A DNA stretch of 64,000 nucleotides from NCBI RefSeq assembly GCF_005116675.2, contig NZ_CP050699.1:5527001-5591000 (forward strand), written 5' to 3'. Source of the stretch: Desulfosediminicola ganghwensis (lineage in GTDB: Bacteria > Desulfobacterota > Desulfobulbia > Desulfobulbales > Desulfocapsaceae). The translations under genes were made by a program, and so were the position numbers. The notes under the pieces are model-generated. The model was not told the DNA's origin, did not search any database, and saw only the letters and a list, made by a program, of their open reading frames with translations. Numbering within the stretch: position 1 is the stretch's first letter; each line of letters begins with the position of its first letter. Shown here one piece after another: positions 1 through 64,000 of the stretch.

Positions 1-1199
1 CCGAAGGTGTCGTAGAGCTTGAAGATGAATTTGCCATCGATTACTTTCTTGTCTTCATCTGCCAGCCCGGCAATTTTTTCATCAAGCAGCTGCAGACCAT
101 TTTCCAAAGTTTCGCGGAAACGCTCCTCCTCATTATTGACAACCTTGGCCAATAGAGTCGCTGCATCGTTGAGCTGCGGGTAGGCATGGGACATAGAGGC
201 CACAACTGCATCCGTGACCTCCTCCATGAACGGTTTGTCGAGTCCCAGATTTTTTCCATACCGAACCGCGCGGCGCATGATACGTCGCAGGACATACCCC
301 CTTCCCTCGTTGGATGGCAGCACACCATCCGAAACCAGAAAGGATGTCGCCCTGGCATGGTCTGCAATGACCCGCATGGCTACATTTACCGCATCACTCT
401 TGCCGTATTCTTTGCCGGAGAGTTTCTCAAGACGCTCGATGATCGGAGAGAAAAGATCAGAGTCGTAATTATTCAATTTGCCCTGCAGCACCGCAGCAAC
501 ACGCTCAAGCCCCATGCCGGTATCAATACTCGGCTTTGGCAGCGGTGTCATGGTGCCATCTTCTGTGCGGTTGAACTGCATGAAAACCAGATTCCACAAC
601 TCGAGAAAACGATCACAGTCACAACCCAGTTTGCAATCAGGGCTGCCGCAACCAGCAGCTTCCCCTTGATCGATATGGATTTCCGAGCATGGTCCGCAGG
701 GACCTGTGTCCCCCATAGCCCAGAAGTTATCCTTTTCACCCATACGGACGATGCGGCCCTTGGGCAGATCTTCGACCTTATCCCAGAGTTCATAGGCCTC
801 ATCATCGTCATCAAAAATCGAGACCCAGAGATCTTTCGGATCAAGTCCCAGTTCTTTGGTTAAAAAGGTCCAGGCAAAACTGATAGCCTCTTCCTTGAAA
901 TAGTCACCAAACGAGAAATTACCGAGCATCTCAAAAAACGTGTGATGGCGTGCAGTATAGCCAACGTTTTCCAGGTCATTGTGTTTTCCACCCGCACGGA
1001 CACATTTCTGAGAGGTCACTGCTTTGGTGTAGTCTCTCTTATCCTCACCCATAAACACGGTCTTGAACTGAACCATGCCAGCATTGACGAAGAGCAGTGT
1101 CGGATCGTCCTTTGGCACAAGGGAAGAACTTTCTACCTTTTTGTGCCCATTTTGTTCAAAATATTCCAGAAATTTTCTACGTATTTCGTCGCCTTTCAT
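1..1199 (-). CDS. alaS: Alanine--tRNA ligase, N-terminal part (3' end beyond window)
   Basis: Class II aminoacyl-tRNA synthetase that charges tRNA-Ala in the cytoplasm. Translating the minus strand from the ATG at 1197-1199 gives [19 protein letters not shown], then the AlaRS catalytic-core segments [35 protein letters not shown] and [19 protein letters not shown], all typical of AlaRS. About 399 codons are present; the editing and C-Ala domains would lie to the left of base 1, so the gene is truncated only by the window edge. An in-frame TAG lies seven codons upstream of the ATG, which fixes the start region. The ribosome-binding site is weak (GAAAGAC). The next gene upstream on the same strand ends at 1300, about 100 bases away. 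Confidence 0.96.
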
Positions 1200-1299
1200 G
1201 TCTTTCGTCTATGCTCGTATGAATAGTGAGAAGGTCATCCGCACTGCCAGAATTTCAGCAGATTGGCACAACCGATCTAAAAATCCTAAATTTATCTTT

Positions 1300-1869
1300 T
1301 TATCCCTGTTTGAGGATCAACGGGAGAATTTCCTTGAACCTCGGAGTCCCTGCCTTGTGGAGCAACTCGTATATCAACATCTCGGCAGGACCGATATCGG
1401 CGCCGACTCCTGCCAGTCGTTCCAGAGCCATCTGGTGATGCTCTCGTCTCCGACTCGATACACCGTCTGATACAATCCAGACTTTAAGACCCAGGTCCAG
1501 AGCCGCCATGGCTGTCTGGTAAACACAGATATGAGTCTCGACTCCTACGAGAATCATGGTGTCTATTGCCGACGGCAAGGAATTAACCCTGGCCAGCGTC
1601 TCAGCATTCGCCAGCGCATTAAACTCCACTTTGTCGTGCCGGGGTATGTCCTCAAACAAAGGCTCAAGGTCAGAAACATATGGCCCGAGACCTTTTTTAT
1701 ACTGAGTATTACCCATGATAGGCATACCGAATATTCTAGCACTGTGGACCATCATACCGGTAATATCCGCAACCTTATCCGCGCCATGCACATGTTTCAT
1801 GAGGCTCTCTTGGACATCAATAACATGCAGGTAACATGACTCAGGTGTCAATAGCTTCGTATTTGCCAT
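1300..1869 (-). CDS. Isochorismatase-family (cysteine hydrolase) protein
   Basis: About 189 residues of the isochorismatase-like fold. The expected Asp-Lys-Cys triad is visible: Asp in LHVIDVQESL, Lys in HDKVEFNAL and Cys in GVETHICVYQTA. The family includes nicotinamidases, isochorismatases and YcaC-like hydrolases; the substrate cannot be assigned here. The ORF opens seven codons earlier, but I place the start at the ATG at 1867-1869 because GGAGGAG sits five bases before it. The gene lies directly downstream of a possible broken small ORF (1894-2078) and points towards alaS. Fold and triad are clear; the exact reaction is unknown. Confidence 0.85.
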   Translation of the reverse strand: MANTKLLTPESCYLHVIDVQESLMKHVHGADKVADITGMMVHSARIFGMPIMGNTQYKKGLGPYVSDLEPLFEDIPRHDKVEFNALANAETLARVNSLPSAIDTMILVGVETHICVYQTAMAALDLGLKVWIVSDGVSSRRREHHQMALERLAGVGADIGPAEMLIYELLHKAGTPRFKEILPLILKQG

Positions 1870-1893
1870 ACCAGCTCCTCCGCCTCTCATCGG

Positions 1894-2078
1894 TCATATA
1901 GTGTTCAACATGGAGCCTGGGTGCAGATGAATACCCAAGCCGGACATCTCATTCATTAACGACCTAATAAACTCTTTTCTCAGCCGAGATTCAAGAGTAT
2001 CCTCTTTTTCCAGCAAAAAATGAGATCCATCACAGTACACCCTTGATTGAAAATCCTGATATCCTTAGCCCAATCCAT
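1894..2078 (-). pseudogene. Possible small gene interrupted by a frameshift in a T6 run
   Basis: On the minus strand an ATG at 2076-2078 follows a good ribosome-binding site (TGAGG, seven bases away) and encodes MDWAKDIRIFNQGCTVMDLIF before running to a TGA at 1980. A second open stretch in the neighbouring frame continues from the same place with LLEKEDTLESRLRKEFIRSL and ends at TGA 1894-1896, just 24 bases before the hydrolase gene. The two frames meet at a run of six T (six A on the plus strand, 2015-2020); one extra T would join them into a protein of about 62 residues. This could be a recently broken gene, a sequencing error or chance. I do not recognise the product. Confidence 0.3.
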
Positions 2079-2429
2079 TTTTTTACCTCAACTCCTTCAA
2101 CCTCATCACCAGGTGACCGCAACTGACCCGGAGCACGATAAACACCCACTCATATGCCAATCACCTGCCATCAGCTTCTTTTCTACAACAGCCAACGGCT
2201 TTCGCCAGCCACTTCATTAAATATGCTTCCTATGGGTTTTATAGGGAAATTATATTTGATCAGGCGCCAACATGTTCAGATCAGAACAATTTTCTCAGCG
2301 CTGCAAAGATGGTATGGTATTTTTTTTATGCCCAGTCTCGACAATTCCTGGTAAATAAAGGAACCAAAAAAAGCTTTACAAAGAAAATATTACTATTAAA
2401 TTAAAAGCTAAAAAACAATAAGGTACAAA
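2079..2429. other. Non-coding stretch before the ArsR gene
   Basis: About 350 bases with no convincing gene on either strand. The last 85 bases before 2430 are very AT-rich (for example 2375-2420), as expected for the promoter and operator of a self-regulated ArsR gene, but I could not identify a well-spaced -35/-10 pair or a clear palindrome. Confidence 0.5.
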
Positions 2430-2723
2430 ATGGAAGACCAACAGATTGACGCAATGTCAAAAATCCTCAAATCGATGTCTCATCCGATCAGACTTAAAAT
2501 CCTCTGCCTTCTTCAGGATAAAGAACTTTCGGTTGGGGATATTCGCGACCAGGTAGAGACAACCAACGCAAATGTTTCTCAACACCTTAACATTTTGCGC
2601 GGCCAGGGAATCATCGATTATAGAAAGGACGCTAATTTTATCTATAACCGGATAACAGATCAGCGCATAATCGAACTCATTCATACCATGCGCAAGTTGT
2701 TCTGCCCGACTTTTGATGATTAA
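2430..2723 (+). CDS. ArsR/SmtB-family repressor, possible persulfide sensor
   Basis: Winged helix-turn-helix regulator of 97 residues, the usual ArsR length. Dimerisation and HTH core: residues 10-75, with HPIRLKILCLL, ELSVGDI and NANVSQHLNILRGQGII. The metal-binding CxC of arsenic sensors is absent (ELSVGD instead). Two cysteines remain, Cys26 in helix 2 and Cys92 near the C-terminus (KLFCP), a placement known from the BigR/YgaV/SqrR thiol-persulfide sensors. The next gene, 39 bases downstream, is a DUF2892 membrane protein; E. coli ygaV likewise precedes ygaP, which carries DUF2892. AAGGT precedes the ATG. Family is certain; the sulfide or persulfide signal is inference. Confidence 0.9.
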   Translation: MEDQQIDAMSKILKSMSHPIRLKILCLLQDKELSVGDIRDQVETTNANVSQHLNILRGQGIIDYRKDANFIYNRITDQRIIELIHTMRKLFCPTFDD

Positions 2724-2762
2724 ATTGGGATGATTGTTCCCTGAAGACAAGAGAGGTGCGTC

Positions 2763-2972
2763 ATGATCATAACAGATTGGATACACTCTATAGCCGGCTC
2801 ATTGATTCTCGTCAGCCTTGCTCTTGGCGTTGAGGCCAGCCCGGCATTCCTGAGTCAATACTGGCTGCTGCTAGCCGCTTTTGTGGGCCTCAACCTTTTC
2901 CAATACGGAATCACCAAGTTCTGCCCCATGGAACTCATTCTGCGCAAGCTCGGAGTAAGGGAAATCAGATAG
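2763..2972 (+). CDS. DUF2892 inner-membrane protein (YgaP C-terminal-like)
   Basis: Small membrane protein of 69 residues with two predicted transmembrane segments (about residues 8-24 and 32-51) and the family's closing motif, here FCPMELILRKLGV. DUF2892 is the membrane part of YgaP, a rhodanese-membrane protein; here it stands alone without the rhodanese domain. GAGAGGTG lies just before the ATG. It is transcribed with the ArsR gene 39 bases upstream, so it is the probable regulated target. The biochemical role of free-standing DUF2892 proteins is not established; a part in sulfur or thiocyanate handling is inference. Confidence 0.85.
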   Translation: MIITDWIHSIAGSLILVSLALGVEASPAFLSQYWLLLAAFVGLNLFQYGITKFCPMELILRKLGVREIR

Positions 2973-3011
2973 CCCTCAAATACTATTCCGGTCTGTCAGG
3001 CGCAAACTCCC

Positions 3012-3254
3012 CTACGCCTTTCCAGTCTTCCCTTTATTTATCATCTTGGTGTTGCATGATGCCTGCCAGCAACAGTTAAGCTGAGTACATACCTCACGAC
3101 GCTGATAGCACGGCAGATTCCCCTCTCTCTCCTGTATCCTGCAAATCAACTCGGAAAGCTTTATCCCCTTATGTTGGGGAATATCCATCCGTAACGCTTT
3201 TTTACGAGCAAGAGAGAATAATTTCGGTCCTTTGAGATAAGCCTTTGGTGCCAT
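3012..3254 (-). CDS. Small Cys-rich SAP-like protein, function unknown
   Basis: Eighty residues, basic. The middle (about 35-70) reads KGIKLSELICRIQEREGNLP followed by cysteines at CYQRREVC, LNCCW and ASC. This resembles short Desulfobacterota proteins in which a SAP-like helix pair (KxxELIxxIQxxEGN) is followed by a Cys cluster of the type C-x6-C-x4-C-x4-C. A nucleic-acid or metal-binding role is possible but unproven. The start is supported by GAGGTGAAGG a few bases before the ATG. It stands alone, convergent with the DUF2892 gene and about 300 bases downstream of the dikinase-like gene. Confidence 0.65.
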   Translation of the reverse strand: MAPKAYLKGPKLFSLARKKALRMDIPQHKGIKLSELICRIQEREGNLPCYQRREVCTQLNCCWQASCNTKMINKGKTGKA

Positions 3255-3566
3255 AAACCTTCACCTCATCCGGATTGGAATATGAATATTTACACACTCT
3301 TTTTTGACGAAAAAATAAATGACAATAACAAGGAAAACTTAAAGCACATATCGGAGGTTCGCGCTGCCGATCCTAACAAGTTTTAAACATCGTTCAATTA
3401 TATAAAAATATCACCTAAAATGTCCACAACAATCGGCAAATCCCACAAAGATGATCCATATTTATTACTCCATCGCTGACGATGAAAAATTGTAGCTCAA
3501 CCCTACGAGCCAGCGACGGAGTTCACAAAAGCCACAGCATCCGACCGAAAAGTCCATGTCATATTG
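3255..3566. other. Intergenic stretch with an imperfect hairpin
   Basis: No gene seen. It holds an imperfect inverted repeat, CTCCATCGCTG (3468-3478) against CAGCGACGGAG (3511-3521), one mismatch in eleven, with a smaller GCTC/GAGC pair in the loop. It follows the stop of the large dikinase-like gene on the minus strand and could help end its transcript, but no T-run follows it on either strand. Confidence 0.4.
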
Positions 3567-6500
3567 CTAGATTGGCAAGATATGGTGTTCTTCCCTGATC
3601 TTATGCATACCCATCAAAACCACGCCATTTCGGCCATCTATGGAAACAGCATCCCCAAAGCTGATTCGATGTTCGCCTATTTCGCAATATTGCGCTGTTT
3701 CATATACTTTGAGCTGTCGCACACCAACGACACAGGTTTTCTCCAGCCGCACAGCAACGACGGATGCGTGGGACGTCTGGCCTCCCCTGGATGTCAGGAG
3801 CGCGTCAGCCATGCTGATAACTTTTATATCCTCAGGAACAGTATCGGCACGTATGAGCACCAGTGGCGCATTCGGATCTTTTTCCCGCATCTCAAGAATA
3901 TTTTCCTCGGTGAAAACTGCCCGACCAGAAAGTGCTGAACCTGACACACCAACTCCCTGCCCAAGATAGGCCTGCTCGACAGCATCCGGCTCGTCGAACA
4001 CCCTGAAGTGCTCCTTTTTCTTGATAGTGATCATGTCACGGGTTTGCAGAAGATAGAGATTTTCTGGCTTGGGACCTTCGAAAGTAAATTCTATTTCCTG
4101 CGGATTCCACCGCTTCTCGTAGACCAGTTCCCTTGAAATTTCGAGCAGTCTGGAATATATCTGGGGAAAGCGTCTCTCTAACGTTTCATCTATATTTCGG
4201 CCATCCAGCTCGGCCTGCTCCACGGAAACAGCACAACTCGTCACCAGGCCTGACACGATATCCTCTCCCTGATCGCCGTAGGCATAATCCCCCCAGAGAG
4301 CGACACGCTGAACCTTCCGGTAAGGATGAGCTGTAAAAACTACACCCGCACCGGATGTGTCACTGAGGTTACCCAGCACCATCGCCTGCACAATAACAGC
4401 AGTACCCCAGGATTCACTTACATCCATAATACTCCGATATTCTACTGCTTTTTGAGAGTTCCATGAATCCTGAACCAACTCAATAGCGTTAACAAGCTGC
4501 AACCATGGATCATCAGGAATACCGAGACCTCTCTGGCGAACAAGTTTCTGGTAGGCCAGAGCCAACTCCTTCATCTGCGTGGAAGAGAACTGCCTCTTCA
4601 GGGCCACCCCATGCTTTGCTTTGGCCTCGTTCATAAGACCCTGAAAATCCTCGCGCTCAACTCCTGAAATCATTGCCCAGCTTTGCAGAAAACGGCGGTA
4701 ATTGTCCCAGGCGACATATTCATTCCCATGCCGTAGGACATATTCTTCAATCAGGTCCTCGTTATAGCCGACATTGTGGACCGTAGCCATCATACCTGGC
4801 ATTGAGATAGCACCACCACTTCGTACGGAAAGAAGCAGTGGTGTATCCACAGAACCGTATTTCTTACCTGTGACATTCTCAAGCTCAGTCAGCGATTCAC
4901 GTATTCGCTGCATAAACTCATCCCGGGCCTGTGAATAGCCAAACACCACCTCCCGGCAGCGGAAAATCTCTGTGGTTATCACGAAAGCAGGCGGAACTTT
5001 GATATTTTCTGCCATCAAAGTGGTGAGATTGAAGCCTTTATTGCCTAATAAAATCAGGTTATCCGTAAAAGGATTTTGCTGATGCAACAGGGATATCGCT
5101 CTCTCCTGATTGTACGTCATGAGCAAATCGAGATGTTCCTTATTTAAAACATCCTTCTGACTCTCCAGGGTCTGGATAATTCGCAAAATAAAATTATCGA
5201 GATGTTGCAGACCGAACGTTGAGGCAATCAGTTCACGCAAAAAGGTTTCGGACAGGCGCTGGATTGAATTCGCCTGCTCCTCTTCGTCATATAGCCCCTT
5301 GTATTTCGCGAGGAGATTCTCCTTACCGATCTGGGGGATGATGATTGACAGATTATTTTGGTGGATATTGGTGTAGTAGGCATAGATAATATCCTTCACA
5401 CCTTCTGAAAGACCCCGGAAAATATCAAGATATTGCGTATATGAAAAGCGCCTGATTTTCAGTGAGTTCACCAGGAGGTTGAGGTGGATCGTCAGCCTCC
5501 TCGAGGTGATACCATCTATTCGCAGAGCTTTCATAAAGAGCCGCAGACATCGTATGATATTCCAGAATGTTGCCTGGGTTATGAGGTTCAGGTTCACCGT
5601 ATCAGGCAATTTCTCCAGATAGATATTGGCAAGGTTTTCCAATCTGAAGCTCAGACTCAGAGCATCGAATTTCTTCTCCTTGTATCTGCCGTAAACAGAC
5701 GGAATATCTACCGCAATATGTCTTTTATAGTAAATATCCTCCCGCGACTCAAACTTCTCATCCGAGAGAATGATTGCCTTGAGCCCTTCCAGGGCGTCGA
5801 GTATAACCTCCAAAGCCTGTTCCGTATCATCTGACTCGAGAACCTGCAGTACTTTCTCCATATCAGTGAAGCCATCATTTACCGCAGCCTGCAATTCAGA
5901 GCGAATCTCCTGAAAACCAAGCTTGTACTTCTGGTGCAGCAGCTTGAACATTTTCACCAGCAACTCAAACCGTCTGGTCTCATGGGCCTGAAGATCGGTC
6001 TGGGTCGCCAGAAATTCTTTCAATTCATCCTGATCAAGAGTGAGCAAATCATTTACGCTCTTGAGGCTGAAGCGCAGAATAACTCTATCGCTTAGAATCT
6101 GCTGATCATCGATAAACGGCCCTGATGACTCTACCTGGGCATACACGTCCTCCGGCAGATACGGGACCAACAGCATTTTGTCCTTGGTACGCCAGAATTT
6201 AAAAATTGCCCGGATAAAATCGACAATCAGATTGGAACTTTCCACATGCCCCTGCTTTCGCAGAAAGTGAATGAGCAAATCCTTACGCTTGTGAATCTCA
6301 TCCAGTTCAGTCGAGACATCACGCAGCTCCCCTTCTGAGCCGATCTCATTATAAAAAACCGGCATCAGCTTGGTGAACTGTTTCGACAAATTATAGATGG
6401 GCTCAATCGGATGGTTGAGCAGCTGGGTAATATCCCGTTGGAACAGATCAGTATCTTTAATGCAGGTTCCCGATAATTTCAGATGAATTATCAGTGCCGA

Positions 6501-7856
6501 AAATAGCGTTCCACACCACTTCGGCTCGCGCATGATCAGATGCAGCCAGACCCTGATATTGCTCAGATGCGCCGGGTTGACAAGTGGTTGCCAGTTCTCA
6601 TCCACACCAACGACATTCGCATGCTGGAAACCAAAGCGAACCACTCCCCACAGGAACGCCTCAACCATCCGGCTATTGCCCCTGTCAAAGATCTCCCCGC
6701 CAAGCACCTGAATGCATTGCAGGGAAGTATGGGGAAACTTGACCACATTAGCCTTGAGTAACTTGAACGTGGTCAGCAGAAAATCCTCGATTTCCTCAAA
6801 AGATTGCTGACGAACCAACAGGACCAGGCCACGATTGATCTCACGCAATGTCTCTTCGTGGATCAGGTATAAGCCTTTGGTGTCCATAATACGGAATAAG
6901 AACAGCAGCCTCTGGTTTTCGATAAAATTATGTACTCTCTTTTCATCCTCCCCGCTATCGAGGTGCTGCTCCGCCTTGGCAATAACTGACGGGATCTGAC
7001 GATAATACCGCACAACATCGACATGCCCGGGTAACTTCAGAATCTCTTTCAGCCCTCCCAGAGGGTCTTCGTCAATCGCTATCTCTTCCAGTATGGCAAT
7101 GTTGTTCCGCATTGCTCCGTGGGAAATTTTTTCAAAAAGTTCTTTCGAGTCCGTATCGTCTTTCAATATCGAACAATGTTCAAAGAACCATTGCTGCGGG
7201 TCACCTTCACTGAGCCAGTAGTCATAGTTTCTTCTGAGAACTGTACGTACCATGGAGGCAAGGTTGAAGTAATCGAACGTCAGGGATTCGGCCTCACTGA
7301 ATTTGACCAGACGGATAGCCAGTTTTTTCACCGAATGCTGGCCGTGGACGATATTCATAATGATTTCATCATTGGCCCTGTCCAGCTCTGCAATTCGATA
7401 GAACATCTCGTTGAGCGGAGCTGCGAATCGCTCGAGATCGCTGGTGCTGAACAAAGTGATCATCTTGTCTATCCAGGCAAGCTTGGCAGCCACCACCTGG
7501 CTCAGCAGGAACGGATATCTCAACGAATCTTCCAGTGCTTCGAAAAACAGCCCGCTAAACAGACGAAAGGCCTCGGGCCCTTCGGGATGGGCACGATAAT
7601 GCCCGCTGTTTTTCAGCACAAAGCTCCGCAGTTGTGGCAAAATCATCTTCCAGTTGCGAAAAGGATGACACACTTCATAGAGCAGTTTTTCTAAAGATGC
7701 GTGAAGCCCCTTGTACCTCTCCACCACCTCCAGAAGAAGCATATACTTCGGCTCGATTTCAACCTGCCCTGCTGTTTCCAGAAGGTTCGCCCTCAACGCA
7801 TCCGATTCAATCGGGTCAACCTTATTCAGCGGCCCGTAGAAATCCGAGTTGCTCAT
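3567..7856 (-). CDS. Giant PPDK/PEP-synthase-like dikinase lacking the PEP barrel
   Basis: Protein of 1429 residues. About residues 935-1290 form the PPDK/PEP-synthase ATP-grasp domain (LLGNKGFNLTTLMAENIKVP, LLSVRSGGAISMPGMMATV, DTSGAGVVFTAHP, EIEFTFEG). About 1320-1420 form the swivelling phosphohistidine domain with LTSRGGQTSHASVVA; His1363 is the expected phospho-carrier. The protein stops there, so the C-terminal PEP/pyruvate TIM barrel of true PPDK (PpdK) or PpsA is missing. The first 930 residues are mostly helical and match no domain I recognise. It probably passes phosphate from ATP through His1363 to an unknown acceptor, as glucan-water dikinases and rifampicin phosphotransferase do with other domain orders. 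It is a single gene, followed at a distance by a small Cys-rich gene. Confidence 0.85.
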   Translation of the reverse strand: MSNSDFYGPLNKVDPIESDALRANLLETAGQVEIEPKYMLLLEVVERYKGLHASLEKLLYEVCHPFRNWKMILPQLRSFVLKNSGHYRAHPEGPEAFRLFSGLFFEALEDSLRYPFLLSQVVAAKLAWIDKMITLFSTSDLERFAAPLNEMFYRIAELDRANDEIIMNIVHGQHSVKKLAIRLVKFSEAESLTFDYFNLASMVRTVLRRNYDYWLSEGDPQQWFFEHCSILKDDTDSKELFEKISHGAMRNNIAILEEIAIDEDPLGGLKEILKLPGHVDVVRYYRQIPSVIAKAEQHLDSGEDEKRVHNFIENQRLLFLFRIMDTKGLYLIHEETLREINRGLVLLVRQQSFEEIEDFLLTTFKLLKANVVKFPHTSLQCIQVLGGEIFDRGNSRMVEAFLWGVVRFGFQHANVVGVDENWQPLVNPAHLSNIRVWLHLIMREPKWCGTLFSALIIHLKLSGTCIKDTDLFQRDITQLLNHPIEPIYNLSKQFTKLMPVFYNEIGSEGELRDVSTELDEIHKRKDLLIHFLRKQGHVESSNLIVDFIRAIFKFWRTKDKMLLVPYLPEDVYAQVESSGPFIDDQQILSDRVILRFSLKSVNDLLTLDQDELKEFLATQTDLQAHETRRFELLVKMFKLLHQKYKLGFQEIRSELQAAVNDGFTDMEKVLQVLESDDTEQALEVILDALEGLKAIILSDEKFESREDIYYKRHIAVDIPSVYGRYKEKKFDALSLSFRLENLANIYLEKLPDTVNLNLITQATFWNIIRCLRLFMKALRIDGITSRRLTIHLNLLVNSLKIRRFSYTQYLDIFRGLSEGVKDIIYAYYTNIHQNNLSIIIPQIGKENLLAKYKGLYDEEEQANSIQRLSETFLRELIASTFGLQHLDNFILRIIQTLESQKDVLNKEHLDLLMTYNQERAISLLHQQNPFTDNLILLGNKGFNLTTLMAENIKVPPAFVITTEIFRCREVVFGYSQARDEFMQRIRESLTELENVTGKKYGSVDTPLLLSVRSGGAISMPGMMATVHNVGYNEDLIEEYVLRHGNEYVAWDNYRRFLQSWAMISGVEREDFQGLMNEAKAKHGVALKRQFSSTQMKELALAYQKLVRQRGLGIPDDPWLQLVNAIELVQDSWNSQKAVEYRSIMDVSESWGTAVIVQAMVLGNLSDTSGAGVVFTAHPYRKVQRVALWGDYAYGDQGEDIVSGLVTSCAVSVEQAELDGRNIDETLERRFPQIYSRLLEISRELVYEKRWNPQEIEFTFEGPKPENLYLLQTRDMITIKKKEHFRVFDEPDAVEQAYLGQGVGVSGSALSGRAVFTEENILEMREKDPNAPLVLIRADTVPEDIKVISMADALLTSRGGQTSHASVVAVRLEKTCVVGVRQLKVYETAQYCEIGEHRISFGDAVSIDGRNGVVLMGMHKIREEHHILPI

Positions 7857-8032
7857 GATCTATCCTGATGATTCTGGTTTGTCGCAACTCCATCGACTGG
7901 ATTTGCAACCTTGATGAAACCAGAAGTTACCTTGTAAGCATCTGGCTACCCTGCGGGACACTGGGGTGCAAACATTACAGCCCCTGGCCCGCTGTCTCTT
8001 ATTTGCTATAATCGCATTCTTGAGCAAACGCA

Positions 8033-8067
8033 ATAACGCCCCGGAAGTGAACCTTACGGGGCGTTAT
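8033..8067 (-). terminator. Hairpin terminator of gapA
   Basis: Perfect 11-bp inverted repeat ATAACGCCCCG / CGGGGCGTTAT with a 13-base loop, 29 bases past the gapA stop codon. The T-run on the minus strand is short (TTATTGCGTTT), so termination may be partial or the hairpin may mainly protect the mRNA end. Confidence 0.65.
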
Positions 8068-8095
8068 CATTATGCCACATTTTCTCTACAGCCTG

Positions 8096-9100
8096 CTACA
8101 GAGCTTTGTTTGCCTCCATATGTCTGATGAGATCGAGCATTCTGTTCGAATAACCCCACTCATTATCGTACCAGCTCATTACTTTCACTGTTTTCCCGAT
8201 AACTTTGGTCGACTGACCATCCACAATTGAAGATCTTCCATCACCCTGAAAATCAATGGATACCAGCGGCAGGTCGGTGTAGCCGAGATAACGATTAGCA
8301 GCGTCCTTCAAAGCCTGATTCACTTCGTCCACCGTTGTTTCACGTCCTACCTCCATAACAGCATCGACTAAAGAAACAGTCGGCGTAGGAACACGCACCG
8401 CGAGGCCATCGAATTTCCCTTTCAACTCTGGAATAACCAGAGATACGGCGGCAGCCGCGCCGGTTTTGGTTGGTATCATCGACAGAGCTGCAGCACGTGC
8501 CCTGCGTAAATCAGAATGGGGGAAATCCAGCAACCGCTGGTCGCCGGTATAGGCATGCACGGTGGTCATCAGACCACGCTCAATACCGAAATTGTCGAGA
8601 ATTACCTTGGCAAACGGAGCCAGGCAGTTGGTAGTACAGGAAGCGTTGGAAACAATATGGTGCAGGGTGGCATCATACTCATCCTCATTTACACCCATGA
8701 CAAAAGTCTTCACGTTACCTTTGGCAGGGGCGGAGATAACTACTTTACTGGCACCGGCATCAATATGCGCCTGAGTGGAGTCTGCGTCCCTGAAAATACC
8801 TGTGCATTCAGCGACATAATCAACACCCATATCACCCCAGGGGATATCAGCAGGGTTGCGATGGCTGGAAACAGCGACACGCTTGCCACCGACAGTCACT
8901 CCAGTATCATCGCTTTCGACTTCAGGTTCGAATTGGCCCATCACCGAATCATACTTGAGCAGGTGGGCAAGAGTGGCATTATCAGTAAGATCATTGATAG
9001 CGACTACTTCAATATCCGAAAATTCAGGATCCTTAGTCATTGCCCTGAAAATATTCCTGCCAATACGACCAAATCCGTTTATACCGATCTTTATTGTCAT
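8096..9100 (-). CDS. gapA: Glyceraldehyde-3-phosphate dehydrogenase, type I
   Basis: Cytoplasmic enzyme that interconverts glyceraldehyde 3-phosphate and 1,3-bisphosphoglycerate in glycolysis and gluconeogenesis; 334 residues, the normal length. The N-terminal Rossmann motif is INGFGRIGRNIFRA (7-20). Asp37 in INDLTD points to NAD rather than NADP. Catalytic Cys155 lies in SNASCTTNCLAPF, and the partner His follows in TTVHAYTGDQ. The start has AGGAG eight bases upstream. A 7-bp hairpin (9121-9127 with 9133-9139) lies in the leader just before the ribosome-binding site. Separated by 95 bases from glgA upstream, so it may have its own promoter. Confidence 0.98.
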   Translation of the reverse strand: MTIKIGINGFGRIGRNIFRAMTKDPEFSDIEVVAINDLTDNATLAHLLKYDSVMGQFEPEVESDDTGVTVGGKRVAVSSHRNPADIPWGDMGVDYVAECTGIFRDADSTQAHIDAGASKVVISAPAKGNVKTFVMGVNEDEYDATLHHIVSNASCTTNCLAPFAKVILDNFGIERGLMTTVHAYTGDQRLLDFPHSDLRRARAAALSMIPTKTGAAAAVSLVIPELKGKFDGLAVRVPTPTVSLVDAVMEVGRETTVDEVNQALKDAANRYLGYTDLPLVSIDFQGDGRSSIVDGQSTKVIGKTVKVMSWYDNEWGYSNRMLDLIRHMEANKAL

Positions 9101-9195
9101 CGTCGTTCTCCTAAAGTTACAAGATGTTCAACACATCTTCATTTCATCAGGTACCTGCAGCACAAAGGTCTGATGGACATGCTTTCAGATTCTAA

Positions 9196-10839
9196 TTATG
9201 ATGCCTTTTCGCGGCGTAACATTGCTTGCCGATACAACTCCAGATATTTTTTCTTCACAACATCCCAGGTATATTCTTCCCTGATCTTTCTGACAGCCAT
9301 CCTTTGCATTTTTCTCATCTTGTCAGGCTGCAGGTAAAGTTCCTGCGCCCTGACAAGTGCCCCATACAACTCATCGGCTGAATCACCGCGATACGCGATG
9401 CCTGTCTCGTTATCCACAACCTTAACCAGCCCGCCCACATGGTGCACCACAGGAACGGCACCGAATAACTGAGCCATATAGTCAGTCAGGCCGCACGGTT
9501 CATAACGGGATGGTATGACGAAAAAGTCTCCTCCTGCATAAATATGATTAGCCAATTCCAGGCTGAACCCTCTTACAAAACATAACCGGCCTGCAAGCTC
9601 TTTCTTCAGGCTCAATGATCGAATGGCTGCATCGAGATACTCACTACCGCTCCCAAGAATTACGGCCTGACAATCCTCGTACTCACTGAACAAATTCTCA
9701 ATAGCGACCAGGAAATGATCAATCCCTTTCTGCTCACTGAGTCTGCCGATAAAGGTAAAAAGCGGGTCGTCTGGCTTAACGGCGATTTCCCCGAACAGCT
9801 CCAGCCCTGCAGGCAATTCCTTTTCCGCCAACGTCCGCAGCAAACGCTCCTTGCACTGTCTCTTGCCAGCCAGCTCATCTTCTTCTGAAGAAGGATCATA
9901 ACTGGCAGCCAGACCAAGCTCTTTTGCCTTCAATGGGTTAAATGACTCGGGCTGAATACCGTTTGTTACACCTTCAATGGTGTACCCCCGGGCCGCAAGG
10001 GCATGCCCCAACCAATCAGTACGTGCGTCTTCCTCACTCTCCATGAGTTCTTTGGCATAGTTGCTGCTTACCGTATTTAAGACAGCATAGCTCCCTGCGG
10101 TTAAAAGGGGATCAAACTTGCCGGACAGCCTGTTCTCACCGATCACACTCCAGGGCAATCCGGTAATACCATGGGCAAAGGGCAGATCCGCAACTTCCTG
10201 GTGATAACCAACGCCAGCGTTGTGTATTGTTACCAGACAGCCCGTGTCTTTAAAGAAACAGCGCCAGCCCTGGCATTCATAGATAAGGGCGGGGATAAGC
10301 GCAGTGTGGCCGTCATGACAATGAATAACATCAGGTTTCTCATCCAGACAGACCATCAGTTCAAGAGCCGCCTTCTGCAAAAGGACATTCATGGCAAAAT
10401 AGTCATAATGCCCGGTACCGGTTTTCTTCCAGGCCTCTCTGGCCGCCTCTTCATCCGTATAGGTATAGACATCGAATTTTTCTGAAAAGCGGTCGGCCTC
10501 GATGAGATAAAGGGTTACAGCTTTTTCTTTCTTGAACCAGACCATGCAGGATTCCCTACGCTCTTCAAGGCCATAATTCATATCCACGCCGAACCGCAGC
10601 CTATCCTGCCGCTTGCCTCGTCTGTAAATTGGCTTGAAGCCGGCTTGTTCAGGGTTGATAAACCCGTATCCAGGCAACACAATGCTCACCCGGCAGCTAT
10701 CCTCTTTGATCAGACTCTCCGACAGCTGGAACACTACATCCTTCACCCCGCCGGCCCCTGCAAGATCATTATACTCGCGACTTATCATCCAGATGTTGCT
10801 TATGATGCCGCCACCGTTTAACGCCGGAATCTTTTCCAT
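9196..10839 (-). CDS. glgA: Glycogen/starch synthase (GT5 family)
   Basis: Glucosyltransferase of about 547 residues, expected to extend alpha-1,4-glucan from ADP- or UDP-glucose. GT-B fold: N-terminal half with LPGYGF, VIHCHDGHTALIPALIY and VTIHNAG; C-terminal half with FIGRLSEQKGIDHF and the signature PSRYEPCGLTDYMAQLFGAV then VGGLVKVVDN. The usual N-terminal LAKTGGLADV is LAGAGGVKDV here, so the Lys that contacts the sugar nucleotide in E. coli GlgA is Gly. The start is ambiguous: ATG at 10837-10839, or the TTG directly before it; the GGAGG overlaps closely and a TGA lies four codons upstream of the TTG. Neighbours are gapA and aroC on the same strand. Confidence 0.88.
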   Translation of the reverse strand: MEKIPALNGGGIISNIWMISREYNDLAGAGGVKDVVFQLSESLIKEDSCRVSIVLPGYGFINPEQAGFKPIYRRGKRQDRLRFGVDMNYGLEERRESCMVWFKKEKAVTLYLIEADRFSEKFDVYTYTDEEAAREAWKKTGTGHYDYFAMNVLLQKAALELMVCLDEKPDVIHCHDGHTALIPALIYECQGWRCFFKDTGCLVTIHNAGVGYHQEVADLPFAHGITGLPWSVIGENRLSGKFDPLLTAGSYAVLNTVSSNYAKELMESEEDARTDWLGHALAARGYTIEGVTNGIQPESFNPLKAKELGLAASYDPSSEEDELAGKRQCKERLLRTLAEKELPAGLELFGEIAVKPDDPLFTFIGRLSEQKGIDHFLVAIENLFSEYEDCQAVILGSGSEYLDAAIRSLSLKKELAGRLCFVRGFSLELANHIYAGGDFFVIPSRYEPCGLTDYMAQLFGAVPVVHHVGGLVKVVDNETGIAYRGDSADELYGALVRAQELYLQPDKMRKMQRMAVRKIREEYTWDVVKKKYLELYRQAMLRREKAS

Positions 10840-10889
10840 CAACCTCCGCCAATATCAGTGATGATGCTCACCAGTGTCTCCATCGCTGC

Positions 10890-11972
10890 CTACTCACCTT
10901 CCGGAAAACATGTTGCGTTTTGTCTCAACAGTTGGTCAAGCAAGGTTATGCGAACCATTGCCTCACATACCGGAATAACTCTTGGAATAGCGGAGATATC
11001 GTGACGGCCACCTATCTTGATTTTGACAGCCTCACCATCGCTACCCACTGTTTGCTGCTCTTTGGCAATAGAGGGGATGGGTTTTACGGCTACCCGTATG
11101 ACCAATTCCTGCCCGCTGGAAATTCCCGCCAGCATGCCACCAGCATTATTGCTGGCAAATCCTTCCGGGGTAATCGGGTCATTACTCTCTGAGCCGACCA
11201 TGTCAGCCACCGCAAAACCCGCACCGAACTCAACCCCCTTCACCGCTCCTATGGAGAGAAGTCCGTGGCCCAGTTCTGCTTCAAGTTTATCAAAAACAGG
11301 TTCACCAAGTCCCGGCGGGCAGGTGGCGCGAATCTCCACGATGCCTCCCAGAGTATCTCCCTGCTTTCTGACCTCTTGAACGCGCATATCCATCTTTTCC
11401 GCGGCAACAGGGTCCGGACAGTAATAGAGATTTTCGTCAATCACTGAAAGATCACAACTTTCGATATGCACCCCGCCAAGCGCCACGGTGTAACCAATCA
11501 CTTGAATATCGAAGTGATTCAGCACCTGTTCCGCAACTGCCCCTGCGGCTACCCTGGCTGCCGTCTCACGAGCGGAAGCTCTGCCCCCGCCCCGATGATC
11601 CCGCAGACCATACTTGGCATCATAGGTTATGTCCCCATGCCCCGGTCGGTAGATCCCTTTGAGGTGATCATAGGATTTAGAATGGGCATCCTTGTTAAAG
11701 ATGGCAAGCGATATAGGGGTCCCCGTAGTCACTGGAGGAAGATCATCTTCCAGTTTTACGATTCCTGAAAGTATCTCAAGCTGATCAGGCTCCTTCCGGG
11801 GGCTTGATGCACCACCCTGGCCAGGCCGTCTGCGGTCCATCGTCTGCTGCAATGCGTCGAGATCAAGAGATATACCTGCGGGACAACCATCTACCACAGC
11901 GCCGATCGCCGTGCCATGAGACTCTCCCCAACTGGTTACCCTGAAAATTTTACCAAAAGTGCTTCCTGCCAT
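10890..11972 (-). CDS. aroC: Chorismate synthase
   Basis: Last enzyme of the shikimate pathway; converts 5-enolpyruvylshikimate 3-phosphate to chorismate using reduced FMN. The 360 residues carry the family signatures: FRVTSWGESHGTAIGAVVDG near the start, RRRPGQGG (about 47-54), YGLRDHRGGGRASARETA (about 120-137) and NNAGGMLAGISSG. Begins only six bases after the aroK stop, so the two form an operon with aroK first. Length and motifs are normal. Confidence 0.98.
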   Translation of the reverse strand: MAGSTFGKIFRVTSWGESHGTAIGAVVDGCPAGISLDLDALQQTMDRRRPGQGGASSPRKEPDQLEILSGIVKLEDDLPPVTTGTPISLAIFNKDAHSKSYDHLKGIYRPGHGDITYDAKYGLRDHRGGGRASARETAARVAAGAVAEQVLNHFDIQVIGYTVALGGVHIESCDLSVIDENLYYCPDPVAAEKMDMRVQEVRKQGDTLGGIVEIRATCPPGLGEPVFDKLEAELGHGLLSIGAVKGVEFGAGFAVADMVGSESNDPITPEGFASNNAGGMLAGISSGQELVIRVAVKPIPSIAKEQQTVGSDGEAVKIKIGGRHDISAIPRVIPVCEAMVRITLLDQLLRQNATCFPEGE

Positions 11973-11978
11973 ATTCAG

Positions 11979-12515
11979 CTATTCTCCCACTGCGATCGAA
12001 TGAAATTTCTCTGTAATCGAATCCACGGCAACCGCAATACTCATCCTGCCGGTATCCACTGCGTAATCTGAAAGCTCCCTGTAAATCGGAGTTCGTACCT
12101 CCAGGATATCGGCAATTTCCTGGTCTATCGCCTTACCGGTTAAAGTTGGCCGCTCAGAATTACCTGCATCGTTGCCGCCAAGTCTGCCTGCCAATACGGA
12201 TAAGTCTGCTGTGAGCCATACCACGAGCGCCTTTCTGCCATATTGCGCCCAGATGTCACGATGCATAATCGCCCCCCCACCGGTTGCGACAACGGTGTTG
12301 GACGACTCAAACGCTTTGATGAGAGCTTCAGCCTCGTATTTCCTGAACGCGTCCCACCCCTGGCTTCCCACAATTTCCTCAATTGATGAGTTGCACTTTG
12401 AGCGAATGAGCGAATCGGTATCTAAAAAGGAAAAGCTGAGTTTGGAGGCTAACGCACGGCCAATCGTGGACTTACCAGTGGCTCGATATCCAATGAGAAC
12501 AATCTTATCTATCAT
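11979..12515 (-). CDS. aroK: Shikimate kinase
   Basis: Phosphorylates shikimate at the 3-OH with ATP; 178 residues. The Walker A loop is GYRATGKST (8-16), the shikimate-binding Asp is in FLDTDSLI and a TGGGA motif follows in VVATGGGAIM; the lid region holds RPTL. It is the first gene of an aroK-aroC pair. The GYRATGKS form rather than GPMGAGKS is a common variant in this family. Confidence 0.96.
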   Translation of the reverse strand: MIDKIVLIGYRATGKSTIGRALASKLSFSFLDTDSLIRSKCNSSIEEIVGSQGWDAFRKYEAEALIKAFESSNTVVATGGGAIMHRDIWAQYGRKALVVWLTADLSVLAGRLGGNDAGNSERPTLTGKAIDQEIADILEVRTPIYRELSDYAVDTGRMSIAVAVDSITEKFHSIAVGE

Positions 12516-12913
12516 AATCCATTACCAAATTTTCATTATCTATACTATTCGCAAATCAAATGATGTCAAGCATTGTTGCAGTAAACATGTACTTCAAATT
12601 TATTGATAAACCGTAGGTTTTATAGTGATTTCAGCCTCGACTCCCCATGGATCATTCCCAGCTTCAAGATGTGCAACCTTCGTTTCAGAGACATTTGGGC
12701 GCGGATTGACTGGAATTACGAAACAACCTATAGTAACGACAAATTATTCATTTCGGCAGGTCATTGTTGCAGTTGCAGAAATACTCTCGTATTTTCCAAG
12801 ACTGCTGCGACAGTGGTCAGTCAGAGGTGCTCGATTTTGGCATCGATTCCTGTCCCAGACAAAACGATTTTACTACCTGCTGCCTCTACATTCAGCAACT
12901 ATCCGGAGCTATC
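12516..12913. other. Divergent intergenic region between aroK and the YjbQ operon
   Basis: About 400 bases between the start of aroK (minus) and the start of the YjbQ gene (plus). It must hold both promoters, but I could not single out a convincing -35/-10 pair. Open frames cross it on the plus strand, but their translations resemble no protein I recognise, and the one that joins the YjbQ gene in frame lacks a family match upstream of residue 1. Confidence 0.45.
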
Positions 12914-13324
12914 ATGTTATCAGGAACTTTTTCACTCAAGACAAATACATACATGAAAATGGTCGACATTACTGACTCTGTTGATGCCATCCTGCATGAG
13001 CATAGCATGCAAAACGGGTTCTGCTATCTGTTCAACCCGCATACCACCGCCGGCCTTACGATCAACGAAGGTGCGGATCCCGATGTCCAGACAGATATCA
13101 TTGCCGCTCTGCAGCACATTGTCCCCTTAAAATTTAATTACCGGCATAGCGAGGGAAATTCTCCATCGCATGTCATGGCCTCGCTAATGGGTTGTTCTCT
13201 TACCATAGCTGTAGAGAACGGTAAACTTCAGCTAGGTACCTGGCAACGCGTTTTTTTCTGTGAGTTTGACGGCCCGAGGACCCGCAAAGTATACTGGCGA
13301 CTTGACAATAACCTTAATCAATAG
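12914..13324 (+). CDS. YjbQ/UPF0047-family protein
   Basis: About 136 residues of the YjbQ family, a small trimeric fold for which a weak thiamine-phosphate-synthase activity has been reported. Motifs: DITDSVDAIL, CYLFNPHTTAGLTINEGADP (the family's conserved HTTAGLTINE), YRHSEGNSPSHVMASLMG and LGTWQRVFFCEFDGPRTRKV, all typical. The open frame extends to 12764 upstream, but the ATG at 12914 matches the family's length and follows a CGGAG motif. It is the first gene of a run with a small His-tailed protein, a UbiD decarboxylase and a pseudouridine synthase. Real physiological role unknown. Confidence 0.9.
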   Translation: MLSGTFSLKTNTYMKMVDITDSVDAILHEHSMQNGFCYLFNPHTTAGLTINEGADPDVQTDIIAALQHIVPLKFNYRHSEGNSPSHVMASLMGCSLTIAVENGKLQLGTWQRVFFCEFDGPRTRKVYWRLDNNLNQ

Positions 13325-13342
13325 CAGATTACCTGCCTTATT

Positions 13343-13603
13343 ATGAAATCAATAACACCTGATCAGATCTGTTTCGGCCTCAACAGGCAACTTGACGAAG
13401 CATCGTTTTCCTGCTACCTGCAGCTTCTTGGACGTCCCGAATTTGCAGATGTCCTGGCAGAGAGAATGACAAGCGAAGAAATCAATGTCTTCATCGACAA
13501 CATGACGGCATTACTCAAAAAGCATCTGCGGGGTAACGAATATCACGCCTTATTTCTCCAACAACAAGGCCACCACTCCCATGCTCACTCCCATGATGAA
13601 TAG
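13343..13603 (+). CDS. Small conserved cytoplasmic protein with His-rich tail
   Basis: Eighty-six residues, no membrane segment. It appears helical (TPDQICFGLNRQLDEASFSC, TSEEINVFIDNMTALLKKHL) and ends in HHSHAHSHDE, a tail able to bind a divalent metal. Similar short proteins occur in Desulfobacterota as far as I recall, without assigned function. It lies 18 bases after the YjbQ gene and nine bases before the UbiD start, so it belongs to this operon. No clear ribosome-binding site is seen before the ATG, which suggests translational coupling. Confidence 0.7.
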   Translation: MKSITPDQICFGLNRQLDEASFSCYLQLLGRPEFADVLAERMTSEEINVFIDNMTALLKKHLRGNEYHALFLQQQGHHSHAHSHDE

Positions 13604-13612
13604 AGAACACCT

Positions 13613-15391
13613 GTGAAAAAAGAAAAGCTCCAAGATTTACGCGGATTTATAGATTTACTCAAAGAGGATGGCGACCTTCTGGTTATTGAGGAAGAAGTTG
13701 ACCCCTATCTGGAAATTGCCGAAATCCACCGGCGGGTGATTTCCCGCGGCGGCCCTGCACTCCTTTTCACCAATGTAAAAGGCTCCGATTTCCCTGTGGT
13801 CACCAATCTGTTTGGCACCAGCAATCGGCTTGAGCTGGCCTTCGGCGGCAAACCAAAACAATTTGTCCGCGACATTGTCAACCTTGCAGAAACCGCAATG
13901 CCGCTTACCGCCAAAAAAATATGGGCCAACCGTTCCCTGGTTGGCGATTGCATGAAGCTGGGCCTGAAGAAAACAAAGCGGGCACCAATCCTCGAAAATT
14001 GCCAGCAACCTGCCGAACTGTGTAAACTCCCAATGCTTACCTCATGGCACAGCGATGGCGGACCATTCGTCACCTTGCCATTGGTTTATACCGAGCATCC
14101 TGATGGTCATGGCCACAACCTTGGCATGTACCGCATTCAACGTTTCGATGATACCACCACCGGTATTCACTGGCAAATACACAAGGGAGGAGGCTACCAC
14201 TATTTCGAAGCCGAGAAACAGAACAAACCCCTGCCTGTCACCCTCTACATAGGCGGACCACCGGCTCTTATTCTCTCCGCCATTGCCCCACTGCCGGAAG
14301 ATCTGCCGGAACTGATGCTTGCTTCCCTGGTCATTGGCGACAAACTTAAAATGGCCACGGACCCCCTTGGCAGCCACGATCTCGTTGCCAATGCCGAGTT
14401 TGCAATCAAAGGCGTAGTCCCTCCCCACCTGCGACGCCCTGAAGGGCCTTTTGGGGATCACTACGGCTACAACTCCCTACAGCATGATTACCCAGTTTTT
14501 CAGGTAAGCCACCTTTATCACAGAAATAATGCTATCTACCCGGCCACCGTTGTTGGCCGTCCGCGGCAGGAGGATTATTTCATAGGCGACTACCTCCAGG
14601 AAATGCTCTCCCCCCTCTTCCCGCTGGTAATGAAAGGCGTGAGGGAATTAAAGACATTTGGCGAGACGGGTTTTCATTGCCTTGCTGCTGCACGGGTTAC
14701 CGATCGCTATCCCCGCGAGGCATTTGCCTGCGGTCTCCGCATTCTTGGTGAGGGGCAGCTTTCGCTGACCAAATTCCTCATCATTACAGATGGTGATATC
14801 GATATTACTGATTTTGGCGCACTCTGGTGTCATGTATTAGAACGCGTGAAGTGGGATCGTGACCTTTTCGTTTTCGCCAACGTCTCACAGGACACTCTGG
14901 ATTACACCGGTCCTGCGGTAAACAAGGGCTCCAAGGCCTTAATGATGGGGCTTGGTGAGGAAAAGCTGCGAACTCTTTCACACGAATTTACCGGTACTCT
15001 TCCTGCAGAATGCAGGAAACCGAAAGTCTACCTGCCAGGTACTCTCGTGGTCGAGGGAACTTCTTATGTAGAAAACCAGGAGCTTGGAGCCCAGCTGGCG
15101 TGTTGGGACGGTCTCGGTGACTGGCCTTTCGTACTCCTGGTGGATAATGTTGAAGAGGCAACCTGTTCAATGCAGGAATTCCTCTGGACGTTTTTTACCC
15201 GGTTTGAACCTGCCAACGATATTCACGCCTCTGCCACGAATGTCCGCAGATTCCATATCGGCCTCCGGGGACCTATCGTGATCGATTGCCGAATGAAGCC
15301 GTGGTACACAGATGTCCTGGAAGTCGATCAGGCTACTAAAGATCTTGTCGATGAAAAATTTGAACGAATCATTCCAAAGAGATACCGATGA
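13613..15391 (+). CDS. UbiD-family prenyl-FMN decarboxylase (menaquinone-type?)
   Basis: Protein of 592 residues of the UbiD family, decarboxylases that use prenylated FMN. Visible family segments: LRGFIDLLKEDGDLLVIEEE at the N-terminus, LTSWHSDGGPFVTLPLVYTE, MYRIQRFDDTTTGIHWQIHK, RRPEGPFGDHYGYNS and FPLVMKGVRELKTFGETGFH. The long form (about 600 residues) is typical of the decarboxylase proposed for menaquinone made through futalosine, but other UbiD substrates are possible. The start is GTG at 13613, nine bases after the small gene; ATGA overlap couples it to the following pseudouridine synthase. The UbiX flavin prenyltransferase is not in this window. Confidence 0.9.
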   Translation: MKKEKLQDLRGFIDLLKEDGDLLVIEEEVDPYLEIAEIHRRVISRGGPALLFTNVKGSDFPVVTNLFGTSNRLELAFGGKPKQFVRDIVNLAETAMPLTAKKIWANRSLVGDCMKLGLKKTKRAPILENCQQPAELCKLPMLTSWHSDGGPFVTLPLVYTEHPDGHGHNLGMYRIQRFDDTTTGIHWQIHKGGGYHYFEAEKQNKPLPVTLYIGGPPALILSAIAPLPEDLPELMLASLVIGDKLKMATDPLGSHDLVANAEFAIKGVVPPHLRRPEGPFGDHYGYNSLQHDYPVFQVSHLYHRNNAIYPATVVGRPRQEDYFIGDYLQEMLSPLFPLVMKGVRELKTFGETGFHCLAAARVTDRYPREAFACGLRILGEGQLSLTKFLIITDGDIDITDFGALWCHVLERVKWDRDLFVFANVSQDTLDYTGPAVNKGSKALMMGLGEEKLRTLSHEFTGTLPAECRKPKVYLPGTLVVEGTSYVENQELGAQLACWDGLGDWPFVLLVDNVEEATCSMQEFLWTFFTRFEPANDIHASATNVRRFHIGLRGPIVIDCRMKPWYTDVLEVDQATKDLVDEKFERIIPKRYR

Positions 15392-16104
15392 CAGAAAAGG
15401 TACGTTTACAGAAATACCTCGCCAGTTGTGGCGTCGCCTCCAGGCGAAAGGCCGAAGAGTACATCAGTCACGGTCGGGTCAAGATCAATGGCCAGACCAT
15501 CATCTCAATGGGGGAGAAAATCACTCCCGGAGAAGATCTGATACAATTTGACGGCAAAAATGTAGTGCCGCCGGAAGAGTTTGTTTATGTTCTGCTCAAT
15601 AAACCAGCAGGCTATGTCACCACTTTATCTGACCCCCAGGGACGCCCCATCGTCACCTCCCTGGTTAAAGACATTGGCCACAGACTCTTTCCCGTGGGTC
15701 GACTCGATCTTGACACAGAAGGCGCACTTATTCTGACCAACGATGGCAGCCTGGCCCAAAAAATTCAACATCCAAGTCACAAGACCAACAAAACATACCA
15801 GGCACTCGTCCAGGGCCATCCAGGCAAAAGCAAACTCCGCCAGCTGGAAGAAGGTGTTGTAATAGAAGAAAAAATTACAGCCCCTGCAAAAGTGAAAGTC
15901 GTCAAACACTATCAGAAACAAACCCTGGTCGAAATTACCCTCCACGAAGGCCGAAAGCGGCAGGTTAAAAAGATGTTTGAGTTGATAGGCAATCCTGTCA
16001 TTCAGTTGAAACGAATCTCATATGGGAAGTTACACCTAGGAAAACTCCCTACCGGCAAGCATAAGATACTTAACTCCAGAGATTTAAATAAAATATTTTT
16101 ATAA
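15388..16104 (+). CDS. Pseudouridine synthase, RsuA/RluB/RluE family
   Basis: RNA-modifying enzyme of 238 residues. N-terminal S4 RNA-binding domain (about 3-62: VRLQKYLASCGVASRRKAEE), then the catalytic domain with VLLNKPAGYVTTLSDPQGRP, and VGRLDLDTEGALILTNDG, whose Asp after GRL is the catalytic residue. HEGRKRQVKKMFELIGNPV closes the family signature. By sequence it is nearest RluB (23S rRNA) but RsuA/RluE roles are not excluded. Its ATG overlaps the TGA of the UbiD gene by four bases. A short hairpin about 145 bases downstream may end the operon. Confidence 0.93.
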   Translation: MTEKVRLQKYLASCGVASRRKAEEYISHGRVKINGQTIISMGEKITPGEDLIQFDGKNVVPPEEFVYVLLNKPAGYVTTLSDPQGRPIVTSLVKDIGHRLFPVGRLDLDTEGALILTNDGSLAQKIQHPSHKTNKTYQALVQGHPGKSKLRQLEEGVVIEEKITAPAKVKVVKHYQKQTLVEITLHEGRKRQVKKMFELIGNPVIQLKRISYGKLHLGKLPTGKHKILNSRDLNKIFL

Positions 16105-16249
16105 AATTCTCTTTACAAACCAAAAATTAACTGATTAAATCTAAACAGTTAGGCATGCATTGGTGATTTTGCAATTTCCTCCAATCGCCCTAACGCTCTG
16201 GTTTTTAAAGACTAATCACCCTAACACCAGTAACATCATCCAGAAAAGT

Positions 16250-16272
16250 TTGAACTGTACCAGTTCAATTTT
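16250..16272 (+). terminator. Weak terminator-like hairpin
   Basis: Perfect 8-bp inverted repeat TTGAACTG-tac-CAGTTCAA followed by TTTT, 146 bases after the pseudouridine synthase. The stem is AT-rich, so it is either a weak terminator for that operon or a protein-binding palindrome upstream of the HU gene. Confidence 0.45.
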
Positions 16273-16352
16273 GCTGCATGACTAGAAATGAGTGGGTTTT
16301 TTCAATTCCCTACAGGCGGGGCCATAATCAGACTTCTTGACAGGAGTACAGC

Positions 16353-16634
16353 ATGAACAAATCAGAACTCATCGAGACTTTAGCACAGGACATCAACATC
16401 CCACACCGTGAAGCAGCTGCTATCACAAATACCGTCATAGAAACAATGACGGAAGCCCTTTCACGGGGCGAGAGTATAGAGATACGGGGATTCGGGAGCT
16501 TTGTGATCAAGAAGTATGATGCGTACGAAGGAAGAAATCCTAAGACCGGTAAGAAAATACTGGTGAAGCCAAAGAAACTGCCTTTCTTTAAAGTGGGAAA
16601 GGATCTTCGCGAAAAGGTAAATATCAGTAAATAA
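16353..16634 (+). CDS. HU/IHF-family DNA-bending protein
   Basis: Ninety-three residues. The dimerisation helices (MNKSELIETLAQDINIPHRE) and the beta-arm with GFGSFVIKKYDAYEGRNPKTGKK match the bacterial histone-like family; the arm tip RNPKTGK is conserved. Whether it acts as HU or as an IHF subunit cannot be decided from sequence alone. CAGGAG lies nine bases before the ATG. It is a single-gene unit with its own terminator directly behind it. Confidence 0.95.
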   Translation: MNKSELIETLAQDINIPHREAAAITNTVIETMTEALSRGESIEIRGFGSFVIKKYDAYEGRNPKTGKKILVKPKKLPFFKVGKDLREKVNISK

Positions 16635-16640
16635 TAGCTG

Positions 16641-16674
16641 ACCCCCACCAGATATTTTATCTGAGTGGGGGTTT
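16641..16674 (+). terminator. Terminator of the HU/IHF gene
   Basis: Long hairpin starting six bases after the stop: ACCCCCAC/GTGGGGGT plus an inner CAGATA/TATCTG, one bulged A, loop TTT. It is followed by a short T-run (GTTTGG). A strong stem with a modest U-tract. Confidence 0.8.
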
Positions 16675-16840
16675 GGTGTCTTAGCCCTCCAACCTGCCAG
16701 AATAGGCGGAGGGGTGATCCTCAATAATGAAAAACGCCTTTCTTTTCAGTGGTGCCAGCTGACTCTTGGCTTTGGCGAGCGGTGAAGAATGTCTCCAATT
16801 CCAAGTGACATGTTCTCACTGTGCCCACGGCTCAGTATCG

Positions 16841-18178
16841 TTAGCGCACAATTCCACCGACCAGATCATAAGTCTGTGCCTCACTGATCAGAACCTCAAC
16901 CAACTCACCAGGGCTGGCTTCCCCGTCGTTGATGTAGACACAGCCATCCACATCCGGTGCCTGGAATCGCGTTCGTCCCTCAAGGAGAAGGTCCGTCTCC
17001 CTGCTGAGCCCTTCCACCAGGACCAACTCTTTTCTCCCAACATATTTTTGCTGTATGCCTGCTGATAGCTCAGCCTGCAAAGTCAATATAGCATCCCGTC
17101 TTGCGATTTTGTCTTCTTCTGTGACCTGATCAGGGAAGAGCTGTGAAGGTGCGCCTTCCTCGTTTGCATAAGGAAACACCCCTACATGATCCAGCCGGAC
17201 GTCTCTCATAAAAGCCATTAACTGTTCTACATCAGCCTCTGTTTCACCCGGAAAGCCAACAAGGAAGGTCGTACGAATCGCAACGTCAGGCAAATAGTGA
17301 CGAATGCGCTCAACAAGACTGTAAAGGTCTTCGGTTGAATATCGCCTGTTCATCCTGTGCAGTACGCTCGTCGATACATGCTGAAAGGGAATATCCAGAT
17401 ATGGCACAATCCTGCTGTTTGCAGCCATAAGCTCCAGCAGCCTGTCGGTGATCCCCGAAGGATAAAGATAAAGCAACCTGAACCACGGTATTGCCGTGTC
17501 TGTCAACAAGCGCTGCAGCAGGTTTGTGAGGGTGCTCTCGCTATCCAGGTCGTTACCATACGCTGTTATATCCTGGGCGATGAGGGATAGCTCACGGGCC
17601 CCCTTTTGTTCGAGATTAACCGCTTCCTGAACCAGGTCATCAATGGGCCTGCTTCTGAGATCTCCTCTTATTGATGGAATCATGCAGTACGAACACCTGT
17701 TATCACAGCCTTCGGTAATCTTGAACCAGGCCCTGAAAGATGGTGTAGTGAGGATTCTGGGCATGCTGCTATCCATAATAAAGCGATCAGGCAACTGGAC
17801 CTTGGCGTGCTGCTCTCCATGGTTTTCAAAGAGCCCAGCAAGCCTGGCCGGCATGTCGTGACATCCTTCTGTACCAACAAAAAGATCGACCTCCGGCAAC
17901 TCGGCCGGCAGGCTGTTTCCATAACGCTGAACAAGGCATCCCACTACCACGAGTTTCTGACCGGGGTTTTGCGCCTTGATCTCGGCAAGACCAAGTATCT
18001 CATCAACAGCCTCCTCTACAGCCGGTTGGATAAAGCCGCAGGTATTCAGCATAAGCACCTGCGCTTTTTCCGGTGACTCTTCATAGGTCCACCCGGCTTC
18101 AGCTAAACCACCAATAATCATTTCGGAATCAACAAGATTTTTGGCACACCCCAAACTCACCAAATGAAACGAATGCAT
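16841..18178 (-). CDS. rimO: Ribosomal protein S12 methylthiotransferase RimO
   Basis: Radical-SAM enzyme that methylthiolates the conserved Asp of ribosomal protein S12; 445 residues. N-terminal UPF0004 domain with Cys11 (SLGCAKNLVDSE), Cys47 (LNTCGF) and Cys81 (VVGCLVQRY) for one cluster; radical-SAM CxxxCxxC at Cys158, Cys162 and Cys165 (GCDNRCSYCMIP); C-terminal TRAM domain. SLGCAKNLVDSE distinguishes RimO from MiaB. Transcribed away from the nucleoside phosphorylase, about 100 bases downstream of it. Confidence 0.97.
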   Translation of the reverse strand: MHSFHLVSLGCAKNLVDSEMIIGGLAEAGWTYEESPEKAQVLMLNTCGFIQPAVEEAVDEILGLAEIKAQNPGQKLVVVGCLVQRYGNSLPAELPEVDLFVGTEGCHDMPARLAGLFENHGEQHAKVQLPDRFIMDSSMPRILTTPSFRAWFKITEGCDNRCSYCMIPSIRGDLRSRPIDDLVQEAVNLEQKGARELSLIAQDITAYGNDLDSESTLTNLLQRLLTDTAIPWFRLLYLYPSGITDRLLELMAANSRIVPYLDIPFQHVSTSVLHRMNRRYSTEDLYSLVERIRHYLPDVAIRTTFLVGFPGETEADVEQLMAFMRDVRLDHVGVFPYANEEGAPSQLFPDQVTEEDKIARRDAILTLQAELSAGIQQKYVGRKELVLVEGLSRETDLLLEGRTRFQAPDVDGCVYINDGEASPGELVEVLISEAQTYDLVGGIVR

Positions 18179-18281
18179 GAGTAAAACTCCATTTATGTTT
18201 TCAAATATATGCTATCTAATGAAAGAAGTAAGAATACGAGCTGCCCATCTTATTTTGGATAATACAGCAGTCCCTGAGAGA

Positions 18282-18998
18282 CTATTTGCCAATAGTCGTT
18301 AACAATGCCACGAGTTCACTACTTTTATCTCGGAAATCCCGCCTTACGTAACCTGGTTGCCATTTATCCCGATAGAGTTCGTCCGACACCAGAAAGAGTG
18401 CACTGAATTCTACATTTCTGAATTGAGCTACTGCACACAAAGCTGAATACTCCATATCAACGCATTTAACATCTGCATTTTTGTGGAGTTCTGCAAGATA
18501 ACTTCGCTCTTCCCTGTATGGAGCATCCGTTGACCAGATATTCGCACGTGAGTGCTGAATCCCTGCCCCCTCCAACAAATCAGAAAGGCTATCGCATAAA
18601 GGCATGGACGGCATTGCAGGAGAATCCAGTGGGTAGTGGTGACTTGTCCCTTCCCCGCTCACAGGCACTCCACCGACAACCACATCCCCAACGGAATATT
18701 CTTCAGTGACTGCGCCACACCAGCCGAAAAGAATAATTTTCCTGGCACCAAGCGCAATAAGTTTCTCCATGGTCATCACTGCAAATGGAGCCCCGATAGT
18801 AGGCCCGGCCGCAAATAGATCAGCCTCAGCGGAGACAGCAAGCTTTGATATATATATGTTTTGCTGTCTACCGCCGTTATTCATCAACAGCTTTTGGGCC
18901 AATCGTGCTTCACCAGCTGTTGCAACCAGTAGCCCGGTCTCAGGAACCGTTTTTTCCTTTTTCCCCTTAGCAGGGTGGATAATAATTTGTTCTTTCAT
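18282..18998 (-). CDS. Nucleoside phosphorylase-family protein
   Basis: Protein of 238 residues with the PNP/UDP phosphorylase fold. Seen: LLVATAGEARLAQKLL, GPTIGAPFAVMTMEKLIALG, ARKIILFGWCGAVTEEYSVGD and VKCVDMEYSALCAVAQFRN; the last holds the Met-Glu that binds the ribose and SDELYRDKW follows with the catalytic Asp. Probable substrates are purine or pyrimidine nucleosides, perhaps uridine, but the exact one cannot be named. About 100 bases separate it from rimO, and the ATP synthase terminator lies upstream, so it has its own promoter. Confidence 0.85.
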   Translation of the reverse strand: MKEQIIIHPAKGKKEKTVPETGLLVATAGEARLAQKLLMNNGGRQQNIYISKLAVSAEADLFAAGPTIGAPFAVMTMEKLIALGARKIILFGWCGAVTEEYSVGDVVVGGVPVSGEGTSHHYPLDSPAMPSMPLCDSLSDLLEGAGIQHSRANIWSTDAPYREERSYLAELHKNADVKCVDMEYSALCAVAQFRNVEFSALFLVSDELYRDKWQPGYVRRDFRDKSSELVALLTTIGK

Positions 18999-19060
18999 AG
19001 TGGTATACGACTAGCAACTGATGGGAGAAAAAGTAATCATATATACGCCTTCACCAAACG

Positions 19061-19093
19061 CAAAAAGGGCCGCAGATTTCTCTGCGGCCCTTT
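19061..19093 (-). terminator. Terminator of the hemL-atp transcript
   Basis: Perfect 12-bp stem AAAGGGCCGCAG / CTGCGGCCCTTT with a six-base loop, followed on the minus strand by TTTTTG. It lies 38 bases past the atpE stop codon, a canonical Rho-independent terminator for the Fo genes. Confidence 0.92.
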
Positions 19094-19131
19094 CACTTCG
19101 ATCTTAAGTAAGATCGAAACAATCTTTTTGC

Positions 19132-19371
19132 TTATCCGAGCAGCGGGTTAGCATAAAGAAGGATCAGGGAGATAACCAGTCCGTAAATCGCGATGGACTC
19201 AGCAAGAGCGATACCAAGAATCATGAATACCATGAGCTTCGGCTGTACTTCTGGGTTACGAGCAAGACCCATACATGCGCCCTGACCGATAGAACCGATA
19301 CCAATACCTGCTCCAAGTCCTGCAAGACCGATTGAAAGTGCTGCACCAATACATACGAGAGCTAATTCCAT
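19132..19371 (-). CDS. atpE: ATP synthase Fo subunit c
   Basis: Proteolipid of 79 residues with two membrane helices; many copies form the ion-driven ring of F-type ATP synthase. Helix 1 is Gly-rich (LAGLGAGIGIGSIGQG), the polar loop is LARNPEVQPK, and helix 2 has the ion-binding Glu in LGIALAESIAIYGLV. The Gln in helix 1 (GSIGQG), the ES pair and the Tyr in helix 2 are residues shared with Na+-binding c-rings, although the Thr that usually follows ES is Ile. The genes atpB, atpI and atpZ precede it; the F1 genes are not in this window. Confidence 0.95.
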   Translation of the reverse strand: MELALVCIGAALSIGLAGLGAGIGIGSIGQGACMGLARNPEVQPKLMVFMILGIALAESIAIYGLVISLILLYANPLLG

Positions 19372-19479
19372 TGCTTTCTCCTTACGTGTTTAAAAATTGT
19401 GTGTTTGGCCTTCTTCGATTACTGCAAAATATTCAAAGACTCACTGTGAGCCCTTTAAATTGTACAAGTCTTTCTCAAA

Positions 19480-20202
19480 TCAGTGTGCATGCTCCTGGGC
19501 CTGTGCAAAGTAGATGACGGTCAGAAGTACAAAGACCATCGCCTGCACCAGGGATACCAGAACACCAAGAACCATGATCGGCAGTGGTGCGAAGAACATT
19601 CCCGCCAGGGTAAACAGGATACCGAGCAGGGTCTCTTTCGCCATGATGTTACCGAAGAGACGAATTGAGAGAGAGAGAATACGAGCAAAGTTACTGATAA
19701 GTTCGATTGGCAACATCAGCGGAATGAGCACCGGCATAGGACCAAGAAAGTGCTTGATGTATCCTGCACCATGCTCCTTAAAGCCAATGATGTGATGGGT
19801 AAACCATACGATCAGTGTCAGAGCGAGAGTGGTGTTGATGCTGGAAGTCGGTGACATAAAGCCTGGAATCAAACCAATCAGGTTCGCAACTGCGATGTAC
19901 AGTGCAAAGGTGGCAATCATCGGAAAGAACTTGTCAGCCATCTCTCTGCCCATGTTTTCGACAAAGAAATCATCAAGGCCACCAATTACGATTTCCCAGA
20001 AGTTCTGCCCTGCACCAGGAATCATTTCAAGATTTCCCAAGGTCAGCTTGGAAACAAGAAAAAGAAATGCCATGACCAACCAGGTGTAGGTCATATACGG
20101 TGCACACAGTTGCTCCAATATCCCGTGGCCGACAAAGCCATGAGGAACCGGCAAGCCGAGCTTCTCAAGGATAATTGAAATAAATAGTATCGGATGTTCC
20201 AT
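19480..20202 (-). CDS. atpB: ATP synthase Fo subunit a
   Basis: Stator membrane subunit of 240 residues that carries ions to and from the c-ring. Several membrane helices; the essential Arg lies in ELISNFARILSLSIRLFGNIMA, with the following RLFGN motif typical of subunit a, and LIGLIPGF earlier. Order atpZ-atpI-atpB-atpE with small gaps indicates one Fo operon. No subunit b is seen here. Confidence 0.96.
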   Translation of the reverse strand: MEHPILFISIILEKLGLPVPHGFVGHGILEQLCAPYMTYTWLVMAFLFLVSKLTLGNLEMIPGAGQNFWEIVIGGLDDFFVENMGREMADKFFPMIATFALYIAVANLIGLIPGFMSPTSSINTTLALTLIVWFTHHIIGFKEHGAGYIKHFLGPMPVLIPLMLPIELISNFARILSLSIRLFGNIMAKETLLGILFTLAGMFFAPLPIMVLGVLVSLVQAMVFVLLTVIYFAQAQEHAH

Positions 20203-20210
20203 AACTTCTT

Positions 20211-20633
20211 TTACCTCCTCCCACTGAAGTAATAGTGTCTAACAATCTCCACTGCTGTGAGTGCGACCGCAAACACTACTGTTGACAACCCCATAATAAG
20301 CCCAAAGGCGTTTATTGAACTGAACCGAACCAGGAGCAGGACAACAACACCTATAATTACAATGCGAATCCAGAATCTGAGCAAAAACCCGCTTTTCTTG
20401 AATTGTGATTTGGCCTGCCCCTCGGTCAGCTCTTCACCCACCGGGAGCGTCTCAAGAAACTGTGTCAAATCACGCTGAGAAACCCAAAAGCTCAGAATCG
20501 CTATCAATCCACCGACGAGCACCGACCAGGCCAAGGCCCAGGAAAACAACCCCCATGCCCCCAAGGTCAAAACCGTCAGGTAGACCCAGCTCACAACCTG
20601 CATCTTCTGCAGGGAAATAATACCTCTGGTCAC
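20211..20633 (-). CDS. atpI: ATP synthase subunit I (AtpI-like)
   Basis: About 140 residues with four predicted membrane segments (VSWVYLTVLTLGAWGLFSWA, WSVLVGGLIAILSFWVS, FWIRIVIIGVVVLLLV, GLIMGLSTVVFAVALTAVEI). It fits the ATP synthase I family that assists c-ring assembly. The frame is open to 20693, but the GTG at 20631-20633 has GAGG five bases upstream and begins eight bases after the atpZ stop, so I prefer it to starts inside atpZ. Confidence 0.82.
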   Translation of the reverse strand: MTRGIISLQKMQVVSWVYLTVLTLGAWGLFSWALAWSVLVGGLIAILSFWVSQRDLTQFLETLPVGEELTEGQAKSQFKKSGFLLRFWIRIVIIGVVVLLLVRFSSINAFGLIMGLSTVVFAVALTAVEIVRHYYFSGRR

Positions 20634-20640
20634 GTTATCC

Positions 20641-20895
20641 TCAATCGTCCGTCTTATCGTCTTTATCTTTCGGTTGATTTTTCCACAAAACATCTAGCAA
20701 GGTCTTAAACCCTGCAGCAATACCGAATGCCAGACCGATAAACGTGAACCATGGAGCGGTCCTCCCATCAAAGACTTTCTGGTCCAGATAAATGCCACCT
20801 CCCAACCCGATGAAGATGGAGGCAACAAAAGTAAAACCAACATGGCCGTAGTGAGCCATCAACTGAACCAGCTCTTTTCTCATTCCCGACATCAT
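20641..20895 (-). CDS. atpZ: AtpZ/AtpI-type small membrane protein of ATP synthase operon
   Basis: Eighty-four residues, two membrane helices (HVGFTFVASIFIGLGGGIYL and WFTFIGLAFGIAAGFKTLLD) and an Asp/Lys-rich tail. The AtpZ family lies at the head of atp operons and is thought to help ATP synthase assembly or Mg/Ca uptake. AGGAGG lies just before the ATG. Starts 86 bases after hemL, so it may be read from hemL or from a promoter in that gap. Confidence 0.85.
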   Translation of the reverse strand: MMSGMRKELVQLMAHYGHVGFTFVASIFIGLGGGIYLDQKVFDGRTAPWFTFIGLAFGIAAGFKTLLDVLWKNQPKDKDDKTDD

Positions 20896-20981
20896 TTTCC
20901 TCCTAAATCCCGAGAGGATAAATCGGTTACATTACTAGAAGGTTTTGGTATCATGCCTCCCTGCCAAAGTCAACGCATTTT

Positions 20982-22274
20982 TCATTTTTCGAGCAATTTT
21001 TTGAATGACCATTCAGTCATTTCTGCTGCTTTCAGCAGCTCTTTTTCGGTATGAGCTGCTGAAACAAATGCCACCTCAAACTGAGATGGAGCAATGTTAA
21101 ATCCGCTACCAAGCATCTGCCTGAAGTGTTGAGCATAGCGATCAGTATCGGCCGTCATGGCGCTATCAAAATCAAAGACTGCGCTTTCAGTAAAAAAGCC
21201 GGTCATCAGTGAACCGACCCTGTTCAGGGTAACCGGTACACCTGCACGCTCTGCCGCAGCATTGAGCTGCTCTGCATAAGCAGACGCCTTTCCATTGAGC
21301 TTCGTATAGAAATCAGACTCCTGCAGCTGCTTCAGGGTTGCAATACCTGCCGCCATCGCCAATGGGTTACCAGAGAGCGTTCCAGCCTGATATACCGGTC
21401 CATCCGGGGCAATGCAATTCATGATATCAGCTTTACCACCATACGCGCCGACTGGCAGACCACCGCCAATAATTTTACCGAGGCAAGTGAGATCAGGCTG
21501 AACTCCGAAATACTCCTGAGCCCCACCATAGGCGAGTCTGAAGCCGGTGATAACTTCGTCGAATATGAGAACAATACCCATCTCGCTGGTCAGCTCACGC
21601 AGTTTAGCGAGGAACCCATCAGCTGGCGGCACACAGCCCATGTTGCCTGCGACCGGTTCCAGGATAACGCAGGCAATGTCCAGCGATGCGTCACGCAATG
21701 TCTTTTCAAGTATTTCCAGATTATTATACGGAATAGAAATGGTGTTTTTGACGATATCATCAGGAACTCCAGGGCTACCGGGAATACCGAGGGTCAAAAC
21801 ACCTGAGCCCGCCTTCACCAGAAAAGAGTCGGCATGACCGTGGTAACAACCGTCAAATTTAACGACCACCTTTTTACCGGTGTAGCCCCGCGCCAGGCGA
21901 ACCGCACTCATGGTTGCCTCGGTGCCAGAGTTCACAAACCGCACTTTCTCAATTGAAGGCACCGCCTCAACTACCATCGATGCAAGTTCGATCTCAGAGG
22001 GTGTGGACGCGCCGAAACTGGTGCCCGAGGCAGCGGCCTCATTGACAGCTTTCAAAATCAGAGGGTTGGCGTGGCCCAGGATCATAGGACCCCAGGACCC
22101 AACAAAATCCAGGTATTCATTGCCATCGACATCATAGACATAGGTGCCCTGAGCACGTTCGATAAACACCGGATTACAGCCTACAGAACGACACGCTCTT
22201 ACCGGGCTGTTCACGCCACCCGGAATATATTTTTGCGCTTCCTGAAAGAGACGCTGGGAAGTTTCAGTTTTCAT
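20982..22274 (-). CDS. hemL: Glutamate-1-semialdehyde 2,1-aminomutase
   Basis: PLP enzyme of 430 residues that makes 5-aminolevulinate for tetrapyrroles, here probably including the siroheme of the sulfite reductase encoded at 41-43 kb. Family segments: [67 protein letters not shown] and [17 protein letters not shown] with the PLP-binding Lys. Length and motifs are normal. It precedes the Fo genes on the same strand. Confidence 0.98.
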
Positions 22275-22523
22275 AGAGTCACATCCTCATTGATAGTATT
22301 TAAAAAAACTCCCTGGTGAGAGCTTCATTCACATAGTATTGATTCCAACTGTTGAAAAGACGCCGAAAATCAGTATCAGGCAGCGGACACAATAACCTGA
22401 ATATATAGCACGGAGATCATTTTAATGTCAAACATCCTGATACTTGATTTTTCCTGTTTCATACACAAAATAGGTAGGCAAATTAGCCACCAGTAAGGTT
22501 AAAGGTGCTGTCCAACATTTTCC

Positions 22524-22552
22524 TTGTCAGCTTTCCGGCCAAAAGGTAAACT
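22524..22552 (+). promoter_or_regulatory. Candidate sigma-70 promoter of trxA
   Basis: TTGTCA (22524-22529), a 17-base spacer and TAAACT (22547-22552), 84 bases before the trxA start. The rest of the 360-base hemL-trxA gap shows no gene. Confidence 0.5.
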
Positions 22553-22636
22553 GAGCCCGGAATTCATGAACTTCGAGAATTCAACAGCATAGACATACAT
22601 GACCTTCTGATAACATCTAAAGGAAAGGAGCACATA

Positions 22637-22963
22637 ATGGCAAACGATAAAGTCCAGCAAGTTAACGATGCTGAGTTTGATACGCTGATCGGCTCTGATC
22701 AGCCAACCCTGGTTGATTTCTGGGCCCCCTGGTGTGGTCCCTGTAAAGCTATCGGGCCCGTCATCGAGGATCTCGCCGATGAATTTACAGGCAAAGTCAA
22801 CATCGCTAAAATGAATGTAGACGATAATCCCGTCACCCCAGGTAAGTATGGTATTCGTGCTATCCCTACACTGATCCTGTTCAAGAGCGGTGAAGTTGTA
22901 GACCAGATCACCGGCGCCGTTGGCAAGGCCCAGCTGGTAGACCTCATCAACAAAGCCCTGTAA
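22637..22963 (+). CDS. trxA: Thioredoxin
   Basis: Protein disulfide reductant of 108 residues. The active site is FWAPWCGPCKAI with Cys33 and Cys36; the cis-Pro loop is GIRAIPTLILFKSG. AAAGGAG lies eight bases before the ATG. The reductase gene follows 90 bases downstream, so both are probably one transcription unit with bamD. Length, motifs and fold are standard. Confidence 0.98.
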   Translation: MANDKVQQVNDAEFDTLIGSDQPTLVDFWAPWCGPCKAIGPVIEDLADEFTGKVNIAKMNVDDNPVTPGKYGIRAIPTLILFKSGEVVDQITGAVGKAQLVDLINKAL

Positions 22964-23053
22964 CAGCGTTCACCATACACGCTGCCAATCGCGATTGCAT
23001 GAGCTCCGCCGGTCGGCAGCGTTTTTCTTTCAGCAGTACGACACATAAAAATC

Positions 23054-23992
23054 ATGATTAAAGAGCACTACGAATTGGTAATCCTTGGCGGAGGTCCGGC
23101 TGGTCTTTCTGCCGGTCTGTATGCTGCCCGCGCCCGCCTGGACCATGTGGTTATTGAAAAAGGCGCTCCTGGTGGTCAGGTCCTGAACACTGACTGGGTA
23201 GATAATTACCCCGGTTACCCCGAAGGGCTATCCGGCTTTGAACTTGCCGACAACATGCTCAAGCATGCACAGCGGTTTGAAGTTAATATACAGCACGGTG
23301 AAGTCGAGCGAGTTGACCTGAGTAACCCTGATAGTAAAATCCTGCACATGGGTGACGGCTCTACCGTGCGATGCGATGCCTTGATACTCTGCACCGGAGC
23401 TCGTCCCAACACCTTGAATGTACCCGGTGAGAACGAATTTCGCGGCAAGGGAGTATCTTATTGCGGCACGTGTGACGCACCTTTTTACAGAAACGTGCCC
23501 GTCGTCGTTGTAGGTGGTGGAGACACTGCCGTTGAAGAAGCATGTTACCTGACACGTTTTGCCAGCAAAGTAAGTATCATCCATCGTCGCGATGAGCTCA
23601 GAGCTACCAAAATCATTCAGGAACATGCGTACGCCAACGATAAAATCGAGTTTGTCTGGAACAGCCAGGTAAGCTCCATCGAAGGAGATAACGGCGTAAA
23701 GGAAATCAAACTGTTAGACAACGATGGCAACACCTCCACTCTGGAGGCAGAGGGTATCTTTGTTCTTATCGGTATTACGCCAAACAACAGTTGTCTGCCA
23801 CTGGAGTTGCTGAATGCAGATCAGTGGGGTTTTATTCCCGTCGATAGCGAATGCCGTACTGCTATTCCCGGAGTTATGGCCGCAGGTGACATCATCAGCA
23901 AAAACGTTCGTCAGGTTGTCAACGCAGCAGGTGAAGGGGCTGTCGCAATGCTTGCCGCCGAGGCATACCTGAACAGATTAAAAGAAAAATAA
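23054..23992 (+). CDS. trxB: Thioredoxin-disulfide reductase
   Basis: FAD flavoenzyme of 312 residues that reduces thioredoxin. FAD motif ILGGGPAGLSAGLYAAR (10-26), redox CGTC at Cys137-Cys140 (VSYCGTCDAPFY), pyridine-nucleotide site VVVGGGDTAVEEA, and HRRDELRA, which in E. coli TrxB binds the NADPH phosphate. The C-terminal AAGDI and QVVNAAGEGA segments complete the family pattern. Located directly behind trxA; bamD follows 13 bases later. Confidence 0.98.
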   Translation: MIKEHYELVILGGGPAGLSAGLYAARARLDHVVIEKGAPGGQVLNTDWVDNYPGYPEGLSGFELADNMLKHAQRFEVNIQHGEVERVDLSNPDSKILHMGDGSTVRCDALILCTGARPNTLNVPGENEFRGKGVSYCGTCDAPFYRNVPVVVVGGGDTAVEEACYLTRFASKVSIIHRRDELRATKIIQEHAYANDKIEFVWNSQVSSIEGDNGVKEIKLLDNDGNTSTLEAEGIFVLIGITPNNSCLPLELLNADQWGFIPVDSECRTAIPGVMAAGDIISKNVRQVVNAAGEGAVAMLAAEAYLNRLKEK

Positions 23993-24005
23993 CAGACATG
24001 ATTGC

Positions 24006-24776
24006 ATGAACTTCTCTACTCAGCAGTTCCGGAAAATTGCAGCTTCAAGTCTGGCAGGGGTATTTCTCGCCAGCATACTCGTTCTTAGTGGATGCAGTAA
24101 GGTTTCTGATTATTTTGATTTCACCTCTGATGCCGACCTCGATCTTCAAGTACCATCCAAGACCCTCGCAACCAAGGGTATGGAAGACTATAACGTCGGG
24201 AAATACTTCACAGCGATAGAGTATTTTGAGGAAATTCTAGACCGCTACCCGTTCAGCCCCGAGGCGACCCTTGCTGAGTTGAAGGCAGCCGATTGTAACT
24301 ATCAGATGGGCAGGTACATGGAAGCCCTGGTACTTTACAAGGAGTTTGAGGAAAGGCACCCCACAAATGAGGCAATTCCTTACGTGATGTTCCAGAAAGG
24401 CATGACTCATTACATGCGTATCGACCGTATTGACCGTGATACCAGCGGTGCAGTCGAGTCTATCAAGGCATTTAATCAATTGCTGCGAGCATACCCTGAT
24501 TCGCCATATAGTGCCGAAGCAAAGGGACGAGTGGCCTCCGCCAGAGAGTTCCTGGCGAACCATGAATTTTTCGTAGTCGATTTCTACGTGCGCACAGAAG
24601 AATATGAACAGGCCAAAAAGAGACTCGGTTATCTTTTGGCAATGTATCCTGACTCGACAATCTCAGGCGACGCCCAGGAGTTGCTCGCCCAACTTGAGGC
24701 CGGCGAACCACCAGAACGGGGGATACTGCATTATCTACCAAGCCTGTCACTGCCGGACTGGAAACTCTTCAAATAA
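24006..24776 (+). CDS. bamD: Outer-membrane assembly lipoprotein BamD
   Basis: Lipoprotein of 256 residues of the beta-barrel assembly machinery at the inner face of the outer membrane. The signal peptide ends in the lipobox LVLSGC (Cys about 30). Then come TPR-like repeats (LATKGMEDYNVGKYFTAIEY, AIEYFEEILDRYPFSPEATL, ALVLYKEFEERHPTNE, FLANHEFFVVDFYVRTEEY), with FVVDFY typical of BamD/ComL. A strong terminator follows 28 bases after the stop. Its placement behind trxB is probably simple co-transcription. Confidence 0.94.
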   Translation: MNFSTQQFRKIAASSLAGVFLASILVLSGCSKVSDYFDFTSDADLDLQVPSKTLATKGMEDYNVGKYFTAIEYFEEILDRYPFSPEATLAELKAADCNYQMGRYMEALVLYKEFEERHPTNEAIPYVMFQKGMTHYMRIDRIDRDTSGAVESIKAFNQLLRAYPDSPYSAEAKGRVASAREFLANHEFFVVDFYVRTEEYEQAKKRLGYLLAMYPDSTISGDAQELLAQLEAGEPPERGILHYLPSLSLPDWKLFK

Positions 24777-24804
24777 ACCTCTTGTCCCGGTAGTCTCTTC
24801 ACGT

Positions 24805-24847
24805 AAAAAGCCCGGCTGGATTTCAAATATCCACCGGGCTTTTTTTG
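24805..24847 (+). terminator. Terminator of the trxA-trxB-bamD unit
   Basis: AAAAAGCCCGG / CCGGGCTTTTT stem with an inner TGGAT/ATCCA extension and one bulged C, followed by a run of T (24840-24846). Confidence 0.93.
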
Positions 24848-25086
24848 TATTCTCTGCGGACTGGCTACAGACATCTCCTTGCCTCTGCCCGCTATACCGC
24901 CTGAATTTATCAGCTCAGGCAGTGTCGTGCCTCAAAGACCCTGCCAGCAAACCACGGCAGCCAGCAATGGCGGCGCTGATATCTCGAGGGACCAGCTGTC
25001 ATTTTGCAAAATACAGAAGAAGATCATACTAGGTGCACTGTGGTCCCGGGCATTTTTTCCCCGGGGCACACTGGATGTACACCAGA

Positions 25087-25533
25087 TTACACCTTCTCTG
25101 CTGGCGGTAGCATCCAGTCTTTATCCAGTGAGACTTCCATGGCACGTACAGGGCAGATAGGAACGCACAGGCTGCAACCGGTGCATTTTTCCGCATCAAA
25201 GATCACTTCCATTTCAGGCCGCTTCAGGTAAAGGGCCCCAACGGGACAAATACCTGTGCAAGCTCCACACTGAAAGCACTGCTCATCGTCTCTGCGAATT
25301 CTGGTAGCCAGCCGCTCGGTCTGCACCCCAAGTCCACCCAGAAAAGACAGCCCTGCATCGACACTGGTTTTACTGCTCCCTGTCAGTTCGAGGATCATCA
25401 CCCCTTCACGCTGCAACAGGATATCGGCCTTCAGTATGTTGAATTCGAGATCATACTCTTTGACCAGCTGATAAATAAACGGTTTGTCACTGGTATCTTT
25501 TGGAAAACGTAAAATATAAATCTGAGTATACAC
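25087..25533 (-). CDS. NIL-domain 2[4Fe-4S] ferredoxin
   Basis: Protein of 148 residues. Residues 1-75 form a NIL domain (YTQIYILRFPKDTSDKPFIY, NILKADILLQREGVMILEL), a ligand-binding fold first seen in methionine ABC transporters. Residues 84-135 hold two [4Fe-4S] motifs, CFQCGACTGICPVGAL and CTGCSLCVPICPVRAM. Such NIL-ferredoxins occur in anaerobes; in methanogens a related family is linked to sulfur assimilation, so a role in sulfur or homocysteine metabolism is possible. It lies 18 bases behind the COG0645 kinase gene and may be co-transcribed. Confidence 0.9.
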   Translation of the reverse strand: MYTQIYILRFPKDTSDKPFIYQLVKEYDLEFNILKADILLQREGVMILELTGSSKTSVDAGLSFLGGLGVQTERLATRIRRDDEQCFQCGACTGICPVGALYLKRPEMEVIFDAEKCTGCSLCVPICPVRAMEVSLDKDWMLPPAEKV

Positions 25534-25551
25534 GTGCGGTCCCTTCGGTAG

Positions 25552-26172
25552 TTATTGATTAGGCGAGGCATCCTTCCTGTCGGCGGAAGGTGCAGAAGTG
25601 ACAAAATCCTCAAGACGGGCTATAAGGTGCTCAACTGACGCGTCGGTATCAAGCTCAAGCAGCAGTTCATTCGGTATCTCAACTGGATATTCGAATTTTT
25701 TCAACTGGTCGAGGTAGACCTCCAGACGACCATCCGACACCGCGTCAGGCTCTGCAAGACGCTTCTTCAGACGCTGTAGCGTAACATTTTCACTACAAAA
25801 ACAATAGATAAACAGTACCTGATAATCTCTGCTGAAGGTATCAATAACGCGCTGTCGCTGATTTTGCAAATGAAAGGAAGCATCCAGGATCGCAATTGGA
25901 TGCCCATCCTCCAGTGCTCCGAGCGCACAATTCAACATCTCTTCATAGGTTTTTTTGCTGTATTCAGGGTGATAAAAGCCGCTGTTAATACCATCCCTGC
26001 ACTGTTGGGTAGGCACTATCCCCACAAGCTGTTTTCGTATGACATCTGAATTAAAATAGGCAAAACCATTCTTTTCGGCCCACCGGCTTGCCAGGTAACT
26101 TTTGCCTGAACCAGTTAGGCCAAAAAAAATCAGTAACCTTTGTACGTTATCTACACTCAATTTGCTCTCCAT
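25552..26172 (-). CDS. P-loop kinase/ATPase (COG0645 type), split from its usual partner
   Basis: About 206 residues; Walker A is FGLTGSGKSYLA, then FNSDVIRKQLVG and ILDASFHLQNQRQ, as in zeta-toxin-like and gluconate-kinase-like P-loop enzymes of COG0645. In many bacteria this domain forms the C-terminal half of one protein with the COG2187 domain; here COG2187 is the overlapping upstream gene. The ORF can be read from 26241, but that part repeats the frame of the upstream gene; a start at ATG 26172 (overlap 26 bases) or TTG 26160 with GGAG before it is more likely. Substrate unknown. Confidence 0.8.
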   Translation of the reverse strand: MESKLSVDNVQRLLIFFGLTGSGKSYLASRWAEKNGFAYFNSDVIRKQLVGIVPTQQCRDGINSGFYHPEYSKKTYEEMLNCALGALEDGHPIAILDASFHLQNQRQRVIDTFSRDYQVLFIYCFCSENVTLQRLKKRLAEPDAVSDGRLEVYLDQLKKFEYPVEIPNELLLELDTDASVEHLIARLEDFVTSAPSADRKDASPNQ

Positions 26173-27169
26173 ACTCCTCAGCCAACATGAAGTACTTCTT
26201 TGCAGATTCTTCAGCATTCTTTCTGGTCTCGGCTGACACATGGCTATCAGCTGAAGTCAGTAACCCTATTTTTCCACGGACATACGCCCGGTAGCACATA
26301 TAAAAAGCCAGCACGTCCATAAGTTTTTCATCTTCAGACCTCTCCAGATAACTATTGATGAAGAGATCAGAGTAATCGTGCAAGCTATGATAATCGAGAT
26401 CCATAGCCATAAAAGCCAGGTCTGCTGCAATATCTGTACACCTGAGTCTCTCGTTGAACTCAATACAGTCAAATATCGCCACCTCCTGCTCCAGGCATAT
26501 ATTGCCTGAATGCAGATCCCCATGACACTCGCAAATTTTATTGAGCCGTACCCTCTGCGCAAAAATCTGCTCTTTTCCCAGGAACCGCAGAGCAATACGT
26601 TGTATTTTTTTAAAGCGATTCTCTGGCAGTGCGACACCGCCCACAAACTGGCGGGTCTCCATGAAATTTTCCTGGATAGTCCTGCTTACAACTCTGACAT
26701 CTCCAAATTGTTTCACCCGGTCGGAGCGACCGGCACGTTCATAAAAAGGTATAAGGACATCGGCTATTCGTACGATATCAGCCTTCTGAAGCTGCCCTCG
26801 CGCTATGAGCCGACCCATCATTCTGTCTTCCTTCAGACGTCTCATTTGAACCGCATATTCGATCGGCTCATCGCCTTCTCCCCAGCAGAAGTCATCGCAA
26901 CATTTGCCGAGTTCTACAGTACGCAGATAAACATTGGGGCATAATCGTCTGTTCAAGCGCAGCTCTTCATTACAGAAATATTTTCGTTTCTCCAATGATG
27001 TAAAATCCAGAAAACCAAAATCAACGGGCTTTTTAAATTTATACACATACGCCCCGGCCAGAACAATGTAGGAGATATGTGTCTGAATTAGTTCAACTGA
27101 CTCCACCTGGTGTGGATAATTCTCTTTATCCATAAGCCATTGGACATAATCAGGGAGTAGAGCATCCAT
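26147..27169 (-). CDS. COG2187 phosphotransferase-like protein
   Basis: About 340 residues of the aminoglycoside-phosphotransferase-like (APH) kinase fold. Seen: VLAGAYVYKFKKPVDFGFLD (nucleotide-binding Lys), ECHGDLHSGNICL (catalytic HGDxHxxN) and IFDCIEFNERLRCTDIAADL (metal-binding Asp). The start is the ATG at 27167-27169, preceded by CGGAGG; the frame itself opens 18 codons earlier. The family is often fused to the COG0645 P-loop domain, here encoded by the next, overlapping gene. The natural substrate of this family is not known. Confidence 0.85.
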   Translation of the reverse strand: MDALLPDYVQWLMDKENYPHQVESVELIQTHISYIVLAGAYVYKFKKPVDFGFLDFTSLEKRKYFCNEELRLNRRLCPNVYLRTVELGKCCDDFCWGEGDEPIEYAVQMRRLKEDRMMGRLIARGQLQKADIVRIADVLIPFYERAGRSDRVKQFGDVRVVSRTIQENFMETRQFVGGVALPENRFKKIQRIALRFLGKEQIFAQRVRLNKICECHGDLHSGNICLEQEVAIFDCIEFNERLRCTDIAADLAFMAMDLDYHSLHDYSDLFINSYLERSEDEKLMDVLAFYMCYRAYVRGKIGLLTSADSHVSAETRKNAEESAKKYFMLAEEYGEQIECR

Positions 27170-27223
27170 CTGTACCTCCGAAAAAAAATCGATAACCTGA
27201 AACGACCATGATATTACCAACAA

Positions 27224-27565
27224 TCTTTTCGATAGTTATTGATGTCAACGGAACCGGTTAACTCGCTGGCCCAGCCTGCAGGCAGGCCGACGAACACTTC
27301 TAAATGGCAGTGTTGAATTTCCATTTCCGGCACAGTACGATTATTACTTTACCACTACACGAAAGGACGTGAAAACGGGATGTATCCTCTCTTTCTTTCA
27401 TCTTCCAAAGCCCGTATACTTATGTTGCTTTTTCAGTACATCAACGTCTGACAGCATGAAAGTTTGATGCAGATTTATTCGCACCGGCCCCATGAATTTG
27501 GCTGGACCCAGCATAAATCATCGGCCTGTTCATGCATCATTACGTGAATAATTCGACGCATAACC
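27224..27565. other. Intergenic stretch upstream of secDF
   Basis: About 340 bases between the COG2187 gene (minus) and the secDF promoter. No credible gene on either strand; a compact CCTGCAGG palindrome region lies near 27276-27285. The yajC gene that often precedes secD is absent. Confidence 0.4.
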
Positions 27566-27593
27566 TTGCAAGAATCAGTCATCACGTTATAAT
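27566..27593 (+). promoter_or_regulatory. Candidate sigma-70 promoter of secDF
   Basis: TTGCAA (27566-27571), a 16-base spacer and a consensus TATAAT (27588-27593), 85 bases before the secDF start. Confidence 0.6.
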
Positions 27594-27678
27594 CGCTGCA
27601 TTTGAAACCATACAATGATAGTGGTTTACCGCTTGAATAGATCATAACCTATTACAGATACTTTCTTTAGGGCTATCA

Positions 27679-30243
27679 ATGAACACATCACTAAAGCTGA
27701 AACTTGGTCTCATGGCCATGTTGGTCGTACTCTCCGTAGTCACGATTGTCCCCTCATTCTATTCTTCCACCCCAAACTGGTGGAAGCAATATCTTGCCCC
27801 TGAAGGGCTCAGGCTTGGCCTTGACCTTCAAGGAGGTATGCACCTGATCTTAAAGGTCAATCTTGACAAAGCCCAGGAAAACGCCCTCGAATTTTCAGCC
27901 AACGATATCAAGGATACCCTGGCAGAAGAATCAATCAGTGCTGTACGCACACCGTCCAATGACCCTGCAACGGTTATCTTTACCCTGCCCAATACGGGAG
28001 CGGTAAAACAGGTTCAGGCCCTCATCACCGATGACTTCCCTGACATTGACGCCCGTCTCGAATCAAAGGAAGGAACCTTTCCCCGCATTTTTCTCAGTTT
28101 GAAAGATGAGCGAATTTCCTACATCAAAACCCACGCTGTTGATCAGTCTCTTGAGATCATCAGAAACAGGATTGACCAGTTTGGTGTGGCCGAGCCTGTT
28201 ATTCTCCGTCAGGGTGCCGATGAGATTGTTATTCAGCTTCCAGGCATACGTGATCCGGAACGCGCCATGAAACTCCTTGGCGACACCGCTCAGCTCGAAT
28301 TCCAGATGGTTGCAGATTCAAGCGGACTCAATCTCCGTGAGCTGGTGAATCAGGCTGTTCAATCCGGACAGTGGCAAGACGGTGAAGAAATCGGCAAGCT
28401 GAATCGTGCACTCAGTTCCATTTTGCCCGAGAACACTTCTATTCACTTTGAAAAATCCATCGACCCCAACACCAAGCAGGAAGTCTCCGTACCTATTCTG
28501 CTTGAGAATCAGGTGTTAATGACCGGCGACATGGTTAAAGACGCCCAGGTACGCATAGGCGGCACCTTCAATGAGCCGTACGTCAGCCTTGATCTTACCA
28601 GTCGCGGCGGCAAACTCTTCGGTCACATCACCGAGCAGAACGTCAACAAGCGGATGGCCATTGTCCTTGATAACGTTGTGCGCTCAGCGCCTGTTATTCG
28701 TGAGAAAATTCTTGGTGGCTCGGCACAGATCTCCGGCAGCTTCAGTCACGAAGAGGCATCAGATCTGGCAATCGTGCTCAGAGTTGGCGCCCTGCCGGCT
28801 CCTGTTGACATTATCCAGAACATGACCGTTGGCGCAACACTTGGTCAGGACTCCATCCAAAGGGGCCTGAGTTCCGGTGTTTTCGGGGCGATACTCGTCT
28901 TGACCTTTATGTTCATCTACTACAGGCTCTCCGGTATTATTGCCAACTTCGCCCTGACCCTGAACATATTGCTTCTCTTCACCGGTCTGGCCATTTTGAA
29001 TGCCACACTTACCCTTCCTGGTATCGCCGGTATCGTCCTCTCCATCGGTATGGCCGTTGACGCGAATGTACTTATTTTTGAACGAATGCGGGAAGAGTAT
29101 GCGCTAGGAAAATCGGTGCGCTCGAGTGTCGACTCCGGTTTCGGCAAAGCATTCTGGACCATTGTCGACTCCCAGGTCACCACACTTATTACCGCAACTG
29201 CACTGTTTCTCTTCGGCACCGGCCCGATTAAAGGTTTTGCCGTTACCCTCTCTCTGGGTATTATTTTCAACCTTTTCACCGCTCTGTTCTTCTCCCGCCT
29301 GCTCTTTGACACCTTCAATTCTGGCAAGCCAATGAAGAAACTGCGCTTCATGCAGTTCACCAAGAAGCCGAACCTCGACTTCATGAGCCTACGCAAATTC
29401 ACCTATGTCGGCTCCGGCATAATGGTTTGTATTGGCCTTTTCGCATTCATGCAGATCGCTCGTGGCACTGCCAACCTTGGCGTTGACTTCTCCGGTGGCT
29501 CCCTGCTCCAGTATCAGGCAAGCCAGAACTTCACAATGAGTGAAGTTCGTTCAGCTTTTGACGGCAGTAACCTCGAAGGTTTTAACCTGCAGGAGGTTGA
29601 AAACGAGAACCGTCTGATCGTCAAAATAAAGCAGGATGAAGCAACCGTCGCCAATCTCGCTGAAAGTGTTGACGTCATCTTGCATGAGAACCTTGCAGAT
29701 AAAGGCTTTGTCCTCGAAAGCCAGTCTGAAATCGGCTCTTCCGTCTCTGCTGCGCTACGTAATAAGGCTATCCAGGCTATCCTGATTTCCCTTGTCGGTG
29801 TTATCTTCTACCTGGCAATGCGCTTTGACATCCGTTTTGGTCTGGCCGCAGCGGCAGCTACAGCCCATGACGTGCTGGTGGTGCTTGCAATTTGTTACCT
29901 GTTGAATGTGGAAATCACGCTGCTTATCGTAACAGCCTTACTCACTATCGCTGGTTATTCACTCAACGACTCCGTTGTTGTCTTCGACCGCATACGTGAG
30001 AACCTGAAGAAGGCCAGTGAGGATAAGCTTATCCCCATTATCAACATGAGCGTTAATGAGGTAATCAGTAGAACAATCGTTACTTCGCTTACTTCGGCTA
30101 TGGTATTGGCGGCCCTGTTCGTACTTGGCGGTTCCGTAATCCATGACTTCTCGTTCGCACTGCTTACAGGTGTACTTGTCGGTACCTATTCCTCGATTTT
30201 TATCGCGAGTCCGCTGCTGACACTTTGGAAACGCGAACAGTAA
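27679..30243 (+). CDS. secDF: Protein translocase subunit SecDF (fused)
   Basis: Single 854-residue protein that joins SecD (about 1-540) and SecF (about 560-854), membrane components that use the ion gradient to complete protein export through SecYEG. SecD: first TM (LGLMAMLVVLSVVTIVP), P1 region with LRLGLDLQGGMHLILKV, then six-helix block with GIVLSIGMAVDANVLIFER. SecF: FTYVGSGIMVCIGLFAF, NLGVDFSGGSLLQY, and TIAGYSLNDSVVVFDRIREN. The two Asp residues for proton transfer lie in the conserved AVDANVLIFER and DSVVVFDRIREN motifs. Two separate genes are the commoner layout. First gene of a run with the YkgJ and HAD genes. Confidence 0.97.
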   Translation: MNTSLKLKLGLMAMLVVLSVVTIVPSFYSSTPNWWKQYLAPEGLRLGLDLQGGMHLILKVNLDKAQENALEFSANDIKDTLAEESISAVRTPSNDPATVIFTLPNTGAVKQVQALITDDFPDIDARLESKEGTFPRIFLSLKDERISYIKTHAVDQSLEIIRNRIDQFGVAEPVILRQGADEIVIQLPGIRDPERAMKLLGDTAQLEFQMVADSSGLNLRELVNQAVQSGQWQDGEEIGKLNRALSSILPENTSIHFEKSIDPNTKQEVSVPILLENQVLMTGDMVKDAQVRIGGTFNEPYVSLDLTSRGGKLFGHITEQNVNKRMAIVLDNVVRSAPVIREKILGGSAQISGSFSHEEASDLAIVLRVGALPAPVDIIQNMTVGATLGQDSIQRGLSSGVFGAILVLTFMFIYYRLSGIIANFALTLNILLLFTGLAILNATLTLPGIAGIVLSIGMAVDANVLIFERMREEYALGKSVRSSVDSGFGKAFWTIVDSQVTTLITATALFLFGTGPIKGFAVTLSLGIIFNLFTALFFSRLLFDTFNSGKPMKKLRFMQFTKKPNLDFMSLRKFTYVGSGIMVCIGLFAFMQIARGTANLGVDFSGGSLLQYQASQNFTMSEVRSAFDGSNLEGFNLQEVENENRLIVKIKQDEATVANLAESVDVILHENLADKGFVLESQSEIGSSVSAALRNKAIQAILISLVGVIFYLAMRFDIRFGLAAAAATAHDVLVVLAICYLLNVEITLLIVTALLTIAGYSLNDSVVVFDRIRENLKKASEDKLIPIINMSVNEVISRTIVTSLTSAMVLAALFVLGGSVIHDFSFALLTGVLVGTYSSIFIASPLLTLWKREQ

Positions 30244-30262
30244 TCACAGGAGATACGTCAAC

Positions 30263-30991
30263 ATGTCACGACCACAATTCCCTGAGGCGGTTTACCGCCT
30301 CAAGTCAGACGAGCCTTTCAACTTTGCCTGCCACCCTGGTGTGCCATGCTTCACCGACTGCTGCAAAATGCTTGAGCTTGCACTGACACCATATGACGTA
30401 CTGCGAATGCGCCGGGGTACCGGTTTAACCTCCCAGCAGTTACACGACCAGTACATCATTGAGGAGCGCGGGGAGCAAGACATGTTCCCCAAATATTACC
30501 TGACCATGATAGATGATGGGCAGGCAAGTTGTGCCTTCGTTGACAAGGAAAAGGGCTGTGCGATCTATTCGCACCGCCCTGGGGCCTGCCGGGCATACCC
30601 GCTCGGCAGAGCAGCCGTTCGGACTCGAAGCGGTGAACTTCATCAACATTTTGTGCTGATGAAAGAGTCTCATTGTAAAGGGTTTGCTGAATCTGTGGAA
30701 CAGACTCCTGAGAAGTACTCACAGGATCAGGATCTGGTCTCTTATAATCGGTTCAATGACGCCATCGCCACCCTGATCCAGCACGATAAAATCAGGCAGG
30801 GCCTGTTTATGCCTAATGATGAGCAACTCAGGCTTTACACCCTGGCTCTGTACAATATTGACGTATTCAGGGCCCAGGTTCACGCCGGTACACTAAATAT
30901 TGGCGAAGTACCTTCTTCTGTTTTAGATAATGATGAAGAGTTATTGCTTTTTGCCATCGACTGGCTGAAAGATCTGTATTTTCAATCTTAG
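30263..30991 (+). CDS. YkgJ-family cysteine-cluster protein
   Basis: Protein of 242 residues. The conserved cysteines are in ACHPGVPCFTDCCK (about 20-33) and in ASCAFVDKEKGCAIYSHRPG with CRAYP after it, the pattern of the CxxCxxxCC/YkgJ (Fe-S or zinc) family. Function unknown in general. It follows secDF by 19 bases and precedes a HAD phosphatase by 24 bases, so the three probably share one mRNA. Confidence 0.9.
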   Translation: MSRPQFPEAVYRLKSDEPFNFACHPGVPCFTDCCKMLELALTPYDVLRMRRGTGLTSQQLHDQYIIEERGEQDMFPKYYLTMIDDGQASCAFVDKEKGCAIYSHRPGACRAYPLGRAAVRTRSGELHQHFVLMKESHCKGFAESVEQTPEKYSQDQDLVSYNRFNDAIATLIQHDKIRQGLFMPNDEQLRLYTLALYNIDVFRAQVHAGTLNIGEVPSSVLDNDEELLLFAIDWLKDLYFQS

Positions 30992-31015
30992 ATTCCCGTT
31001 CCCGACGCTGTACCC

Positions 31016-31639
31016 ATGCTGAAAACTATTATTTTTGACTGCGATGGCGTGATGTTCGACTCACAGAACTCAAACCGCCACTACTATAACTCTCTCCTCA
31101 CCCACTTCGGATTCTCTGAGATGAACGAGGATGAACTGCACTATGTGCATATCCATAGTGTCTACGACTCGGTTAAACACATTTTCCGCAATTATCCGCA
31201 ACAGTCCATCGAGCAGGTGCACGAATACCGCAGGGCTAACAGTTATCTGCCTTTCCTGAAACACATGGATATGGAACCTGATCTACTCAACTTCCTGGAA
31301 AAGACCCGTGACAACTATAATCTGGCTATTGCCACAAACAGGTCTGATACCATGATGCCCCTCTTAAAGGAATTTAAGCTTGAGCACTATTTCGGTAAGG
31401 TGATGACCGCTGACAACTCGCCAAGACCTAAACCGGCTGCAGATCCATTACTCGAAATCATTAAACATTTTGACTGTATGATTGACGAGGCCATTTACAT
31501 TGGGGATTCTACAGTGGATGAAGAAACTGCAAAGAATTGCGGGATGCGACTGATCGCTTTTAAAAACGATGAATTAGACGCGGACTACCACGTGGAAAGC
31601 TTTACGGAAATTCTGAAGCTGCCTGTTTTTGCCGACTAA
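31016..31639 (+). CDS. HAD-superfamily phosphatase (Gph-like)
   Basis: Cytoplasmic hydrolase of 207 residues. HAD motif I is IIFDCDGVMFDS with the nucleophile Asp at 9; motif II is LAIATNRSD; motif III Lys is near RPKPAADPLL; motif IV is AIYIGDSTVDEETAKNCG. It resembles phosphoglycolate phosphatase-like HADs, but the substrate is not decidable. The cap domain spans about residues 20-85. Last gene of the secDF run. Confidence 0.9.
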   Translation: MLKTIIFDCDGVMFDSQNSNRHYYNSLLTHFGFSEMNEDELHYVHIHSVYDSVKHIFRNYPQQSIEQVHEYRRANSYLPFLKHMDMEPDLLNFLEKTRDNYNLAIATNRSDTMMPLLKEFKLEHYFGKVMTADNSPRPKPAADPLLEIIKHFDCMIDEAIYIGDSTVDEETAKNCGMRLIAFKNDELDADYHVESFTEILKLPVFAD

Positions 31640-31692
31640 AAAGACCTGATTTCATACTCTGGGGATGCAAGGAGCTGAACTGACCGGACTGC

Positions 31693-32757
31693 TCAGCCCT
31701 TGCCCTCTTCGTCGACTCTTTTAATACCTTCCATGAGCAGTGCCATGAAATCGCCAATTTCGGCGGCGCGCATCTCTTTGGCTGACAATCCTGTAATGAA
31801 GCGATAGTAGCCACTCCTTTCGGCCAGAATTGCAAAAATCGCTTCCTGGCTTTCTTTGTCGCCATACGTGGCGTTGATAATACAACCTTCCCGGAATAAA
31901 ACCCGCGCCTCCCCACTATCAAGATTCATCGACAGCACGCCTGTTTTCTGGTGCATGTGAAACACCTGGAATAATTCAGCAGGGAGGACTTCGTCGAGTT
32001 TCCCGGTCATGCACGATTCGAAATCACGAGCACGAGCCTGGTTGATCTGTTGTAGTCTATTCGCCAAGAGGCGGGCCATATAACTCTGTACGGAGGATTC
32101 AGATTCGAGCATTTCGCAAAAATCCTCTATGGGTACAGTAAGGACCTGTGCATCATCCAGTGACCTCACGGTGGCAATTGCCGTGCCGGGACTCAAATAG
32201 CTCATCTCGCCGAAAATATCACCGGCAACAAGGGTTGCTATCTGCTCCCCCCTCGTTTCCACCGCAAACTCTCCAGTTACCACGAGATAGAGATTGGAGT
32301 TTTTGTCGCCCTGCTCTACCAGCACGGTATTACCCGGAACAACAACTTCCTTGAAGGATTTCAGCACCTGATGGAGTTTTTCAGGCGGGATGGAATGCAG
32401 GAATTGACTCTCAACGGTTGTACCGTGAATCTCCTGCATGACTGTCTCAACACGGCTATCGATATTTTCTTTTCCCTCTGGTATCCCCTGTACCGGTTCC
32501 TCGGCCTGCCTGAATTTAATCAGCCCGGTGCAACCGCTACAGCTATGTAGTTTAGGAGATATTTCTTTACGTCCTTTTCCAGCCTCGTTCAGCAAGGTGA
32601 ATAAGAGCTGGGTCATATCCCTGACCAGGATGAGACACACCTCCTTGCCAACTGGGCAAGTGAAGGTTTTGTCACTGAGTTGCATGAATTCACCCTGAGC
32701 ATACAGGGGGCAATTTATATCTTCTGCTATTTCAAAATAGGCTTTGAGGGATTTCAT
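31693..32757 (-). CDS. Regulator with Cys-rich head, cNMP-binding and PATAN (DUF4388) domains
   Basis: Protein of 354 residues. Residues 1-90: short domain with Cys16, Cys34, Cys41, Cys73 and Cys76 (CSGC), possibly metal or cluster binding. About 115-240: Crp-type cyclic nucleotide-binding domain (VLVEQGDKNSNLYLVVTGEF, GDIFGEMSYLSPGTAIATVR). About 250-350: DUF4388/PATAN (GKLDEVLPAELFQVFHMHQK, TGVLSMNLDSGEARVLFREG). No HTH, so it probably acts through protein contacts. It is divergent from the E2-domain gene. Only the domain order is clear; the signal and partner are not. Confidence 0.85.
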   Translation of the reverse strand: MKSLKAYFEIAEDINCPLYAQGEFMQLSDKTFTCPVGKEVCLILVRDMTQLLFTLLNEAGKGRKEISPKLHSCSGCTGLIKFRQAEEPVQGIPEGKENIDSRVETVMQEIHGTTVESQFLHSIPPEKLHQVLKSFKEVVVPGNTVLVEQGDKNSNLYLVVTGEFAVETRGEQIATLVAGDIFGEMSYLSPGTAIATVRSLDDAQVLTVPIEDFCEMLESESSVQSYMARLLANRLQQINQARARDFESCMTGKLDEVLPAELFQVFHMHQKTGVLSMNLDSGEARVLFREGCIINATYGDKESQEAIFAILAERSGYYRFITGLSAKEMRAAEIGDFMALLMEGIKRVDEEGKG

Positions 32758-32996
32758 AAATTTTACGACGAAGCTATCAGAGCAATGACCACAACAGCTT
32801 CAGGAATTCCGTGTAAGTGTTTTTTGCTGAATATTATACATGATTCACCGTTGATTGACCGACCACCTGAAATCAACCTTTCAATTCTCTGCACAACAAA
32901 TCACATCATAACCTTTTTATCATGGAGTTCGCAGGGTGAAATTGATATAGTAAGCGGAAATTATGATTTTTTTCTTAACTATATTATTTATTTGTG

Positions 32997-35561
32997 ATGA
33001 CTGTAGACAATCAGACGCTTGGTAAGCTGTTCTCTGAAATCGAGAACGAATTTCAACAGGACTCCGATATAACCATAACTCCTGTTGCAGGTGATCCACC
33101 AAACGAGTATGAGATTACCTTTCATATTCCTTGTACCACGAAGGATGAACAAGGTAACATAGAGATCACATCTGAACATGTGGTCAGCATGTCAATACCG
33201 TTTGGTTTCCCACACTTCCCACCAAGTTGCAAGCCGAAAAGCTCTATATTTCACCCAGACTTCGATAACTCCGCTGTCTGTCTTGGGGATTTCTGGAGCA
33301 ACACGCCTTCGCTGGTTGAGTTGATCCGCCACCTCAAAATGATGATTGGTGGGGAAAGATATTCCACACAGAATCCCTTTAACCCCGCTGCCGCTGACTG
33401 GTTCCTTGCCAATCAATCCCAATTGCCTTTTGCAAAAGAGTATGCTGGGGATTTAAAGCAGCCGCCACCCCTGGAACTTGAAAAAACAAAACAGGAGTTC
33501 GATGTAGTTCAGGATTCTGATTTCGCCGATGATTTCACCTTCGAGGAGGAAACCCTCGAATACAATCCACCAGACCAAAGCAACATTTCCCAATCCGTTC
33601 CTGTTGAGCAATCTGTACCAAAAGATATGGCGCCACGGCCATATATTCTCAGCGACATTGATCTCCAACGATTTAACCTTTTGGCATCAAAGAGACATTT
33701 TCAGGAACTGGACGCTGAACTGTCAGCGCTACCCGACACCGCAGACTCCAAAGAGATCAGACAACTTCGAAAAATTGCCTCTACAGCAATGGAGAAGGGT
33801 TCTGCTCTTCATCAGCAGGCTTTGCAATTACAGCAACAGGATGAACCGTCAAAAGCCCTTGAATGTTTCCAGGCGGTCGAAAAACACGTTGCAGACTTTC
33901 CCAATATCCTGGAGAAGATCAGTAAGATTGAGCATCTTTTAGAAAATGAAACCACCGAGCCAGACGATTTCAGTGACCTGCAGACAGATTTTGCTGTCGA
34001 TGCGCCTGTGGCTCAAAAGGTAGAGAGTACCCCCACTCGCAAAAAAAACGCCCCCCCAGTTACCAAACAAGCTTCAGTGCTAGAGCACAAGAAAGGCCGA
34101 AAGGGTAAACTGGCCGTGCCGAAGTTTAGCAGACCTCTCGTCTACTCCCTAGCCGGGCTGGTCGTAATAGCCGGTTCCGGGTTAGGCTTTCTTGCCATAA
34201 ACGGCTCAAGCAAGCTCGAACAAAGTCGATCTTTTTTGCAGCAATGCACTACCGCCGTAAAGAATCAACAGTTCCGTACAGCACAGAATGCCTGCCTGGA
34301 CTCCAGAAAAGCAAGCGATTCCATAATACTATTTCATCAGGCTGAGGTTGCCGCTTTACAGCAACAGATACATTCGGCACTTAACTCGCAGACCTTACAA
34401 CAGGGACTCAAGGGTAAGGTACTGTTCGAGGGAGAATACGTTCTCAAAGCTACAGTCTCGCAACGTCAGGAACTCATCCAGGTACTGGCCTCCGGCGAAA
34501 CCGCGTTCAGTGAATCCGATTGGCTTGCTGCCGAGACCAACCTTAGAAGAGCCATCGAACTTGATGATGACCTGAAGGTACTACCTGATGAAGAACTGAC
34601 CCGGCTTTCCCGACAAGCCGCTCATGCAGCTTTTATTGCCAAGCTGGAGGCGATAGAAAATGCTTTTCTTCAAGGGAATGATTCTGTTGATCTGGCCGCA
34701 CTTAACTCTTTAAGTGATGAACTCAGCTCGCTGCCTGCTGCAAGCGCTGCTCCCTTGCGTTCAAGGGTTGAAGTCATACTCGCCAAATATCAATTTTCTT
34801 CGCTGAAGAAGCAGGCAGATACCCTCTTTTCACAATCTGACTGGCCAGGTGCAATGTCGCTTTTCGCCAAAGCGGCCGAAACAGGCAAACTCCTCTCAGA
34901 GACTGAACCGCCAGAACTCACCGATATCAGAAAGAACATAACTCGAGCTGAACTTTACTCAAACATTGACGCCGGAAATAGTCTCTTTGCCGATGGCAGA
35001 TGGGACGATGCCATCAGCCACTACCAACAGGCCATTGCAATTCTAAAAAGCAGCTACCAGCTGCTCAATCAGGGAGATTATCAACATTCAGTTGAAAAGC
35101 TTGAGCGGATCATCCTGCAATCCACCATAATACGAGACCGTCAAGCGGTGGAAACACTGAGAGGAGAAGGTAAATTCAATGAGGCTCTGGACAAACTTGC
35201 TGTAGTCATGGCAAGTATCACCGGTAGCGCTTACGCTGATGAGGCTGAGTTTTCTGAGATTCTCACCGATGCCCGGGACACATCTCAAGAGTTGAAAAGA
35301 AAGGCCCTCCTTGATTACTGCACGACATACCTGGTGGAAAATTATTATTCCTTTGTAACCAGAAATTACGTTGCAGCCAGTAAAGACACCATTTCCTCGC
35401 CATCGGCCGAGTTCGTCAAAGAGCTCGACCCCAGCCATTATCTTTTTAAGCTTGAATGCACGGAAAGCGGGCGAGGACGTCCACTCAAGCTCGTAATGTA
35501 CTACTCATATGACCTTGACCAGGACAAATGGGAGTTTGCAAACGCCGATAGTTCGCAATAA
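32997..35561 (+). CDS. Membrane protein with E2 (ubiquitin-conjugating) fold and repeat-rich C-terminus
   Basis: Protein of about 854 residues of unusual make-up. Residues 1-150 match the E2/UBC fold: PFGFPHFPPSCKP, then IFHPDF, VCLGDFW with Cys95 at the place of the catalytic E2 Cys, a helix with LVELIRHLKMMI, and YSTQNPFNPAAADWFLAN, which parallels the E2 closing motif NPxxPxNxxAAxxF. A linker with charged helices follows, then one TM helix at about 378-402 (LVYSLAGLVVIAGSGLGFLA) behind a basic run (HKKGRKGK), so the E2 part is cytoplasmic. The remainder holds TPR-like repeats (SLFADGRWDDAISHYQQAIA). No E1, ubiquitin-like or JAB gene lies within the window. Start is ATG 32997 (or GTG 32994); no clear ribosome-binding site. 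Confidence 0.8.
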   Translation: MTVDNQTLGKLFSEIENEFQQDSDITITPVAGDPPNEYEITFHIPCTTKDEQGNIEITSEHVVSMSIPFGFPHFPPSCKPKSSIFHPDFDNSAVCLGDFWSNTPSLVELIRHLKMMIGGERYSTQNPFNPAAADWFLANQSQLPFAKEYAGDLKQPPPLELEKTKQEFDVVQDSDFADDFTFEEETLEYNPPDQSNISQSVPVEQSVPKDMAPRPYILSDIDLQRFNLLASKRHFQELDAELSALPDTADSKEIRQLRKIASTAMEKGSALHQQALQLQQQDEPSKALECFQAVEKHVADFPNILEKISKIEHLLENETTEPDDFSDLQTDFAVDAPVAQKVESTPTRKKNAPPVTKQASVLEHKKGRKGKLAVPKFSRPLVYSLAGLVVIAGSGLGFLAINGSSKLEQSRSFLQQCTTAVKNQQFRTAQNACLDSRKASDSIILFHQAEVAALQQQIHSALNSQTLQQGLKGKVLFEGEYVLKATVSQRQELIQVLASGETAFSESDWLAAETNLRRAIELDDDLKVLPDEELTRLSRQAAHAAFIAKLEAIENAFLQGNDSVDLAALNSLSDELSSLPAASAAPLRSRVEVILAKYQFSSLKKQADTLFSQSDWPGAMSLFAKAAETGKLLSETEPPELTDIRKNITRAELYSNIDAGNSLFADGRWDDAISHYQQAIAILKSSYQLLNQGDYQHSVEKLERIILQSTIIRDRQAVETLRGEGKFNEALDKLAVVMASITGSAYADEAEFSEILTDARDTSQELKRKALLDYCTTYLVENYYSFVTRNYVAASKDTISSPSAEFVKELDPSHYLFKLECTESGRGRPLKLVMYYSYDLDQDKWEFANADSSQ

Positions 35562-35599
35562 AAAGGGGCATCCGGTTCTGACGTAAACCGGATGCCCCT
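35561..35599 (-). terminator. Terminator of kdsD, shared with the E2-domain gene end
   Basis: Perfect 14-bp stem AGGGGCATCCGGTT / AACCGGATGCCCCT, loop of eight bases, 31 bases past the kdsD stop. On the minus strand the stem is followed by CTTTTTATT. It lies immediately behind the stop of the E2-domain gene, so it probably also ends that transcript. Confidence 0.88.
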
Positions 35600-35629
35600 C
35601 TGCAAATGCTGACTTTGCGTTTATTTCGA

Positions 35630-36601
35630 TCAGACGAGGAAGCGAAATTCACCTTTACCAAGCAAATCGTGGAGGTGAAGGATACCCACCAGTTTTTCCT
35701 CTTCTCCCTGCACAGGCAACACAGTAATCTCATGCTGCTGCATGATAGACAGAGCATCAGCTGCCATTGCCTCACCGGTTATCGATAAAGGATTTCTTGT
35801 CATAATATCACCAGCAGTCTTGCCGGTAAGATCTGCTGCTTCTGCAAGCAGCCTGCGAACATCACCGTCTGTTACTATTCCTCCCACCAGGTTGTCAGCA
35901 CCCACCACCAATACTGCACCAATATTCTTGGCATTTAAAATAGCAATTGCGGCAGACGCTAGCTCAGTCTCAGAAATGACCGGCATCTCGTCCCCCTTAA
36001 GCATCACCTCTTCAACTTTGACTTTAAGTCGTTGACCGAGACTACCGCCTGGATGGTTGAAACGAAAATCCTCAGCCTGAAAGTTTCTTCTGTTCAACAG
36101 CACAACAGACAGGGCATCACCCAGGGCCAGGGTTGCGGTGGTGCTGGCTGTTGGCGCCAATCCCAGTGGACACGCCTCTTTCGGGACTCGAATATTCAAA
36201 ACGATATCGGCATAACTGGCCAGGGTCGAGGTGGCACCACCCGTCATGGCAATAATAGTGTTGCCTCTCTGTTTCAATGAATTGAGCAGACCATTAAGCT
36301 CCGCAGTTTCACCCGAGTACGAGATCGCGATAACCACATCCGATTTCATAACCATGCCGAGATCGCCATGCAATGCCTCTACCGGGTGCAGAAAAAACGA
36401 TGGCGTGCCTGTACTGTTCAGCGTAGCTGAAATCTTCTGACCGATGAGGCCAGACTTTCCAATTCCGGTGATAACAAGCCTGGTCTTGCAGGCGAGAATC
36501 TTCTCCACCGCCTCAATAAACTCGGAACCGATCCGTTCCCTTACCGCGGCAAGCCCCTGCTCCTCGATTTTCAGCACATTTTGTGCTTCAGCTATAGACA
36601 T
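35630..36601 (-). CDS. kdsD: Arabinose-5-phosphate isomerase (SIS + CBS)
   Basis: Converts ribulose 5-phosphate to arabinose 5-phosphate for Kdo of lipopolysaccharide; 323 residues. SIS domain about 40-175: VITGIGKSGLIGQKISATLN, STGTPSFFLHPVEALHGDLG, ISYSGETAELNGLL. Two CBS domains about 205-323 (MLKGDEMPVISE, DIMTRNPLSITG). The pattern and length match KdsD/KpsF/GutQ. No other Kdo genes nearby. A terminator follows. Confidence 0.95.
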   Translation of the reverse strand: MSIAEAQNVLKIEEQGLAAVRERIGSEFIEAVEKILACKTRLVITGIGKSGLIGQKISATLNSTGTPSFFLHPVEALHGDLGMVMKSDVVIAISYSGETAELNGLLNSLKQRGNTIIAMTGGATSTLASYADIVLNIRVPKEACPLGLAPTASTTATLALGDALSVVLLNRRNFQAEDFRFNHPGGSLGQRLKVKVEEVMLKGDEMPVISETELASAAIAILNAKNIGAVLVVGADNLVGGIVTDGDVRRLLAEAADLTGKTAGDIMTRNPLSITGEAMAADALSIMQQHEITVLPVQGEEEKLVGILHLHDLLGKGEFRFLV

Positions 36602-37055
36602 TTTTTGATTCCTTCACCAGCATTTGCATATAACAGGCAGTTGGCCGGCAAACGCAGTCTTGAGTAATTAAAATTCAATGTATTTTTCAAATCAGCCGCG
36701 TGAACCGCTGCTTTTGAAAGGTCTCTTCTCTTTCGCTTCTATCTTTATACCACTTACCTGATTGTTACAGGTAAGATCAGAACCAGGTCATAGTTCAATA
36801 TTCTTGGCATGCTTTCAAGCCATTTTAAGCGTCCCGAAAATTTCGGCCAAAATGCGCATGGCAATATCTCAAATAGTTGATTCATGCTTACTATTTTTTA
36901 ATATGAAAACTGCCTCTGCACCTAACACACCAACTGCCCGCACAATTTCACTACCCTTTTACTGCAAATCTGGTATAAAGTACGATGTTTTTTTGCATCT
37001 TCCTTGATTCAGCAGCGACTTCGTATTACAAATCTCGGATAGTCCTGTAACATTC
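36602..37055. other. Divergent gap between kdsD and metK
   Basis: About 450 bases with no gene. It holds the 36753-36775 palindrome and the metK promoter just beyond it. I looked for the SAM-I, SAM-II and SAH riboswitch cores ahead of metK and did not find them. Confidence 0.45.
36753..36775. repeat. Perfect 8-bp inverted repeat (possible operator)
   Basis: CTTACCTG-attgtta-CAGGTAAG in the gap between kdsD and metK. No T-run follows, so an operator is likelier than a terminator. The bound protein is unknown. Confidence 0.45.
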
Positions 37056-37084
37056 TTGGTTACCAAATATAAACTCGATATAAT
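37056..37084 (+). promoter_or_regulatory. Candidate sigma-70 promoter of metK-ahcY
   Basis: TTGGTT (37056-37061), 17-base spacer, consensus TATAAT (37079-37084), about 60 bases before metK. The -35 element is part of a small palindrome TTGGT-T-ACCAA (37056-37066), a possible repressor site. The leader predicted from here is about 50 bases, too short for most riboswitches. Confidence 0.65.
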
Positions 37085-37144
37085 ATTTACGGTTTACAAT
37101 CCATATACTGGTTTCATCCAGCACAATTACAGCGGAGATAATCC

Positions 37145-38308
37145 ATGTCTAACTATCTTTTTACTTCTGAATCTGTTTCCGAGGGACATCCGGATAAAGT
37201 CGCCGATCAGATTTCAGACGCAATTCTTGACTCCATCCTCGCCCAGGATGCAAATGCCCGTGTTGCATGCGAAACACTTGTTACCACCGGCATGGCCCTC
37301 ATTGCAGGAGAGATCACCACATCTGCGTGGGTCGATATGCCCGATGTAGTTCGCCAGACCATTAAGAGCATTGGTTACAACTCCAGCGACATGGGTTTTG
37401 ATTGGCAATCCTGCGCTGTGATGACCTCGATTGATAAGCAGTCTTCTGATATTGCCCAGGGTGTTGACGAAGGCAGCGGTCTTGACCTTGATCAGGGCGC
37501 CGGTGATCAGGGCCTCATGTTCGGCTACGCCTGCAACGAAACAGAAGTGCTGATGCCAATGCCCATCTACTATGCACACAGGCTCACCAAAATGCAATCG
37601 GAAGTACGTAAGAATCGTGTCCTCCCATGGCTTCGCCCAGACGCAAAAAGCCAGGTTACAGTTGAGTACGATCAGGGCAAGCCCAAACGCATAGAGGCTG
37701 TTGTCCTCTCCACGCAGCATGATGAGAGTGTATCCCATAAGGATCTCAAAGAATCCGTGCTCGAAGAGATCATCCGGCCTGTACTGCCTGCAAACATGAT
37801 TGATGCCAACACTAAATTTTACATCAACCCAACCGGACGCTTTGTTATCGGTGGCCCTGTCGGCGACTGCGGCGTTACCGGCCGTAAGATTATTGTCGAT
37901 ACCTACGGCGGACGGGGATCACATGGCGGAGGCGCATTCTCAGGTAAAGATCCCTCCAAGGTAGACCGATCCTCGTCTTATATGGGACGCTATGTTGCAA
38001 AGAACATCGTTGCAGCAGGGATTGCTGATGAGTTTGAAGTGCAGGTGGCCTATGCCATCGGTATCTCCCATCCCGTTTCCATCAATGTAAACAGCTTTGG
38101 TACCGGTAAACTCTCTGACCAGGAGATCAAAGCACTTATTGTTGACACCTTCGATCTTCGTCCTAAAGCTATCATTCATCACCTTAATCTCCTCAGACCG
38201 ATCTACAAAAAGACTGCTGCCTACGGCCATTTCGGTAGAGAGGATTCTGATTTCACCTGGGAAAAAACCGACAAAGCAGAACAACTGCGGATCGCTGCTA
38301 AACTGTAA
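37145..38308 (+). CDS. metK: S-adenosylmethionine synthase
   Basis: Makes SAM from methionine and ATP; 387 residues, normal length. Signatures: [20 protein letters not shown] (N-terminal ATP site), [32 protein letters not shown], and [15 protein letters not shown] near the end. Preceded by GCGGAG. Followed by ahcY after 45 bases, so the cell makes SAM and recycles its product from one operon, useful for methylation-heavy anaerobes. Confidence 0.99.
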
Positions 38309-38353
38309 TCGCGTCCACTAAAAGATTAACCTGAATTATAGCTGGTACACACT

Positions 38354-39652
38354 ATGTCTACTCAAACCCAAGACTATAAAGTCGCTGATATTTCCCTGGC
38401 TGAATGGGGACGTAAAGAAATTGAGATCGCCGAAACCGAAATGCCGGGACTGATGGCGCTCCGTGAAGATTATCGCGATCAGCAGCCGCTGAAGGGTGCA
38501 CGTATCGCAGGCTGCCTGCATATGACCATCCAGACTGCGGTATTGATGGAGACTCTCGTCGAGCTTGGCGCAGAGCTTCGTTGGTCAAGCTGCAACATAT
38601 TTTCCACCCAGGATCATGCCGCAGCAGCAATGGCTGCCGCCGGCCTTCCGACCTTTGCCTGGAAGGGTGAAAGTGAGGAGGAATTCTGGTGGTGCATCGA
38701 TCAGACAATCTTCGGTCCCGACGGCTGGACCCCGAATATGATTCTCGATGATGGCGGTGACCTCACCCAGATAATGCACGAGAAATACCCGGAAGAGATT
38801 AAAAAGATTAAAGGTATCAGTGAAGAGACCACTACCGGTGTTCTTCGTCTCAACGAGATGGCCGCTGAAGGCACACTTAAGTGCCCAGCCATCAATGTAA
38901 ACGACTCTGTAACCAAATCAAAATTCGACAACCTCTATGGCTGCCGCGAGTCACTGATCGACGGTATCAAACGCGCCACTGACGTAATGATCGCAGGCAA
39001 AAATGCCGTGGTGGTCGGTTATGGTGATGTTGGAAAAGGTTGTGCACAGGCACTTCGCGGCATGGGTGCTTCTGTCTATGTTACTGAAATTGATCCTATC
39101 TGTGCTCTTCAGGCGGCCATGGAAGGCTTTAAAGTCGTTACCATGGAAGAGGCTGCCAGTTACGGTAACATCTTTGTAACCTGCACAGGCAACGTCAACG
39201 TAGTCACCCGCGCCCACATGGAACAGATGCCTAATGAGGCTATTGTTTGCAACATCGGCCATTTTGATTCAGAGATCGACATCGCTGGCATCCGCGATCT
39301 CCCCTGGGAGAACATCAAACCACAGGTGGACCACGTGGTCTTTCCTGATGGCAAGAAAATAATCGTACTGGCAGAAGGTCGTCTGGTTAATCTTGGTTGC
39401 GCCACCGGCCACCCGAGCTTTGTTATGAGCAACTCCTTCACCAATCAGGTACTGGCGCAGATTGAGCTTTGGAATAACTCAGAGAAATATGAGAAGCGTG
39501 TCTACTTCCTTCCCAAACAACTCGATGAGATGGTGGCCAAACTGCACCTGAAAAAAATCGGTGCCAAGCTTACCGATCTTACACCTGAACAGGCCAAATA
39601 CATTGGTGTTTCAGTCGAAGGCCCTTACAAGCCTGATTATTACAGATATTAG
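38354..39652 (+). CDS. ahcY: Adenosylhomocysteinase
   Basis: Hydrolyses S-adenosylhomocysteine to adenosine and homocysteine; 432 residues. Seen: [56 protein letters not shown] (NAD and substrate residues), [20 protein letters not shown] (NAD Rossmann) and the end motif KPDYYRY. NAD-dependent enzyme, cytoplasmic. Operon partner of metK. Confidence 0.98.
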
Positions 39653-39677
39653 AACAATAACTGTACAGGTTAGACGC

Positions 39678-39715
39678 AAAAGCCCTCACGGATACTCTCC
39701 GTGAGGGCTTTTTTT
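39678..39715 (+). terminator. Terminator of metK-ahcY
   Basis: Perfect 15-bp stem AAAAGCCCTCACGGA / TCCGTGAGGGCTTTT with a five-base loop, followed by more T. As birA ends just beyond it on the other strand and A-runs flank both sides, it may act in both directions. Confidence 0.94.
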
Positions 39716-39742
39716 ATTTCAAGTAGCCTGTACTGGTGTGCC

Positions 39743-40489
39743 TCAGCTTGTTCCCAGCTGCACATCACCTGAGAGTACTTCGTGAACCTTTCCTGAATCG
39801 TCACGAATGTGGAGTCTGCCAAGATTGTCAGGGCCCAGCGAGATACCTTCTACCACCTTACCATTGACCGCAACCCAAGCCAGTCTCTTCCCAAACATAC
39901 AGTCTAACTCTCGCCACCTCTTAATTACAGGTGTAAAACCGTGATGTTCGAATGATTGGACCTCGAGCAGCAGCTGGGCATGGATCTTGGTGAATACCTC
40001 ATCTACGGACATTTCCCGGCCAGATTCTATAAACAGAGACGTCGCCCTTGTGGCTACCTCAGCAGGAAAATCATTTATTGTAGTGTTCACATTCAAGCCT
40101 ATCCCAACAACAGCAAAACGGCAGGACGGATCTTCGGTTAATGCCGAAGACTCACTTAAAATACCACCGCACTTCTTCATGAAAAAGTAGATGTCGTTAG
40201 GCCATTTGAGGCCAGGCTGCAAATTGTACAGTTGCTTGATAGCATCTGCCACCGCAAGACCTGCCACAAAAGTCAGATATGGAAAGTCCTCAGCCTTGAG
40301 GACAGGTCGAAGTATCACTGAGGTATACAGCCCTTTTCCGGCTGGAGACTGCCATACTTTACCTAACCGGCCACGTCCCTTGGTCTGAGTGGCTGAGATA
40401 ATCGCAGTTCCATGAGCTGCACCGTCCGCAGCCATCTCCATGGCTACACGATTTGTTGAATCGGTTGATTGCAGGCGAACAATTTTCAT
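39743..40489 (-). CDS. birA: Biotin--[acetyl-CoA-carboxylase] ligase, without HTH
   Basis: Attaches biotin to carrier proteins; about 248 residues. Motifs: STDSTNRVAMEMA, TKGRGRLGKVWQSPAGKGLY (biotinyl-AMP binding), LKWPNDIYF, GGILSE and VVGIGLNVN. The N-terminal repressor HTH of E. coli BirA is absent, so it is a pure ligase. The frame runs to 40546, but that part overlaps the dsrD terminator hairpin; the ATG at 40487-40489 (MKIVRLQSTDSTN) is the natural start. Confidence 0.95.
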   Translation of the reverse strand: MKIVRLQSTDSTNRVAMEMAADGAAHGTAIISATQTKGRGRLGKVWQSPAGKGLYTSVILRPVLKAEDFPYLTFVAGLAVADAIKQLYNLQPGLKWPNDIYFFMKKCGGILSESSALTEDPSCRFAVVGIGLNVNTTINDFPAEVATRATSLFIESGREMSVDEVFTKIHAQLLLEVQSFEHHGFTPVIKRWRELDCMFGKRLAWVAVNGKVVEGISLGPDNLGRLHIRDDSGKVHEVLSGDVQLGTS

Positions 40490-40504
40490 AGTCAGAAATC
40501 CAGG

Positions 40505-40541
40505 CAAAAAAAAAGTGCAGAGTCCTGAGACTCTGCACTTT
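40505..40541 (-). terminator. Terminator of the dsrABD operon
   Basis: Perfect 13-bp stem AAAGTGCAGAGTC / GACTCTGCACTTT with loop CTGA, followed on the minus strand by nine T. It lies 31 bases past the dsrD stop. Confidence 0.95.
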
Positions 40542-40572
40542 AACAACGATCTACTCAGTGACAGGTAATAAA

Positions 40573-40818
40573 TTAATTAATACCTTCTTCACCTTCCTCG
40601 TTCTTGATACGACTTGGTACACCGTACATGGTTGTAGAACCGGAAGACCAGAACATCAGTTTTCCTTCACGTACAAGCTCATTCGCGATGTTTTTGATCT
40701 GACGAGGCTTGGTATCAGGATCACATTTATAGAAATCCTTGATGTACAGCTGTGGCTTCGGAGACTTTTCAGCCTTCTCAATCATTGCTGCTTTGATTTC
40801 GTCTATGCTTTTAGGCAT
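40573..40818 (-). CDS. dsrD: DsrD, small protein of dissimilatory sulfite reduction
   Basis: About 81 residues, the usual size. The family sequence is visible: MPKSIDEIKAAMIEKAEKS, LYIKDFYKCDPDTKPRQIKN and MYGVPSRIKNEEGEEG. DsrD has a winged-helix-like fold and is reported to raise DsrAB activity; it is found mainly in reductive-type sulfate reducers, which supports sulfate reduction over sulfur oxidation here. The start is the ATG at 40816-40818, with TAGGAGGGG seven bases before it; the longer frame begins 11 codons earlier. Confidence 0.96.
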   Translation of the reverse strand: MPKSIDEIKAAMIEKAEKSPKPQLYIKDFYKCDPDTKPRQIKNIANELVREGKLMFWSSGSTTMYGVPSRIKNEEGEEGIN

Positions 40819-40911
40819 AACGACCCCTCCTAGAGATAGGTAGAAGTCCAACGGCGCCGTCTTTTCACCGCGATATTGCGATGAAAAGACAAACGTCTGT
40901 CAAGGCTTCAA

Positions 40912-42039
40912 TTACTTGATATGGCTGGTGTACTTAAACTGAGTGGTTGTACGCCAGGTGTCATAAGCAAGACGATAGTCATCAATAGACTTATCGGTAA
41001 ATGGGATCTCACACTTTTCGAAGAATTTCTCCCAACCGATACGCTCTGCCCACTCACCAACACGCTCATATTTGCGAGCGTCTGCAGCGTAAGCCTCAAG
41101 AATTTTCTTGATAGCATCAACAGTCTCAGGCCAACGTGGAGTGGTGTTTGGCAGGAAAGGAATAACCAACTTGGAGAACTTAGGAGCAGTTCTGGAGTTA
41201 GAAACCTTACCACCAACGAGGATAGCAATACCGTCACCCTCTGGATCAGCAAGAGGCATAGCAGGACACATGGTGTAGCAGTTACCACAGAACATACAAC
41301 GCTCAACGGTAACTTTTACGGTCTTGATCTCTTTACCATCAACCTCTGCTTTAGCAGGCTTAACAGCACCAAGCGGACAAGAAGCGATTGCGAGCGGAAG
41401 CTCACAAACACCGGTGATACGCTTGTTATCGATCATAGGTGGCTTACGATGTACACCAAGAATAGCGATATCGGAAGCATGTACAGCACCACACATGTTG
41501 AGACAACATGCGAGAGCGATACGTACCTGTGCAGGCAGGGTCATGGAGGTGAAGTAATCAAACAGCTCATCCATTACCGCCTTAACAACACCAGAAGCGT
41601 CGGTGGCAGGGGTGTGACAATGTACCCAACCCTGGGTGTGAACGATGTTGGTTACACCAGCACCGGTACCACCTACCGGGAATCTGTTACCACGGCCAGC
41701 AAGGTCATCCAGCAGAGGCTGAACTTTATCCTTGGCATCAACCATGAACTCTACGTTGTTACGGGTGGTCCAACGCATGAAACCATCACAATGTGCATCA
41801 GCAACATCGCAGATCTCACGAATGAGATTGATGGTGATCAGACGTGCGGTACCAACACGAACGGTGTATACCTCGTCACCGGTCTCTGATTTATGCATCA
41901 GAACGCCAGGCTGGAGGATTTCGTGCCAAAGCCACTTACCTTTGTTAGCTTTGATTACTTCAGGAAAAAATTGCTCGTAATGTGGTGGACCAAGATCGGA
42001 AATACGTCCGTCCATCGGTTTATCTGGATTGTAGCCCAT
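40912..42039 (-). CDS. dsrB: Dissimilatory sulfite reductase, beta subunit
   Basis: Second subunit of the DsrAB siroheme enzyme that reduces sulfite in the cytoplasm; 375 residues. Seen: the siroheme/4Fe-4S Cys region with [15 protein letters not shown] (about 138-152) and [16 protein letters not shown] (176-190), then a ferredoxin insertion [20 protein letters not shown]. It follows dsrA by 56 bases and precedes dsrD by about 90 bases. The C-terminus [12 protein letters not shown]-type region agrees with the family. Confidence 0.98.
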
Positions 42040-42095
42040 GATAAATCTCCTTATATTTCTTTAATATGAATTGTTAGCTCAAATTAAAACAGGTA

Positions 42096-43376
42096 TTAGG
42101 CTGCGTGCTTAGCACGGAACTCATCAATGTCACGTGTAAAGCCGCCCTCAACCTCTTCCTCTTTCCAGAAGACGTATGGGTTAGAACGAGGCTCTTTAAC
42201 GTGCTGTGGAATCGGATCGAGTCCCATAACCTTGATGAAGGTCGGCAGGCCAATACGCTGCATGGTCTCACCTACACGCTCACGGTTCTTACCAACTTCC
42301 ATCCACCAGTCCCAAACGTTCTCAATGAAGTCAACGAGTTCCTGGAACTCATTGTCAGCAGACATTGGGATGAACGGGAGAACCAGAGTAGAGAACTGAG
42401 CACCATCGAGGATTGGAGCTTTCGCACCAACCAGAATGGAAGCACCCTGCTCTGCACCCGGACGAAGCGCGCGTGGCATTACGTTGATGCAATGCATACA
42501 ACGGGTACACTCTGCGTTATCGATCTTGAGCTCATCGCCTTCCATCCACATACACTCGGTAGGACAGAGACCAAGAACCTCTTTCTCGATGTCAAACTTA
42601 CCCCAGTCACGACCAGCATGGGCGCCACCGTTTGCAGGGTAATTACCAGCTACGTACTCTTTTACCGCTGCCTGGTCGATACGGATATCGTCTTTCCAGG
42701 TACCGATAACGGAGATGTCGGAACGTGCGATAGAAGCAACACAGTCGTTCGGACAACCGGAGAACTTGAACTTGAACTTGTATGGGAACGCTGGACGATG
42801 AATCTCATCCTGATACATCATGGTCAGCTGATGACAACACTCTTCAGTGTCGTAGCAGGACCACTCACAGCGGGACTGACCGATACAGTTCGCAGGGGTA
42901 CGAAGGTTTGAACCGGAACCACCAAGATCCTGTCCCATGTCGTGGGTCAGATCCCAGAAGAAAGGCTCAAGGTTCTCGGTACGGGTACCAAGAAGAATGA
43001 TGTCACCGGTGGAACCGTGCATGTTGGTAACACCAGAACCATGCTTCTCCCACAGATCACAGAGCTGACGAAGATTTGAAGAAGAATAGTATTTAGATGC
43101 AGGCTGAGCTACACGTACGGTGTGAAAGTGCTCAACACCTGGGAACTGCTCGGGAACGTCAGCGTAACGTCCAACGATACCACCACCGTATCCGAAAACA
43201 CCAACGATACCGCCGTGCTTCCAGTGGGTGATTCTGTCCTTGAAGGACAGCTCCAGGATACCAAGAATGTCCCAGCACTCAGGCTTGGTCTCAGCCTGCT
43301 GCTTTAAGTCGGTGACGAAACTCGGCCACGGGCCTTTCTCAAGTTCGTCCAACAAGGGCGTCTCATGTTTTGCCAT
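42096..43376 (-). CDS. dsrA: Dissimilatory sulfite reductase, alpha subunit
   Basis: Catalytic subunit of DsrAB; 426 residues. The coupled siroheme-[4Fe-4S] cysteines are C-x5-C at Cys164/Cys170 (ANCIGQSRCEWSC) and C-x3-C at Cys208/Cys212 (FSGCPNDC). A ferredoxin domain near 290-320 holds CPTECMWMEGDELKIDNAEC and CTRCMHCINVMP. The start ATG (43374-43376) has AAAGGAGG eight bases before it; the frame reads 35 codons further upstream. First gene of dsrA-dsrB-dsrD. The electron-transfer genes dsrMKJOP and dsrC are not in the window. Confidence 0.99.
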   Translation of the reverse strand: MAKHETPLLDELEKGPWPSFVTDLKQQAETKPECWDILGILELSFKDRITHWKHGGIVGVFGYGGGIVGRYADVPEQFPGVEHFHTVRVAQPASKYYSSSNLRQLCDLWEKHGSGVTNMHGSTGDIILLGTRTENLEPFFWDLTHDMGQDLGGSGSNLRTPANCIGQSRCEWSCYDTEECCHQLTMMYQDEIHRPAFPYKFKFKFSGCPNDCVASIARSDISVIGTWKDDIRIDQAAVKEYVAGNYPANGGAHAGRDWGKFDIEKEVLGLCPTECMWMEGDELKIDNAECTRCMHCINVMPRALRPGAEQGASILVGAKAPILDGAQFSTLVLPFIPMSADNEFQELVDFIENVWDWWMEVGKNRERVGETMQRIGLPTFIKVMGLDPIPQHVKEPRSNPYVFWKEEEVEGGFTRDIDEFRAKHAA

Positions 43377-43660
43377 GATTTCCTCCTTTGAATTACTGTT
43401 TAAACTACAACCTCTACCAAAAGATATAGCGAATCTTATAGTTCTTATCCTGAACAGGCAGGCAAGCAACTTGCAGAGCAATATGTGCCCACCCGACTAC
43501 TTCATGTTCAACTTTCGAACCGGCCCTGACATGTTTCTCCTGTCAAGACAATACGAAACACTATCACAGTGTATAGTGATTCAGCGGCTGAGAATATCGC
43601 CCACCGGAAATTTTGTCAACAAAAAACGGTGTAATTGTCTTTGGGAAAATGAACGCATAT

Positions 43661-45286
43661 TCACCGTGCAATTCTACTGCTACTGCCATTTCCAGCAACT
43701 TTCAGAAACCGATTTTCAAGCTCATTATCTTCGACACCCATACCCTTTATGAGTTTCAGGATTCTGGTAGCCAGCACCTTTCCGAGTTGCACTCCTTCCT
43801 GATCAAATGAATTGATATCCCATAAAAAGCCCTGATAGACTATCTTTGCTTCATAAATAGCCAACAGAGCTCCCATAGTGTGAGGTGTCAACTTATCAGC
43901 CAGCAGCAATGAACTCGGACGATTGCCTTCAAACTTTTTATTTGGATTTTCATGCAATCTGCCAACCGCCATGGCGATCGATTGCGCCAGGAGATTCGCA
44001 AAAAGTTTCTGTTGCGAGGTTGTATCTTCAACAATGAGATCAAGATTTCGCTGATTTTTTATAAAACCAATGAACTCAACAGGAACTATCTCAGTTCCCT
44101 GGTGAAGCAATTGATAAAATGCATGCTGCCCGTTGGTGCCAGGCTCCCCCCAGACAATCGGTCCGGTTTTGATTTTTACCTGGCTGCCGTCCCGATGAAT
44201 CGATTTGCCGTTGCTCTCCATATCACATTGCTGGAGATGGGCAGGGAAACGATGGAGCGCCTGGCTGTACGGCAATACCGCCACAGTAGAACGTTCCAGA
44301 TAATTATGATTCCACACCCCGATCAAGGCCAATAGTAAGGGAAGGTTACTCCTAATGTCGGGGATAGTTTCCGCAGCCTGATCCACCTCATTTGCACCCT
44401 TGAGAAATTCGAGCAATTGATCATAACCCAGATAAAAACCCAACATAACAGAGCCCACCATAGAGGTAGAACTGTACCGTCCGCCGATGTAGTCGAACAT
44501 GTAAAATGATCGAAGATATTTGTCAGGGTCATCCATGGGGCTGCCTTCTCCGGTCACTGCCAGGCAATGCTTCGCAGGATCAATGCCGGCCGCGCGCAAC
44601 TGTTCAATTACCAGTCTCTCGTTGGTCAGGGTCTCAAGTGTGGTACCGCTTTTTGAGACGATATTTATCAGGGTTCTGCTCAAATCCACCCGACTGAGCA
44701 CATCAGCAGCATCATCGGGATCGACGTTGGCAATGAAATGGACGGATCGCCCACTGATACCGAAAGGTTTGAGTGCCTCATAAATGGAGCGCGGGCCCAG
44801 ATCCGAGCCACCAATGCCAACGTTGACCAGAGTAGTGAAACTCTCTCCCTCTGCGTTTGTTATCTTACCGTTTTCAAGATCTGTTAAAAATTCTTTGAGC
44901 TTGGTGAGTTCATCTCGGGCTCTGGCCGACTCGGCTGGAGCGGCGGCCGTATCGCCGAAGACATCCCGGGTGGCGGTATGCAGAACCTGCCTCTCCTCAC
45001 TCTCGAAACCTTGAATGCGATTCATCACCGCACCACTTCTCATCTCTTTAAACTGAGCGGTAAGAGCGCATTGATCGGCAAGAGCCTGCAAAGCGTTCAG
45101 GACATCATCATCCACCCGTTGCGTAGCATATAGCATTCTGAACGGACCAGTCTCACAAATATATCTCTCAATCCTGTCGGTTTCAGTCAAGGCCCCGCTT
45201 GCCGTTAGATCATAAGGCTGACCTGCCAGACGACTCAAACTTTCTGCAGCTTCCGCTGTGGTCAGATTCTTATATTTGGGATCCAT
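43661..45286 (-). CDS. pgi: Glucose-6-phosphate isomerase
   Basis: Interconverts glucose 6-phosphate and fructose 6-phosphate; 541 residues. Signatures: VNVGIGGSDLGPRSIYEALK, IVSKSGTTLETLTNE, VWGEPGTNGQHAFYQLLHQG (catalytic Glu) and GVQLGKVLA with the catalytic Lys nearby. Complete and of the E. coli length class. It lies on the same strand as, and upstream of, the dsr operon; the gap of 284 bases holds the dsr promoter region, where I could not pick out a convincing pair of hexamers. Confidence 0.97.
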   Translation of the reverse strand: MDPKYKNLTTAEAAESLSRLAGQPYDLTASGALTETDRIERYICETGPFRMLYATQRVDDDVLNALQALADQCALTAQFKEMRSGAVMNRIQGFESEERQVLHTATRDVFGDTAAAPAESARARDELTKLKEFLTDLENGKITNAEGESFTTLVNVGIGGSDLGPRSIYEALKPFGISGRSVHFIANVDPDDAADVLSRVDLSRTLINIVSKSGTTLETLTNERLVIEQLRAAGIDPAKHCLAVTGEGSPMDDPDKYLRSFYMFDYIGGRYSSTSMVGSVMLGFYLGYDQLLEFLKGANEVDQAAETIPDIRSNLPLLLALIGVWNHNYLERSTVAVLPYSQALHRFPAHLQQCDMESNGKSIHRDGSQVKIKTGPIVWGEPGTNGQHAFYQLLHQGTEIVPVEFIGFIKNQRNLDLIVEDTTSQQKLFANLLAQSIAMAVGRLHENPNKKFEGNRPSSLLLADKLTPHTMGALLAIYEAKIVYQGFLWDINSFDQEGVQLGKVLATRILKLIKGMGVEDNELENRFLKVAGNGSSSRIAR

Positions 45287-45396
45287 AGTCTTCTCCGCAA
45301 GGCTAATATAAAAGATTCATTACCAGTGGACCTCTGCATTGAAACTCAATGTCCACCTAAGCCTGAAGTCGCCTGTTTTACTGACAGTCGACCGCG

Positions 45397-46080
45397 CTAC
45401 TCAATTCTCGCAGCAGCACCATTTTCGGCAAGCTTCCGTAATTCGCCGATAGTAGCGGTATAATCGTCACTGTTATAAACAGCAGAGCCAGCCACAAAAA
45501 TATTGGCACCAGCCTGGGCTACATCCTGAATGGTCTTTTTGCTCACGCCACCATCCACTTCGATTCCCACCTCAAGCCCCATACTATCGATACGTTGCCT
45601 GAGCTGCCAGATTTTCTCAAGCGAGGATGGGATGAATGACTGCCCGCCAAATCCGGGATTTACCGACATCAGCATGACCAGATCAAGATCTTCAAGCACA
45701 TAATCAAGTGTTGAAAGAGACGTTGCCGGGTTTAATACCGCACCGGCTTTCAAACCGCGCTGCTTGATCTGGCCGATCACGCGATGCAGGTGGGTGCACG
45801 CCTCAACATGCACTGTAATCCAGTCTGCGCCAGCATCTGCGAAAGCGTCTATATAGTCACCGGGATTACTGATCATCAGATGGACATCCAGAACCCGATC
45901 TGTCACTCTCTTCGCCGCCTCGACAACCAAAGGCCCGATGGTGATGTTTGGTACGAAGTGTCCGTCCATGACGTCAATATGAATAACCTCTGCACCGGCC
46001 TGATCCACCGCCCTGATCTCATTGCCCAGTTGACTGAAGTCGGCTGAAAGTATTGATGGTGCAATCTGTATTTCCCGCAT
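45397..46080 (-). CDS. rpe: Ribulose-phosphate 3-epimerase
   Basis: Pentose phosphate enzyme of 227 residues with a TIM barrel. Metal-binding residues are in IHIDVMDGHFVPNIT (His and Asp); VHLMISNPGDYIDAF, MSVNPGFGGQSFIPSSLEKI and EVDGGVSKKTI (Asp) complete the site. An epimerase beside pgi and within the same strand block as dprA-rpoD-dnaG, spaced by about 80-110 bases, so probably transcribed on its own or from dprA. Confidence 0.97.
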   Translation of the reverse strand: MREIQIAPSILSADFSQLGNEIRAVDQAGAEVIHIDVMDGHFVPNITIGPLVVEAAKRVTDRVLDVHLMISNPGDYIDAFADAGADWITVHVEACTHLHRVIGQIKQRGLKAGAVLNPATSLSTLDYVLEDLDLVMLMSVNPGFGGQSFIPSSLEKIWQLRQRIDSMGLEVGIEVDGGVSKKTIQDVAQAGANIFVAGSAVYNSDDYTATIGELRKLAENGAAARIE

Positions 46081-46158
46081 GATATCTCCTGATATGTAAA
46101 TACATTCAAAGCTGTTTTACCTGATGGAAAAACAGCATAATACTTAATTTTTTCGTAA

Positions 46159-47397
46159 TTAGACCGTTCTTCGTACCATATCACCGGGGCCCATTTCAAC
46201 CACCCCTTCCAGTTCCAGATAAAGAAAGAGTTCGCTCAACCGGGCAGGGCTCAGATGAAGCTTCTCTGAAACCTCTTCCCTGGAAACAGGGTACGGCTCC
46301 AATTGCTTCAATAGTTCAATTGCATCCGGTTCAAGCCCCGGAGCCAATTGTTCTATATTATTATCAGGTTGATTGTCAAAAGTTCCTACGCCGCAAGTGT
46401 TATAATAGGCAGAAGTGCCTGCCACGATATCGGCAGCTGACATTACCAACTGCGCGCCCTGTTGCAGCAGCCAGTGTGCGCCTTCACTTTTATACGAATC
46501 AACCTGGCCGGGCACAGCAAAAATCTCACGGCCAAAATCCAGGCCAAGCTGGGCAGTAATCAGAGAACCTGACTTTCTGGCAGCCTCAACCACCACAACC
46601 CCTTTGCTCAGGCCCGCAATAATTCTGTTTCTTGCCGGAAATCTAAATCCCTCAGGTCTCGTCCCGGGAGGATACTCACTGATAAGCAGTCCTTTTGTTT
46701 TGACCTCATGATACAGAGAACTATTCTGCCTCGGATAAACGACATCAATACCACACCCGAGAACTCCAATAGTGCCGCCCCGGCCCTGCAGGGCACCGAT
46801 GTGTGACTCCGAATCGATGCCAAGCGCCATACCGGAGACCACGGTCAGGCCTTCGCGCGACAGCCCCTCGGCCAATGACCGTGCCACCCTGCGACCATAA
46901 CTGGTCGCTGATCGTGATCCAACCATGGCTACGCTGGAAGATGTCAGTAAACCGATATCCCCAAGACAGTAAAGCACAGCAGGCGGGTCGGGTATCTCGC
47001 GAAGTAATTCTGGGAATGCCGCATCGTCAATGCTCAGCAATTGCCCTCCCATGGATATTGTCCGATTTGCCAGCAAACGGGCTGTTTTACTGCACTCATC
47101 AATGCAATTCCAGGCCGCAAGCTGTTTTGAGCCAAGCCCTGACACATCACTCCATTGCCGTCTGGTAGCAGCAAGCGCTGCCCCGGGGGAACCAAAATGA
47201 TCGACCAGTTTCCTGATAGTTCCCGGACCGCAGCCAGGCAACAATGTCAGGGTCACCCAATCGGCAACAGCCGGATCGTATGCAGACTGCTCCGCAGCCT
47301 GAGAAGTTGGAGGTGGAGGATTACACGACGTGTTTTGGCTTTCAACCAAGTCCATCTTACTTTGAACTCCAGGATCAACTACCGCTTCAGACGACAT
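46159..47397 (-). CDS. dprA: DNA-processing protein DprA
   Basis: Protein of 412 residues that loads RecA on incoming single-stranded DNA and is conserved far beyond known competent species. Rossmann-like core: VGSRSATSYGRRVARSLAEG, VVSGMALGIDSESHIGALQG, GVLGCGIDVVYPRQNSSLYH, FPARNRIIAGLSKGVVVVEA and GREIFAVPGQ. C-terminal winged helix (SREEVSEKLHLSPARLSELF). The ATG at 47395-47397 has GAGGGG before it; an upstream GTG at 47427 opens the same frame. Confidence 0.94.
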   Translation of the reverse strand: MSSEAVVDPGVQSKMDLVESQNTSCNPPPPTSQAAEQSAYDPAVADWVTLTLLPGCGPGTIRKLVDHFGSPGAALAATRRQWSDVSGLGSKQLAAWNCIDECSKTARLLANRTISMGGQLLSIDDAAFPELLREIPDPPAVLYCLGDIGLLTSSSVAMVGSRSATSYGRRVARSLAEGLSREGLTVVSGMALGIDSESHIGALQGRGGTIGVLGCGIDVVYPRQNSSLYHEVKTKGLLISEYPPGTRPEGFRFPARNRIIAGLSKGVVVVEAARKSGSLITAQLGLDFGREIFAVPGQVDSYKSEGAHWLLQQGAQLVMSAADIVAGTSAYYNTCGVGTFDNQPDNNIEQLAPGLEPDAIELLKQLEPYPVSREEVSEKLHLSPARLSELFLYLELEGVVEMGPGDMVRRTV

Positions 47398-47541
47398 AGT
47401 TCCCCTCTTCCCCAAAGACAATGGCACCTATCCGTTTCCGAATTGGTGCCATTTATAATGAACCCGCTATCGGATTTCTCCGGCCAATCAGCAGATACAC
47501 ACTCCCAGAAAAAAACCTGATGGGCTGTACGGGTCTGCCAA

Positions 47542-49194
47542 TTACCTTTCTGTCATGAATACCCGCAGTTCTTCAATACGGGAAGGATGCTTCAATTTTG
47601 ATATTGCCTGCGCCTCGATTTGACGAATACGCTCCCTGGTCACGGCAAAGCAACGCCCTACCTCCTCAAGAGTATGGTCATATTCGACATTGATGCCATA
47701 ACGCATGCGCAAAACTTTAGCCTCACGAGGTGAAAGCGATGACATTACCTGGTTAAGGCACTCTCTCAGGCTGTTGATCATGGTCTGCTCGTGGGGGCCG
47801 ACCCGTTCACCATCTTCAATAAAATCGCCTAAAAAGGTTTCTCCATCATCACCCACCGGCGTATCAAGAGAAATTGCATCCTTGGCTATCTTTAGAGCTG
47901 ATTTCACCTTATTTACATCAGAGCCAAGAAGTTCGGCCATCTCTTCCGGGGTCGGCTCTCGGTGTTCTTCCAATAGAAAATCCTTGGAAACCCTGAGCAA
48001 CCTGTTGATGGTCTCGATCATGTGAACAGGCAAACGGATTGTTCGCCCCTGATCGGCTATGCCACGGGTAATGGATTGACGAATCCACCAGGTGGCATAC
48101 GTGCTGAACTTGTAGCCGCGGTGGTAGTCAAATTTCTCGACAGCTTTCATCAGGCCAATGTTCCCTTCCTGAATGAGATCTGAAAACTGCAATCCACGAT
48201 TGACAAATTTCTTGGAAACAGAGATGACAAGCCTGAGGTTGGCCCGAACCAAGGCCTCTTTGGCATGTTTCGTCATCTCCTTGCCAACTTCAATTTCTTT
48301 TAACAGTTTCTGAATCTTTCTACCATCCAGGCCTGCATCGATAATAAACTGCCTGTTGACAAAACGTTCTATTTTTTCTGGCGGTGGCTCCGAGCCATCT
48401 TCCGTCACCAGTTTTTTGGACCGTACCAGGTCAACGAAGACGCGCCGAAACTTTCTGGAAAGTTCCTCTAAACCTTTGGCGGCCGCATTAACACAATCTG
48501 CACAAACAACCTTATCCTTAAAAAGTGCTGCTATCTCTTCGCCAATTACCCCGACTTTGTCGTACAGTTCGGCAACCTTTTCAGGCTTGAGATCAAAATC
48601 CTGTAACTGTTTCAGGAGAGCACTACGTTTTTTATCCAGTTGCAAAGCCTTCTCGACGTTCTTCAGGAAAAGCTTGCTCTCTGACTCTATGAGCTCAGGA
48701 TTATTATCCGGGACCCCCATGATAGTCTGACAGATCTTGCCTTTGTTTTTCTGGAGATCTGCGGCCAGAGCCTGAAGGGATGGAATGGCGAGAACCGTCT
48801 GGAAAGCGCACGCCTGTACCCTCTGCTTGCCCTCTTCCATCATCTTCGCAAGCTTCAGCTCCTCATCATGACTGAGGAGCGTGAGCGTTCCCATCTCACG
48901 GAGATAGATATTCATCGGGTCTATGGAATGACTTCCATTTTTACCAGCTTTGGGTGAGCGCGCAGCCCTGCGCTTCGCTCCTTTACGACGACCAGCCACT
49001 ACTCCGACCTGATTTTCTTTATCAGAACCGGCTGCTATGTCATCCGGTACGTCATCTTGGAAACCGTTCCCTCTTCTATCTTCGTCTGAACCAAAGATCC
49101 CTGTTAAATCATACATCGCAGGATCATCTTCATTTTCATATGAATCCTCATCCTGTTCGTACTCATTATCATTTGCGCGTTCATCGTGATTCAT
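47542..49194 (-). CDS. rpoD: RNA polymerase primary sigma factor (sigma-70)
   Basis: Directs RNA polymerase to housekeeping promoters; 550 residues. The first 90 residues are very acidic ([10 protein letters not shown]) and resemble no full region 1.1, so autoinhibition may differ from E. coli. Region 1.2: [20 protein letters not shown]. Region 2: [57 protein letters not shown]. Region 4: [20 protein letters not shown]. Together with dnaG just upstream it repeats the dnaG-rpoD order of many bacteria. Confidence 0.97.
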
Positions 49195-49441
49195 GAAATT
49201 CTCCCTGATAGCACAGAAGCCTACCGATAGTGCTTCTATGGAAAATCTCTTCTTTTTCCCTTAATGGAAATTTCCACTTTCTCCTCTAGTGCTCAACGAA
49301 ACCATCGCTATTCCTTTAAGCACAAACATGCATCCTAACAATGCACACCATTGAAGCAAAATGTCAAGAATATTTCCTTCAATTCTCCATCGCAAAAAAA
49401 ACAGCAGAAACACAGTTAGTAAAATAAATATCCGAGCTGGC

Positions 49442-51265
49442 TTATAATTCCGGCCCCTTGAGTTCTCTGTCTATATTCTGTTTTTTTTGCAGTAACTCCT
49501 GAAGTAAGGAAAAATCCCCACCAGTCTTCATCCCGGAGATTTGATCAAGCAATTGCCTGGAAGCACGTTGCAACCTGTAGACACGCATCCATTCGAGCAA
49601 TTCCTCTGCTTCAGCACCAATCAGCGAATCAGCCTCATGTTCATCCCCTGCGTCAGGAGCCTCAAGCAGCAGGTCCGACACAAGTTCCCGCTCGGCTCCC
49701 CCCGGCAGCTTTGACAGCAGTTCCTCCGGTTCAATCTCGCCGTGCTCGGCAATCAGCGATCGCAACTGCAGAAACAGCACCTCCCCAACACTTCCGGCTA
49801 TACACTCCCGCAATCCGCCATCTTCAAGGCGACCGAGGTACGAGGGATTGAGAACCATGAATTCCACCAGTCGCCTCTGTGATTTCGACAACGGCTCAAT
49901 CTGCTCTACTGCCCGCATTACCGGTGGCTCCGGTGGTGGCGGCGGAGCTTCCTCCACTGGAGGTGGTACCGAACGGTCCAGCATGGAATCAAGCTGTTCG
50001 GCTGAGATACCAAGCTGCTCGGCAAAATGAGTAATAACAACAGTCCGCTGCAATGGTGAAGCCGCAGCTTTTACCAAAGGCCGCAATTCTTCAACAATCT
50101 TACTTTTACCATCCAGGGTAAGGCCATATTCCTTTACCAGCTGACCGAAAACAAATTCAGGCAGAGTCTCCGCCCCGGCGACCAACTCCTCAACGGCCAC
50201 GAGCCCTCTTTCGCGCACAAAGGTATCCGGGTCATGTCCTTCAGGCAAAAGTGCCACCCTGCCGGAAACCTGTTCTGCCAGAAAATGGGGAACAGAACGC
50301 ACCGCAGCCTTCACCCCTGCTTCATCACCGTCGAATAACAGTACTATTTCGTCACAGAACCGCTTCAGTAAGCGAAGCTGCTCGCGGGTAAGTGCTGTCC
50401 CCAGCGGTGCAACAACGTTTTCACACCCATTGCAGACAAGGGAAATAAGATCGAAATTTCCCTCGACAATTATTGCCTGGTTCTTCTTGCGAATAGCATC
50501 TTTTTGTTGATAGAGCCCAAGCAGAAGCTTGCTCTTGTTATAAATTCGGCTCTCCGGGGAATTCAGGTATTTCGGTTGACCTTCGCCGATGATACGACCG
50601 CCGAAACCACACACCTGACCACTGATCTCATAGATTGGAAACAGTACACGATCACGGAATCTGTCGTAAACCCCGCCTCTGTCGTTTTTCACGGAAAGGC
50701 CGGCTTCAAGGGATGCCTTCTTTTCACTTTCGGTCAGCTTGTCGGTGAAATAGTCCCAGCCTTCCCCCTCCACCGATGGCGCATATCCTATGCCGAAGCG
50801 GGTAAGAATGTCTTTGGGGATACCTCTTTCAGTCAGGTATGCTCTGGCGCCGGCAGCCTTGTCAGTACCGAGATAGCGGCTGTAGAGCGCTGCTGCCTTT
50901 TCACTGACCGCATACATCTCCTTTTTAAACTGGTCCTGCTTTGCCTGCTCGGCTGAGCGTGGCCGCTCAGGGAGAGCTATCGAGTATTTGGCTGCAAGCT
51001 CCTTTAAAGCTGATGGAAAATCGAGGTTGTGATACTTCATCATGAATGAGAAAACATCACCAGACTCCCCACAACCAAAACAGTGAAAAAACTGTTGCCC
51101 GGAATGGACCGAAAACGAAGGTGTTTTCTCGCCATGAAACGGGCAGAGCCCAAGGTATCGTGCACCACTTTTTTTCAGATCGACAACCTCGCCTATGATC
51201 TGTACAATATCAGCGCGTTCTTTGACCCGGGCTACTATATCTTCTCGTGATTCGTTTATTGCCAT
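49442..51265 (-). CDS. dnaG: DNA primase
   Basis: Makes RNA primers at the replication fork; 607 residues. N-terminal zinc ribbon with Cys41, His44, Cys62 and Cys65 (LCPFHGEKTPSF, HCFGCG). RNA-polymerase/TOPRIM domain: IIVEGNFDLISLVCNGCENV, APLGTALTREQL and VLLFDGDEAG. The C-terminal helicase-binding part begins after a Pro/Glu-rich linker (PPVEEAPPPPPEPPV, about residue 440). Divergent from an unknown gene. Confidence 0.97.
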   Translation of the reverse strand: MAINESREDIVARVKERADIVQIIGEVVDLKKSGARYLGLCPFHGEKTPSFSVHSGQQFFHCFGCGESGDVFSFMMKYHNLDFPSALKELAAKYSIALPERPRSAEQAKQDQFKKEMYAVSEKAAALYSRYLGTDKAAGARAYLTERGIPKDILTRFGIGYAPSVEGEGWDYFTDKLTESEKKASLEAGLSVKNDRGGVYDRFRDRVLFPIYEISGQVCGFGGRIIGEGQPKYLNSPESRIYNKSKLLLGLYQQKDAIRKKNQAIIVEGNFDLISLVCNGCENVVAPLGTALTREQLRLLKRFCDEIVLLFDGDEAGVKAAVRSVPHFLAEQVSGRVALLPEGHDPDTFVRERGLVAVEELVAGAETLPEFVFGQLVKEYGLTLDGKSKIVEELRPLVKAAASPLQRTVVITHFAEQLGISAEQLDSMLDRSVPPPVEEAPPPPPEPPVMRAVEQIEPLSKSQRRLVEFMVLNPSYLGRLEDGGLRECIAGSVGEVLFLQLRSLIAEHGEIEPEELLSKLPGGAERELVSDLLLEAPDAGDEHEADSLIGAEAEELLEWMRVYRLQRASRQLLDQISGMKTGGDFSLLQELLQKKQNIDRELKGPEL

Positions 51266-51556
51266 TTTTTATTTTCACTTGGGGAATTACGTCTCGCATC
51301 GTGCCATACTGCAAACGTTGCAATAGAGTACCAGGATTCTTTTTTCCTGTGGGGAGCATATCAGCGCTATGAGGCTGAGTAAGCAACGAAGTCAGGAAAT
51401 CGGAGTAAATATGCTCTGGTCAACAGGTTAAGCGCGACTGGGCACTAACTGCTCAACTGCCAGCCCATAAACATATCACGGGAGGTGTGTTTACGCATGC
51501 CCTTTCATGACTGCAACTTCTCAGGCAGCAATACATAATCTGGTTAATGCACCGAT

Positions 51557-52291
51557 ATGGAAGATATTACACAGGTCCTGGCTTTCCAGGTAAAAAAGGA
51601 TATGGCGGAGCGCTATTTCGGCTTTCGCAAGCGAATCGAAACCGACACCATCAATTACAAGCAGATGGTCACACAGTCAGCCGTGCAACTTGAAAACAAC
51701 CTGGGTACCTCCCTGGTTCGCATCTATATCCTTCTTCAGCGTCGTGAGCTGATTACTGAATTTATCCATTTGATCGGGCTCAAAACGCCCCCATATTACG
51801 AGCCGTATACCGTCGAGTCCCCTACCATAAAAAAACGCGTATTCCAGGGCCTGAACTACAGAGGGTTAACCCAAAAAAGAGCGTACAAAAACATGCTCTA
51901 CGACAGCTATTGTCAGCTCTACGAATATGCCTCTGATTATCTTGAAACCTTTCGGAATCTCCAGGAGGAGCATGAGACAATTCAAGAGGAAATAGCGCAC
52001 TTTTACAGAAACAACGACATCGACACCATTCTGCAATTCCTCCGTCGGCTCGATCTCTATTCCGACGAACATTCCTCCAGCCAGCAATATCAACAAACCC
52101 CATCAAACTATCAGAAGTTATCCGACCAGATCAAGCTTCGCCCCCCCTTGCCTCCAGGTGAATTACTCCCCACTTTCCCGCCGCTTCCGCCACCGAAGTC
52201 TATTCGAAAAAAGCTCGATAAGCTCATTGACAAAGCCATTCCCTACGAAAAGCCGTTCAATCTGCGAATGCTTACCCGGGAAGTCGGATAG
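51557..52291 (+). CDS. Uncharacterised helical protein with proline-rich C-terminus
   Basis: Protein of 244 residues; I do not recognise the family. Residues 1-160 are predicted mostly helical with coiled-coil character (VKKDMAERYFGFRKRIETDT, LEYASDYLETF-like helices, NLQEEHETIQEEIAHFY). The end is proline-rich (LRPPLPPGELLPTFPPLPPP) and basic. No signal peptide or TM segment. The start is uncertain: ATG 51557 lacks a ribosome-binding site, while ATG 51602 follows AAGGAT. A 13-codon open frame with a GGAGG ahead of it lies just upstream (51497-51538). Divergent from dnaG. Confidence 0.65.
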   Translation: MEDITQVLAFQVKKDMAERYFGFRKRIETDTINYKQMVTQSAVQLENNLGTSLVRIYILLQRRELITEFIHLIGLKTPPYYEPYTVESPTIKKRVFQGLNYRGLTQKRAYKNMLYDSYCQLYEYASDYLETFRNLQEEHETIQEEIAHFYRNNDIDTILQFLRRLDLYSDEHSSSQQYQQTPSNYQKLSDQIKLRPPLPPGELLPTFPPLPPPKSIRKKLDKLIDKAIPYEKPFNLRMLTREVG

Positions 52292-52605
52292 CCACTCAAT
52301 TTCACAATTGATCCCGGCAGCTGTACCTTTTCCTTTGCGCGAGACCATGCAACCCGGCAAAAAGGACGACAGCCTTTTCAGTGGCCCCTGCTGTCGCTAT
52401 AATTAATAAGAATCAGCCCTTTACACTGGACCTCTTTTGGGTACTTGCAACAATACTCAGCAATTTCAGTAACAAAACATTGTATGTTGCCAAGCAGAAA
52501 ACCCTGGCGGAACAATCAAATTTCGTGTGAAGGTAACTGTGGTACTTTAATAACATTCTTTTCCAATTCATTTGCTCGCAACATCTTTTACTTCTCCTTC
52601 TCATT
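52292..52605. other. Intergenic region upstream of the ABC1 kinase gene
   Basis: About 310 bases, no gene. It contains a CGACAGC/GCTGTCG inverted repeat (52367-52373 with 52390-52396, 16-base loop), followed by CTATAATTAATAA, a possible weak terminator for the unknown gene. Confidence 0.4.
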
Positions 52606-54297
52606 ATGAAGATAGGCAATATAAAACGCACCATCCGCAATACCAAGCGCCTCGCCGAAATCATACGCGTTCTGTCCCGTTTCGGTTTTCAACAGGTAGT
52701 TCTCGATACCGGAATATACCGGTTACTCGACCTGGTCAAAGAAGACGTTGACACCAGCCTCAGCCCCTCTGCTGCCGACCAGCCCCGTGCCGTCCGTTTT
52801 CGTTTGGTTCTTGAGGAGCTGGGACCAACCTTTATCAAGATTGGACAGATCCTTTCCACCAGGCCTGACCTCATCCCCCCTGAATGGGCAGATGAGTTGA
52901 AAAAACTGCAGGATCGCTGCACCAACGTCCCATACTCAGACATCCATAATGTACTTATAGAAGAGTTCCCCCAAGGGCTCGAAACTTTTTTTGAAAAAAT
53001 CGATGAAGTACCTATGGCGGCGGCCTCCCTGGCCCAGGTACACAAAGCGGTAACAAACGAGGGTGACGAAGTTGTGCTCAAAGTGCTGCGCCCGGGCAGC
53101 CGCAAAATGGTTGAGGAGGATACCTCTCTGCTGGAAGGCCTGGCACAACTGGCAGAGCAATATTTCTACGATCTTGGATACAGCCCTACAGCAGTTGCCA
53201 AGGAATTTTCCCGCGAGTTGCTCAAGGAAATTAATCTGGTCCATGAGGGGCAGTCCACCGACCGGTTGAGAAGATATTTTGCAGACGACCCCACCGTGTC
53301 ATTTCCCAGGGTCTATTGGCAGACCACTACCCGCAACGTATTGACCCTTGAAGAAATAAAGGGGAGAATTGTCTCCTCACTGACTCCAGGCGACCTTTCT
53401 GCCCAGGAGCGGCGGACTCTCGTTTCCAGAGGTACGGATGCCGTTTTCGCCCAATGCCTGCAGTTCGGTTTTTTCCATGCCGACCCGCACCCTGGCAATA
53501 TCATCCTCAAACATGACAACACCATCTGTTTTATCGATTGCGGCATGACCGGCCAGCTCGACAAACATACCACCGACCAGCTCATAGATCTTGTCGCGGG
53601 GGTAATAAAAGCTGATATCGATAAACTCTGCAGGGTAGTCATCGAACTTACCGAGGCGGACCCTGCAATTACAGACCGCAGGGACTTTCGCACCGACCTG
53701 CAACATCTTATTTCCCATTTCCAGAGTAATGAACTGAAAAATCTCGATATCGCTTCCCTGCTCTCCGAGTTTTTCAAAATGCTCCAGCGCTACAAGATCA
53801 AGTGCCCCGGAGATCTCATTCTGCTCACCAAAGCCCTGACGACCATTGAGGGCGTTGCCGAGCAGTTCGATCCTGAATTCGATGTCATCTCCCACGTGGA
53901 GCCACGTATTCAGGAGATCGTCATCAGCCGTTACGGCTTAAATGCCCTTTACGGCCGGCTGCAAAGAACCATGAGCGGCTACCTCGAACTCTTCGAGAGC
54001 CTGCCCTCCGATCTACAGAGGTTTCTCGGCTATTTTCGCCATAGCCGCTTCACCCTCAACCTCGAACTGAAGCGACTTGAACATCTTGCCGATAAAATCG
54101 ATCTCTCCAGCCGCATCATGGGCATGGCCATGATTATTGCCGCGCTGATCGTTGGTTCTTCGATTCTGATTCTCGCCGACAGCCTTGCCAGTAAACATGG
54201 TATTTTCGGTACCTTGGGTGTAATCGGCCTGATCCTGGCCGGAGTGAATACAGCGGGCTTTATTGCCTCCTTTCTGTTACCCAGAAAAAAGAAATAG
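52606..54297 (+). CDS. ABC1/UbiB-family atypical kinase, membrane-anchored
   Basis: Protein of 563 residues of the UbiB/ADCK/AarF family, atypical kinases or ATPases needed for quinone synthesis in many organisms. Seen: LGPTFIKIGQILSTRPDLIP with the family's KxGQ motif, VPMAAASLAQVHKA with the A-rich loop, FHADPHPGNIIL and FIDCGMTGQLDK (catalytic and metal residues). The last 60 residues hold two membrane helices (IMGMAMIIAALIVGSSILIL and GVIGLILAGVNTAGFIASFL). Could assist menaquinone synthesis here, since the UbiD gene at 13.6 kb is also present; that link is inference. Confidence 0.92.
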   Translation: MKIGNIKRTIRNTKRLAEIIRVLSRFGFQQVVLDTGIYRLLDLVKEDVDTSLSPSAADQPRAVRFRLVLEELGPTFIKIGQILSTRPDLIPPEWADELKKLQDRCTNVPYSDIHNVLIEEFPQGLETFFEKIDEVPMAAASLAQVHKAVTNEGDEVVLKVLRPGSRKMVEEDTSLLEGLAQLAEQYFYDLGYSPTAVAKEFSRELLKEINLVHEGQSTDRLRRYFADDPTVSFPRVYWQTTTRNVLTLEEIKGRIVSSLTPGDLSAQERRTLVSRGTDAVFAQCLQFGFFHADPHPGNIILKHDNTICFIDCGMTGQLDKHTTDQLIDLVAGVIKADIDKLCRVVIELTEADPAITDRRDFRTDLQHLISHFQSNELKNLDIASLLSEFFKMLQRYKIKCPGDLILLTKALTTIEGVAEQFDPEFDVISHVEPRIQEIVISRYGLNALYGRLQRTMSGYLELFESLPSDLQRFLGYFRHSRFTLNLELKRLEHLADKIDLSSRIMGMAMIIAALIVGSSILILADSLASKHGIFGTLGVIGLILAGVNTAGFIASFLLPRKKK

Positions 54298-54393
54298 CCC
54301 GCCAATATTTTTTTGTAAATCCCAGTCCTATCGATACGGCCACCATACCATCAAATCAAACCACAGCAGCCATTCATCGGCAGGGGCTGGTTG

Positions 54394-56106
54394 CTAAACT
54401 GCCACAAAATCCGGCTCAATGACCCTAATCATGGCATATCCACCCTGAATGATCCGGGTATTTGAGATACCCTGCGAATCGAGGTAGACCTGTGCCTCAT
54501 AAGCTCTTGGGCCCGTATCGCAGAGAATGGAGATGTCTTGGTCGACAGGAATTTCCCTGGCTCTTTTGCGCAGCTCCGACTGAGGGATATGTAACCAGCG
54601 ACTGCCATATTTTTCTTTTCCCGCACTCGACTCACGATCACCCCGGATATCAAGAACCGTAGTCCCGTTGTCGGCAAATCTATCCAGGAACTCAGGTACA
54701 TCAATAGGCCTGTTCATGCCGCAAAGGATATTATCCAAAGCATTACCTGCGTTATTGACAACATCCATGGCCGAGGCAAATGGCGGTGCATAGCCGGTTT
54801 CAAGGCAGCAGACATCGTCAACGGTGATACCGTGCTCCAGCAACACCGCGAGAGCATCAACTCTTGCCTTCACTCCGTCTCCGTTCTTTCCAGCTGCCTG
54901 AACACCGAGTATTTTTCTAGAGTTACTATCTGCTATAAGCGTCATGTAAACGAGCTCGGAATTGGGGTAGAAATGGGCATGATCGGCCTGTGAGACCGTG
55001 GCACAGACAGGATCATAACCGGCATCGCGCGCCTTGGCTGCTGTAAGCCCTGCTGTACACACGCCAAAATCAAAGATCTTTATGCAAAACGTCCCGACAG
55101 TACCGCGAAAATACCCCATCCCACCAGCTATATTGGTGGCGATAATTCGCCCCTGTCGATTGGCAAGTGACCCAAGAGGCATCGGCATCTTCTGACCGTT
55201 AACATGATTGGTCAACTCTGCACAGTCGCCACCCGCATAGATGTCAGGATCACTGGTTCGCATCCGCTTGTCGACGACTACTCCGCCGCTTTGACCAATT
55301 GAAAGTCCGGCGTTGGCTGCCAGCTTTGCATTTGGGCGTGCACCCGTGGCAAGAATCACCAGATCACAGGTATATTGTTCCCCACCGGCATAAACAATCT
55401 GCTGACCACTCGTGGCATCCGTCTCTATCTTGCTCACGGTTGTCCCTAACCGGACCCGAACCCCTTTGTCCTCAAGCTCCCTTTTGGCAATTCTGGCGAT
55501 ATTTTTGCCCAGGACCATTGGCAATACTTTTTCGGCAACTTCAATGAGAGTCGTTTCAACTCCCCAAAGATCAGTGAAGGCTTCTACCATCTCCACACCT
55601 ATAGCACCGGCACCGATGACCACAGCGCTGCCGATTTCGCCCTTTTTCATCTTGTTCTTCACCTGCTCTGCATGGTGCAGGTTGGTAACCGTCATGACTT
55701 TAGGAGAATCTATGCCAGGAATGGGAATACGAAAAGGTTCGGCGCCGGTTGCCAACACCAGGGTATCGTATTCCATCACCCCTTCTTCACCGTTTCTGAG
55801 ATCCCTGACTGTAACTGTTTTTTCTTTCCTGTTGATTGACAGAGCCTCCATCTCCGCACGGATATGCACTCCTTTGCAATCTGTAAAAAAATCCTGATCG
55901 CGTACCGCGTGGGCTGTGGTCGAATAGAGATCCTCAAGGTCATTGACATCTCCACCCACATAATATGGGATTCCACAACCTCCATACGAGAATAAATTAT
56001 CTCGTTCAATAACGGTTATCCTGGCCTCTGGATCAAGCCGGCGTAAACGACATGCAACCTTGGGCCCTAATGCGACTGCTCCGATAACGAGTATTCGTTT
56101 TGACAT
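54394..56106 (-). CDS. CoA-disulfide reductase-like flavoprotein fused to rhodanese
   Basis: Protein of 570 residues. Residues 1-450: pyridine nucleotide-disulfide oxidoreductase of the CoA-disulfide reductase/NADH oxidase group, with FAD motif RILVIGAVALGPKVACRLRR, redox Cys44 in SYGGCGIPYY, NAD motif VIGAGAIGVEMVEAF and YAGGDCAEL. Residues about 470-570: rhodanese domain with TVLDIRGDRES and active-site Cys529 in LCDTGPRAYEA. The fusion is known from enzymes that handle CoA persulfide, polysulfide or S0 (Npsr/CoADR-Rhd). Start ATG 56104-56106 has AAGGAGG before it. A sulfur-reducing role fits the dsr genes but is inference. Confidence 0.92.
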   Translation of the reverse strand: MSKRILVIGAVALGPKVACRLRRLDPEARITVIERDNLFSYGGCGIPYYVGGDVNDLEDLYSTTAHAVRDQDFFTDCKGVHIRAEMEALSINRKEKTVTVRDLRNGEEGVMEYDTLVLATGAEPFRIPIPGIDSPKVMTVTNLHHAEQVKNKMKKGEIGSAVVIGAGAIGVEMVEAFTDLWGVETTLIEVAEKVLPMVLGKNIARIAKRELEDKGVRVRLGTTVSKIETDATSGQQIVYAGGEQYTCDLVILATGARPNAKLAANAGLSIGQSGGVVVDKRMRTSDPDIYAGGDCAELTNHVNGQKMPMPLGSLANRQGRIIATNIAGGMGYFRGTVGTFCIKIFDFGVCTAGLTAAKARDAGYDPVCATVSQADHAHFYPNSELVYMTLIADSNSRKILGVQAAGKNGDGVKARVDALAVLLEHGITVDDVCCLETGYAPPFASAMDVVNNAGNALDNILCGMNRPIDVPEFLDRFADNGTTVLDIRGDRESSAGKEKYGSRWLHIPQSELRKRAREIPVDQDISILCDTGPRAYEAQVYLDSQGISNTRIIQGGYAMIRVIEPDFVAV

Positions 56107-56425
56107 GCAACCTCCTTTCAGGTCAACCTGCACAACTACCGCAAACTGGTCGGTCGAATCCTGTTATCCGGCCTTCCGGTCCATTCCAATTGAATCAGAA
56201 ACAGCCTCATCTTAAGTCTACATATGCACAAAACCAAGAACTTTTTCACTCCTTTTCTATTTACATGTAACTTTTCTCAAAAACCCAATAATATAACAAT
56301 ATTAATTATATACTGCATTGTGAGACATCCCGAGTACAGATACCACAATGTCAGGTTTTTCGAAGTGAAAGTGTATCTTATATTGCGGGAAGAAATTAGT
56401 GTATGTCTGAAGCGACGTAGAGATG

Positions 56426-56480
56426 GGGTTGCTGCGTACCTTGAGATAACGATTTATACAAGGGTCAGTTGCAGCAACCC
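56426..56480. repeat. Nested inverted repeat, possible structured RNA
   Basis: GGGTTGCTGC (56426-56435) pairs perfectly with GCAGCAACCC (56471-56480); inside it CCTTG and CAAGG pair again around an A/T-rich loop. It lies 26 bases past the tpiA-like stop on the minus strand, in a 400-base gap before the CoA-disulfide reductase gene. No T-run follows on either strand. Either an mRNA end structure, a protein site or an RNA leader element. The rest of the gap (56107-56425) shows no gene. Confidence 0.45.
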
Positions 56481-56506
56481 GGATCGGGCAAGGAGGAGGG
56501 CGGGAA

Positions 56507-57259
56507 TTAAGCAGCTTTGGAGACGATCCTCAGAAAGGAGCTGGCATCGAGACTGGCTGAACCGATAAACAGGCCGGAGACATTACCGAGGCGGAAATAC
56601 TCATCTACACAGTCAGCTGTGAGAGAGCCACCATATATTACAGCTCGATCCGGATATATTCCCCTGATGAAATCAACAGATTCGGCAACCTTCTCCGGAG
56701 ATTCGGGAATCCTGAAGCTGAGAGCATCCACCGGCGAGTAGGCAATGATGATATTCTCGTTTTCGATATCAGAGAGCGCGGTAAGCTGGGACATGGCATA
56801 GGGCTGATCGACACAAACTATCGGTCTGATCCCGGCATCAACGGCCTCGGCGACCTTGTTGGTTACATCGAGGGATTTTTCATGAAAGTATCTGCGTCGC
56901 TCAGAGTGACCGACTATAACGAAATCAACAAGCCCTTTGAGCATATCTGCTGCCACAGCACCTGTATAACTCCCCTTGGGGAAAGGCGAGACATCCTGGG
57001 CACAGAGATAAAAGTTGTCGAGTTTCAGGCTGTCCAGGTGCTTTCGGACATTTTCAAGACATAAAAAAGTGGGGGCTACGATAACATCAACATTTTCGGA
57101 AGCCTTGTAGCCTTCGGCAAACTCATCGAGCCATGCTTTTGCCTCATCGCTGTTCTTGTAACACTTCCAGTTGGCAATTACCAGACGATGACCGGAATGT
57201 TCCGGAATATCTTTTGGTTTGGGTGTCTCATTTTTTAAGAACCGATTCAATATACCCAC
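56507..57259 (-). CDS. Triosephosphate isomerase-like protein with catalytic Glu replaced
   Basis: Protein of 250 residues with the TIM fold and most of the family's active-site signature: Asn30-x-Lys32 (VIANWKCYKN), His118 (VIVGHSERRRYF) and YGGSLTADCV with FIGSASL for phosphate binding. The sequence AYEPVWAIGTG, which carries the catalytic Glu, is AYSPVDALSFRIP here: Ser175 takes the Glu position and the loop-6 hinge is lost. The codon is TCG, so this is not a one-base error. Start is GTG at 57257-57259 with GAGGAAA before it, overlapping the DUF167 gene by 32 bases. It may be inactive as an isomerase or have another role. Confidence 0.85.
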   Translation of the reverse strand: MGILNRFLKNETPKPKDIPEHSGHRLVIANWKCYKNSDEAKAWLDEFAEGYKASENVDVIVAPTFLCLENVRKHLDSLKLDNFYLCAQDVSPFPKGSYTGAVAADMLKGLVDFVIVGHSERRRYFHEKSLDVTNKVAEAVDAGIRPIVCVDQPYAMSQLTALSDIENENIIIAYSPVDALSFRIPESPEKVAESVDFIRGIYPDRAVIYGGSLTADCVDEYFRLGNVSGLFIGSASLDASSFLRIVSKAA

Positions 57260-57530
57260 GGATTTCCTCTTCAGTTATACCGCTGATTGCAATGGTCTTA
57301 CGACGGGAGGTATGGCCAGAACGCAACTGAACGTCACGCTTGGCGACCTTGAAGGTCTTTGCCAGAAAGGCAGTCACAGCACTGTTGGCCTTGCCATCGA
57401 CAGGCGGGGTGGTGATCGAAATTTTCAGGCTTCCATCATGCACTCCGCTTATCATGTTACGTGAAGCCCTTGGCTGAATGTAGAGGGACAGCAGGGCTGT
57501 TCCATCAGTGCCGCAGGTGAGATATGGCAT
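57228..57530 (-). CDS. yggU: DUF167/UPF0235 (YggU-family) protein
   Basis: One hundred residues. The family core is visible: LSLYIQPRASRNMISGVHDG, LKISITTPPVDGKANSAVTA and VQLRSGHTSRRKTIAISG. The YggU fold is known but its function is not. It overlaps the tpiA-like gene by 32 bases and follows the DivIVA gene by 42 bases, a common association with yggT and proC-type genes. Confidence 0.92.
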   Translation of the reverse strand: MPYLTCGTDGTALLSLYIQPRASRNMISGVHDGSLKISITTPPVDGKANSAVTAFLAKTFKVAKRDVQLRSGHTSRRKTIAISGITEEEIRGYIESVLKK

Positions 57531-57572
57531 CCATCAATCCAAAGTCGACTCAGGCTTACTCAGTAAAAAGAA

Positions 57573-58403
57573 TCAGACCTTCTCCATCTCATCGTCATTG
57601 AGCCTGATGGACTGGAAAAGATCGGTAAGATCTTCATCCGCATCAGAGCCCATGGCGTGAACCACATCAAGCTGCTCGAGGTAGGTGTTGAGGACTGCTC
57701 TCAGATCCTCATGCACCTGCACTTTCTTCTCTTGTAGTTTTTTAATTTCCACCGGAAGGGCTGCCAATTCAGCTTCAGCTTTCATGCGGAAATCATCTAC
57801 TTCCTGATGGGCACCGGAAATTATCTGATCTGCTTCCTGCTGAGCTTTACTCTTCACATCCTGGGCAAATTGCTGCGCAGCTACCAGAGTCGACTTGAAG
57901 TCCAGCTCTTCCTTCTTCAGTTCAGCGATCTGGTTGTTCAGCAAATCAACCCGGGCCCGCAGCTTCTCGGCTTCGTTACTCGTTTCTGAGTCGGTCGCAC
58001 TTCGCTCTTCAAGCTCAGTGGTCAGCTTTTCTATCTCTTCACGAAGCTCTGCTTCCTGCTTCTCCCAGGACTCCTGCTGGATCAGCTTTTCCTGCTCGGA
58101 GCTGTCAATCTTGCTTTCGAGCACTGTAATGCGCTGGTCTTTTTCCAGGAACTCTTTCTCGCTTTCCTCAGAACGTTCTTCACGTACTCTGCCTTCCTGC
58201 AGCAACGCATCCCGCTCTTGCTTCAATGCCTTGTTTTCCACGAGGAGTTCGTCATAATCCTCTTCCTGTTTTCTCAGCTGTTCATGCAGCTCGAAAAACT
58301 CCTCTGCCAAAAGTTCCAGATACGCCTTGACTTCAATAGAGTCATAGCCCCTGAACTTAACCTGAAATTCCTGATCTTTAATAGCCTGTGGAGTAATAGA
58401 CAT
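57573..58403 (-). CDS. DivIVA-domain coiled-coil protein
   Basis: Protein of 276 residues. The N-terminal DivIVA domain reads SITPQAIKDQEFQVKFRGYD, SIEVKAYLELLAEEFFELHE; the next 180 residues are a long coiled coil rich in Glu, Lys and Gln. DivIVA-like proteins recognise curved membrane at poles and septa; here it sits with yggT, yggU and metG, which fits a cell-envelope/division role. Clear homologue by N-terminus; the partner is unknown. Confidence 0.9.
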   Translation of the reverse strand: MSITPQAIKDQEFQVKFRGYDSIEVKAYLELLAEEFFELHEQLRKQEEDYDELLVENKALKQERDALLQEGRVREERSEESEKEFLEKDQRITVLESKIDSSEQEKLIQQESWEKQEAELREEIEKLTTELEERSATDSETSNEAEKLRARVDLLNNQIAELKKEELDFKSTLVAAQQFAQDVKSKAQQEADQIISGAHQEVDDFRMKAEAELAALPVEIKKLQEKKVQVHEDLRAVLNTYLEQLDVVHAMGSDADEDLTDLFQSIRLNDDEMEKV

Positions 58404-58448
58404 TATGTTGCCCCATTAAGGAAAATTTTACTGTCAAAACAGAGGTTC

Positions 58449-58748
58449 CTATCCGATCCCCATGGCGATCTGTTTCATGGTTGGCACGATAAAGCTCTGC
58501 AGAAAAATGATCACCATGATCAGAATCATCGGAGAAAAATCTATACCGCCCATATTCAGCGGTATCAGGTTGCGTATTCTACTCAAAACCGGCTCGGTCG
58601 CTTCATAAAGGAAGCGAACGATTGGATTATATGGGTCCGCACTGACCCACGACACTATGGCACGGCCAATGATGATCCATACATAGGCGGTAAAGAGGAA
58701 ATCGACTACTCCTGCAAGAGCCATCAGAAAGTTATTCACTACAAACAT
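58449..58748 (-). CDS. yggT: YggT-family membrane protein
   Basis: Ninety-nine residues with two YggT membrane segments (MFVVNNFLMALAGVVDFLF and MILIMVIIFLQSFIVP) and the family motif NPIVRFLYEATEPVLSRIRN. YggT proteins are linked to cell division and K+ or osmotic tolerance, without firm mechanism. Lies 17 bases after metG and precedes the DivIVA gene. Confidence 0.93.
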   Translation of the reverse strand: MFVVNNFLMALAGVVDFLFTAYVWIIIGRAIVSWVSADPYNPIVRFLYEATEPVLSRIRNLIPLNMGGIDFSPMILIMVIIFLQSFIVPTMKQIAMGIG

Positions 58749-58765
58749 CTTCTCTCCTTCTCATA

Positions 58766-60718
58766 TCAGGCAACGGTGCTGCCGACAGCTACAGGCTTGC
58801 TGACCGTGGCCAGAACCAGTCTGGTTTCTCCGTCAACTTCAGTCTTGGCGGCCAGTACCATACCCTGGGAGGGAATTCCCATGAGTTTGGCCGGCTTCAG
58901 GTTCGCAACGATCAATACCTGCAAACCAACGACTTCCTCAGGTGCATAATGTTCAGCAATACCTGCTACAATGGTACGTTCCTCAGGTGCTTTTACGGTA
59001 AGCTTGAGCAGTCTGTCCGATTTTTTGATCTTCTCGGCCGCCACGACCTCGGCTACCCGGATCTCCACCTGCTGAAACTGCTCAAAGGTAATCAACCCTT
59101 CAGCATTTGCAGGAACGCTCTTGTTCGCTTTCTTCTTCTCTTTTTTGGATGTATCGCTCTTTTTCTCATCTTTTCCCATATGCTGTTTTACATCAACACG
59201 TGGGAAAAGCGGATCAGCTTTCTGCAGCACTGTGCCTGGGTTCAGCACGTTCCACGCACCTCCCACAGCCAGCAGATTAACAGACGCGTCATCAGCGGCA
59301 ATACCCAGCCCCGCTACCATCTTATCTGCAGTCTCGGGCATAACCGGCTTGAGCACCAGGGCCAGCAGACGCAAACATTCAGCCAGGTTATACAAGACGG
59401 TCTCAAGACGCGGACGCTGCCCCTCATCCTTGGCCAAGGCCCAGGGTTCGTTGGTCACGATATACTTGTTGGCATAGCTCACCAGCTCCCAGACAGCCTT
59501 CAATCCCCGATGGAACTGGAATGTCTCCATATTTTTGGTGTAAGCGGCCAGCATCTTTTCGGCAATTTCAGCGAGTTGCTTGTCATTTCCACCTTCCTGT
59601 TGCGGTGCAGGAACAACGCCATTGCAATACTTCTGCAGCATGGCCAACGATCGGCTATAAAGATTTCCCAGGTCATTGGCCAGATCGGAATTCTTCCTGG
59701 AGACAATGGCCTCACTGGAAAAAGATGCATCAAGGCCAAACGACATCTCACGCAGGGTGAAATATCTGAGTGTGTCGATACCATACGCCTCCACCAGCTC
59801 TTTGGGGCGAACCACATTCCCGATGGATTTGCTCATTTTGGTGTTGTCTACGTTCCAGTAACCATGAACATGCAGTTTTTTGTAGAGCGGCACCTCCATG
59901 GAAAGCAGCATGGTCGGCCAGTAAATGGCATGCGGCTTCAGGATATCCTTGGCGATTACATGTTCAGCAACAGGCCAGAACTTTTCGTATTTTTCGCCAT
60001 CGGGATACCCGAGCCCGGTCAGGTAGTTAATGAGCGCATCAAACCAGACATAGGTCACAAAATTTTCATCAAACGGCAGTTCAATCCCCCAGGTAAGACG
60101 AGTCTTCGGCCGGGAAATGCAGAGATCCTCCAGTGGTTCACTCAGAAAAGAGAGCACCTCGTTCCGGTAACGCTCGGGGGTGATAAATTCCGGATTAGCC
60201 TTGATATGATTGATCAGCTGCTGCTGATATTTCGACATTCTGAAAAAGTAGTTCTGCTCGGCAATCTCCTGCGGCGGCTGCTGATGATCCGGGCAGTTGC
60301 CGTCAACCAGTTCCTTTTCCGTGAGGAATCGTTCACAGCCACGGCAATACAGACCTGAGTATTCGTCAAAATAGATATCGCCCTTGTCATAGACATTCTG
60401 CAGAATTTCCTGAACAACGGCTATATGATCAGCATCGGTGGTGCGGATAAAATTATCCGGCTCTACCTGGAGAATCGGCCAGGTGTCACGAAACATGCCA
60501 CTGATACGATCCGCATACTCTTTTGGAGCGACATCTTCCTTATCGGCTGCTTCCGCAATCTTGTCGCCGTGTTCATCGGTTCCGGTCTGAAAGCGAACAT
60601 CTTCTCCGGAGATTCTGCGGAAGCGGCTATAGGTATCCGCAACAATAGTGGTATATGCGTGTCCCAGGTGAGGCTGGGCGTTTACGTAGTAAATCGGGGT
60701 TGTGATATAAGTCGTCAT
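58766..60718 (-). CDS. metG: Methionine--tRNA ligase
   Basis: Charges tRNA-Met; 650 residues. HIGH motif PHLGHAYTTIVADTY (16-30), zinc knuckle CRGCERFLTEKELVDGNCPDH, KMSKS motif NTKMSKSIGNVV. After a Lys-rich linker (KKSDTSKKEKKKANKS) comes the C-terminal tRNA-binding domain (Trbp111-like: FEQFQQVEIRVAEVVAAEKI, LLKLTVKAP, GMVLAAK). Two-domain MetRS of the E. coli type. Operon member between ricT and yggT. Confidence 0.98.
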   Translation of the reverse strand: MTTYITTPIYYVNAQPHLGHAYTTIVADTYSRFRRISGEDVRFQTGTDEHGDKIAEAADKEDVAPKEYADRISGMFRDTWPILQVEPDNFIRTTDADHIAVVQEILQNVYDKGDIYFDEYSGLYCRGCERFLTEKELVDGNCPDHQQPPQEIAEQNYFFRMSKYQQQLINHIKANPEFITPERYRNEVLSFLSEPLEDLCISRPKTRLTWGIELPFDENFVTYVWFDALINYLTGLGYPDGEKYEKFWPVAEHVIAKDILKPHAIYWPTMLLSMEVPLYKKLHVHGYWNVDNTKMSKSIGNVVRPKELVEAYGIDTLRYFTLREMSFGLDASFSSEAIVSRKNSDLANDLGNLYSRSLAMLQKYCNGVVPAPQQEGGNDKQLAEIAEKMLAAYTKNMETFQFHRGLKAVWELVSYANKYIVTNEPWALAKDEGQRPRLETVLYNLAECLRLLALVLKPVMPETADKMVAGLGIAADDASVNLLAVGGAWNVLNPGTVLQKADPLFPRVDVKQHMGKDEKKSDTSKKEKKKANKSVPANAEGLITFEQFQQVEIRVAEVVAAEKIKKSDRLLKLTVKAPEERTIVAGIAEHYAPEEVVGLQVLIVANLKPAKLMGIPSQGMVLAAKTEVDGETRLVLATVSKPVAVGSTVA

Positions 60719-60778
60719 TATCTATTTCGCCTTAGGCGGTCGACCGCCGCTTCTGCTGTTTCAGGGAAGAAGTAACCC

Positions 60779-61678
60779 TTACTCCCTGTTCTTTTTCTCT
60801 TTTTTTGGACCTTTGTCAACTCGGATAATCTCGTAATTTTGCCATTCTGCAGCTTGCAGAACTGTTTCGTCACCCGAATCGGTCTGAACTAATATAGATT
60901 GCTGTAACGGATTCTGGCGACGCACCTTGTAAGTTCTGCCATCAATTCTAATCCGTTTACCCGGCTTCGGCATACCTTTACGTTGTTGCCGATAGGTATC
61001 GTACTCGTAGGTGAGGCAACAGAGCAGCCTGTTACAAAGGCCTGATATCTTAGAAGGATTTAACGGAAGATCCTGTTCCTTCGCCATCTTGATGGAGACG
61101 GAATCGAATTTTTTTATAAACGAAGAGCAACAGAGTTCCCGCCCGCATGTTCCCATGCCACCGATCATCTTGGTCTCATGGCGAACACCCACCTGACGCA
61201 TCTCGACCCTGGTACGGAACTCCTGAACCAGGTCCTTGACCAGTTCACGAAAATCGACTCGATTGTCAGCGGTGAAGTAGAAAATCATTTTGCTGCCGTT
61301 GAAAAACCGTTCGACACGAACCAGGCTCATTTCCAGCTTGTGGCGAACAATCAACCTCTGGCAAATATCAAAAGCTCTGTTTTCCTGATCGGGTAACTGT
61401 GCGTAGCGCTCAAGCTCATCATCCCCGGCCCTTCGCAATATCTCGTAGTTCACCTTGGCTTTCGCCTTGCAGCCGCAGATGGGGGCAGGACCGGATACCG
61501 CCGCCGGTTCCAGACCATGATCTGTCTTCACCATCACAATATCGCCCCGGACCGGCTTCTCCAGCTGTGAAGATGCGGTGAACATCTGTCCGTCTTCGCG
61601 AAAGCGTACCCGGTAATATTCAAGCTGTTTATCGGGTGATGTACCCTCAACTTCCTTTTCAGCTTCTTTATCCGACAT
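60779..61678 (-). CDS. ricT: PSP1-domain protein (RicT/YaaT-like)
   Basis: About 299 residues. The PSP1 domain lies in the middle, with conserved cysteines in GGMGTCGRELCCSSFIKKFD and SGLCNRLLCCLTYEYDTYRQ. In B. subtilis RicT/YaaT joins RicA and RicF in a [4Fe-4S] complex that guides RNase Y; the partners are not present here. The start MSDKEAEKE at 61676-61678 is preceded by AAAGGA and begins 13 bases after the holB stop; an earlier in-frame ATG lies inside holB. Neighbours holB and metG repeat the gene order holB-ricT seen in other bacteria. Confidence 0.9.
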   Translation of the reverse strand: MSDKEAEKEVEGTSPDKQLEYYRVRFREDGQMFTASSQLEKPVRGDIVMVKTDHGLEPAAVSGPAPICGCKAKAKVNYEILRRAGDDELERYAQLPDQENRAFDICQRLIVRHKLEMSLVRVERFFNGSKMIFYFTADNRVDFRELVKDLVQEFRTRVEMRQVGVRHETKMIGGMGTCGRELCCSSFIKKFDSVSIKMAKEQDLPLNPSKISGLCNRLLCCLTYEYDTYRQQRKGMPKPGKRIRIDGRTYKVRRQNPLQQSILVQTDSGDETVLQAAEWQNYEIIRVDKGPKKEKKNRE

Positions 61679-61691
61679 GTAGATGTATCCT

Positions 61692-62723
61692 TTACGATGT
61701 GCCGCCATGCAGATGAAAAATCAGCACTTCGCACACAAGAGTTCGATTACAATTTCTTTTCAGCTGTTTTTCAGCTGTATCAACCGCCTGCAGTTTAGCA
61801 AAAAGGTCTTCCGAACTCCAGCTTTTCAGTTGATGTGCAATATCCGGACCAACGGCCACCAACGGTTTTTGCCAATTATTATAGGCGTCACCACCACCTT
61901 CAGGAATAAGCAATAAATCTCGCAGCCAAAGCCGCAACAAGCCGAGGAGTGGCGGAATGTGCTCTTTCAATTCGGAAAGTTCCTGGGCAACCTTGAGCAG
62001 CACACCAACATCACGGTTGGAGTCAACCCCTGCGTCGCTGACCGTTGCAATTATTTTTCCGGCAATAGAGAGCAGTTCTGTTTCATGCAGTAATAACGCC
62101 TTACCCGGACTCCCTTCGGCGAGCCTGGCCAGGAGCATGGCCTGCTCTTTATCCATGACTGGCGCCAGTTGCCGCAGAAGCTCTGCACACTGTTCCGCCG
62201 GCAAACCGAAAAACGGAATCACCTGACAACGGGAGGAAATGGTGGTCAGTACCTCCTGGGATGCCTCTGCGGTCAATATGAGCAGATTACCAGCCGGAGG
62301 TTCCTCGAGGGTTTTCAAGAGGCTGTTGGCTGCCTCCTGGCGCATGGTGTGAACATCCTCCAGCAGCACCACTCTCAGATCAGATTCATATGGCGCATAA
62401 CCGAGGGTGCGACACATCTCCCGGATCTGATCAATTTTAATGGTGCCTTTTTCGGGTCGTATCACCATATAATCAGGATGATTATCCGAAAGGAACTTTT
62501 TACAGGAACTGCAGACGCCACAGGCTGACCCGGGAGTTTCACCACGACAGTTCAAGGTCGCCGCCAAACCACGGGCGAAGAGCTTTTTGCCAACACCATC
62601 CGGCCCTTTAAAGACATAGGCGTGAGGCATTCTGCCGGAGCGCATGGTTCTCTCCACCAGAGACTTTGCCTTATCCTGGCCGATGAGCTCCATATGGCTG
62701 AGTATGGTAGTAGGCTGATCCAT
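61692..62723 (-). CDS. holB: DNA polymerase III delta' subunit
   Basis: Clamp-loader subunit of 343 residues. The P-loop is YVFKGPDGVGKKLFARGLAA (35-54); zinc module CGVCSSCKKF (about 83-92); VVLLEDVHTMRQEAANSLLK (DEAD-like box) and LEEPPAGNLLILT; C-terminal SSRCQVIPF with arginine finger SRC. P-loop Lys is present, so nucleotide binding is possible. It precedes ricT. Confidence 0.93.
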   Translation of the reverse strand: MDQPTTILSHMELIGQDKAKSLVERTMRSGRMPHAYVFKGPDGVGKKLFARGLAATLNCRGETPGSACGVCSSCKKFLSDNHPDYMVIRPEKGTIKIDQIREMCRTLGYAPYESDLRVVLLEDVHTMRQEAANSLLKTLEEPPAGNLLILTAEASQEVLTTISSRCQVIPFFGLPAEQCAELLRQLAPVMDKEQAMLLARLAEGSPGKALLLHETELLSIAGKIIATVSDAGVDSNRDVGVLLKVAQELSELKEHIPPLLGLLRLWLRDLLLIPEGGGDAYNNWQKPLVAVGPDIAHQLKSWSSEDLFAKLQAVDTAEKQLKRNCNRTLVCEVLIFHLHGGTS

Positions 62724-62776
62724 GGCTTCGTAGCGTTACAGGGCGAAGTCGGTCTGCTCTGTCAGAAAGTATATTG

Positions 62777-63808
62777 TTAGAAAAGAGACTGCTGTTTCTG
62801 GCGGGCTATCAGCTGGGCTGGCTGCTCTACCGCCAACGCTTCCTCTTTTTGCAGGGCGTTGAGGTACAGATACCGTTCCAGAGAGCGCTGATAATCACTC
62901 CAGCTGAGCTCCGTACTGTTCAATTTTCGTCGTAACTGCTCCAGCACGTTCATCTTCGAGTCCATCTCATCGATGTGATTGAGCAACATCGCCTCGACGG
63001 TCATCGGTACCACCGGGGAGCCAAACTCCTGCTTGCCGTGATGACTCAGGATCAGGTGCTGCAACTGTTCCAGCAGGTCTTCGGGAAAATCACGGATACC
63101 GGCAGCGACATTGCTGACCATCTCACTGCCCATGACCAGATGCCCTTTGAGCCGCCCACTATCTGTGTAATCAATGATACCGTTTTCCATGCGCAACTCA
63201 TTCACCTTACCCAGATCATGCAACAGGGCACCGGCGATCAGCAGCGACCTGTTCACTCCCGGATAATGGGAAGAAAGCATGTCAGCGAGCTTGGCCATAG
63301 AGAGGGCGTGCTCCAGCAACCCGCCCACATATGCGTGGTGGATTCCTTTGGCAGCCGGCGCCTCTTGAAACATGGTCCAGGTTACTTGATCTTTCTTAAA
63401 AAAATGGCTGAGCAGCTTCTTGATAAACGGGTCATTGACGCTGCGGACCAGAGCTTGCAGCTCAGCGGCCATTTCTATGCGATCATGGGGCGTCGAGGGT
63501 AAGAAATCGGAGAGATCAACCTCACTGACAGGTACCGGCTGGATCTCATCCACCTTCAGCTGCAACTTGTCCCGGTAGGACTGCACCTGACCACGGACCC
63601 GGACACAATTTCCCGGCTTGCAGATATCGTGCAGCTGCTCGGCGTTATCCCAGACAGGCCCGCCAAGCTCACCGCTCTTATCCATCACTGTCAGTATCAG
63701 GTAGGGCTTACCTGCCCGCGTTTCCGAAAGCCTGGCGGACTTGACCAGAAAGCGGTCATCTACTCTGGCTCCCTCCTGCAACTCCTCTATAAACATTCGT
63801 TTCGACAT
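62777..63808 (-). CDS. OB-fold/HD-domain exoribonuclease, YhaM-like
   Basis: Protein of 343 residues. The N-terminal OB-fold (about 15-95: VKSARLSETRAGKPYLILTV, VRVRGQVQSYRDKLQLKVDE) is followed by an HD domain with HHAYVGGLLEHALSMAKLAD and LIAGALLHDLGKVNELR, as in YhaM/CbpP-type 3'-5' exoribonucleases. Metal-binding His/Asp are present. Sits upstream of holB in the same block. RNA versus DNA substrate cannot be decided. Confidence 0.88.
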   Translation of the reverse strand: MSKRMFIEELQEGARVDDRFLVKSARLSETRAGKPYLILTVMDKSGELGGPVWDNAEQLHDICKPGNCVRVRGQVQSYRDKLQLKVDEIQPVPVSEVDLSDFLPSTPHDRIEMAAELQALVRSVNDPFIKKLLSHFFKKDQVTWTMFQEAPAAKGIHHAYVGGLLEHALSMAKLADMLSSHYPGVNRSLLIAGALLHDLGKVNELRMENGIIDYTDSGRLKGHLVMGSEMVSNVAAGIRDFPEDLLEQLQHLILSHHGKQEFGSPVVPMTVEAMLLNHIDEMDSKMNVLEQLRRKLNSTELSWSDYQRSLERYLYLNALQKEEALAVEQPAQLIARQKQQSLF

Positions 63809-63825
63809 AGAGCTGGCCGTAATTA

Positions 63826-64000
63826 TCAGACATTAAATCGAAAGTGCATGCAGTCGCCATCGGCCACTACATATTCCTTCCCTTCAACCCTCATAAGTCC
63901 TTTTCCCTTGGCTCCGTTTTCACCATTGCAGGTGACATAATCATCGTAGGCAATCACCTCTGCCCGAATGAAGCCATGCTCAAAATCCGTATGGATTTTT
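63826..64000 (-). CDS. ychF: Redox-regulated ATPase/GTPase YchF, C-terminal end
   Basis: Partial gene; the 5' part lies to the right of the window. The minus strand encodes [20 protein letters not shown], then [20 protein letters not shown] and ends FRFNV at a TGA (63826-63828). This is the TGS-type tail that closes YchF/OLA1 proteins (usual ending GDVMHFRFNV). Leads the housekeeping cluster on this strand. Confidence 0.95.

What the first reader, a model, noticed from the sequence alone, without database searches (positions are those of the whole stretch)
32997..35561. E2 (ubiquitin-conjugating) fold on a bacterial membrane protein with repeat-rich outer part
Seen: PFGFPHFPP, IFHPDF, VCLGDFW with Cys95, and NPFNPAAADWF in the order and spacing of eukaryotic E2 cores; one TM helix at about 378-402 behind a basic run; TPR-like repeats after it. 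Known: bacterial E2-like proteins are usually reported beside E1, JAB or ubiquitin-like genes (for example CBASS Cap2). None is present here; neighbours are a PATAN/cNMP regulator and kdsD. Inference: a free-standing E2-like cytoplasmic domain that signals or assembles with a periplasmic repeat domain, possibly a Cys95-dependent transfer without classical ubiquitin, or a scaffold that has lost the chemistry.
Basis: partly seen in the sequence, partly recalled or inferred. Interest (0 to 1): 0.78.

Follow-up and report, generated by a model that had tools for sequence, protein, structure and literature searches.

The report
Membrane-spanning E2-like scaffold in sulfate reducers
Many sulfate-reducing bacteria carry, as an ordinary inherited gene, a membrane protein whose inner end is folded like a eukaryotic ubiquitin-conjugating enzyme, but no dedicated ubiquitin machinery was found beside it and relatives often lack the key cysteine, so it has probably become a protein-binding adaptor.

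Summary
The 854-aa ORF at 32997-35561 has a real E2 (UBC) domain (PF00179 matched by 70 of 71 relatives; predicted structure Z 13.3 to UBE2S), one membrane segment, probably N-in, and a periplasmic TPR part with a small beta domain. The gene is widespread in the order (170 of 257 genomes) with conserved synteny; the own genome has a second copy without the cysteine. The conjugation idea fares badly: Cys95 is Ser in a same-genus homologue, changes at least six times on the tree, and is Arg in 31 of 31 newly read f12 genomes. The own genome has no Prok-JAB; an operon-type E1 appears only in one unrelated cluster, besides a MoeB-like match. A distant relative does sit with E1, RING and JAB genes, so capture from such a cluster is likely. 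The steadiest partner is the divergent Cys-rich/PATAN gene, beside it in 73 of 102 loci and five contexts. Best reading: a UEV-like transmembrane adaptor, a new variant of a known kind.

The parts
32997..35561 (+). E2-TM-TPR protein, 854 aa (P0001)
32997..33434 (+). cytoplasmic E2 (UBC-fold) domain, residues 1-146
33198..33224 (+). PFGFPHFPP (P68, F69, G70, P72, H73, F74, P76 unchanged in 74 of 74 main-clade rows)
33252..33260 (+). HPD (residues 86-88) where classical E2s have HPN; unchanged in 74 of 74 main-clade rows
33279..33281 (+). Cys95, position of the E2 catalytic cysteine; 70 of 74 in the main clade, Arg in 31 of 31 newly read f12 genomes
33435..33662 (+). cytoplasmic linker (147-222), mostly low confidence, with a loosely conserved acidic motif near 168-176
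33663..33950 (+). cytoplasmic helical, TPR-like region (223-318)
34137..34193 (+). transmembrane segment (381-399) after a basic stretch
   Evidence: in 58 of 58 full-length rows one segment beyond residue 150 (earlier segments were not counted), K/R higher on its N side in 55, equal in 2
34203..35342 (+). periplasmic helical/TPR solenoid (403-782)
34245..34295 (+). stretch from Cys417 to Cys433 (57 of 58 each; both lost in L150), a likely disulfide
35343..35558 (+). C-terminal helix plus four-strand beta domain (783-854) with Cys821 (57 of 58)
31693..32757 (-). divergent partner gene, 354 aa: Cys-rich N-terminal region + cNMP-binding + PATAN (DUF4388)
32482..32757 (-). partner's Cys-rich N-terminal region (CPLY .. 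CLIL.R.MT .. CSGC.GLIKF), matched in 73 of 73 E2-linked partners found
31705..32007 (-). partner's PATAN / DUF4388 domain
32758..32996 (.). divergent intergenic region shared by the pair
   Evidence: coordinates

Best explanation
A membrane-spanning pseudo-E2 adaptor. The N-terminal UBC-fold domain lies in the cytoplasm and works as a protein-binding module, as catalytically dead UEV and RWD domains do in eukaryotes (recalled); one helix crosses the inner membrane; the periplasmic TPR solenoid and its terminal beta domain bind an envelope partner, so that binding on one side positions or signals to the other. In most lineages the cytoplasmic partner, or its regulator, is the divergently encoded Cys-rich/PATAN protein, which carries a cyclic-nucleotide-binding domain in the window and in L149 but not in L264 and L266 (Pfam). 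Shown: fold (predicted), membrane segment, wide conservation with synteny, repeated change of Cys95, no JAB in the own genome, retained gene pair. Inferred: N-in topology, that the pair binds, adaptor/signalling role, periplasmic ligand (unknown).
For: E2 fold. Cys95 dispensable: in the main clade 70 of 74 Cys, with Ser twice, Tyr and His once; 38 of 138 columns change less often, 21 of them never; six or more changes on the 93-row tree; Arg in 31 of 31 newly read f12 genomes, which suggests a binding site rather than decay. Machinery: own genome Prok-JAB 0 and JAB PF01398 0; Prok-RING_1 0 of 58 (weak: no control rang); L164-type E1 at E 1e-25 or better only in G029's separate cluster and as a MoeB-like match in the own genome. 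Membrane. Partner: divergent in 62 of 74 public loci with 1.5 kb upstream, 73 of 102 loci in the wider set, in five contexts. At E below 1e-70 the partner occurs in 29 of 37 E2-bearing and 0 of 21 other genomes of the 58, though 28 of the 29 are one taxonomic family.
Against: Cys95 is kept in 70 of 74 rows of the window's clade, better than most columns, so it may do something there. Partner presence changes nine times on the tree while E2 stays, and f12 members L268 and L269 lack it, so it cannot be the only partner. JAB genes are not absent from the relatives: PF14464 matches in 31 of 58 at E 1e-3, over the cut-off in 17 of 58, among them 5 of 37 of the window's family, two of its genus. Binding is untested.
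Confidence: 0.5

Rival explanations
1. An active E2-like enzyme in the lineages that keep Cys95: it accepts a ThiS/MoaD-type protein from a housekeeping E1 (ThiF, MoeB or HesA-like) and passes it on at the membrane.
For: Cys95 70 of 74 in the main clade; own genome has five ThiF-family genes over the cut-off, one beside a 92-aa protein ending in Gly-Gly (no Pfam match); the nearest Cys-bearing outside relative (L164) has HPN and sits with E1, RING and JAB genes; JAB genes occur in some relatives.
Against: HPN is HPD in 74 of 74 main-clade rows; Cys changed repeatedly with the gene kept; no JAB in the own genome; no E1, JAB or Ubl recognised by eye beside the gene in the family loci whose neighbours I listed or among the conserved neighbours of the main block; the own ThiF genes lie in other contexts.
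Confidence: 0.15
2. An adaptor for ATP-dependent proteolysis: the E2 domain or TPR hands clients to Clp or FtsH-type machines.
For: Three separate contexts put E2 genes beside AAA+ genes: clpS-clpA before the paralogues L053, L055, L056 (Pfam on L053 only); an AAA-AAA-M41 fusion before the pair in L132, L142, L149 (Pfam on L149 only); clpB after the pair in L266.
Against: None of these genes is near the window's copy; no background rate for such neighbours was computed; each context may be one event.
Confidence: 0.12
3. A purely envelope-side scaffold (for secretion or wall assembly) whose E2 domain is only a structural cap.
For: Periplasmic cysteines 417, 433, 821 are kept in 57 of 58 rows, Cys95 in 54 of the same 58; synteny with secDF and kdsD.
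Against: The E2 domain is the better conserved part: mean column identity 60% (71 rows) against 35% over the full length (58 rows).
Confidence: 0.18

Closest known systems
E2-like proteins of bacterial E1-E2-JAB operons (Iyer et al. 2006, PMC1779556; passages and section 14 read) and of the cluster with E1, RING and JAB genes seen here in L164
   Same: UBC fold; L164's E2 has Cys and matches the family profile at E 2.6e-33
   Different: Those sit beside E1 and JAB; ours is free-standing, in conserved chromosomal synteny, fused to a membrane helix and periplasmic TPR, with HPD and an often replaced Cys
UEV / RWD domains (eukaryotic inactive E2 folds; recalled) and the cysteine-less E2-like domains of poly-Ubl operons (PMC1779556 section 14; PMC11354881 passages)
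   Same: E2 fold without catalytic Cys
   Different: The bacterial ones in print sit in poly-Ubl operons; ours does not, and part of the family keeps Cys
Tail-anchored eukaryotic E2s UBE2J1/UBE2J2 (recalled)
   Same: E2 domain on the cytoplasmic side of a membrane
   Different: They are active enzymes without a large domain across the membrane (recalled)
BilB (PMC11354881 passages) and the CBASS E2-E1 protein Cap2 (PMC10097602, search listing only; name recalled)
   Same: bacterial E2 fold
   Different: Defence operons with E1 and DUB; PADLOC gives no match to ours

Membership tests
E2 / UBC-fold superfamily | UBC sequence profile | tested here: met
   70 of 71 rows match PF00179 at E 0.01 or better; the window's domain scores 24 bits, under the 27-bit cut-off, the own paralogue 27.3, over it
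E2 / UBC-fold superfamily | UBC fold over the whole domain | tested here: met
   Z 13.3, rmsd 2.9, 129 aligned residues of a 153-residue model, UBE2S; Foldseek list all E2 by title; a prediction, not a solved structure
active ubiquitin-conjugating E2 | catalytic Cys conserved across the family | tested here: not met
   absent in 18 of 93 tree rows, six or more changes; Arg in 31 of 31 newly read f12 rows; present in the window itself and in 70 of 74 of its clade
active ubiquitin-conjugating E2 | HPN motif | tested here: not met
   HPD in 74 of 74 main-clade rows; that some active E2s lack HPN is recalled
active ubiquitin-conjugating E2 | cognate E1, Ubl and DUB | tested here: inconclusive
   no JAB in the own genome; strong Prok-JAB (E below 1e-20) in 1 of 37 genomes of the family, over the cut-off in 5 of 37; operon-type E1 only in G029 and a MoeB-like own match; housekeeping ThiF genes exist; no search for Ubl families was run
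active ubiquitin-conjugating E2 | thioester and transfer activity | not testable with these tools
   needs biochemistry
UEV-like pseudo-E2 | E2 fold without catalytic Cys | tested here: inconclusive
   true of the f12 members read, the own-genome paralogue and scattered others; not of the window protein
CBASS / Bil defence E2 | defence operon, mobile distribution | tested here: not met
   conserved chromosomal synteny, no plasmid match and no confirmed viral relative, no PADLOC match for P0001

The most novel reading that the evidence does not exclude
A transmembrane E2 that has left the ubiquitin pathway: captured from a bacterial cluster of E1, E2, RING and JAB genes, it became a standing envelope signalling receptor of these sulfate reducers, with the old active-site position re-used (Cys in f1, a fixed Arg in f12) to bind a partner or small ligand under control of a cyclic-nucleotide/PATAN protein.
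Probability: 0.3. Interest if true: 0.82.

Novelty: new variant of a known kind. Interest (0 to 1): 0.62.

Why it matters
Bacterial E2s in print, as far as I saw, belong to operon-bound conjugation and defence systems. A family that is near-universal in one bacterial family, with an E2 domain on one side of the membrane and a TPR solenoid on the other, would show the fold escaping conjugation in bacteria, parallel to eukaryotic UEV and RWD domains. It offers a testable series: the same protein with Cys and with Arg at the old active site.

Tried and rejected
Phage or plasmid cargo: tblastn on plasmids found nothing; the viral scan confirmed none of 47 pattern matches. Dedicated E1/JAB/RING; Prok-RING_1 rang in no control genome, so its absence is weak. 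JABs do occur in relatives (31 of 58 at E 1e-3, 17 over the cut-off); their identity was not followed except in G029. Link of partner loss with Cys95 loss: 3 of 12 against 1 of 56 loci, Fisher p 0.016, but phylogenetic pairs only 3 to 0, p 0.25, so not claimed. Faster E2 evolution without the partner: no difference. Fold of the periplasmic part: full-model searches were filled mainly by E2 rows, with a few TPR or repeat chains; the C-terminal beta domain is untested alone. Acidic linker motif by regular expression: 34 of 58, too loose. A script on the f12 stretches read none because of a bad pattern and was repeated (39 of 40 read, one f3 stretch not).

Print: searches showed me no description of this architecture; the held library lacks most subscription journals, and of the papers listed I looked into five only (PMC1779556, PMC11354881, PMC7159879, PMC7690835, PMC11580455; passages, plus section 14 of the first).

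Full report
What is there. Residues 1-146 are an E2 domain. PF00179 gives E 3.3e-5 on the domain (24 bits, cut-off 27) and matches 70 of 71 aligned relatives, best 2.7e-10. As a whole-genome search it rings in 33 of 58 relatives and 0 of 14 control genomes; the listed hits lie in this gene, its shorter paralogue, or one unrelated cluster in G029. AlphaFold2 on 71 rows gives pLDDT 90.2 and pTM 0.86. The 50 PDB hits listed by Foldseek are by title all E2s or E2 complexes; VIA-align gives Z 13.3, rmsd 2.9, 129 aligned residues for UBE2S.

Anatomy. The full model (mean pLDDT 84.5, pTM 0.50, so packing of the parts is unsure) shows E2, a low-confidence linker 149-214, a helical TPR-like region 223-318, a second low-confidence stretch to 387, a long helix from 384 that holds most of the membrane segment, a helical solenoid and a beta domain at 799-848. 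All 58 full-length rows have one hydrophobic segment beyond residue 150 (earlier ones were not counted); K/R counts are higher before it in 55 of 58, equal in 2, which by the positive-inside rule puts the E2 domain in the cytoplasm. Cys417, Cys433 and Cys821 are each kept in 57 of 58; L150 lost 417 and 433 together, L094 lost 821.

Distribution. 34 of 37 genomes of the window's family (f1) and 3 of 21 others of the order have the gene; in the order survey 170 of 257, of which f1 is 83 of 93 by my hand count; 12 of 395 over the phylum. The public genome scan confirmed 146 relatives and kept 80; the 80 titles name Desulfobulbaceae, Desulfocapsaceae and kin, a few Desulfobacterales or Desulfoarculaceae, or unnamed delta/proteobacterial bins; the other 66 were not shown. 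Most f1 loci share one block: secDF - Fe-S protein - HAD - partner - E2 - kdsD - metK - ahcY (several names by eye). Vertical inheritance is inferred from this. The own genome and five relatives carry a second copy of 528-537 residues (E2 - TM - TPR) with Arg or Pro at the Cys position.

Cys95. In a 94-row set it is Cys in 76. On a 93-row tree the label needs 7 changes, 6 forced by starred branches; the tree cannot tell gain from loss. In the 74-row main clade it is Cys in 70, Ser in 2, Tyr and His in 1 each; 38 of 138 columns change less often, and 21 of those never change, among them H86, P87, D88 and C78. Five other f12 members read earlier have Arg (3) or Ala (2). HPN is HPD throughout the main clade; the role of that Asn in the isopeptide step is recalled. 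A family that fixes Arg while keeping the gene argues for binding, not transfer. Against this, Cys95 is better kept than most columns in the window's clade.

Machinery. The own genome has no Prok-JAB or JAB hit. It has five ThiF-family genes over the cut-off, one with an in-frame TGA in the matched stretch: by context a thiamine-operon gene, a MoeB-like gene with a small Gly-Gly-ending protein beside an aldehyde-oxidoreductase-like gene, a HesA-like, a TcdA-like and a DUF6791-ThiF gene near transposase-like genes (ThiF and DUF6791 by Pfam for four of the five, other names by eye). Among relatives PF14464 matches 31 of 58 at E 1e-3, 17 over the cut-off; within f1 it is strong (E below 1e-20) in 1 of 37 and over the cut-off in 5 of 37, two of them same-genus. 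No search for ubiquitin-like families was run.

Origin. The profile finds two far relatives in the phylum. L164 (G392) is a 361-aa E2 with Cys and HPN and no TM segment, in a same-strand cluster with ThiF (E1), JAB, Prok-RING_1, FHA, DnaJ and AAA proteins; no ubiquitin-like gene was looked for there. L165 (G082) is a 1054-aa E2-TPR-TM protein with Asp at the Cys position. They join each other on the tree by long branches, so their place is unsure. Capture from such a cluster is the simplest inference, not shown.

Partner. The divergent neighbour in the window is Cys-rich region + cNMP + PATAN. Of 74 public loci with at least 1.5 kb upstream, 62 have it adjacent. In a 102-locus set, which includes 6 paralogue loci, 3 outside-family loci, several cut contigs and some loci of one genome or species, 73 have it, and the Cys-rich region scores in 73 of 73. 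It stays with the E2 gene in five contexts: the main block; beside an AAA-AAA-M41 gene in L132, L142, L149 (L143 shares other neighbours); beside clpB in L266; and the settings of L267 and L270. In several f12 loci and in f6 it is 201-234 aa, and Pfam on L264 and L266 finds PATAN but no cNMP domain. PATAN proteins in cyanobacteria are thought to link signals to the type IV pilus motor (PMC7690835, passages). Partner presence changes nine times on the tree while E2 stays, L268 and L269 lack it, and weaker homologues occur without E2.

How it most likely works. A non-catalytic, membrane-spanning adaptor: cytoplasmic E2 fold for binding, periplasmic TPR for an envelope ligand, in most lineages tied to a PATAN regulator. 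Confidence 0.5. The active-enzyme rival keeps 0.15.

Novelty. Inactive bacterial E2-like domains and E2-E1-JAB operons are in print (PMC1779556, section 14 read). A free-standing E2-TM-TPR family was not found in the searches listed under Tried and rejected. New variant of a known kind.

Noticed in passing
L265:6086-15576 (G132): An E1-like ThiF gene, an E2-like frame (PF00179 E 0.002, under the cut-off), a proteasomal-type AAA ATPase and two Pup-ligase genes stand together in a genome of the same phylum.
   Followed up: partly
L057:3425-5808 (G029): A separate small cluster of E1, E2 (Cys and HPN present) and a JAB match, in a genome that also has the E2-TM-TPR gene.
   Followed up: partly
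L179:5344-6669 (own genome near 800 kb): DUF6791-ThiF gene near transposase-like genes.
   Followed up: no
L149:5545-8013: 822-aa fusion of two AAA+ domains with an M41 (FtsH-type) peptidase, beside the partner/E2 pair in one clade.
   Followed up: no
L165:7253-10417 (G082): 1054-aa E2-TPR-TM protein with Asp in place of the Cys, beside a 473-aa TPR-like gene named by eye.
   Followed up: partly
L053, L055, L056; L051, L052, L054: The short E2 paralogue follows clpS-clpA in the first three and a recD2-like gene (named by eye) in the others.
   Followed up: partly
L263:8268-8750 and L264:3596-4078: A 160-aa gene sits between the HAD gene and the partner in two f12 genomes; the L263 copy has no Pfam match.
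   Followed up: no
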